Source: Oscillospiraceae bacterium (GTDB taxonomy: Bacteria; Bacillota; Clostridia; Oscillospirales; CAG-272). Taken from it: 32,573 bases of DNA. This document shows positions 1 through 32,573 of this stretch, in pieces. The first letter of the stretch is position 1. Every line of letters begins with the position of its first letter. Below the pieces are notes generated by a model. It was not told where the DNA came from. It worked only from the letters and a program-made list of their open reading frames with translations, and did no database searches. The stretch covers positions 20,375-52,947 of the forward strand of contig SVRR01000011.1 in NCBI GenBank assembly GCA_015064745.1. The letters are read 5' to 3'. A program made the position numbers and the translations under genes.

Positions 1-545
1 AAAACCCGCTTGCATAAATTGTGAGGTACATCGTTAAAGCATAGACTTCCTTGCTCGACGTATGAAAATACGCCGTCGCTTCGGTCGCTCGCTTTGCCTA
101 GTCTTGCGCAATTTCTGCTGCGCTCCCGCAAAGATTTTGTATAAGTGATGTCTAAAAAACAAAACCCGCTTGCATAAATTGTGAGGTACATCGTTAAAGC
201 ATAGACTTCCTTGCTCGACGTATGAAAATACGCCGTCGCTTCGGTCGCTCGCTTTGCCTAGTCTTGCGCAATTTCTGCTGCGCTCCCACAAAGATTTTGT
301 ATAAGTGATGTCTAAAAAACAAAACCCGCTTGCATAAATTGTGAGGTACATCGTTAAAGCATCGACTCCCTTGCTCGACGTATGAAAATACGCCGTCGCT
401 TCGGTCGCTCGCTTTGCCTAGTCTTGCGCAATTTCTGCTGCGCTCCCGCAAAGATTTTGTATAAGTGATGTCTAAAAAACAAAACCCGCTTGCATAAATT
501 GTGAGGTACGTCGTTAAAGCATAGACTTCCTTGCTTGACGTAAGA
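1..545. repeat. Tandem array A, 160-bp unit, about 3.4 copies
   Basis: Units begin at 1, 161, 321 and 481, giving an exact 160-base period. The last copy follows the unit for about 60 bases and then diverges around 540. Copies are nearly identical: copy 2 has CTCCCACAAAG where the others have CTCCCGCAAAG, and copy 3 has small changes near 363-369. The period is not a multiple of three, so minus-strand frames that cross units are not a conserved repeat protein. Each unit contains an inverted repeat around CGTAT-GAAA-ATACG (for example 58-71). The array may continue left of the window. It stops about 60 bases before recF and holds no recognisable gene or CRISPR-like spacers. Confidence 0.95.
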
Positions 546-603
546 AAATAAGCTGTCGCGGCGGGAGAGACTGTCGTAAGAAAAAACGAAAGGGAAAAGA
601 AAA

Positions 604-1713
604 ATGAAAGCAAAAAATCTCTCCCTTTCGGGATTTCGCAATATTGAAAAAGGTACGCTTTCCTTTTCGCCCGAGATCACCTTTTTACTCGGTGACAACG
701 CGCAGGGAAAGACCAACGTGCTGGAAGCTTTATATCTTTTCGCGCGCGGAAAAAGCTTTCGCGGTGCGCTTGACAAAGAAATGACGCGCTTTTCGGGGGA
801 AGGATACGCGCTTTCCCTGCTTTATGAAAAGGAAGACCGAGAGGAAAGCTTGTTCGTTTCCGCCTTCGGCAAGGAAAAAATACGCAAGAAAAACGGTATT
901 CTGCTTGAAAAGCAATCCGAGCTTGTGGGAAATTTCCGCGCGGTGCTTTTTTCCCCCGACGACCTGCAAATGGTCAAGGGCGCGCCGAGCGAAAGACGCC
1001 GTTTTCTTGACGTTGCCATTTCGCAGTGCTATCCCGTTTACTTATCCCTATATGCGCGATACCAGAAAAATTTAGAGGAGCGCAACGCGCTGTTAAAGGC
1101 AATACAAAAGGGCTTCTTATTTGATGAAGAAATGCTTGCCGTGTACAGCGAAAAATTAAGCCTGCTTGCGGCAGAAATTTATCTTTACCGCCGTGCGTAT
1201 ACGGAAAAATTAAAGGAAAAGGCAAAGGATATCGTAGAGGAGCTTTCCTCGGGAAGAGAATTTCTTTCTCTTGTATATCGCTCGGATATGGACGGTATTG
1301 AGGAAGATGACAAGGAAAAAATTACCGAGCGATACAGACAGGTATTCTCCCTTAATCTTGCCAAGGAAAAGGCGGCGGGTATGACGCTTTACGGCATTCA
1401 CCGCGACGAGCTGGGTATTTATCTCGGCGGTATTTCCGCCAAGGACTTCGGCAGTCAGGGACAGCAAAGAAGTGCCGTTTTGGCTTTGAAGATGGCGGAA
1501 GGCATGGTATCGGGTGAAATATGTAAGGAAAGACCCGTCTATCTCTTTGACGACGTTTTAAGTGAGCTTGACGAGGGAAGAAGACGTTTTCTGCTTTCGG
1601 GTATGAAGGGCTGTCAATTTATCGTCACGGGGTGTGACGAGGGTGTGCTCGGCGAGATTTCGGATGAAGTGAAGGTCATAAGAGTGAAAAACGGCTCTTT
1701 TTCGGAGGAATAA
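604..1713 (+). CDS. recF: DNA replication and repair protein RecF
   Basis: RecF is an SMC-like ATPase that helps load RecA at gaps in single-stranded DNA during recombinational repair. The 369-residue length fits the family (about 360-375). The Walker A loop G-D-N-A-Q-G-K-T is at residues 30-37. The ABC-type signature SQGQQRS is near residue 285, and a Walker B region (VYLFDDVLSELD) lies near residue 315, followed by the D-loop. A purine-rich ribosome site (AAAGGGAAAAG) precedes the ATG. Downstream are remB, gyrB and gyrA, the usual Firmicutes order near the origin. The usual upstream neighbour dnaN is not seen; array A occupies that side instead. Confidence 0.97.
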   Translation: MKAKNLSLSGFRNIEKGTLSFSPEITFLLGDNAQGKTNVLEALYLFARGKSFRGALDKEMTRFSGEGYALSLLYEKEDREESLFVSAFGKEKIRKKNGILLEKQSELVGNFRAVLFSPDDLQMVKGAPSERRRFLDVAISQCYPVYLSLYARYQKNLEERNALLKAIQKGFLFDEEMLAVYSEKLSLLAAEIYLYRRAYTEKLKEKAKDIVEELSSGREFLSLVYRSDMDGIEEDDKEKITERYRQVFSLNLAKEKAAGMTLYGIHRDELGIYLGGISAKDFGSQGQQRSAVLALKMAEGMVSGEICKERPVYLFDDVLSELDEGRRRFLLSGMKGCQFIVTGCDEGVLGEISDEVKVIRVKNGSFSEE

Positions 1714-1715
1714 GG

Positions 1716-2042
1716 ATGTTTCTATACCTCGGTGACGGAAGATACAAAAGAAAAAGTGACATTATTGGAATTTTTGATATGGACAGCGCGACTGTTTGCG
1801 CTTCTACCCGAAAATTTCTTTCCACGAAAGAAAGGGAAAAGAGGGTGGAAAGCGACGGAGAGCTTCCAAAATCCTTTATTCTTTGCGAAGAGAATAAAGA
1901 AAGGTCATCTGTTAAGGGTAGAAAAAGGAAAAGCAGAGAAAAGCAAAAAAACGAATATTCTGTGTTTTTATCAAGACTTTCCTCCCAGGTTCTTTTCGCA
2001 AGAACAAAAGGGATAAAGGAAAGCTTAACGGAAGAAGAATAA
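1716..2042 (+). CDS. remB: RemB-like (DUF370) regulatory protein with a charged insertion
   Basis: The protein (108 residues) resembles the YaaB/RemB family of extracellular-matrix regulators. The N-terminus MFLYLGDG, the segment DIIGIFDMDSATV, the LPKSFILCEE segment and the C-terminal SVFLSRLSSQVL fit the family. Family members are usually about 80-90 residues. The extra length here is a Lys/Arg/Glu-rich stretch at about residues 62-80 between the two conserved halves. The gene starts 2 bases after the recF stop, and its GGAGG ribosome site lies in the end of recF, so translation is probably coupled. The position between recF and gyrB matches Bacillus subtilis yaaB. Function is inferred from family and position. 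Confidence 0.85.
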   Translation: MFLYLGDGRYKRKSDIIGIFDMDSATVCASTRKFLSTKEREKRVESDGELPKSFILCEENKERSSVKGRKRKSREKQKNEYSVFLSRLSSQVLFARTKGIKESLTEEE

Positions 2043-2088
2043 AAAATATTGTCCTATTAGGGCTTACCCATAAAGAAAATCACCGTAA

Positions 2089-4029
<1,941 letters not shown>

Positions 4030-4058
4030 CGGGAAAGAAACGAAAGAAAGGCGAAACA

Positions 4059-6620
4059 ATGGTGGAACACGATAAAAATCAAAGCATCGAATATCCCGAC
4101 CAAAAAATAGAAGACCGCAATATGGAAAAGGAAGTGAGAAAATCCTTCCTTGAATACTCCATGAGCGTTATTACCAGCCGTGCGCTTCCCGACGTGCGCG
4201 ACGGTATGAAGCCGGGTCAGCGCCGTATTCTCTACGCAATGTACGAGGACCATCTGACCTACGACAAGCCCTTCCGCAAATCGGCGACCACCGTCGGTAA
4301 CGTTTTGGGTAGATACCATCCGCACGGTGACGCCGCCGTTTATCAGACCATGGTAAGAATGGCGCAGTCCTTCTCGCTCCGTTATCCTCTCATTGAGGGT
4401 CACGGTAACTTCGGTAACGTCGACGGTGACGGTGCCGCCGCCTACCGTTATACCGAGGCGAGAATGTCAAGGATCGCCGACTATATGCTTTCGGATATCG
4501 AAAAGAAGGTCGTTCCCATGACCCGCAACTTCGATAACACCCGTGACGAGCCGACGGTTCTCCCCTCGCGCTTCCCCAATTTCCTTGTAAACGGCTCTGT
4601 GGGTATTGCCGTCGGTATGGCGACCAATATCCCGCAGCACAACCTCGGCGAGGTCATTGACGGTACTGTTTTCCGCATGGATCATCCCGAATGCACGCTT
4701 GACGAGGTAATGATGTACATCAAGGGTCCCGATTTCCCGACCCACGGCATCATTTACGGCTCCAAGGGCATTCGCGAGGCGTACGCTACGGGTCACGGTA
4801 AGGTGATTGTCCGTGCCCGCGCCCGCATTGAGGAAAATGAGCATCGCATCATCGTCACCGAGATTCCCTATGCCGTCAACAAGTCTATGCTCGTTGCTTC
4901 CATCGCGGATATGCACAAGGATAAGAAGATTGAGGGTATCACGGGTCTGCGCGACGAATCGGGCAGAGGCGGTATGCGTATCGTCATTGAGTACCGCCGC
5001 GACGCGAACCCCGAGGTCATTTTAAATCAGCTTTATAAGTATACCCAGCTCCAAGACACCTGCGCCGTGAATATGCTGGCGCTCGTGAGAGGCGAGCCGA
5101 AGGTCTTGACGCTTTTGCAGGTGCTTGACGAGTATATCGGCTTCCAGCGCGAGGTCATTACCAACCGCACCCGCTACGAGCGCGACCGCGCGCTTGCGGA
5201 GATGCACATCTACGAGGGCTATAAGATCGCCATCGACCATATCGATGAGGTCATCGCTACCATCAAGGCAAGCGAATCCATTCCGAATGCCAAGGAAATG
5301 CTTTGTGAGAAGTTCGGTTTGACCGACGCGCAGGCACAGGCGATCGTGGAGATGACGCTCGGCAAGCTTTCGGGACTGGAAAGGCAGAAGGTTGAGGACC
5401 GTCTTGCGAAGCTTCGTGCCCTCGTGGAGGAGCTCACGGGCATTCTTGAAGACCCCGCCAAGATCGATGACGTCATTAAGACCGAGCTGAACGAGATCCG
5501 CCGCAAATTTGCCGACGCGCGCCGTACACAGCTGGTGGAGGCAGTCGACGATATTGACATCGAGGATCTTATTCCCCGTACCACCGCTGTTTTGACCGTG
5601 ACGCACGCAGGCTACATGAAGAGACAAAAGGCGTCCGACTATAACGCGCAAACGAGAGGCGGTATGGGTAAGGCGGCGCTTTCCATGAAGGATGAGGACT
5701 TTGTGGAGCAGGTCATGGTGGTGGACAGCCACTCGCTCCTTCTCATCTTTACCAACTTCGGTAAGGTCTACACCACCAAGGTCTACCGCATTCCCGAGGC
5801 GTCTCGCACCGCAAAGGGCACGAACGTTGCCAATATCGTGGAGCTTGCCGAGGGTGAGCGTATGACCGCCTTCGTTACGGTGGGCGAATTTGAAGAGGAC
5901 AAGTACCTCACCATGGTGACCAAGTGCGGTATCATGAAGCGCACCTCTCTTTTGGAATTCGAGTATCAGAGAAAGGGCGGAAAGCGTGCCATCACGCTTG
6001 ACGAAGGCGACGAGCTTCTCTTCGTCCGCTTGACGGGCGGTAACGATGATCTCATCATTGCCACGCGCGACGCGCAGGCGGTCCGCTTTGAGGAAAAGAA
6101 CGTCCGTGCTATGGGTAGAATCGCGCGCGGCGTGATCGGTATCCGACTTGCCGAGGGTGATGAGGTCGTGGGTCTTGTTCCTGTATCCGAGGGTAAGACT
6201 CTATTGACCGTCACCGAAAACGGTATGGGTAAGCGATCTCCCTTTGAGGACTTCCGTACCATGAAGAACCGCGGCGGCTCGGGTGTCGCCTGCCATAAGA
6301 TGAGCGAAAAGACAGGCAGACTCGCGTCGGTCGCCGCTGTCTCGGAGGACGACGACATTCTCCTTATCACCGATGAGGGCACCATGATCCGCACCTCGGT
6401 GGCGTCTATTCCCGTCCATTCCCGCGCAACGGGCGGTGTGATCGTGATGCGTCTTTCCGAGGGTGCAAAGCTCGTGACGTTTGCCCGCGTGGAAAAGGAA
6501 GAAGAGATCGCCGAGGAAGTGATCGGGGCGGAGGTAAGCACCCAAGACGCACCCGTGGCGGAAGAGGCAACGGAGATGCCGTCCGAGGAAGAATCCGTTC
6601 CCACCACGGATGAGGAATAA
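4059..6620 (+). CDS. gyrA: DNA gyrase subunit A
   Basis: GyrA is the DNA breakage-reunion subunit of gyrase (853 residues). The catalytic tyrosine is Y131 in AAAYRYTEARMS. A GyrA-box (QTRGGMG, near residue 530) identifies gyrase rather than topoisomerase IV, and the C-terminal beta-pinwheel repeats follow. The quinolone-determining segment reads YHPHGDAAVYQTM, so the positions equal to E. coli S83 and D87 are A92 and Q96; both residues that normally anchor quinolones are missing. The protein ends in an acidic Glu/Ala-rich tail of about 40 residues. An AAAGG ribosome site precedes the ATG. Confidence 0.98.
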   Translation: MVEHDKNQSIEYPDQKIEDRNMEKEVRKSFLEYSMSVITSRALPDVRDGMKPGQRRILYAMYEDHLTYDKPFRKSATTVGNVLGRYHPHGDAAVYQTMVRMAQSFSLRYPLIEGHGNFGNVDGDGAAAYRYTEARMSRIADYMLSDIEKKVVPMTRNFDNTRDEPTVLPSRFPNFLVNGSVGIAVGMATNIPQHNLGEVIDGTVFRMDHPECTLDEVMMYIKGPDFPTHGIIYGSKGIREAYATGHGKVIVRARARIEENEHRIIVTEIPYAVNKSMLVASIADMHKDKKIEGITGLRDESGRGGMRIVIEYRRDANPEVILNQLYKYTQLQDTCAVNMLALVRGEPKVLTLLQVLDEYIGFQREVITNRTRYERDRALAEMHIYEGYKIAIDHIDEVIATIKASESIPNAKEMLCEKFGLTDAQAQAIVEMTLGKLSGLERQKVEDRLAKLRALVEELTGILEDPAKIDDVIKTELNEIRRKFADARRTQLVEAVDDIDIEDLIPRTTAVLTVTHAGYMKRQKASDYNAQTRGGMGKAALSMKDEDFVEQVMVVDSHSLLLIFTNFGKVYTTKVYRIPEASRTAKGTNVANIVELAEGERMTAFVTVGEFEEDKYLTMVTKCGIMKRTSLLEFEYQRKGGKRAITLDEGDELLFVRLTGGNDDLIIATRDAQAVRFEEKNVRAMGRIARGVIGIRLAEGDEVVGLVPVSEGKTLLTVTENGMGKRSPFEDFRTMKNRGGSGVACHKMSEKTGRLASVAAVSEDDDILLITDEGTMIRTSVASIPVHSRATGGVIVMRLSEGAKLVTFARVEKEEEIAEEVIGAEVSTQDAPVAEEATEMPSEEESVPTTDEE

Positions 6621-6626
6621 ACCAAA

Positions 6627-7250
6627 ATGAAACGAACTGTTTGCAAAATTGCTGTCTTTTTGCTTCTGTTTTCTCTTGTACTCACCTCCTTCACGGGGTG
6701 CGCAAGAGAGAGCGATGAGGAATTGATAGCGCTCGCCGAGGCGCTTCTTGAAAAAAGCGCCGCCGTCAACGAGATCTGCTTTGGCAAAGGGCTTTCCTTT
6801 GGCGACGAGGACGCTTATATCACAAGCGGCTACGTGGAAGCGACGAAGGCGGCAAGAGAAAAGTACGGGATAGAAACGGTAGAGGAAATGAAGGCGCTGA
6901 TCGAGAGCGTTTATTCCGTGGCAACCTGTGACTACATTGACACTGTGATCTTTAACCCCGTAAGAGAGGGGAGCACCTTTACCTCCTACCGCAGATATTT
7001 TGATGCGCTGGACGGCGAGGGCGGCGTTTGCCTGATGGTCAAAAAGGATTATGAGCCGCTTGCCGTAGGGGATGTCAGCTACGCAAACGTGCGCCTCGTT
7101 TCTCACAGCCGCGCGCGTGCTGAAATTCTCGTCGACCTCACCGTGACGGACGGCGAAAACAGCCGCACCGACCGCGACGTTTCCTTTGCTCTGCGATACG
7201 AGCAGGGCGGTTGGAAGCTCGATACTGTAACGTATGCTTCACTAAAATAA
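6627..7250 (+). CDS. Putative lipoprotein of unknown function
   Basis: The 207-residue product has a lipoprotein signal peptide: basic MKRTVCK, a hydrophobic core and a lipobox FTGC with the lipidated cysteine at C25. The mature part alternates helix-like acidic segments (SDEELIALAEALLEK) with a strand-rich second half. It is probably anchored to the outer face of the membrane. It starts 6 bases after gyrA, with GAGG inside the gyrA stop region as ribosome site, so it is likely the last gene of the gyrase transcript. I do not recognise a domain family. The late part (YEQGGWKLDTVTYASLK) resembles the generic end of small lipoproteins with NTF2-like or DUF4878-like folds, but this is weak. Confidence 0.8.
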   Translation: MKRTVCKIAVFLLLFSLVLTSFTGCARESDEELIALAEALLEKSAAVNEICFGKGLSFGDEDAYITSGYVEATKAAREKYGIETVEEMKALIESVYSVATCDYIDTVIFNPVREGSTFTSYRRYFDALDGEGGVCLMVKKDYEPLAVGDVSYANVRLVSHSRARAEILVDLTVTDGENSRTDRDVSFALRYEQGGWKLDTVTYASLK

Positions 7251-7295
7251 TTTAATTTATCAATTTAAGTTTACAAAAGAAAGGGAATCGGAATC

Positions 7296-7778
7296 ATGTC
7301 TTTTCATTCTAAGATGATCAAGCTTCGCAAAATCAAGGGTCTGACCCAGGAAAACTTCGCCGCAGAGATCGGCGTTTCGCGCCAGTCTGTTTACAAATGG
7401 GAATCGGGACAGTCCTATCCCGACGTGGAAAAGCTGCTCAAAATCGCGCGCACCTTCGGTGTAACGGTGGACGACATGCTGAATGATGAAATGGATGTGG
7501 ACCGACAGGGTGTAATGCGTCCTGCCGCTGAGGTGCAGGCAGAGGAAGAGCGCATTGCAAAAGAAAAGGAGGAGCGCCGCCGCCGCCGCGCCGAGAACAA
7601 GGCGCGCCGTGAAGCGGAGGCAGCCGCTGCCGCGGAAGCGTCCGTTGCCGCAGAAGAGGTCGTTGCCGAGGAAGAGGTCGCTCCTGCTGTCGAGGAGGCG
7701 TCTGCCGCAGTCGCAGCGGATGCTCCCGTAGAAGAGAAAAAAGGCGGATTTTTCGGTCTTTTCCGCCGCAAGAAGTAA
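7296..7778 (+). CDS. XRE-family HTH regulator with Ala/Glu-rich tail and basic C-terminus
   Basis: Residues about 5-62 form a Cro/C1-type helix-turn-helix, with recognition segment SRQSVYKWESGQSYP at 28-42. The next segment (80-105) is very Arg/Glu-rich and probably a charged helix. Residues 106-147 are low-complexity Ala/Glu/Val. The last residues, GGFFGLFRRKK, form a short aromatic-basic patch that could touch the membrane or a partner. A GAAAGGGAA ribosome site precedes the ATG. The DNA-binding assignment is firm; the target and the role of the tail are not known. No clear terminator separates it from the RNase J leader downstream. Confidence 0.9.
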   Translation: MSFHSKMIKLRKIKGLTQENFAAEIGVSRQSVYKWESGQSYPDVEKLLKIARTFGVTVDDMLNDEMDVDRQGVMRPAAEVQAEEERIAKEKEERRRRRAENKARREAEAAAAAEASVAAEEVVAEEEVAPAVEEASAAVAADAPVEEKKGGFFGLFRRKK

Positions 7779-7841
7779 TTTTTGCATAAAAAGGGAAGGC
7801 TTTGTCTATACTGTATCGGAGCATTCTCTCGGACTACATAA

Positions 7842-7882
7842 ATAGGGAGAACGGGTGGCAACGCACACCCTTTTTTCCCTAT
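7842..7882 (+). promoter_or_regulatory. Long leader hairpin upstream of RNase J
   Basis: ATAGGG (from 7842) pairs with CCCTAT (to 7882), and GGGTG pairs with CACCC inside it. Together they give a nearly continuous stem of about 15 base pairs with an 8-base loop, ending 41 bases before the RNase J start. The 3' strand contains TTTTTT, so the inner 5-bp stem could also act as a weak terminator. The motif GGGTGGCAACGC resembles a T-box core, but the leader is too short for a T-box stem I. A role in regulating rnj is an inference. Confidence 0.5.
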
Positions 7883-7923
7883 GCAATGAAAAATTCACAC
7901 AAATAAACAAAGAAAGGAAGCTT

Positions 7924-10017
7924 ATGACTGAGAAGGAGCTTGATAAAATATTGACCTCGGTGCTTGGCAAAAAACCCGACGTTACGGCGAAAGAAAAGCC
8001 CCAAAAGCGTGGGGACGGAAAGACTGCCGAGGCAAAAAAGCAAGAAAAAAAGAACGCACCCGCGCCCGAGGGCGAAAAGCCCAAGGCACCCGTGCACGTG
8101 CGTAAGAAGAAAAATAAAGCGGTGGGACAGCCGGAGGCACCTGCACCTGCGGGCAAGCCCTCTGCCCCCCTGAAGAAAAGCAAGCCGAATGAAAGGATCG
8201 CCGCCCCCGCAATTGTCGCAAAGGAGAAAGCGGCATCCGCCCCCGTAAAGAGCGCGGAGGGCAAAAAGCCTAAGTCGGGCACAGCGACCCCCGCTAAGAC
8301 GGTGAAGGTGGAGAAGCGTGCGCCTGTTGGCGGACAAAAGTCCAAAAACCCTAAGGGGCTTTTGCGTGTTATACCGCTTGGCGGTCTTGGCGAGGTCGGC
8401 AAGAACATGACCCTGCTTGAAACGGCGCGCGACATTATTATCATTGATTGCGGCATGGGCTTTCCCGATGAGGATATGCCCGGTGTCGATCTCGTCATTC
8501 CCGATTTCTCCTACCTGGAACGCAACCGCGACAAGGTGCGAGGGGTGTTTCTCACCCATGGACACGAGGACCATATCGGAAGCGTGCCCTATTTGCTCCG
8601 TCACTTAAACATTCCCGTCTACGGCACGAGACTCACGCTCGGTATTCTCGAAAAGAAGCTTTCGGAGTTCCGCTATGAGGAAAAGCTGCAGCTTTATACC
8701 GTGGAGGCGGGAGACGTCGTTGCGGCGGGCACCGATTTCCGCGTGGAGTTCATCCACGTCAACCACTCGATTGCGGACGCCTGCGCCCTTGCCATCGATA
8801 CCCCCGTGGGCAAGGTGGTGCATTCGGGCGACTTTAAGCTGGACGTTTCGCCCATCGACGGTCAGATGATGGATCTGCCTCGCCTTGGCGAGATCGGGCG
8901 CGAGGGCGTGGAGCTTCTCCTTTGCGAATCCACCAACGCCGAGCGTGAGGGCTTTACTCCCTCGGAGAGAAGTGTCGGGGGAACCTTGGAGCAAATTTTC
9001 CTCGCGCACAAGGATAAGCGCATCGTGATCGCTACCTTCTCGTCGAACGTTCACCGCGTACAGCAGATCATCGACGTTTCGGTGCGCCACGGACGGCGCG
9101 TGGCGGTGCTGGGCAGAAGCATGGTCAGCGTCATCGGCGCGGCGCGCGAGCTTGGCTATATGGACATTCCCGACGGCGCGCTCGTAGACGTTTCGGAGCT
9201 TTCCCGCTTCAAAAACGAGCAGATCACGCTCGTCACCACGGGAAGCCAGGGTGAGCCGATGAGCGCCCTTTACCGTATGGCGTTCGGTGAGCACGACCGT
9301 ATAAAGCTTACCCCCTCCGATCTTGTCGTTTTGTCGGCGTCTGCCATTCCGGGCAACGAGCGTTTGGTCGGCAAGGTCGTCAACGCGCTCGTCAAAAGCG
9401 GTATCCGTGTCATCAACGATGAGAGTATGCATATTCACGCGTCGGGCCATGCCTGCCGCGAGGAATTAAAGCTGCTCCATTCCCTCTTGAAGCCCAAGGC
9501 ACTCATGCCCATTCACGGCGAAGCAAGACACCTTTACGCGCATAAGGCGCTAGCCGAATATATGGGCATGCCTGCAAACCGTATTTTCGTCACCACCGAG
9601 CTTGGCAGGGTCCTTGAAATGAAGGGCGAAAGCATTCGCTTTGCCGAGCGCGCGGAGGCGGGCGTCGTTCTCGTTGACGGCGCGGGTATCGGCGACGTCG
9701 GCTCTGCCGTTTTGAGAGAACGCCGTCAGCTTGCCGAAGACGGTCTTGTGGTCGTCAGCGCGACGGTTGACCGCTTAAGCGGCACCATCTTCGCGCCGCC
9801 CGACATTCTTTCCAGCGGCTTCGTGTATATGAAGGATTCGAAGGATCTGATCACCGAGGCATCGGCGCTCGTCACAAGAGTGCTGGAAAGAGAGCTTTCG
9901 CGTGCGCGCGGCGATATCCGCGACGTCAAGGCAAAGGTGACGGATGAATTGTCTCGCTTCTTCTTTAAACAAACGAAGAGAAGACCACTGATAATGACCG
10001 TAATTACTTTGGCGTAG
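7924..10017 (+). CDS. rnj: Ribonuclease J (beta-CASP metallo-RNase) with long basic N-terminal extension
   Basis: RNase J is a 5'-3' exo- and endoribonuclease central to mRNA turnover in Firmicutes. The ATG at 7924 is chosen because AAAGGAAG precedes it; an upstream in-frame ATG at 7855 has no ribosome site and lies in the leader hairpin region. The product is 697 residues, against about 555 for most RNase J. The extra about 145 N-terminal residues are Lys/Ala/Pro-rich and probably disordered. The core starts at RVIPLGGLGEVG. The zinc motif HGHEDH is at 212-217. HSGDFKLD, TGSQGEP, SASAIPGNE and HASGHA mark the metallo-lactamase and beta-CASP parts. Array B starts 4 bases after the stop. Confidence 0.96.
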   Translation: MTEKELDKILTSVLGKKPDVTAKEKPQKRGDGKTAEAKKQEKKNAPAPEGEKPKAPVHVRKKKNKAVGQPEAPAPAGKPSAPLKKSKPNERIAAPAIVAKEKAASAPVKSAEGKKPKSGTATPAKTVKVEKRAPVGGQKSKNPKGLLRVIPLGGLGEVGKNMTLLETARDIIIIDCGMGFPDEDMPGVDLVIPDFSYLERNRDKVRGVFLTHGHEDHIGSVPYLLRHLNIPVYGTRLTLGILEKKLSEFRYEEKLQLYTVEAGDVVAAGTDFRVEFIHVNHSIADACALAIDTPVGKVVHSGDFKLDVSPIDGQMMDLPRLGEIGREGVELLLCESTNAEREGFTPSERSVGGTLEQIFLAHKDKRIVIATFSSNVHRVQQIIDVSVRHGRRVAVLGRSMVSVIGAARELGYMDIPDGALVDVSELSRFKNEQITLVTTGSQGEPMSALYRMAFGEHDRIKLTPSDLVVLSASAIPGNERLVGKVVNALVKSGIRVINDESMHIHASGHACREELKLLHSLLKPKALMPIHGEARHLYAHKALAEYMGMPANRIFVTTELGRVLEMKGESIRFAERAEAGVVLVDGAGIGDVGSAVLRERRQLAEDGLVVVSATVDRLSGTIFAPPDILSSGFVYMKDSKDLITEASALVTRVLERELSRARGDIRDVKAKVTDELSRFFFKQTKRRPLIMTVITLA

Positions 10018-10020
10018 GTG

Positions 10021-10628
10021 CGCTTGCATAAATCTCCGTGAGCGTCGTTGTCGGTCGGCTCGGGAGATTTGGAGTAGGGAACTACACCGTCATCTCCCTC
10101 GCTCCCTTACGCCTAGCCCACGAAAATTTCTGCTGCGCTCCCGCAAAGATTTCGTATAAGCGGCTCTATTAAAGAAAACACGCTTGCATAAATCTCCGTG
10201 AGCGTCGTTGTCGGTCGGCTCGGGAGATTTGGAGTAGGGAACTACACCGTCATCTCCCTCGCTCCCTTACGCCTAGCCCACGAAAATTTCTGCTGCGCTC
10301 CCGCAAAGATTTCGTATAAGCGGCTCTATTAAAGAAAACACGCTTGCATAAATCTCCGTGAGCGTCGTTGTCGGTCGGCTCGGGAGATTTGGAGTAGGGA
10401 ACTACACCGTCATCTCCCTCGCTCCCTTACGCCTAGCCCACGAAAATTTCTGCCGCGCTCCCGCAAAGATTTCGTATAAGCGGCTCTATTAAAGAAAACA
10501 CGCTTGCATAAATCTCCGTGAGCGTCGTTGTCGGTCGGCTCGGGAGATTTGGAGTAGGGAACTACACCGTCATCTTCCTCGCTCCCTTACGCCTAGCCCA
10601 CGAAAATTTCTGCCGCGCTCCCGCAAAG
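10021..10628. repeat. Tandem array B, 160-bp unit, about 3.8 copies
   Basis: Units start at 10021, 10181, 10341 and 10501; the last stops after CTCCCGCAAAG near 10628. Copies 1 and 2 are identical; copies 3 and 4 differ by single bases such as CTGCTGCG to CTGCCGCG. Each unit contains an inverted repeat AAATCTCC...GGAGATTT spanning about 41 bases at its left. The array lies between the RNase J stop and the first plus-strand terminator, so it should be transcribed as rnj 3' UTR. It holds no gene. Its right half matches array A (same CGCTTGCATAAAT and TTTCTGCTGCGCTCCCGCAA segments at the same spacing). Confidence 0.96.
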
Positions 10629-10686
10629 CAAGGGAACAGGCAAATTAAAAGGTAAAATCATAAAGTATAAAAGTTTTTGCGGGTGT

Positions 10687-10721
10687 GGGAGCTTTTTTCA
10701 AAAAGCTCCCGCGTCTTTTTT
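10687..10721 (+). terminator. Rho-independent terminator after array B / rnj
   Basis: GGGAGCTTTTT at 10687-10697 pairs with AAAAAGCTCCC at 10700-10710, followed after GCGTC by a run of six T. It is the first strong plus-strand terminator after the RNase J stop, so it would close a transcript that includes array B. Confidence 0.8.
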
Positions 10722-10728
10722 CAAAAAT

Positions 10729-10755
10729 AAAAACCGCCCTTTGGGCGGTTTTTTC
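10729..10755. terminator. Bidirectional terminator between rnj/array B and hpt
   Basis: AAACCGCCC at 10731-10739 and GGGCGGTTT at 10743-10751 form a 9-bp stem with a TTT loop. T-runs follow on both strands, so it can end the minus-strand hpt transcript and act as a backup for the plus strand. Confidence 0.85.
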
Positions 10756-10790
10756 GTTAGATGGTTATGCCGAAATACGTCAGCCTCTCC

Positions 10791-11339
10791 TTATTCTCCG
10801 TATTCGGCGATGTAAGGCAGATTGCGGTAATACTCGTCGTAATCAAGACCGTAGCCGATGACGAAGAGGTCGGGAATGGTAAAGAGGGAGAGATCGGGAG
10901 TGTATTCGACGACGCGGCGGTCGGGCTTATCAAGCAGGGTGATGACGTGCAGGGAAAGAGGGTTTCTTTCTTTGAGAAGACCGACGACGTCATGGAGCGT
11001 TCTGCCCGTGTCGACGATGTCCTCTAAGATGACGATGTGGTAATCCTTCACGTCGTGGGTGAGGTCAAGGGTGATCTGCACCATGCCGGAGGAGACGGTG
11101 CCGCTGTAATAGCTTTTAGCCACCATAAAATCAATTTCGCAAGGAACGGTCACCGTGCGGAGCACGTCTGCCATAAATATGAAAGCACCCTTCAAGATGC
11201 TGACGAGCAAAATGGGCTTGCCGTCGTAAAGAGCGTTGATGTACTCGCCTGCGCGGACAACGGCGTTTTGGATCTCTTGCTCGGAAATAAGGATGCTTTT
11301 GATCTTGCTCTCGAGAGATTCTTTCGTAATGCTTGCCAT
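10791..11339 (-). CDS. hpt: Hypoxanthine phosphoribosyltransferase
   Basis: The enzyme salvages hypoxanthine and guanine to IMP and GMP using PRPP in the cytoplasm. The start at 11339 (MASITKESLE) is preceded by CAAGGAGACCGCC, a clear ribosome site; the longer upstream frame runs through the promoter. The 182-residue length is typical. The PRPP-binding loop VILEDIVDTGRTL is at 103-115, with E106/D107 and D110-T111-G112. LLVSILKGAFIFMADV and VIGYGLDYDEYYRNLPYI are also characteristic of the family. It is transcribed alone and diverges from coaW. Confidence 0.97.
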   Translation of the reverse strand: MASITKESLESKIKSILISEQEIQNAVVRAGEYINALYDGKPILLVSILKGAFIFMADVLRTVTVPCEIDFMVAKSYYSGTVSSGMVQITLDLTHDVKDYHIVILEDIVDTGRTLHDVVGLLKERNPLSLHVITLLDKPDRRVVEYTPDLSLFTIPDLFVIGYGLDYDEYYRNLPYIAEYGE

Positions 11340-11372
11340 GGCGGTCTCCTTGAAGAAGTGTTTGACAGTACA

Positions 11373-11401
11373 AGTATAGCATAAAGGGCGAAAAAAAGCA
11401 A
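11373..11401 (-). promoter_or_regulatory. Promoter of hpt
   Basis: Read on the minus strand, TTGCTT (11396-11401) and TATACT (11373-11378) are separated by 17 bases and lie 34 bases upstream of the hpt start. Confidence 0.7.
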
Positions 11402-11440
11402 GGCTTTTCCCTGTGTGCGGGTGAATTTTTATAAATACGG

Positions 11441-11469
11441 TTGACGAAAAGGAAAAAAATGTGTATAAT
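11441..11469 (+). promoter_or_regulatory. Promoter of coaW
   Basis: TTGACG (11441-11446) and a perfect TATAAT (11464-11469) are separated by 17 bases, 42 bases before the coaW start. It is back to back with the hpt promoter. Confidence 0.85.
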
Positions 11470-11511
11470 AAAGAACGAAGAAAAAGAAGACCCAACACGA
11501 AAGGAGCACCA

Positions 11512-12357
11512 ATGGGCGTAGTAATTGGTATTGACGTGGGCGGAAGCACCACGAAGATCGTAGGCTTTCACAGAGAAAAAGAGGGATATTCCCTTGTACA
11601 TCCGCTTTTTGTGCGGGCAACCGATCCAATCACCTCCATTTACGGAGCGTTTGGACGCTTCACTAACGAAAACGACCTTGCGCTTTCCGACATTGAGCGG
11701 GTCGTAATGACGGGTGTTGGAGCGAGCTATATTACCAAGCCGATCTATTCGCTGCGTTGCGATACCGTTCCCGAATTTCGCTCCATCGGACTTGGTGGAC
11801 TCTACCTTTCGGGACTTGAACGCGCTGTCGTAGTCAGTATGGGCACGGGTACGGCGCTCGTGTACGCCGAAAAGGGAAAAGAGCCCGAATATCTTGGCGG
11901 TACGGGTGTCGGCGGCGGTACGCTCGTCGGGCTTTCGAAAAAGATGCTGGGGCTGGAGGACATCGACTACATTCAGTCGCTTGCCGAAGGGGGCGACCTT
12001 TCGCATATCGACCTTCGCATCGGGGATATCACCAAAAAGGACCCCGGGCTCACCATGCCCGACCATATGACCGCCTCCAATTTCGGTAAAATTACCGACG
12101 GCGCGACGGATGCCGATCTTGCTAAAGGCATCATTAATATGGTTTTTGAGACGGTGGGTATGCTTGCCTTGTTCGCTTCTCGCGCGAAGGACGATGCGCC
12201 CGTCGTGCTTACGGGAAACCTCACCTCGGTCTCCTACGCAAAGGAAGCGTTCGAAAATCTCTCAAATATGTTCGGTGTGCGCTTCCTTATCCCCGAAAAC
12301 GCGCAGTTTGGCACCGTTATCGGTACAGCACTGGGCGGCTTAAACATCGAAAAGTAA
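11512..12357 (+). CDS. coaW: Type II pantothenate kinase (CoaW-like)
   Basis: The enzyme phosphorylates pantothenate in the first committed step of coenzyme A synthesis. The start at 11512 follows AAAGGAGCACCA; the longer frame begins inside the promoter. It has 281 residues. The ASKHA-type phosphate loop VVIGIDVGGSTTKIVGF is at 3-19. The second ATP motif SMGTGTALVY is near 109-118, and GGTGVGGGTLVGL follows. E88 in TVPEFRSIGLGG fits the catalytic glutamate of staphylococcal CoaW, and DHMTASNFGKI matches the DLTAANFG block of that enzyme. It probably forms a transcript with the small membrane protein gene 28 bases downstream. Confidence 0.93.
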   Translation: MGVVIGIDVGGSTTKIVGFHREKEGYSLVHPLFVRATDPITSIYGAFGRFTNENDLALSDIERVVMTGVGASYITKPIYSLRCDTVPEFRSIGLGGLYLSGLERAVVVSMGTGTALVYAEKGKEPEYLGGTGVGGGTLVGLSKKMLGLEDIDYIQSLAEGGDLSHIDLRIGDITKKDPGLTMPDHMTASNFGKITDGATDADLAKGIINMVFETVGMLALFASRAKDDAPVVLTGNLTSVSYAKEAFENLSNMFGVRFLIPENAQFGTVIGTALGGLNIEK

Positions 12358-12385
12358 ACGTTTCTTTGCAAAAAAGGAGTTAATT

Positions 12386-12817
12386 ATGACCAACCGTGAA
12401 AACGCCGCGCGCGCGGCGACAAGAGGAAATCTGTTCTTCTTTGCTTGTGTGATGCTCGCCCTGCTTGCGGGCGCGTTTGCCGCGACGGCAGAAAATAAGA
12501 CGATGCTGATCTTAGGACTTTCCTTCGCGGGTGTCTTTCTCGTGCTCGGCGGTGTTTTGGTGTATATACACTCTCGCATCGTCGGTAAGTATATGGCGCT
12601 TGCCAAGGAAGAGGAGGCGGCGCTTGCCGCCCGCGCCGCGGAAGAAGAGAGAAAAAACATCGAGACCTTTTCAGAGGACGGTCTGCCCGGCGCCTTCTGT
12701 TACGAGATCCGCGGCTATTCGCCCGCTCAGCTTCGCCTGATCCTTGACGAGCAGAGGGGCGAATACACCGAGGAGGAGTACGCCTTTATCGAAAAGGTGC
12801 TCTCCGAAAAGGCGTGA
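12386..12817 (+). CDS. Small two-helix membrane protein of unknown function
   Basis: The 143-residue product has two hydrophobic segments (about 14-36 and 38-62). A charged Ala/Glu-rich helix (68-91), likely a coiled coil, follows. The C-terminal soluble part holds YSPAQLRLILDEQRGEYTEE. That last motif resembles short C-terminal segments shared by many clostridial membrane proteins, but I cannot name the family. AAAAAGGAG precedes the ATG. It lies 28 bases after coaW with no terminator between. Confidence 0.8.
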   Translation: MTNRENAARAATRGNLFFFACVMLALLAGAFAATAENKTMLILGLSFAGVFLVLGGVLVYIHSRIVGKYMALAKEEEAALAARAAEEERKNIETFSEDGLPGAFCYEIRGYSPAQLRLILDEQRGEYTEEEYAFIEKVLSEKA

Positions 12818-12822
12818 CCTCT

Positions 12823-13056
12823 TTATTTGCTTTCCGTTTTCCACGCCTCAGCGCGTGCTAGGCTGATCCGTGTGATCTTTTCCTCGGGGTACGGGGAATT
12901 CTTTCCGCCCTTGCCGAATAAGAAGTAGCTGCCCTCGGGCGTTTTGTACAAGATCTCCTCAAAGCCGTCCTCTTCGCCAAAGGAGCCGAAGCTTCGGCGC
13001 GCGATCAGGGTTGCCGTTTCGGTGTCGTAGATCTTGCCGCAAATTTGTTTTTTCAT
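12823..13056 (-). CDS. Small conserved hypothetical protein
   Basis: The 77-residue frame starting MKKQICGKIYDTETATLIA is preferred over longer versions because GAGGTATAAAA precedes this ATG. Longer versions add an unlikely low-complexity N-terminus. The pattern K-I-Y-DTETA near the start, LYKTPEGSYFLFGKGG in the middle and EKITRISLARAEAW at the end resemble a small family of uncharacterised proteins seen in Firmicutes chromosomes and phages. It ends 6 bases from the stop of the convergent membrane protein gene. No function is proposed. Confidence 0.7.
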   Translation of the reverse strand: MKKQICGKIYDTETATLIARRSFGSFGEEDGFEEILYKTPEGSYFLFGKGGKNSPYPEEKITRISLARAEAWKTESK

Positions 13057-13140
13057 TTTTATACCTCGCAAAACCAAGATTTCTATCGTTAGTATGTGCG
13101 CTTTCTTTCCCTTATTTACGCTTTTTTGAAAGGAAATCAT

Positions 13141-13530
13141 ATGAAAAAAATCCTTTTTTTCACTCTTATCCTTTGCCTTTGTGCCCCCATCCTTTTTTCC
13201 GCCTGCGCGCCCGCATATCGCGATGACGCACGGACGGGCACCTACGTTGCCTACGGCGCGGACGGCAAGCGGGTAGACTACCGCTTGACCTTGGAGGAGG
13301 ACGGCACGGGGGAGATCATTCATTATCCCCACATCGGCGGAGAAACGCGCGAGGATATTATTTTCGAGCTTCGTGATGACGTTTTAAATCTGCACGGCAC
13401 CGAGGTCGTGGGAGGCGTCATCGGCAGAAACGAGCTGACGGGTACGGTGGAGCTTGTCGGAAACGAATACACCTTTGAGCTTCGCGGCTCGTCTTCGGGT
13501 GCTGTGTTTGCGAATTTTGTGAGAGAATGA
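13141..13530 (+). CDS. Small putative lipoprotein
   Basis: The frame from 13141 gives 129 residues and is preceded by GAAAGGAAATCAT. The signal peptide MKKILFFTLILCLCAPILFSAC ends in a lipobox FSAC with the lipidated cysteine at C22. The mature domain is strand-rich (GTYVAYGADGKRVDYRLTLE, GTGEIIHYPH, GTVELVGNEYTFELRG), as in a small beta-barrel or lipocalin-like fold. It overlaps the next gene by ATGA, so the two are probably translated together. No function is recognised. Confidence 0.8.
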   Translation: MKKILFFTLILCLCAPILFSACAPAYRDDARTGTYVAYGADGKRVDYRLTLEEDGTGEIIHYPHIGGETREDIIFELRDDVLNLHGTEVVGGVIGRNELTGTVELVGNEYTFELRGSSSGAVFANFVRE

Positions 13531-14027
13531 AGAACACAACGCTTTGTTATCTGGAAAAGGGGAGCGCGTATCTGATGCTCCACCGTGTCAAAAAGGAAAA
13601 CGACGTCAACGCGGGCAAATGGGTCGGTGTCGGCGGTCATTTTGAGGAGGGGGAAAGCCCCTATGACTGTGCCGTTCGCGAGATCTTTGAGGAAACGGGG
13701 CTCGTATGCGCCGCGCTTTCCTATCGCGGTGTCGTCACCTTCGTCAGCGATAAATACGAGACGGAGCAGATGCACCTCTTTACGTCGGACGACTTTTTGG
13801 GCGACGATACGTATCCTCGCTATACGGGCGGTGAGGAGACCCCCACCGCTTGCAACGAGGGCAACCTTGCTTGGGTGGAAAAAGCGCTCGTTCCCACCCT
13901 TCCGCTTTGGGAAGGGGATAAGGTGTTTCTCTCGATGCTTGAAAAGGATGCGCCTTTCTTTTCCTTGAAGCTCGTCTACGAGGGCGACACGCTCGTGAGG
14001 ACGATCAAAAACGGAATACCCATGTAA
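13527..14027 (+). CDS. NUDIX hydrolase (8-oxo-dGTP diphosphatase-like)
   Basis: The 166-residue protein carries a complete Nudix box, G37-x5-E43-x7-R51-E52-x2-E55-E56-x-G58, within GHFEEGESPYDCAVREIF and the following EETGL. This binds Mg2+ and cleaves nucleoside diphosphates linked to a moiety X. The early MLHRVKKENDVNAGKWVGVGG segment resembles MutT-type 8-oxo-dGTP diphosphatases. Substrate is not proven by sequence. It overlaps the lipoprotein gene by four bases, and a strong terminator follows directly. Confidence 0.92.
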   Translation: MKNTTLCYLEKGSAYLMLHRVKKENDVNAGKWVGVGGHFEEGESPYDCAVREIFEETGLVCAALSYRGVVTFVSDKYETEQMHLFTSDDFLGDDTYPRYTGGEETPTACNEGNLAWVEKALVPTLPLWEGDKVFLSMLEKDAPFFSLKLVYEGDTLVRTIKNGIPM

Positions 14028-14057
14028 AAAACGACCTGCAAAAGCAGGTCGTTTTTC
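14028..14057 (+). terminator. Terminator of the lipoprotein-NUDIX pair
   Basis: AAAACGACCTGC and GCAGGTCGTTTTT pair around an A-rich loop directly after the NUDIX stop; the T-run ends at 14057. Confidence 0.88.
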
Positions 14058-14066
14058 TGTTCTTTG

Positions 14067-14096
14067 TAGGGCGGGGGCTTGCTCCCGCCGCTTTTA
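14067..14096 (+). repeat. REP-like palindrome, copy 1
   Basis: GTAGGGCGGGGGCTTGCTCC followed by CGCCGCTTTT forms a GC-rich hairpin. A second copy in reverse orientation is at 17736-17766. It lies between the NUDIX terminator and the cysK stop and may also serve as the cysK transcript end. Confidence 0.75.
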
Positions 14097-14122
14097 TGTT
14101 TTTCACACCGAGAAGAGAAGCA

Positions 14123-15052
14123 TTAATCCTCAAACAAAGGCGTGGAGAAATAGCGCTCCGCAGTATCCGGTAAAACAGTCACCACTCTCTTTCCCTTGCC
14201 GAGCTTTTTCGCGAGACGCAAGGCGGCGGCGACGTTGGTGCCGCTGGAAATGCCGCAAAGAATACCCTCACGGGCGGCAAGGGCGCGCGCGGTGCAGATG
14301 GCTTCCTCGTCGCCGACGATGCAGATATCGTCGTAGATCTCACGGTTTAAAATATCGGGAATGATACCGTCGCCAATGCCCATCTGCAAATGCGTGCCGA
14401 TAGAGCCGCCCGAAAGCATGGCGGCATGCTCGGGCTCGACCGCCCAGATTTCCATATCGGGGTTGTGTGCCTTTAAGACCTCGCCGATGCCCGTGATGGT
14501 ACCGCCCGTGCCGATGCCGGAGCAGAAGCCGTGAATGGGGCCGTCTGCCTGCTTCAAAATTTCAGCGGCAGTACCAAAGCGCTGCGCGTCGGTGTTGGCG
14601 GGGTTCTCAAACTGCTGGGGAACGAAGACGCGGGGGTCCTCTCTTTGCATGCGGAGCGCCGTTTGCAGGCATTCCTCAATGCAGTCGCCGATATTGCCCG
14701 CGTCGTGCACCAGAATGACCTCCGCACCGTAGTGACGGACGAGCTTGCGGCGTTCCTCGCTCACCGAGTCGGGCATGATGATCTTGACCTTATAGCCGCG
14801 CACCGCACCCACGAGCGCGAGCCCGATGCCTTGGTTACCGCTGGTCGGCTCAACGATGACGGTGTCGGGACCAATCTTTCCCTCTGCCTCTGCCACCTTG
14901 ATCATGTTATAGGCGGTACGGGTCTTGATAGAGCCGCCGACGTTGAGCCCCTCGAACTTGACAAGGATCTCGGCGCTGTCCTCGTCCGCCATGTGGGAAA
15001 GACGGATCAGCGGCGTGCCGCCCATCGCGTCAAGAATGCTGTTGTAAACCAT
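14123..15052 (-). CDS. cysK: Cysteine synthase-like PLP enzyme (fold type II)
   Basis: The 309-residue protein has the full cysteine synthase layout: PLP lysine K43, substrate loop 70-75, phosphate-binding SGIGTGGTITG at 178-188, and GISSGTN near 268-273. The expected reaction makes cysteine from O-acetylserine and sulfide. Two key loops differ from common CysK. The lysine motif is NVGGSIKTR rather than the usual NP..SVKxR, and the substrate loop is TSGNQG rather than TSGNTG. A related activity (another O-activated serine, or beta-replacement with a different nucleophile) is therefore possible. AAAGGAATATATT precedes the ATG. It is last in a three-gene minus-strand operon. Confidence 0.88.
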   Translation of the reverse strand: MVYNSILDAMGGTPLIRLSHMADEDSAEILVKFEGLNVGGSIKTRTAYNMIKVAEAEGKIGPDTVIVEPTSGNQGIGLALVGAVRGYKVKIIMPDSVSEERRKLVRHYGAEVILVHDAGNIGDCIEECLQTALRMQREDPRVFVPQQFENPANTDAQRFGTAAEILKQADGPIHGFCSGIGTGGTITGIGEVLKAHNPDMEIWAVEPEHAAMLSGGSIGTHLQMGIGDGIIPDILNREIYDDICIVGDEEAICTARALAAREGILCGISSGTNVAAALRLAKKLGKGKRVVTVLPDTAERYFSTPLFED

Positions 15053-15074
15053 AATATATTCCTTTTTCGGATAG

Positions 15075-16751
15075 TTAGTCGGGTAATACGAAGGAGACGA
15101 TATCGTAAACCTTCTCGGTTTCCGTTTTGGTGAGGGTGAAGGAGATGTGGTCGCCCTCCATCAAGAAAAGGATCTCTTCAAGATCCGCGATCTTTGCGCG
15201 CAGAAGGAGCATTTCCTCGGTGGCGCTGTCTTTGCCCACGATATAAAGATAGGTTTCGCCGCCCGTCGTCACGGGGGTGATCTGTCCAATGGTGACGGTT
15301 CTCGTTTCGATTTCCGCGGCGGGCGGCGTGGGCTCATCCTCGGGGGAGAGCACGCCCTCAGTCACAAGACGGGCAAGGTACGCCGCCTTGGCTTCCTCTT
15401 GGGTCACCCCTGTCGCGACGATGTTATACTGCTCCACGTTGACCATGGCATAAAGCTTGACAAGTCCGCCCTGATCCTTCAGCACCATGATATAGGTTGC
15501 CTCGCCCTTGACGTTGATCAGCGCGGGGAAGGAGGCGACGTAATTCTTTTCCTGCACCTCGCCCTGCGCGGCACTCATCGCGGAATGCTCCTCCGCGCCG
15601 ATAACGGGGTAGAACTTGTATTCACCCGTGCGCGCGTTGGTGATGATAAAGCCGATGTTACTGCGGTCGCTGTTGACCGAGGTCACGCCCGTGAAGTACC
15701 AAACGTCGTCCCCGATCACGATATAGCCAAAGTCGTCGGTGGTCTGCTTGCAGTCCTTGTTGCCGATAATGCTGTTAAAGAAGCCGCCCGAAAGCGTACC
15801 CTTCCAGTTGTATTTATCGGTCGCAAGATAGCCGTCGTAGACCACGTCGATCCACGAGGGGGTGTTTTCTACCGAGTAGATTTCAGACGTGCCGTCGGTA
15901 GGATCAAAGATAATGACTTCCGAAACGTCCTTTGCACCAAAGAGGGCAACCCTCGGCGACATGCACGCCACCACGTAAACGGGCTTCCCTTCTTCGTCGA
16001 TCTCAAAGCGCGGCGTACCCATGATCTTGGTGGGGTAATCAAAGCGCAAGCGGCGCATAAGGTCGTCGCCGAAGAAGCCGCTTTCCGCATAGCGGATGGT
16101 GGACGCGAGCTTGTTGTATTCCGCCGTGTTGCCTACGGGGTCTACCATAACGTAGCCGGGAATACCGTTTTCGCGGTTGCCGAGCCACTTAAAGAAGCCC
16201 GCGTATTCGAGGTTGGCGACCTTTTGGGGCGTGCCGCGGTAGTTGATCTGCGTGTAAGTGGGCGCGATCTCAAACTGAGAAACGACGTCCGAAAGCGAGC
16301 CGAGCGTGCGGTTGCCGACGATGGCGGCAGTGTCCGAATCCATGAGAGCGATGTTGGTGACGTTCTCGGTCTCGGGCATATCCTCGGCGAAGACAGCCTC
16401 CTTCACGTCAATGACGGCGGCATAGCGCCGCGCGAAGAAGAAGGTGGAGGAAACGATGCTTCCCACGATAAGCACGGCGAGGGGAAGCACGGCGAGCAGC
16501 ATCCACTTTGCCTTTTTGCTTCTTTTCGCGCGGTGCAGCTTAAATTCCCCTTGCTTTAAGATCTCCGTGTTGACACGCAGACCCGAAAAGGGCAGTGTAT
16601 AAAGAAAGAAAATAAAGGCAAGAAAGATCCAAAAGCCCTCGCTTCTCAGGTTGATGGCGGGAAGCGTTACGTAATAAACGAGAAACGCAACGACCGTCAA
16701 GACGGCGTAGACGCCGATCCATTTCAAAATTTTCTTGTTCTTTTCGTTCAT
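15075..16751 (-). CDS. Membrane-anchored protein with large C-terminal domain, unknown function
   Basis: ATG at 16751 is chosen because GAGG lies 7 bases upstream; a TTG six bases earlier would overlap that site. The 558-residue product has three hydrophobic helices (about 10-32, 40-57, 82-107) with a basic loop between helices 2 and 3. A domain of about 450 residues follows. It is strand-rich, with repeated patterns such as GYVMVDPVGNTAEY, GKPVYVVACMSP, DDFGYIVIGDDVWYFTG and GEATYIMVLKDQGG that suggest propeller- or PepSY-like blades. A late segment (ETRTVTIGQITPVTTGGETY) looks like an OB or lipoyl-type strand set. I do not recognise the family. It sits 22 bases upstream of cysK and 20 bases downstream of the epimerase gene. 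Confidence 0.85.
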   Translation of the reverse strand: MNEKNKKILKWIGVYAVLTVVAFLVYYVTLPAINLRSEGFWIFLAFIFFLYTLPFSGLRVNTEILKQGEFKLHRAKRSKKAKWMLLAVLPLAVLIVGSIVSSTFFFARRYAAVIDVKEAVFAEDMPETENVTNIALMDSDTAAIVGNRTLGSLSDVVSQFEIAPTYTQINYRGTPQKVANLEYAGFFKWLGNRENGIPGYVMVDPVGNTAEYNKLASTIRYAESGFFGDDLMRRLRFDYPTKIMGTPRFEIDEEGKPVYVVACMSPRVALFGAKDVSEVIIFDPTDGTSEIYSVENTPSWIDVVYDGYLATDKYNWKGTLSGGFFNSIIGNKDCKQTTDDFGYIVIGDDVWYFTGVTSVNSDRSNIGFIITNARTGEYKFYPVIGAEEHSAMSAAQGEVQEKNYVASFPALINVKGEATYIMVLKDQGGLVKLYAMVNVEQYNIVATGVTQEEAKAAYLARLVTEGVLSPEDEPTPPAAEIETRTVTIGQITPVTTGGETYLYIVGKDSATEEMLLLRAKIADLEEILFLMEGDHISFTLTKTETEKVYDIVSFVLPD

Positions 16752-16771
16752 TTGCAAACCTCGATCACATA

Positions 16772-17644
16772 TTATCCTACCGTGATAAAGTAGGACTTCT
16801 TGTAATAACCGCCTTTGGGAAGGTGGTTCATCATGGCTTTGGTTTCAAGGTCGTCGTGCGCGTCAAAATAGGTGGGAACGCTTTCCCACGGCTCAATGCA
16901 AAGGAAAGGCGCACCCGAGCCCTCGGCGTGCCAGAAGCCAAGCACGGGGAAGCCCTTGAAATCAAGGCGCACGAAGCGACCCGAAACGTCCGACTTTAAG
17001 GTGACGTGGTCGCCCATCTCGGTGAAGAAGAGGCTACCCGCGTCAAAAAGCTCGTTGGAGTAGGCAATGGTGTGGTCGGTAAGGGAATAGGGGGCGTCCT
17101 CGCGGTCGGTGAAGTTGTTCTTGAACAGCACCTGACGGGGGGTGTCGATGCTTGCGTCAAAGACCAGCTTGTAATCGGTGCCCTTATCGTCTCCCAGGGG
17201 CACGTTGAAGCCGGGGTGCGCGCCGAAAGCAAAGATGAGCGTCTTTTCGTCGGTATTTTCTACGGAATATGCCACTTCAAGCGTGTCACCCGCAAGGGAG
17301 TAGCGCACGCGGTAGATGAAGGAGAAGGGATACATCTTTCTCGTTTCCTCGTCGTCCGAAAGACGGAAGGTGATGGAAGTGTCGGTCTTTTCCTCTACCG
17401 CCATTTCCATTTTACGCGCGAAGCCGTGAAGCGGCATCTCGTACTTTTCTCCCGCATAGGTGTAATAGCCGTCGAGGAGTCTTCCGCAGATGGGGAAAAG
17501 AACGGGAGACTGACCCTCCCAAGAAGCAGCGTCGCCCTGCCATAGATATTCGCAAGCGGTTGCCTTGCCGTAAATAGAGGTGAGTTCACCGCCAAGGGAA
17601 GTAAAGGAAGCGCGTACGCGCTCGTTTTCAATGGTATAAAGCAT
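16772..17644 (-). CDS. Aldose 1-epimerase family protein (LacX-like)
   Basis: Start at 17644 (MLYTIENERV) follows ATAAAGGAGAAAATT; the longer TTG start would remove that site. The 290-residue protein has the galactose-mutarotase fold motifs: PLHGFAR with H73, FAFGAHPGFNVPL with the second histidine, and LCIEPWESVP with the likely catalytic glutamate. Such enzymes interconvert alpha and beta anomers of sugars. The LacX branch fits better than GalM, and substrate is not fixed by sequence. It is the first gene of the operon with the membrane protein and cysK. Confidence 0.9.
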   Translation of the reverse strand: MLYTIENERVRASFTSLGGELTSIYGKATACEYLWQGDAASWEGQSPVLFPICGRLLDGYYTYAGEKYEMPLHGFARKMEMAVEEKTDTSITFRLSDDEETRKMYPFSFIYRVRYSLAGDTLEVAYSVENTDEKTLIFAFGAHPGFNVPLGDDKGTDYKLVFDASIDTPRQVLFKNNFTDREDAPYSLTDHTIAYSNELFDAGSLFFTEMGDHVTLKSDVSGRFVRLDFKGFPVLGFWHAEGSGAPFLCIEPWESVPTYFDAHDDLETKAMMNHLPKGGYYKKSYFITVG

Positions 17645-17682
17645 AATTTTCTCCTTTATCAAAGATATAGTTTACCACTGTT

Positions 17683-17711
17683 ATTGTAGCACAGTTTTTT
17701 GAAAAAAGCAA
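17683..17711 (-). promoter_or_regulatory. Promoter of the epimerase-membrane protein-cysK operon
   Basis: On the minus strand TTGCTT (17706-17711) and TACAAT (17683-17688) are separated by 17 bases, 39 bases before the epimerase start. Confidence 0.7.
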
Positions 17712-17735
17712 TAGAAAAAGCCCTGCACAAAAAGA

Positions 17736-17766
17736 AAAAGCGGCGGGGGACAAGCCCCCGCCCTAC
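17736..17766 (-). repeat. REP-like palindrome, copy 2
   Basis: The segment CGGCGGGGGACAAGCCCCCG with flanking AAAAG and CCCTAC is the reverse complement of the palindrome at 14067-14096, with one loop and one stem change. It sits just after the alpha/beta hydrolase stop and could end that transcript. Confidence 0.75.
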
Positions 17767-17775
17767 GAATCTGCA

Positions 17776-18525
17776 TTATTTTCTCTTTGCGTCGTTTTCA
17801 CGCGAGAACGCCTCGATGGCGTCAACGACGGTGCCCTCTTCGTTGGTCAGACCGTGGGGATGGTGATCACAGCCGGGCTTGACCCAAACCTTGATGCGTC
17901 CGCCGTTTTTCTGATAGTAATCCGCTAAAACGGCACCGTTTTCCACGTAGGGAACGGTCATATCGCTGTCACCCGCTACGAGAACGACGGGGATGTCGTT
18001 GCCGAGAAGGATATGCATTTTATCAATGGGGTGATCGCGGTAGGCAAGGATGGTGCTTTTGGTGTAGCCGGTCACGCGGGAGAATTCGGGGTAGATGATG
18101 TCGTTTGCGATGCCCATACCGCAGGGGCAGGAGAGAAGGTTTAAGACGGGAGCGTCGATGTACAGCACGTCGATCAGCTCGGGATGTGCCGCCGCAAGCG
18201 TGGTAGCAATGAGACCGCCGCAGCTCATACCGACGGTGGAGCAACGGGGCTCAAGAGAAAATTCTTCCGAAACGAATTTAACAAAGCGCGCGGTGCATTC
18301 GATCTGATCACGCGTTGCCCAGCGGTTCTTGTTGGTACGGAAGGCAACGTGCCAGCCGCGCGCAAGAAGCTCACATTCGGTGGCAGGGAAGGCGCCTCTG
18401 TACTCGGTCTTGAGTGCCCACTTGCCGTTCGGCGCGCACTTCGGCTTGACGAGAAAGGCGTCATAGCCCTCAAACTGAAAGTCAAGGCATTCGTAGCCGT
18501 TCCATTCGCTCTTAGTGAATTCCAT
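17776..18525 (-). CDS. Alpha/beta hydrolase
   Basis: The 249-residue protein has the nucleophile elbow GMSCGG with S101. An acid loop VAGDSDMTVPY comes later, and GCDHHPHGL near the end supplies the histidine; together they form a catalytic triad. The fold is that of the prolyl-oligopeptidase/esterase group. No signal peptide is present, so it is cytoplasmic. AAAAAGGAGTATCTT precedes the ATG. It is probably a single-gene transcript, since it has its own promoter and ends at a REP-like hairpin. Substrate cannot be read from the sequence. Confidence 0.88.
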   Translation of the reverse strand: MEFTKSEWNGYECLDFQFEGYDAFLVKPKCAPNGKWALKTEYRGAFPATECELLARGWHVAFRTNKNRWATRDQIECTARFVKFVSEEFSLEPRCSTVGMSCGGLIATTLAAAHPELIDVLYIDAPVLNLLSCPCGMGIANDIIYPEFSRVTGYTKSTILAYRDHPIDKMHILLGNDIPVVLVAGDSDMTVPYVENGAVLADYYQKNGGRIKVWVKPGCDHHPHGLTNEEGTVVDAIEAFSRENDAKRK

Positions 18526-18563
18526 AAGATACTCCTTTTTCTGCCTTGGGCGGTATTTTTTTC

Positions 18564-18591
18564 ATTATAGCACGGTTTTTGCTTTTTGCAA
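18564..18591 (-). promoter_or_regulatory. Promoter of the alpha/beta hydrolase
   Basis: On the minus strand TTGCAA (18586-18591) and TATAAT (18564-18569) lie 16 bases apart, 39 bases before the gene. It overlaps the end of the HTH remnant. Confidence 0.65.
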
Positions 18592-18714
18592 GGGAATTTC
18601 TCCGCAATTATTCCTTATTATCGGGGACAACGCCACGATATCGGCAAGCGTGCAGTCAAGCGCCGCACAAAGACGGTCAAGCGTCTTAGTTTCCACGTTA
18701 TCATTTGCTTTTAG
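18565..18714 (-). pseudogene. C-terminal remnant of an XRE-type HTH regulator
   Basis: In the minus frame ending at the TAA at 18565, the translation reads LKANDNVETKTLDRLCAALD followed by CTLADIVALSP. This is a good match to the last helix of Cro/C1-type repressors, where TLDRLCAAL and C-x-(2)-DI are typical. No start codon or N-terminal HTH is present; the frame begins at the junction with the CapA remnant near 18715. It cannot be expressed as a regulator. Confidence 0.65.
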
Positions 18715-18904
18715 ACGGCGCGGTGGCGGCGGCGTCCGAGCCCTTCTTTTCGCCGTTTGAGATGGGTCCCTCGACGTAGGCGACCACGTGGTCGCTGTCC
18801 GAAAGGAAGGTGAGAATTTCGTCAGAGAGAAGGTTTTCGTCGTTGGCTCTGCCCGTAAAATACTTGGAAAAAGCGATGTCGCCCGTAAACGTGAGCTGTG
18901 TCAT
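18701..18904 (-). pseudogene. N-terminal remnant of a CapA-family (PGA_cap) protein
   Basis: The frame starts at 18904 with a good ribosome site (AAAAGGATCACAAT) and reads MTQLTFTGDIAFSKYF, then DSDHVVAYVEGPISNGEKKG. This matches the start of CapA-type metallophosphoesterase-fold proteins (TGDI metal motif and VEGPI motif). Full-length relatives are about 350 residues; here only about 62 family residues remain before sequence from another gene (the HTH remnant) begins, giving a stop at 18701. It starts 23 bases after the AGCS symporter stop, so the intact ancestor was probably co-transcribed with it. Confidence 0.75.
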
Positions 18905-18926
18905 ATTGTGATCCTTTTCGTTGGGA

Positions 18927-20333
18927 TCAGTTCCAATAGTCAAGCTCCGCGGTTATGCCCGCGCTCTCCTTGCAGAAGGTGGGGTCAAGCCCGGCTTTTT
19001 TCTGCTTTCGATAATCGGCAAGAGCGCGGAGGGCGTATCTGCCGAGCAGAATGATCACGGGGATATTGATGACGGTCATAAGTCCCATCAAGAGATCGGC
19101 AAGATTCCAAAGGAAGGAGGCGGAAAGCCCCGCGCCGAGAAAGACGAGAAGAGACGCTACGATATAGTACACGGTATTAAAGGTGCGGCTCGGCACGCGG
19201 CCGAACAAGTGGCTCCAAGCCTGGTTGACGTAAAAGAGATTGCCGACGAGGGTGGTAAAGGCAAAGAGCACCATGGAGACGGTAATAAACACGGGGCCGA
19301 AGCCGCCGAGCGTCTGAGAGAGGGCTGCTTGCACGTAATCCGCGCCCTCAAACGACGGCGACGGCTCAACGCCCGACGTCATACACATAAAGGCGGTGGC
19401 GGAGCAAACGAGCAGGGTGTCGATAAAGACCGAAAGGGTCTGCGTCAGTCCCTGCTTGGCGGGGTGTGAAACGTCGGCAGATGCGGCGGCGTTGGGGGCA
19501 GAGCCCACGCCCGCCTCGTTGGAGAACAGCCCGCGCTTGACACCGTACATCACGCACGAGCCGCCAAAGCCGCCGAAGATGGCGGAGAAGTCAAACGCCT
19601 CGCGGAAGATGCGCGCGAGAATGCCGGGAAGGGCGGTGATATTCATAAGGGAAATGACGAGCGCGACGAGAATATAAAGGAGACCCATGACGGGCACGAG
19701 CACGCCCGTGACCGCAAGAATACGTTTTCCGCCGCCGAACAGACAGACCGCGACGAGAAGAGCAATAATACCGCCGATGACCCAAGGCGTCCACGCTTCG
19801 TTATAAAAGGAATAGCTCTTGAAGGTGGATTGCAGGTTGTAGGAGGCAAGCATATTGAAGCCTATGCCATAGGTGAGAACAAGAATGACCGAAAAGAGGA
19901 TGGCAAGCCATTTGAGCTTAAGCCCCGTCTCGATATAATAAGCGGGACCGCCGTAGCTTCCCTCCTTGCCGCGCTTTTTATAAATCTGTCCGAGCGTGCT
20001 TTCGATAAAGGCGGTGGCACCGCCGATGAGGGCAATGACCCACATCCAAAACACCGAGCCGAAGCCGCCCATGCAAAGGGCGGTCGCGACACCGACGATA
20101 TTGCCGGTACCGACGCGCGAGGCGGTGGAGACCATAAGAGAACGGAAGGAGGATACCCCGTCCTTATCCTTCGGCTTTTCGGTGACGGCGCGGAGCTGAT
20201 CGGGGAGCATGGCGATCTGTGCGCCGCGTGTGCGGACGGTGAAATAAAGTCCCGCCAAAACGAGCACGATAATGAGAAGATAACCGTAAAAGATGTCGTT
20301 TGCGGCGCCGATCGTTTTTTCAAGCCAAGCCAT
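18927..20333 (-). CDS. AGCS-family amino acid (alanine/glycine):cation symporter
   Basis: The 468-residue integral membrane protein has the AGCS family blocks: STASRVGTGNIVGVATAL, GGPAYYIETGLK and GLFSNEAGVGSAPNAAASA. It probably imports alanine or glycine with Na+. About ten to eleven hydrophobic helices are visible. CTGAAAGG lies 11 bases before the ATG. It has its own consensus promoter. The gene downstream on the same strand is only a CapA remnant. Confidence 0.95.
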   Translation of the reverse strand: MAWLEKTIGAANDIFYGYLLIIVLVLAGLYFTVRTRGAQIAMLPDQLRAVTEKPKDKDGVSSFRSLMVSTASRVGTGNIVGVATALCMGGFGSVFWMWVIALIGGATAFIESTLGQIYKKRGKEGSYGGPAYYIETGLKLKWLAILFSVILVLTYGIGFNMLASYNLQSTFKSYSFYNEAWTPWVIGGIIALLVAVCLFGGGKRILAVTGVLVPVMGLLYILVALVISLMNITALPGILARIFREAFDFSAIFGGFGGSCVMYGVKRGLFSNEAGVGSAPNAAASADVSHPAKQGLTQTLSVFIDTLLVCSATAFMCMTSGVEPSPSFEGADYVQAALSQTLGGFGPVFITVSMVLFAFTTLVGNLFYVNQAWSHLFGRVPSRTFNTVYYIVASLLVFLGAGLSASFLWNLADLLMGLMTVINIPVIILLGRYALRALADYRKQKKAGLDPTFCKESAGITAELDYWN

Positions 20334-20367
20334 AAAAATAAACCTTTCAGTGATTTTACTTTTTTAT

Positions 20368-20396
20368 ATTATACTTCAATGCGCGCGCTTTGTCAA
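20368..20396 (-). promoter_or_regulatory. Promoter of the AGCS symporter
   Basis: On the minus strand TTGACA (20391-20396) and TATAAT (20368-20373) are both perfect and separated by 17 bases, 35 bases upstream of the start. Confidence 0.88.
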
Positions 20397-20439
20397 GCAA
20401 GAGAGGAGGAACAAAAACAGTTTATTTACAATTCGCTGC

Positions 20440-20468
20440 TTGACAAACGGGAGGATTTGTGGTATGGT
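20440..20468 (+). promoter_or_regulatory. Promoter of the PlsC-like acyltransferase
   Basis: TTGACA (20440-20445) and TATGGT (20463-20468) lie 17 bases apart, 51 bases before the gene; divergent from the symporter promoter. Confidence 0.7.
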
Positions 20469-20518
20469 ATGTTACAATATATGAGCTTTATATATAAAAG
20501 CAGCAAAAGGAGGACGCC

Positions 20519-21253
20519 ATGGCAAACAGGTTAGTAAAAAAGGGAAAGCCGTATTTCCGTGTTTTGAAGACTATGATGCAGATGCGATACAAGCCGCCGC
20601 GCTTTTTGTTTGTGGGAGAGGTGTTTCCCGACGGCTCTCTTATTTTGAGCAACCACGAGGGCACCGATGCGCCCATGGCGCTTGAAATGTACATGCCTCG
20701 CCGCCTTCGTATGTGGGGCGCGCACGAGATGAACGAGGGTCTCGTCCCCATGTATAAATACCAGTCGAAGATCTATTTCTGCGAGAAGAAGCACTGGAAC
20801 ATCTGGGGCGCGCGTGCCTTTTGCCTGATCGCGAGTCCCTTAACCAATCTTTTTTACAGCGGCTTTGATCTGATCTCCACTTATCACGACCCCCGTATCG
20901 TCAAGACCTTAAAGGAAAGCCTCGCCGCCATCAAGGATGGGGAGAGCATCGTCGTGTTCCCCGAGCATTCGGAAAAGGGGTATCTCGCGGAGCTTGAGGG
21001 CTTCTTTGCGGGCTTTGCCCTCTTTGCCGAGTTTTCCGCAAAGCGAGGCGTGGATATTCCCGTCGTCGTCAGCTATTACCGCAAGGGGGAGAACACCTAT
21101 ATCTTCGACGCTCCCGTGAAATACTCGGTGCTTGTCGAAAAATACGAAACGCGCGACGGTATCGTTAAGGCGTTGCTTGACCGATGTAATTTGCTTGGTA
21201 AGATGGATACGGCGAACCTTACGGAGATCGATTACGGCGAGAATAAAGAATAA
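20519..21253 (+). CDS. PlsC-like lysophospholipid acyltransferase family protein
   Basis: The 244-residue protein has the acyltransferase motif I NHEGTDAP (N45, H46, D50), equal to NHxxxxD, and a motif III-like VVFPEHSEKGY where most family members have FPEGTRS. The enzyme probably transfers an acyl chain to a lysophospholipid or related acceptor at the inner membrane face. The glutamate-to-HSEKG variation suggests a divergent branch. AAAGGAGGACGCC is an excellent ribosome site. It is monocistronic, closed by a strong terminator. Confidence 0.85.
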   Translation: MANRLVKKGKPYFRVLKTMMQMRYKPPRFLFVGEVFPDGSLILSNHEGTDAPMALEMYMPRRLRMWGAHEMNEGLVPMYKYQSKIYFCEKKHWNIWGARAFCLIASPLTNLFYSGFDLISTYHDPRIVKTLKESLAAIKDGESIVVFPEHSEKGYLAELEGFFAGFALFAEFSAKRGVDIPVVVSYYRKGENTYIFDAPVKYSVLVEKYETRDGIVKALLDRCNLLGKMDTANLTEIDYGENKE

Positions 21254-21256
21254 AAG

Positions 21257-21288
21257 AAAACGGCTTTCGCATGCGAAAGCCGTTTTTT
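21257..21288. terminator. Bidirectional terminator after the acyltransferase
   Basis: AAAACGGCTTTCGC pairs with GCGAAAGCCGTTTT around AT, with TTTTTT on the plus strand and an A-run on the other side. It separates the acyltransferase from the convergent phosphatase gene. Confidence 0.88.
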
Positions 21289-21338
21289 GCAAATAAAGGT
21301 TTACTTTACAAGGGTTTTATAAAGGGCTCTTTTCCCGT

Positions 21339-22058
21339 TTAATGCCTCTCATCCGAATCAAAGGTCTCGCAAAACCGCGCCGAGAAGGCGGGCGGCTCAT
21401 CCTTCGCGTAGAGGTGGGAAACATCGCCGAAGGCGGCGGTGCGGAAATAGGCGTAGCCCTCCTCTCTTTCCTCGGTGTAAACGGTCGTTATCGAGGTGGG
21501 GGCGGAGCAGAAGCCGTGCCAAAGCACCATGGGGGAGACGTTTAAAAGGTGCGAAAGCAGCACGCAGGTCAGCCCGAAGTGGCAGAAAAAGACAATCGTG
21601 TCGCGGTTTGGGCGCACGGCGCGGTAGAGGTCGCCCTCTCTTTCGTAGCCGTGGCGGGAAAGAAGCGCGTCAAGCTCTTTGCACACGTGGGCGTACTTTT
21701 CGGGCACGTCCGCTTCTACCATTACGGGGTGGTACATCCATTTTTTGCGGTCGAAGAAGTCGGGGTAAGCGGTTAAGTCGCGAGGGAGCCAGTCCCACGC
21801 GCAGTCTTGATCTTCGTTCGGCTTGTTCACAACGGCGGGAAATTCCCTTAACCAATCGCAAACGACGGCCTCGCGCCCCATACGGTCAAGGGTATAGCGC
21901 GCGGTGTCGCGCGCTCTGCCGAGGGGGGAGCAATAGAAGGCGTCGACCTTTTCTTTTTCCATGCGAAGGGAAAGAAGCGCGGCTTCCCTTTTGCCCTTTT
22001 CGGTGAGAGAATCTATGGAATAATCGGGATCTCCGTGGCGGATGATCAAAAGGCGCAT
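21339..22058 (-). CDS. Histidine phosphatase superfamily protein
   Basis: The 239-residue protein starts MRLLIIRHGDPDY with the catalytic RHG triplet (R7, H8). CSPLGRARDTA at about 43-53 supplies a phosphate-binding arginine, and FFCHFG supplies the second histidine at H160. The family removes phosphate from sugars, nucleotides or proteins; the substrate is not evident. ATAAGGAGAACGCC is the ribosome site. The broken small gene at 22069-22187 lies immediately upstream on the same strand. Confidence 0.9.
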   Translation of the reverse strand: MRLLIIRHGDPDYSIDSLTEKGKREAALLSLRMEKEKVDAFYCSPLGRARDTARYTLDRMGREAVVCDWLREFPAVVNKPNEDQDCAWDWLPRDLTAYPDFFDRKKWMYHPVMVEADVPEKYAHVCKELDALLSRHGYEREGDLYRAVRPNRDTIVFFCHFGLTCVLLSHLLNVSPMVLWHGFCSAPTSITTVYTEEREEGYAYFRTAAFGDVSHLYAKDEPPAFSARFCETFDSDERH

Positions 22059-22068
22059 GGCGTTCTCC

Positions 22069-22187
22069 TTATTTCAAGCCCAAGGCGTTGGCGGTTTTCT
22101 TGTATTTCTCAAAGGCTGTGGCGTAGCGCGCGTGCGCTCCTTCACGGGTGCGGAATAACGTCTCATTTTAAGCTGTAATTCCGGCAT
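22069..22187 (-). pseudogene. Small broken gene with intact ribosome site
   Basis: AAGGAGCAATATC precedes an ATG at 22187, giving MPELQLK. The plausible protein then continues in another frame as TLFRTREGAHARYATAFEKY and KKTANALGLK to a TAA at 22069. The span is 119 bases, so one base is missing (or two are extra) for a 40-codon gene. The unshifted frame gives an Arg/Pro-rich sequence that looks random. I do not know the family. A low-confidence reading. Confidence 0.4.
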
Positions 22188-22226
22188 GATATTGCTCCTT
22201 ATATATTTTATGCATTTTGGGGGCGG

Positions 22227-22796
22227 TTATTGATGCTCTCTCGCTTCGCGGGCGAGGCTTCGCTCGTAAAGACGGCGCAAAGCAGGGGTGTTCGCGCGCA
22301 AAACGGCGGTTGGCATGAGGTTTAGGACGAGGTTGACAAGCGCGACAAAAACACCGATCCCTCGTTTTGGCAGAAGCAAAAGAAGAAAGCCGCCGACAGC
22401 CCCCGCGATATGCCCTGCGACACCGTAGTTCGATTCGAGCAAAAACCGTCCGAGATAGGCAGAGCTTTTTGAATCGCGCAGACGGTCCTTATGAAAGCCG
22501 GTGAAGCACCCAAGCTCGGGAACGAACCGTTTCCATTTTTGAAGTCCGAGGCGGCGGTATAACCGCGCTTCCCGTTCGCCGACCGCAAAGATGCGCCGCA
22601 TCGGCGCAAACCATTTTTGTGGCAGACGGCGGATGAGAAAGGCAAAAACGCCGTCAATGGCGATGACTGTGGCAACCTCGAAAAGCGTTGTAAGCAAAAG
22701 CAAAAGAAAAGCCGCAAGTGTGTAGATTCCTTCGAAAAGGAAGCAACCGAGCGTGATAAGCAACGCCGACAGGGAGATGATGATAATGTATGCCAT
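22227..22796 (-). CDS. CrtO-like membrane acyltransferase family protein
   Basis: The start at 22796 (MAYIIIISLS) follows ACAGGAGGGAAAGC. The 189-residue protein has about four hydrophobic segments. The segment YRRLGLQKWKRFVPELG, then HKDRLRDSKSSAYLGRF, and the C-terminal NLMPTAVLRANTPALRRLYE resemble staphylococcal CrtO (glycosyl-diaponeurosporenoate acyltransferase). No carotenoid genes are nearby, so the acceptor here is probably another lipid. It has its own consensus promoter. Confidence 0.78.
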   Translation of the reverse strand: MAYIIIISLSALLITLGCFLFEGIYTLAAFLLLLLTTLFEVATVIAIDGVFAFLIRRLPQKWFAPMRRIFAVGEREARLYRRLGLQKWKRFVPELGCFTGFHKDRLRDSKSSAYLGRFLLESNYGVAGHIAGAVGGFLLLLLPKRGIGVFVALVNLVLNLMPTAVLRANTPALRRLYERSLAREAREHQ

Positions 22797-22823
22797 GCTT
22801 TCCCTCCTGTTTTTGTTAAAGAG

Positions 22824-22852
22824 AGTATACCATAAAGCGTGAAAAATGTCAA
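22824..22852 (-). promoter_or_regulatory. Promoter of the CrtO-like gene
   Basis: On the minus strand TTGACA (22847-22852) and TATACT (22824-22829) are separated by 17 bases, 28 bases before the start. Confidence 0.85.
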
Positions 22853-22887
22853 GCAAGAGAGGGAGAAAATCAGCATGAAGTCAAATG

Positions 22888-22918
22888 AAAAAGCTCGTTC
22901 CGAAGAACGAGCTTTTTT
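22888..22918. terminator. Strong hairpin with T-run, no obvious gene to terminate
   Basis: AAAAAGCTCGTTC and GAACGAGCTTTTTT pair around CGAA. It could stop transcripts from either side. It lies just left of the hairpin comb, so it may be part of that element or its own transcript end. Confidence 0.7.
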
Positions 22919-22923
22919 GAATA

Positions 22924-23161
22924 GGGAGGCTCTCCTCCCAATCACGCCGTAGGCGTGTATATCATCCGCAACCTGTTGCGGTATATCATCAATGCGGAGC
23001 ATTGCATATCATCAACACAAAGTGTTGTATCTCATCAAGCCACAGAAGGATGCACGCCGTCGCGTGATGATATACAGCCCGAAGGGCTGGTGATATGCAC
23101 CGCGCTTAGCGCGGCGTATGATATACCAAGCCTGCGGCTTGGATAAATCGCGGAGCGATTT
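22924..23161. repeat. Comb of short 3-nt-loop hairpins with mirrored 8-nt spacers
   Basis: At least nine small perfect hairpins follow each other, mostly 6-7 bp stems with 3-nt loops: CACGCC-GTA-GGCGTG (22943-22957), CCGCAAC-CT-GTTGCGG (22966-22981), CAATGC-GGA-GCATTG (22990-23004), CAACAC-AAA-GTGTTG (23013-23027), CACGC-CGTC-GCGTG (23053-23066), CAGCCC-GAA-GGGCTG (23075-23089), CCGCGC-TTA-GCGCGG (23100-23114), CCAAGCC-TGC-GGCTTGG (23126-23142), AAATCGC-GGA-GCGATTT (23145-23161). Spacers are TATATCAT or close variants on the left, and ATGATATA or variants on the right. No gene is present. A 9-base direct repeat AGGGAGGCT flanks it (22923-22931 and 23163-23171). Confidence 0.92.
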
Positions 23162-23171
23162 TAGGGAGGCT

Positions 23172-23396
23172 CGCTACGCGAAGTTGCTCACGCCCTGCGC
23201 CTGGCGAGCAAGCTCCCTGATCTTCGGGCGGAGCAACCGAAATACTTCCTGCAACATAGTCGAAATGCGCGCAAATCGCAGATTTGCTTCATTTCTCCTT
23301 GTTTCAGTTACATCCTCCAAAAAACAATTATCAATTGTTTTTTCTTCGGTGACCCGTGCTTTGCGGCAAAGCCGCAAGCACTGTGGTGAGAATCCT
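23172..23396. other. Gene-poor tail of the hairpin region
   Basis: This stretch continues the hairpin style more loosely: a TCGC-TAC-GCGA hairpin at its start, GCAAATC-GCA-GATTTGC (about 23272-23288), AACAATT-ATC-AATTGTT (about 23325-23341) and GCTTTGCGGC-AAA-GCCGCAAGC (about 23359-23380). A minus-strand frame of about 48 codons (ending RLLRPKIRELARQAQGVSNF) exists but lacks a convincing start and coding features. I see no supported gene. Confidence 0.6.
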
Positions 23397-23465
23397 CTAT
23401 TCCCCAGCCACACGAATGAAAAAAGCCACCCTTTTGGGTGGCTCATTCGTGTGGCTGGGGAATAG
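23397..23465. repeat. Perfect 23-nt inverted repeat around the tRNA-Gln terminator
   Basis: Positions 23397-23419 are the exact reverse complement of 23443-23465. The right arm is the tRNA-Gln 3' end (acceptor strand, discriminator, CCA) plus 9 bases downstream. The left arm is an inverted copy that continues to about 23390 with one inserted base (GAATCCTCTATT against GAATCCCTATT in the tRNA). The tRNA terminator hairpin sits between the arms. Confidence 0.92.
23419..23443 (-). terminator. Terminator of tRNA-Gln
   Basis: On the minus strand AGCCACCC-AAAA-GGGTGGCT is followed by TTTTTC, 9 bases after the CCA end. Confidence 0.88.
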
Positions 23466-23525
23466 GGATTCGAACCCCAACAAACAGAGTCAGAGTCTGT
23501 CGTGCTACCTTTACACAATTCCCCA
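23452..23525 (-). tRNA. tRNA-Gln (anticodon CUG)
   Basis: The minus strand reads acceptor TGGGGAA, D-arm with AAAGGTAGCA, anticodon stem ACAGA/TCTGT around the loop CTCTGAC (anticodon CTG), T-arm with GGTTCGAATCC, acceptor TTCCCCA, discriminator G and an encoded CCA. The 74-nt length and the U1 start are typical for tRNA-Gln. It has its own promoter and terminator and stands alone. Confidence 0.95.
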
Positions 23526-23543
23526 TTGGTTTTAGCGGATATT

Positions 23544-23572
23544 ATTATAGCAAGTCTTTTTCGGTTTGTCAA
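23544..23572 (-). promoter_or_regulatory. Promoter of tRNA-Gln
   Basis: On the minus strand perfect TTGACA (23567-23572) and perfect TATAAT (23544-23549) are separated by 17 bases, 18 bases before the mature tRNA. Confidence 0.92.
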
Positions 23573-23644
23573 GGGCTTTTTCAAAAAATGATGGAAAAAA
23601 TCTGCTTAGTGGCGGAAGAGGGGCAACGTTTGGGGGAAAAAGGG

Positions 23645-23673
23645 TTGACAAGCATTGGCGAGTGTTGTAAAAT
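23645..23673 (+). promoter_or_regulatory. Promoter of the esterase gene
   Basis: TTGACA (23645-23650) and TAAAAT (23668-23673) lie 17 bases apart, 34 bases before the ATG. Confidence 0.75.
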
Positions 23674-23707
23674 CGTCTCATAGATACTGTGTTTTTTGGG
23701 GGTTGTG

Positions 23708-24460
23708 ATGCATTCGATTCTTATCATTGGTCAATCCAATATGGCGGGCAGAGGCTTCCCCGGCGAGGTCGCCCCCATTGACACCACAGACCTTTTTGTC
23801 CTGCGTAACGGCAGATGGTGGAAGATGTATACCCCCGTCAATCCCGACCGCGTGACGGTGGGCGTTAACCTCGTGGAGAGCTTTGCCGCGCGTTACCGCG
23901 ACGATCATGGTGTTGAGGTGGGCGTTATCCCTTGCGCGGACGGCGGTACCTCGCTTGACCAATGGGCTGTGGGCGGTGTGCTTTTCGACCACGCCGTGTA
24001 TATGACCGAGCCGGCACAGCGCACCTCGACCGTCACAGCCATTCTCTGGCATCAGGGAGAATCGGATTGCTACCCCGATGGTTATCCTCTCTACGAGGAA
24101 AAATTCACCCGTATCCTCACCGCCCTGCGGGAAAAGACGGGGCTACACGATGTTCCCGTGCTCGTGGGCGGACTCGGAGATTACCTCGTGAATTACCACC
24201 CCGAAATGGGTGTCTTTGGAAATTACGTATATGTAAATGAAGCTTTGCAAAACGTCGCGAAAAAGCAGCCGAACGTCGGTTTTGTATCGGCGGAGGGCTT
24301 GGGCGCGAATCCCGACAATCTGCACTTTTCGGCAAAGGCGCTCCGCGAATTCGGACTTCGCTATTACGAGGAATTTTTGAAGCTTGAAGACAGAGAAGCG
24401 GTCGCTGTCGAAAAATCCACGGATGCGGCGATGGCGAAAAGCGAAATGGAAAAGCTGTAA
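23708..24460 (+). CDS. Sialate O-acetylesterase-like (SASA/SGNH) hydrolase
   Basis: The ATG at 23708 gives 250 residues; a TTG four codons upstream is less likely. The catalytic serine lies in IIGQSNMAGRG (S10). The oxyanion block IPCADGGTSLDQW follows. WHQGESD is at 114-120, and the late DNLHFSAKALREFG supplies the histidine. This is the layout of carbohydrate acetylesterases that remove acetyl groups from sugars. There is no signal peptide, so it acts inside the cell on imported substrates. The C-terminal about 25 residues are a charged tail. A truncated amidohydrolase gene follows after 57 bases. Confidence 0.88.
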   Translation: MHSILIIGQSNMAGRGFPGEVAPIDTTDLFVLRNGRWWKMYTPVNPDRVTVGVNLVESFAARYRDDHGVEVGVIPCADGGTSLDQWAVGGVLFDHAVYMTEPAQRTSTVTAILWHQGESDCYPDGYPLYEEKFTRILTALREKTGLHDVPVLVGGLGDYLVNYHPEMGVFGNYVYVNEALQNVAKKQPNVGFVSAEGLGANPDNLHFSAKALREFGLRYYEEFLKLEDREAVAVEKSTDAAMAKSEMEKL

Positions 24461-24517
24461 GCTTAGGGCGAATTCTTTTGAATGAAAACGATGCGTTACA
24501 TATTGGAGGGGAAATAA

Positions 24518-24775
24518 ATGCTTTTGATCAAAAACGGTTATATAAAAACCATGGTAGGCGCGGGTTTTGCCGTGGCGGACGGACTTGATTACGAGGAGGG
24601 CTGGCGCGCCATTACGATCAACCCCGCGCGCGGCACGGGTATTGACGACCGCGTGGGCTCGCTCGAAGCAGGTAAGGACGGCGACGCTGTCATTTGGACG
24701 GCGGATCCCTTGACCGCTGTCGGCGCGAAGGCGTATGCTACCGTTATTAACGGAAAAGCGGTTCACAAAATATAA
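24518..24775 (+). pseudogene. Amidohydrolase with a large in-frame internal deletion
   Basis: The frame has a strong ribosome site (TTGGAGGGGAAATAA) and encodes 85 residues. The first about 16 (MLLIKNGYIKTMVGAG) match the N-terminus of imidazolonepropionase-like amidohydrolases (about 380-400 residues). The rest (GLDYEEGWRAITINPA, DDRVGSLEAGKDGDAVIWTA, ATVINGKAVHK) match their C-terminus. The metal-binding barrel, including the HxH motif, is missing. The junction near residue 16 keeps the reading frame. The remaining peptide could be made but cannot be an active hydrolase. The original may have been a deacetylase or peptidase acting with the esterase upstream. Confidence 0.85.
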
Positions 24776-24818
24776 TTTTGCTCTTGCGGGGGTGCATTTA
24801 TGCACCCCGAAATACGTG

Positions 24819-24856
24819 AAAAAGCCCTGCCTGGTGACAAGCAGGGCTTTTGTTTT
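24819..24856. terminator. Bidirectional terminator between the amidohydrolase remnant and putP
   Basis: AAAAGCCCTGC (24820-24830) pairs with GCAGGGCTTTT (24841-24851), with T-runs on both strands. A second hairpin without a T-run (GGGGTGCA-TTTA-TGCACCCC) is at 24789-24808. Confidence 0.85.
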
Positions 24857-24862
24857 GTTAAA

Positions 24863-26386
24863 TTATTCCTCCATCGGAGAAGTAGCCGCGTCAAAGATAG
24901 CGGTGATCTCTTCCGAAGGCTCCTTATCGGTGAGGGTCGCAACGACAGCGGCGATCGCGCTGACGGCGAAGCCGGGGATGATCTCGTAGATGCCGAGCGC
25001 GGTAACGACGGGAGAAAATACGCCCGAAACGCCCGAGAAGAGGACGAGCCACAAAACGTTGGTGACGGCACCCGCGATAACGCCCACGAGCGCACCGCGA
25101 TAGGTGAAGCGACGCCAGAATACCGAAAGGATCATCACGGCGCCGAAGGCGGAGCCGAAGCCTGCCCAAGCGCACTCAACGAGCGCCATGATAGCGTTTG
25201 CGCCCGAGCCGCCGATGTAGGCGATCAAGAAGGCGACGACCGAAACGAGCAGGACCACGGCACGGCCGACCCAAAGCGCTTCCTTTTCGGAAGCATTCTT
25301 GCGGAAGACGGGCTTGTAGATGTCTGCCGTAAAGGAGGAGGATGCGACGAGAAGCTGGCTGTCTGCCGTGGACATGGATGCGGCGATGATGGCGGCAAGC
25401 AGGAAGCCCGTGACAACGGGGGGGAAGAGGTCGCGCGCGAGTTTTACGAAGACGAGCTTCTGATTGCCTGCGGCGAGAAGCTCCTCACCGATGAGGATTC
25501 TGCCGAAGAGAGCGATGAAGATGACCGCAACGAGGGCGAGCACCACCCAAACGATAGCGACGGTGGCGGATTTCTTTGCCATCGAGGGCTTTTTGATCGC
25601 CATAAAGCGAACGAGGATGTGGGGCATACCGAAGTAGCCGAGACCCCAACCGAGACCGCTTGCGATCTCCTTCCAGGACGCGCTGAAGAGATTGGTCCCG
25701 AAGATGTATTCGGTGCCGCCGACGGTAACGGCGGTGTTCAGAACGGAATAATCAAGATTTTTCGTGAAGGCGATGATGATCGGCACGGCAAGCACGGCAA
25801 CGAGCATCAAAATTCCTTGGAAGAAGTCGGTCCAACAGACAGCCTTATATCCGCCGAGGAAGGTGTAGACGATCAAGATGAGCGCGAAGAGGATCATCGC
25901 CAAGGAAGGATCCATGTCGGGGAACAGAGAGGTCAGCACCGATGCGCCCGCAACGAACGCGGATGCGACGTATACGGTGAAGCAAACGAGGAAAACGACG
26001 GCGCACGCGATCTGAAGCGCGCGGCTCTTGGTTGCGAAGCGTCTGGAAAGGTATTGGGGGAGGGTGATGGAATCCCCTGCCGCCTCGGAGAAGCGGCGCA
26101 GGCGCTTTGCCATCAGGATCCAGTTAAGAGCAGTACCGAGCGCAAGACCGATACCGATCCATGCTTGTCCGAGACCGAAGGCGAGAATGCTTCCGGGCAA
26201 GCCCATCAGCAGCCAAGCGCTCATATCCGACGCCTGCGCGCTCATAGCGGTGACCCAAGGGCCCATGGTTTTGCCGCCAAGGAAGTAATCCTTGTCACTT
26301 TGTCCCTTCTCGCGGAAGAAGAAAAGAATGCCGATGCCGAGCATGGCGACGAAATAGAAGATCAGAACGAAAAGTTCCCAGTTCAA
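24863..26386 (-). CDS. putP: Sodium/proline symporter
   Basis: The 507-residue product is a sodium:solute symporter of the PutP type, importing proline with Na+. A TTG start at 26386 is chosen because GCGAGGACATCACC precedes it and no ATG fits; the frame upstream runs into the promoter. Family features are GKTMGPWVTAMSAQASDMSAW near the start with the sodium-site residues, SITLPQYLSRRF, LGGYKAVCWTDFFQG, GYFGMPHILVRFMAIK and the AAIIAASMSTADSQLLVASS block. About 12-13 membrane helices are visible. It is monocistronic. Confidence 0.95.
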   Translation of the reverse strand: MNWELFVLIFYFVAMLGIGILFFFREKGQSDKDYFLGGKTMGPWVTAMSAQASDMSAWLLMGLPGSILAFGLGQAWIGIGLALGTALNWILMAKRLRRFSEAAGDSITLPQYLSRRFATKSRALQIACAVVFLVCFTVYVASAFVAGASVLTSLFPDMDPSLAMILFALILIVYTFLGGYKAVCWTDFFQGILMLVAVLAVPIIIAFTKNLDYSVLNTAVTVGGTEYIFGTNLFSASWKEIASGLGWGLGYFGMPHILVRFMAIKKPSMAKKSATVAIVWVVLALVAVIFIALFGRILIGEELLAAGNQKLVFVKLARDLFPPVVTGFLLAAIIAASMSTADSQLLVASSSFTADIYKPVFRKNASEKEALWVGRAVVLLVSVVAFLIAYIGGSGANAIMALVECAWAGFGSAFGAVMILSVFWRRFTYRGALVGVIAGAVTNVLWLVLFSGVSGVFSPVVTALGIYEIIPGFAVSAIAAVVATLTDKEPSEEITAIFDAATSPMEE

Positions 26387-26431
26387 GGTGATGTCCTCGC
26401 TTTCTTTACTAGTTTTAAAACAATATAAGAC

Positions 26432-26460
26432 ATTATAACACATTTTGGCAAAATACGCAA
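26432..26460 (-). promoter_or_regulatory. Promoter of putP
   Basis: On the minus strand TTGCGT (26455-26460) and a perfect TATAAT (26432-26437) are separated by 17 bases, 46 bases before the TTG start. Confidence 0.75.
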
Positions 26461-26549
26461 GTGCTTTTTCGCATTTTTCGCATTTCTTTTCAAAGGGGCA
26501 GGTTCGTTAAAAATTCAATGGAGCAGGCGTTTTTTCTCGAAAAAACGCC

Positions 26550-26586
26550 AAAAAGCCGATCTTCACGGTGAAAAAATCGGCTTTTT
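26550..26586 (-). terminator. Terminator of the DUF1385-to-SLOG operon
   Basis: AAAAAGCCGAT and ATCGGCTTTTT pair with T-runs on both strands, 11 bases after the SLOG stop. A second perfect hairpin, GGCGTTTTTT-CTCG-AAAAAACGCC, follows at 26526-26549. Confidence 0.82.
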
Positions 26587-26596
26587 GATGGAATTC

Positions 26597-27091
26597 TTAT
26601 GTTTTTGGAGAGGGGGCGGTGTGGATTACGGTGAGCCCCGCCTTTTCCGCCATGCGAACCGTTTGCCCCGCACCGCTGTACGGTCTTGTAAGATAAGCGA
26701 TGCAGACGCTTGACGCGTCCACCATGGCTTGATTGCGCTTTTGCATACAGCCGTCATAATAGCGGTCGGCGAGTAGGATGACCTCATCCGCCTCTCTTTT
26801 TTGCTTTGCGTAGACCGCCTTTTCCTCTTCGGTCCATTTGGCGTCTTGGTCGGCGCAGGGAAGCATGAGGATAAGGGAAACGTCGGGATAATGACGGCGG
26901 TAGCCGAGCACGACGTCAGCCGCCATCGTGTCAAAGCCGACAGCGCCTCCCGCGACAAAGCGGCGGTAGCCTTTTTGATACAGCTCGCCGACGGCGCGTG
27001 CGAGATTTACACGGACGATGGGCTCACACGTCTTGGGGACTTTGCGGTGTCCTGTAAAGCAGCAGGTAATGGCGCGTTCGTTTTCCATCAT
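26597..27091 (-). CDS. SLOG-family (DUF1273-like) protein
   Basis: The 164-residue protein resembles the DUF1273/YpsA branch of the SLOG superfamily. These are Rossmann-like nucleotide- or nucleic-acid-binding proteins, and YpsA is linked to cell division in Bacillus. ITCCFTGHRKVP near the start and FVAGGAVGFDTMAADVVL near residue 45 are the typical glycine-rich elements, and AYLTRPYSGAGQTVRMAEK follows later. Its ATG overlaps the nrnA stop (ATGA), with a second ATG directly after. It is the last gene of the operon. The exact role is unknown. Confidence 0.85.
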   Translation of the reverse strand: MMENERAITCCFTGHRKVPKTCEPIVRVNLARAVGELYQKGYRRFVAGGAVGFDTMAADVVLGYRRHYPDVSLILMLPCADQDAKWTEEEKAVYAKQKREADEVILLADRYYDGCMQKRNQAMVDASSVCIAYLTRPYSGAGQTVRMAEKAGLTVIHTAPSPKT

Positions 27092-28092
27092 GCCTCTGCC
27101 TCCGCGTCGAAGCGGCTTTCGATCTCTCCGAGCACGCGGTCAAGTGCCGCCTTGGGAGAATCCGCCGTGACCGTACAGCCCGCGGCGCGCAAATGTCCGC
27201 CGCCGCCAAAGCGCGCGGCGACCGATGCCACGTCAAAGCCGGAGGAGCGCATGGAGGCGCGCAAGGTGCCGTTCGGCTGTTCTCTGACCGCGAGGGCAAC
27301 CTCGACCCCCGCGCGGGAGCGCACCATATCAATGACTGTTTCAAGATGCTCCTCTTCTACGCCGAGCGCGCGTCTGTCGACATCGGTGATCAGCACCCAA
27401 GCGATCTTGCCGTCGGGGGAGGTCTTTGTATGCTCGATGGCAAACGCTTCGGCGCGCAGCTGCTTTTCCGATTTCATTTCAAACAAACGGTGGTTGACGT
27501 CGGCGGCATCCACGTCGCCCTCTTCAAGAAGCGCGGCGGCACAGCGGAGCGTTGTGGGCGTGACGTTAGAGTAACGGAAGCAGCCTGTGTCGGAGGAGAG
27601 GGCGGCGTAAAGAGCCACCTTTGCTTCTGTGGGGATGGCGGTCAGAACGCCGAGCTTCATGAGCGATTCCGCGACCGCGTAGACCACCTCGCCCGCGGCG
27701 GCGGCTTTGGGGAGAACGAGGCAGTCGGCAAAGGGGGTGCCGACCTCGTGATGATCGAGCATAAAGGAGATGCGGAAGGGAAGCTCGGTAAGAGCGCCCA
27801 GCTGCTCACGCGTGGCAACGTCCACCGCGACGGCTGTATAGGGCGGCTTGGGAAGCGCGCTTCCGATATCAAGACCCTCGGTTAAGAACGAAAGGCGCTC
27901 GGGAATAGGGTCGGCGCAAATGCCGAAGGGTGTTTTTTCCATAGCGCGGCAAATGTGCATGAGAGCCGCCGTGCTGCCCACCGTGTCCCCGTCGGGGCGG
28001 CGGTGCATGACAAAGAGGGGACGGGAGGCGGAGAGAAGCTTGTGCGCAAAGCCGTCTACGTCAAGTGCCGTAATCGAAGTGTTTTCCGTCAC
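27088..28092 (-). CDS. nrnA: DHH-family oligoribonuclease / PAP phosphatase (NrnA)
   Basis: NrnA degrades very short RNAs (nanoRNA) and dephosphorylates 3'-phosphoadenosine 5'-phosphate. The 334-residue protein starts with GTG, overlapping the rbfA stop as GTGA. The motifs are VMHRRPDGDTVGS (H30, D34, D36), AVAVDVAT, the DHH triad at 113-115 (MLDHHEVG), and the DHHA1 block FGGGGHLRAAGCTV near residue 295. The neighbour rbfA is the usual Firmicutes partner, often in an infB-rbfA-nrnA-truB cluster. infB and truB are absent here. Confidence 0.95.
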   Translation of the reverse strand: MTENTSITALDVDGFAHKLLSASRPLFVMHRRPDGDTVGSTAALMHICRAMEKTPFGICADPIPERLSFLTEGLDIGSALPKPPYTAVAVDVATREQLGALTELPFRISFMLDHHEVGTPFADCLVLPKAAAAGEVVYAVAESLMKLGVLTAIPTEAKVALYAALSSDTGCFRYSNVTPTTLRCAAALLEEGDVDAADVNHRLFEMKSEKQLRAEAFAIEHTKTSPDGKIAWVLITDVDRRALGVEEEHLETVIDMVRSRAGVEVALAVREQPNGTLRASMRSSGFDVASVAARFGGGGHLRAAGCTVTADSPKAALDRVLGEIESRFDAEAEA

Positions 28093-28499
28093 GTCGCGTC
28101 CTCGCTTTCGTTGGCAGATGTCCCCATGTCCTCTGCGGATGCTCTGATGCGCGCGGCATCCTCGTCGTGGATCTGCTTGAGCAGGGCTGAGATGCGCGCG
28201 CCGTGCTCACCCGATTTGTCAGGGGTGAAAAGCAGCTCGGGGGTGATGCGGAGGTTAAGCGTTTCGGCAAGGTGGCGGCGGAGCATTCCCTGCGCGCGCA
28301 CAAGAGCCTTTTTGACCTCCTTTTCCTCGCCTGCGAGGTGAGAAAAATAAACCTTCGCGATTTTCAGATCGGGGGCAGCCTCCGCGCGTGTTACGCTGAC
28401 GAACGCTTCGGCAATCACGGGGTCGCGCGCCTCGCGCAGTGCCACGCAAAGCTCCTGCGCGATGGCTTCGTTGATTCTTCCTTTACGGTAGGATGGCAT
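28089..28499 (-). CDS. rbfA: Ribosome-binding factor A
   Basis: RbfA binds the 30S subunit during late 16S rRNA maturation. The 136-residue protein has the KH-like fold pattern: RINEAIAQELCVALREA, FVSVTRAEAAPDLKIAKVYF, and LRRHLAETLNLRITPELLF. A short Ala/Glu/Ser-rich tail follows. CAAAGGAGTAAAACA is the ribosome site. murI lies 58 bases upstream and nrnA overlaps downstream, so this ribosome gene sits inside a cell-wall operon. Confidence 0.95.
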   Translation of the reverse strand: MPSYRKGRINEAIAQELCVALREARDPVIAEAFVSVTRAEAAPDLKIAKVYFSHLAGEEKEVKKALVRAQGMLRRHLAETLNLRITPELLFTPDKSGEHGARISALLKQIHDEDAARIRASAEDMGTSANESEDAT

Positions 28500-28557
28500 T
28501 GTTTTACTCCTTTGTTTTCATCTTTCTATTGTCTGCGCGTTCTTTGACGCGCGTTTT

Positions 28558-29301
28558 TTACGGTGTGATCCTTTCCGCCTTGATCTCGCGGCGAAGAATA
28601 CAGGATGCTCGCTTGGCAAAGGGGAGCGGCTCTCCCGTTGTGAAAAAACGCCTCTCTCCTCCGCCGTTCCCATCAAATTGGGAGGCGGCTGCCGCCGCGG
28701 CACAGGCGGCGGGATCGATCAATCTCGCGCTTCCAAAGAACGCGGCGATCTCTTCCTTTAAAAAGGGGAAGTGTGTGCACCCCAAGACGACAGCATCGGG
28801 AGCAAGTGCCCGCGCGGGCGCGAGCGTTTTGCGGATCACGCGCGAAGCGTGGGGCGTGCCTCTCTCCGCCAAGCACACAAAGCGTGGGCAGGGCAGGGAA
28901 AACACGGTGCTTTCCTGACGCGCAAGCGCCGAGGCGAAAACGCCCGACCGGATCGTCGCAGGCGTTCCAAGCAAAAGGACACGGGTGCCCTTTGGTAGGC
29001 TTTTTGCTACTGCCCGAGTGGGTGAAATAATGTTCACCACCGGAAAAGCAAAGTTTTCTTTGCATTTTTTTGTTAAAAGACTGCTTGCTGTGCCGCAGGC
29101 GAGAAGAACGCCGTTCACTCCCTCTCTTTCGAAAAAGGCAAAGGCGCGAGAAAGCCTTGCGAGGATCTGTGCATCGCTTTTTTCGCCGAGGGGGAGAAAC
29201 GCGGTATCGGCGTAATATAAAACATCTGCCCTTGGCAAAAGTGCTTCCAGCGGTGCGAGGGCAGAAAGACCTCCAATACCGCTATCAAACACGCCGATCA
29301 T
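28558..29301 (-). CDS. murI: Glutamate racemase
   Basis: MurI converts L- to D-glutamate for peptidoglycan. The 247-residue protein has FDSGIGGLSAL, YYADTAFLPLGEKS, and the two catalytic cysteine segments LLACGTASS (C69) and VLGCTHFPFL (C175, H177). In most MurI the first is ACNTASS; here asparagine is glycine (G70). The ATG overlaps the ddl stop by four bases, so D-Glu and D-Ala-D-Ala synthesis are coupled at translation. Confidence 0.93.
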   Translation of the reverse strand: MIGVFDSGIGGLSALAPLEALLPRADVLYYADTAFLPLGEKSDAQILARLSRAFAFFEREGVNGVLLACGTASSLLTKKCKENFAFPVVNIISPTRAVAKSLPKGTRVLLLGTPATIRSGVFASALARQESTVFSLPCPRFVCLAERGTPHASRVIRKTLAPARALAPDAVVLGCTHFPFLKEEIAAFFGSARLIDPAACAAAAAASQFDGNGGGERRFFTTGEPLPFAKRASCILRREIKAERITP

Positions 29302-30293
29302 GCGTGTGCCTCTGTGAGGAAGGTGACGGCATCCACGCCGATGAGGGAGAACAAGCGGGGAAAAAGACTGTCCTCGGTAAAGCCGGGCAGGGTGTTGATC
29401 TCGTTAAAGAAGAGCTTGCCGTCTTTCCCTCTTAAAAAGTCGACGCGCGCCATACCGCGACAGCCGAGCTGACGAAAAACGGATGCGGCAAGCTGCTTGA
29501 CGTAGGCGGTCTCCCAAAGAGAGAGTCGGGCGGGCAAGAAAAAATCCGTGTTTTTCTCGCAATATTTTGCGTTATAGTCGTAAAAGGCGCTCTTCGAGCA
29601 AAGCTCTCCGGGCGGAGAAATGAGGAGCATGCCGTCACGCTCTAAGACGCCCACCTCAATCTCCGAGCCGTCCACGGCTTCCTCGATCATGGCTTCCTCG
29701 TCTTCGGAAAGGGCAAGGTTTACGGCGTTCTGTAAGGCGCTTTCGCTTTCCACGCGCGAGACGCCGATCGAGCTTCCGCCCGATGTGGGCTTCACGAAAA
29801 GAGGGTAGCGAAGCCGATGCGCGACGCGCGCAGGGAGGTCGCTTTCATATTTCTTCACGGCGAGGTAAGGGACGGAGGGAACTCCCGCTGCGGCGGCAAG
29901 CACCTTCGAAAGGCGCTTGTTCATAGCGAGCGCCGAGGCGCAAACGTCCGCGCCGACAAAGGGAACGCGAGCGAGCGTGAAGAGGCCCTGCCACGCGCCG
30001 TCCTCGCCATCCTTGCCATGCACGACCGAGAAAACGAGATCGGGTGTGACGCGCGTGTCGTTTGAGAGAAACGAAAGGGTGTCTCCGTCAAGGCACGCAC
30101 GGACAGGCGAAGCGTCCTTTTGCCATGCGCCGGGTAGGATGCCTTTGCATAGGAAAAGCGCGCCGCTTTTCGCGATGGCTATGGGGAAAACCTCATGTCC
30201 GAGGGCGTACAGGCGGTTGTAAACGTAGCCGGCAGATAAAACGGACACCTCGTGCTCCGCACCGCGTCCGCCAAAAAGCAGGATGATCTTCAT
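29298..30293 (-). CDS. ddl: D-alanine--D-alanine ligase
   Basis: Ddl joins two D-alanines with ATP for peptidoglycan. The start at 30293 is chosen because AAAAGGAGATTTCGTTCT precedes it; an ATG 33 bases earlier would contain the site. The 331-residue protein has FGGRGAEHEVSVLSAG at 7-22, HGKDGEDGAW at 92-101, the ATP-grasp loop FVKPTSGGSSIGVSRV at 166-181, and the metal-binding NEINTLPGFTEDS near 298. AFYDYNAKY at about 236-244 carries the tyrosine typical of D-Ala rather than D-lactate ligases. Confidence 0.95.
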   Translation of the reverse strand: MKIILLFGGRGAEHEVSVLSAGYVYNRLYALGHEVFPIAIAKSGALFLCKGILPGAWQKDASPVRACLDGDTLSFLSNDTRVTPDLVFSVVHGKDGEDGAWQGLFTLARVPFVGADVCASALAMNKRLSKVLAAAAGVPSVPYLAVKKYESDLPARVAHRLRYPLFVKPTSGGSSIGVSRVESESALQNAVNLALSEDEEAMIEEAVDGSEIEVGVLERDGMLLISPPGELCSKSAFYDYNAKYCEKNTDFFLPARLSLWETAYVKQLAASVFRQLGCRGMARVDFLRGKDGKLFFNEINTLPGFTEDSLFPRLFSLIGVDAVTFLTEAHA

Positions 30294-30350
30294 AGAACGA
30301 AATCTCCTTTTAGGTGATACTTTCATTCTATGAAAAAAACGGGGAGAGGG

Positions 30351-31148
30351 TTATTTTTCGAAAACGACGAGACGGTCATGTCCGCCCGCGTCGCGGGCAC
30401 AGCGCGCGGTGTATCCCTTCGCTTCGCCGAGCGCCAAAACGGCTTCCCTTTGGTCGTAGCCGATCTCGAAATAGAAGCGGACGGGGGAAAGACGGTCGAG
30501 CATAGTGCGGTAAAAGACAAGTCCGTCATGTCCGCCGTCAAGGGCGATCTTTGGCTCGTAGGCAAGCTCGGGGGCGAGGGTATCAATGACGTCCGTTTGG
30601 ATATACGGGGGGTTGGAGAGGATAAAATCGGGTGTGTGAAAGGGAAGCTCGTCCCGCAAAAGGTCGCTTTTAAAGAAGCGGATGCGCGAAGAGAGCCCCA
30701 GAGCCTCGGCGTTTTTCTTTGCCAACGCAAGAGCGCCTTCGGAAATGTCAACGGCGACGGCGGTCAGGTCGGGTCGGTGGGCAAGCACCGAAAGGGCGAT
30801 GCATCCGCTTCCTGTGCAAAAATCGGCAAAGACTACCCCTTCGGGCAGGGTGCGACAGGCGTCCTCTACAAGAAGCTCGGTGTCCCCGCGCGGCGAAAGG
30901 CAGTCGCGGGAAACGAAGTAGCGCTCACCGTAAAAGCAGACCTCGCCGAGAATATGCTGCAACGGCTCACGGCGCAGTCTGCGCTGAACGGCGGCTTCAA
31001 GCGCGTCGCTCTCGTAGCTTTTGTCGCGCTCGGCATAAAGCATGGCGGGTGAAACACCAAAAAAACGCATAAGAAGCAAGCGTGCGTCGGTTTTCGGGTC
31101 GGGAATGCCGCCAAGAGCGAGCTTCTCTTCCAGCTCCTTTAAGGTCAT
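30351..31148 (-). CDS. prmC: Peptide chain release factor N5-glutamine methyltransferase
   Basis: PrmC methylates the GGQ glutamine of release factors RF1 and RF2. The start at 31148 overlaps the DUF1385 stop (ATGA). The 265-residue protein has the N-terminal helical domain ending RREPLQHILG, then SPRGDTELLVE, the SAM loop DFCTGSGCIALS at 109-120, VDISEGALALAKKNA, and the substrate motif NPPYIQ from 179. A DUF1385 gene directly before prmC is a common Firmicutes arrangement. Confidence 0.95.
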   Translation of the reverse strand: MTLKELEEKLALGGIPDPKTDARLLLMRFFGVSPAMLYAERDKSYESDALEAAVQRRLRREPLQHILGEVCFYGERYFVSRDCLSPRGDTELLVEDACRTLPEGVVFADFCTGSGCIALSVLAHRPDLTAVAVDISEGALALAKKNAEALGLSSRIRFFKSDLLRDELPFHTPDFILSNPPYIQTDVIDTLAPELAYEPKIALDGGHDGLVFYRTMLDRLSPVRFYFEIGYDQREAVLALGEAKGYTARCARDAGGHDRLVVFEK

Positions 31149-32272
31149 TGTGCGCCGTCCTCTTTTTCGGTATGCGTTTCTTTGTCTTCTTCCTTTGCGC
31201 GTTTGGCCTTTTTCTTTTCGGGCGGATTTGTGTATTCGTCGCGTACGAGATATTCGTCGCGCGGAAAATCGGGGAATTCCTCGGGCATGGCGCACATAAG
31301 TGCGGTGATGGCGACGGCAAGCTGCGCTTCGTCCGGCTCACGGGTGGTGAGTCTTTGCATCCAGATGCCGGGCGCGGAGAGGGCGCGGATGACGGGGCCG
31401 TCGTGCTTGCCTGCGTACATCAAAAATTCAAACCCGATGCCGACGATGAGGGGAAGCGTGAGAAGACCGATGCCCGTATAAATGAGGGCGGAAAGGTCGC
31501 GGCCTGTGGCGGCGAGCGTCATTTCGGAGAAATTCCAGCCGATGACGAGTTCACAAAGGGCGCGAATACCGAGGGAGACGAGAATGGAGATGAAGAGCAT
31601 CACGAACATAAAGCTCGTGCCGCAGCGCGGATGGAAGCGAGAGTGCTTTTTCGCGTTTTCGGGCGTCAGCTCCTCACCCGCTTCAAAGCAGGCGATGGAC
31701 TTGTGCTCCGCGCCGTGGTATTCAAAGGTACGGCGGATATCCTTCATGCGGGAGATGAGAACAATATATATAATGAAGATAATGATGCGCAAAACACCGC
31801 AAAGCGCCGCCTTCCAAATACCTAAGGGGCGGTCGATGAGGCGCTCTGTCCAAATGGCTATTTGGTTGGGGAGCAGGGTGAAGAGGGCGACGGCAAGCAG
31901 AATGCCCAGCGCGCCCGCGACGAACATGATGACGTCAAAGATGCTTTTCCCGAAGGTCTTTTTGAGCCATTTTTCGAATTTGCTTTCTTCTTCGACGAGT
32001 GCCTCCCCCATCATTTCGGCAGAGAGCTCAAGGGTGGAAAAGCTGAGGATAAGGGATTCGACAAAGTTGACCACGCCTCTTAAAATGGGGATGTTTAAAA
32101 ATTTATGCTTCTTCCGCGCCGAGACGAATTTTTTGTCTACGACGGCAATCTTGCCGTCCTCCAGACGGCAGGCGGTGGACGCGCGGTCGCCCGCCTTCAT
32201 CATCACGCCCTCCAAGACGGCGGCACCGCCGACGCGGTTCAGCCTGCAATTTTGCGGTTCGTTTTTTGCCAT
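31145..32272 (-). CDS. DUF1385 membrane protein
   Basis: The 375-residue protein shows the DUF1385 signatures GGAAVLEGVMMKAG near 15-28, FEYHGAEHKSIACFEAGEEL in the middle, and HPRCGTSFMF soon after; the conserved His and Cys residues suggest a metal site. Several membrane helices are visible (around 115-135, 155-175, 225-250, 265-290). The C-terminal about 35 residues are Lys/Glu-rich. It is the first gene of the operon, and prmC overlaps its stop. The biochemical function of the family is not established. Confidence 0.93.
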   Translation of the reverse strand: MAKNEPQNCRLNRVGGAAVLEGVMMKAGDRASTACRLEDGKIAVVDKKFVSARKKHKFLNIPILRGVVNFVESLILSFSTLELSAEMMGEALVEEESKFEKWLKKTFGKSIFDVIMFVAGALGILLAVALFTLLPNQIAIWTERLIDRPLGIWKAALCGVLRIIIFIIYIVLISRMKDIRRTFEYHGAEHKSIACFEAGEELTPENAKKHSRFHPRCGTSFMFVMLFISILVSLGIRALCELVIGWNFSEMTLAATGRDLSALIYTGIGLLTLPLIVGIGFEFLMYAGKHDGPVIRALSAPGIWMQRLTTREPDEAQLAVAITALMCAMPEEFPDFPRDEYLVRDEYTNPPEKKKAKRAKEEDKETHTEKEDGAQ

Positions 32273-32373
32273 GGGGTGTTTCCTACCTTTATATTTATAT
32301 GGGGTTTTGTCTAAAAAAGTGAAAAACAGGATATACTGTACGTGAAAGGGCGAGAATAAACACGCCTTATAAC

Positions 32374-32402
32374 ATTATATCACATATCTTTCGAAAAAGA
32401 AA
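32374..32402 (-). promoter_or_regulatory. Promoter of the DUF1385-prmC-ddl-murI-rbfA-nrnA-SLOG operon
   Basis: On the minus strand TTTCTT (32397-32402) and TATAAT (32374-32379) lie 17 bases apart, 102 bases before the DUF1385 start. Confidence 0.6.
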
Positions 32403-32415
32403 TCCCTTCACGCAG

Positions 32416-32452
32416 AAAAAAATCCAAAAAAACTTGAAAAAATTTGAAAAAA
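32416..32452 (+). promoter_or_regulatory. Four helically phased A-tracts (curved DNA / UP element)
   Basis: A-runs at 32416-32422, 32426-32432, 32437-32442 and 32447-32452 have centres 10 to 10.5 bases apart and end 5 bases before the -35 box of the rRNA-type promoter. This spacing predicts intrinsic curvature and an UP element. Confidence 0.75.
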
Positions 32453-32456
32453 GGGG

Positions 32457-32485
32457 TTGACAAAGGGGAAAGTGTGTGATATAAT
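32457..32485 (+). promoter_or_regulatory. Strong promoter of a probable rRNA operon
   Basis: TTGACA (32457-32462) and TATAAT (32480-32485) are both perfect with a 17-base spacer. Confidence 0.9.
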
Positions 32486-32491
32486 AGCAAA

Positions 32492-32573
32492 GCTGTCGCA
32501 AAGAAACGACTTTGCGGGCATCGATCCTTGAAAATTGAACAACAGAATTTCGAAACAAAACTTTTGTGAAAAC
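32492..32573 (+). other. Probable rRNA operon leader (start only)
   Basis: The segment GATCCTTGAAAATTGAACAA at 32523-32542 matches the conserved leader upstream of 16S (and 23S) rRNA in Firmicutes. The mature rRNA is not reached in this window, so this is inferred from leader and promoter only. Confidence 0.65.

Follow-up and report, generated by a model that had tools for sequence, protein, structure and literature searches.

Structure of the comb locus

The window, i.e. the whole analysed stretch of 32,573 nt from an Oscillospiraceae bacterium, contains an array of small hairpins, here called a comb, between a CrtO-like acyltransferase gene and a tRNA-Gln gene (Table 1). Read along the minus strand, tRNA-Gln comes first, and its 3′ end is repeated in inverted form around a terminator-like hairpin (23397-23465). 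Some 220 nt further on follow the first of the two 11-nt direct repeats which flank the comb, a substitute hairpin, the comb itself, the second 11-nt repeat, another terminator-like hairpin and the acyltransferase gene. Inverted copies resembling the palindrome at 23397-23465 (minus strand) also trail the tmRNA in the loci L190 and L200. The comb is drawn in the orientation ending with ..GGATAAA, and the nearby tRNA gene lies on the minus strand.

Table 1 Features of the comb locus (positions within the window)
Feature	Position	Strand	Remarks
CrtO-like acyltransferase gene	22227-22796		
Terminator-like hairpin	22888-22917	not assigned	far side of the comb
11-nt direct repeat TAGGGAGGCTC, left copy	22922-22932	+	
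Comb element proper	~22940-23147	+	ends set by comparing copies, including near-identical copies with unrelated flanks
Hairpin 1, CACGCC gta GGCGTG	22943-22957	+	
Left spacer word TATATCAT	22958-22965	+	
Hairpin 2	22966-22981	+	
Left spacer word TATATCAT	22982-22989	+	
Hairpin 3	22990-23004	+	
Left spacer word CATATCAT	23005-23012	+	
Hairpin 4	23013-23027	+	
Left spacer word TATCTCAT	23028-23035	+	pairs with a right word in the consensus
Segment P	23036-23045	+	9/10 complementary to 23132-23141 (last hairpin); conserved and covarying in the comb family
Apex hairpin, CACGC cgtc GCGTG	23053-23066	+	
Right spacer word ATGATATA	23067-23074	+	reverse complement of the left word
Hairpin 6	23075-23089	+	
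Right spacer word GTGATATG	23090-23097	+	two changes
Hairpin 7	23100-23114	+	
Right spacer word ATGATATA	23118-23125	+	
Terminal hairpin, CCAAGCC tgc GGCTTGG, then ATAAA	23126-23142	+	3′ part complementary to P
Hairpin AAATCGC gga GCGATTT	23145-23161	+	outside the comb; takes the position that a terminator-like hairpin has in other copies
11-nt direct repeat TAGGGAGGCTC, right copy	23162-23172	+	
Palindrome formed by the tRNA-Gln 3′ end and its inverted copy, with a terminator-like hairpin between them	23397-23465		
tRNA-Gln (CTG)	23452-23525	−	304 nt from the comb, 3′ end towards it

The hairpins are joined by an 8-nt word which turns to its reverse complement halfway along the comb: TATATCAT or a variant with one change occurs four times on the left side, and the right side has two copies of ATGATATA and one of GTGATATG. 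The word coordinates confirm the sequence-only reading, which had described such a mirrored spacer within an array of perfect hairpins at 22924-23161. Eight non-overlapping perfect hairpins (stem of at least 5, loop of 3-4 nt) were counted in 22941-23147, compared with 0-4 in 2000 dinucleotide shuffles, and one more (23145-23161) lies outside the comb. The array is therefore there, but the edges of its proposed span have to be moved, since the left end overlaps an 11-nt repeat and the last hairpin occupies the position of a terminator-like hairpin. The comb score of the window copy was 5 and did not exceed 1 in 150 shuffles. Among 108 window tiles of 300 nt, only the one holding the comb scored above 1, and a 360-nt tiling gave one further tile (10080) with a score of 2. 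The fold z-score of 22880-23200 was −6.0 as RNA and −8.6 as DNA.

The earlier reading had set the element apart from CRISPR and from any RNA class that it could name, and both statements held. A CRISPR array was rejected because the constant word turns its orientation, the intervening segments are perfect hairpins and there is no constant repeat with unique spacers. The only Rfam match at the gathering score in the window was a tRNA.

Distribution of the comb family

A sequence search of the source genome G000 (1.7 Mb in 41 contigs, about 90% complete) found comb relatives at C9:48096, C41:651, C37:5057, C8:5577 and C9:4639. A covariance model (R1, alignment A1) was built from 17 comb cores, and the covariance search proposed in the sequence-only reading matched 32 of the 59 related genomes at E ≤ 1e-3, other families of the order included; both strands of one comb are counted in the hit numbers of this model. 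An exact pattern for the conserved comb end was present in at least 119 stretches among the genome contigs. The matches listed (80 records) were metagenome-assembled genomes labelled Clostridia, Clostridiales, Oscillospiraceae, Ruminococcaceae, Ruminococcus or Eubacterium, with one Bacillales, and many of their titles carry RGIG, naming the ruminant hindgut.

Near-identical combs were found at different tRNAs with unrelated flanks (L230/L231, 99.1% over 215 nt; L142/L144, 98.0% over 199 nt). The orientation of the word switches exactly once in 62 of 68 combs, and the number of hairpin arms differs between copies. The array L015 (G000:C14:40650-40853), in which the words change and all spacers run in one direction, is a degenerate or one-sided comb.

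S23 proteins as the probable partner family

The ORFs located right after combs (277 ORFs) were mostly mutually unrelated. The largest recurrent family among them, 11 ORFs in 10 loci, was a four-helix-bundle protein, of which the one ORF scanned proved to be PF05635 (23S_rRNA_IVP or S23), related to PDB 2rld. PF05635 was present in 47 of the 59 related genomes, and searching these relatives revealed S23 genes preceded by combs with words other than that of the window. We sampled the 70 best-scoring ORFs by family score (one contig-edge ORF was left out) and dropped 8 with less than 200 nt upstream. In about 410 nt upstream of the remaining 62 genes, a comb score of at least 3 was reached in 42 and of at least 2 in 48, and 20 genes had a score below 3. 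In the test of 360 nt upstream, no shuffle out of 120 scored 2 or more, and the 360-nt control windows reached 3 in one case out of 160, which was a true comb at the tmRNA of G000, and at least 2 in seven. Downstream flanks of S23 genes scored 3 in 3 of 30 cases, and an S23 gene lay within 450 nt of 11 of the 78 window-family combs. A phage origin was rejected: the exact comb-end pattern occurred in one viral contig, and S23 at 44-49% identity in two phage records.

The spacer word tracks the clade of S23 (Mantel r 0.68, a value reached by none of 2000 permutations; n = 57, with comb-selected loci among them). The word was common to 91-100% of S23 pairs at 70% identity or more, to 38% at 60-70% and to about 7% at 40-60%. 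The correlation below 60% S23 identity was 0.09, and the word-clade agreement may therefore reflect co-inheritance. In S23 pairs of 62-92% identity, the agreement was 0.55 in hairpins (0.46 in randomised hairpins) and 0.81 in spacers, the latter figure coming from shorter segments, in which short words match more easily, and from a comparison randomised for hairpins only. The word TATATCAT accompanies S23 proteins of the NYLLIYSEQL type, and TATGTAAT those of the NLLLEYSEEL type. L367 and L395 are exceptions, as they encode S23 of another type downstream of the window's word TATATCAT, which somewhat weakens the explanation preferred below.

The similarity of PF05635 to Avd, a protein of diversity-generating retroelements (available text of PMC10053308), brings up a retroelement moved in trans by a reverse transcriptase through an Avd-like S23 protein. 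Weaker PF05635 hits indeed adjoin a reverse transcriptase in G015 (C18:5972-7526) and G035 (C44:45937-47422). RVT_1 was detected, however, in 13 of the 59 relatives and was not detected in G000 (about 90% complete). Of the 18 genomes in which the model had 10 hits or more, 15 lacked RVT_1, among them G002, G004, G005, G024 and G027, which are 93-96% complete. Retro-mobility was rejected on this last count, and we regard such an element as very improbable.

S23 genes beyond the order

PF05635 was found in 45 of 249 genomes of the phylum. Outside the order, none of 29 S23 loci reached a comb score of 3. At least five copies of a tandem word were present in 10 of 27 loci and in 12 of 135 shuffles; because the separation by copy number was weak, inverted arms were tested. 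Inverted complementary arms around the S23 ORF were found in 15 of 26 loci, above the 99th percentile of mismatched pairs (the near-duplicate L420 was left out of the 26). S23 ORFs lie inside LSU rRNA at three loci outside the order and inside the RNase P RNA gene in the near-identical L417 and L420 (1229-2003, minus strand). Inverted words flank the S23 ORF of L417, and the S23 insertion of these two loci reads as an intervening sequence in RNase P RNA. Together, the arms and the location of S23 in LSU rRNA and RNase P RNA indicate that inverted short arms around S23 seem to be widespread, and the comb looks like an elaboration of this order.

Placement at tRNA and tmRNA genes

In rumen-type Clostridia, members of the comb family often stand at the end of a tRNA gene. 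The placement was studied in 80 stretches chosen from the listed model hits, together with the window and the loci of its own genome. From 176 two-strand hits, 100 elements were drawn, and 12 without the ATAA end and 4 at contig ends were set aside. A terminator-like hairpin directly precedes the comb in 76 of the 84 copies scored. Forty-five of these 76 abut a tRNA or tmRNA with its CCA, 16 have a CCA and no recognised tRNA (a loose test, by which a few may be due to chance) and 15 have no CCA. Among the eight copies without a preceding terminator-like hairpin, one lies beside a tRNA. The tRNAs next to combs are of many kinds.

Displaced tRNA ends were sought in 23 rows with the nearest upstream tRNA 60-1300 nt away. 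A duplicated tRNA 3′ end of 17-23 nt with at most one mismatch was present in 10 rows, i.e. at nine loci, L256 having been added by hand. The duplicates start in the T-loop or at its edge and lie 30-43 nt before the comb in eight of the nine loci; the best copy lies 265 nt from the comb in L113 and 777 nt in the second row of L105. In the other 13 rows, including the window, the match to a tRNA 3′ end was 7 nt at most. Of tmRNA loci from 30 genomes (29 readable), a comb stood at the CCA in two and followed a displaced 3′ end in a third; the stretches shown for the remaining readable loci contained other sequence and no comb, five of them having less than 150 nt to read. Such a placement is what repeated insertion at the ends of tRNA genes would leave, with no insertion event seen among genomes that represent one species each and include several copies at contig ends. 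The dispersed near-identical copies at different tRNAs and the duplicated 3′ ends agree with the non-autonomous mobile element which the first reading had listed among its candidates.

Other sequences were noticed at these sites. A different common sequence (~GACGAACACTTACTTC..GCGGCGGCTTCGCCG) follows the tmRNA CCA in L174, L176, L181, L184, L185 and L193, in L181 after a displaced copy of the CCA, and represents another insertion type at the same tmRNA site. A motif containing CACCTTTT precedes combs in L098, L104, L118, L130, L134, L149, L150, L155, L169 and L269, where it occupies the place of the tRNA 3′ end of other copies and is repeated in several. A sequence resembling a tRNA 3′ half (~GGGTTCGAATTCATACGC..AAAATATCTTTTTTG) was found before or after combs in several genomes (L101, L111, L231 and L157).

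The comb could also be an integron-like cassette site, i.e. a folded site of a tyrosine recombinase, with the single genes between combs as cassettes gathered behind the tRNA. In L098, L105, L123, L134, L139, L149, L150 and L155, two combs separated by 0.6-1.7 kb enclose a gene that runs in the direction of the tRNA, and these tandem loci make the alternative credible; candidate cargo between combs includes NUDIX, HAD and TIM-barrel genes. Tyrosine integrases typically duplicate the tRNA 3′ end with a break near the T-loop, which counts in its favour, as does the presence of PF00589 in 57 of the 59 genomes. Nevertheless, among the matches listed and compared by eye, PF00589 was seen in the neighbourhood of a comb once (G028:C35, at 2.4 kb) and of an S23 gene once (G005:C9:65026-66499, at about 0.5 kb), G015 (71% complete) had 36 model hits and no PF00589, and the gene between the two combs of L104 runs the opposite way. 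Taken together, we consider a cassette site unlikely.

Pairing and covariation

In the 17-row alignment, 95.3% of cells paired, 63 cells were double-changed (19.4 in shuffles) and the shuffles were exceeded on all five covariation measures. An alignment of 94 copies, which leans towards the model because it was fitted to it, contained 511 double-changed cells compared with 142 (sd 10) in shuffles; two of its five measures were not above shuffles (double-change pairs, 20 vs 19.0; further pair types, 64 vs 61.7). The spacers change together between copies (TATATCATC/GATGATATA, TATGTAATC/GATTACATA): inverted complementary arms are present, and the left words pair and covary with the right words. 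This bears out the single multi-branched fold and the selection on pairing that had been read from the window; homologous copies exist, and their stem changes are compensated. That reading did not include the position at tRNA genes, the S23 proteins, the relation of the word to their clades or the long-range pairing described next.

A second pairing, of the mid-comb segment P with the 3′ part of the last hairpin, is kept as well. Among the 94 copies it is perfect over 9 nt in 65 and has at most one mismatch in 83, in 17 versions. With the arms of other copies, P paired perfectly in 66 of 5148 combinations and with one mismatch at most in 496, and in shuffles the figures were 0 and 10 of 470. 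In the 17 rows, 97.6% of its cells paired (93.5% in shuffles). When P is paired, the terminal hairpin cannot form, and together with the spacer stem a pseudoknot would result; the P pairing may therefore act as a switch. As P has one mismatch in the window and no S23 gene adjoins the comb there, the window copy is read as an older, decayed one. It is also without the usual terminator-like hairpin and without a clear displaced tRNA end (best match 7 nt); the right 11-nt repeat is possibly a decayed fragment of the tRNA-Gln 3′ end, a relationship to which the tRNA-end match test lends no support.

Covariation, including a pairing which would make a pseudoknot or a switch, is also what a structured RNA would display. 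The comb would then be transcribed, e.g. converging on the tRNA with a common bidirectional terminator, and S23 would be its RNA-binding partner. The fold z-score as RNA, the terminator-like hairpins adjoining 76 of the 84 copies and the resemblance of S23 to Avd (in the accessible part of PMC10053308) are consistent with this. On the other hand, G-U pairs are rare in the hairpins despite common double changes, the number of arms varies, and Rfam gave tRNA alone in the window at the gathering score. A hand count in the 94-copy table gave 33 G-U cells for the spacer stem, of which 26 fall on one outer pair, and 18 for the four hairpin helices together. The rarity in hairpins makes us lean towards DNA, or both strands, as the object of selection, and a structured RNA appears distinctly unlikely.

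Since combs are short, intergenic, multi-copy and palindromic and adjoin terminator-like hairpins, they might be ordinary REP/BIME-like or terminator-type palindromic repeats with no partner. Against this stand the combs with other words which precede S23 genes far above controls, the conserved P pairing and the tRNA-end duplications, and such a repeat is a highly improbable identity for the comb. HUH/Y1 mobility of the REP/RAYT kind was rejected in turn: Y1 transposase was not found in G000 (about 90% complete) and was found in 19 of the 59 relatives; of the 18 genomes in which the model had 10 hits or more, 13 contained none.

Proposed nature of the comb

We somewhat favour the explanation that the comb is a solo, probably non-autonomous mobile element of an S23 class which targets tRNA 3′ ends. 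It starts from features observed directly, namely the architecture, the copy number, the tRNA-end placement, the duplicated 3′ ends, the covariation, the linkage to S23 and the word-clade agreement. Mobility is what we infer from the placement; binding, action in trans, the chemistry of insertion and DNA as the acting form are presumed. The comb would be an array of S23-cognate words that are direct in its first part, inverted in its second and separated by perfect hairpins, and its strand would fold into a single branched structure. S23, whose solved relative is a toroidal pentamer, may read the word, and the folded comb would be its putative binding array. The S23 protein of copies carrying the gene could act in trans on combs without it. 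The folded comb would then insert at the 3′ end of a tRNA or tmRNA gene, part of the tRNA 3′ end being duplicated. No recombinase dedicated to combs was found; since tyrosine recombinases occur in 57 of the 59 genomes, a host or borrowed one is a possible enzyme.

More tentatively, and with considerable doubt, S23 might be the part that reads a short private word in an undescribed class of minimal mobile DNA elements. Such elements would fold as hairpin combs and home to the 3′ ends of structured RNA genes with neither a transposase nor a reverse transcriptase nor a dedicated integrase belonging to them, and rRNA intervening sequences would be one branch of this class. As S23 comes here with a private, sequence-specific candidate partner array, its function can be put to a direct test through binding. 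Integration has a hot spot at tRNA gene ends. If combs move, they would make up a class of mobile elements that is aimed at tRNA ends, has no recognised enzyme and may be able to take adjacent genes along.

Comparison with known systems

Integron gene cassettes with attC are single genes between folded sites in the same direction. Comb loci also have single genes between folded sites in one direction, but the comb is an array of many hairpins starting at a tRNA. REP/BIME sequences with RAYT are dispersed palindromes with a partner gene family, which they have in common with combs; the partner of the comb is, however, S23 and not a Y1 transposase.

Avd of diversity-generating retroelements is a related four-helix protein, but according to the available text it requires a reverse transcriptase and template and variable repeats (PMC10053308), whereas the 15 of 18 comb-rich genomes mentioned above are without RVT_1. 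With their weaker PF05635 hits beside a reverse transcriptase, the loci G015:C18 and G035:C44 resemble the arrangement of diversity-generating retroelements. Genes of 23S_rRNA_IVP occur in cas loci; the accessible part of that study describes gene neighbours and a motif for this protein family outside rRNA and no comb, and the term tRNA is absent (PMC3936711). In CPR bacteria, 23S_rRNA_IVP ORFs lie in rRNA insertions at several sites. These share the S23 ORF with combs, and no comb or tRNA placement is described in the available text (PMC11270868), the main text of which does not contain the terms tRNA, RNase P or repeats.

S23 with hairpin combs or tRNA ends was not found in the titles and abstract beginnings searched, a coverage that excludes preprints and most subscription journals. 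Nor do the available parts of PMC4990558, PMC11270868, PMC10053308, PMC3936711 and PMC5524665 contain the comb architecture, its position at tRNA ends or the agreement between word and clade. The association of S23 with intervening sequences is already known, and those three features were not found in the literature searched.

The closest known systems are the intervening sequences which encode S23 (PF05635, 23S_rRNA_IVP), e.g. in the 23S rRNA of Coxiella and Leptospira; as far as the accessible text goes, S23 is described there as a protein whose function is not known and for which X. campestris has provided a homopentamer structure (PMC4990558). On that partial account, they resemble combs in the S23 gene family, the complementary borders forming a stem, the sporadic distribution and the placement in structured RNA genes, to which 45 of the 84 scored combs correspond by abutting a tRNA or tmRNA, the window copy lying 304 nt from tRNA-Gln. 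They differ in the site, which is a helix loop of 23S rRNA for intervening sequences and the 3′ end of tRNA or tmRNA for combs, and in that comb word arrays are split by perfect hairpins and most scored combs have no S23 gene. S23 is best known from rRNA intervening sequences, and combs offer a way to test the function of the family.
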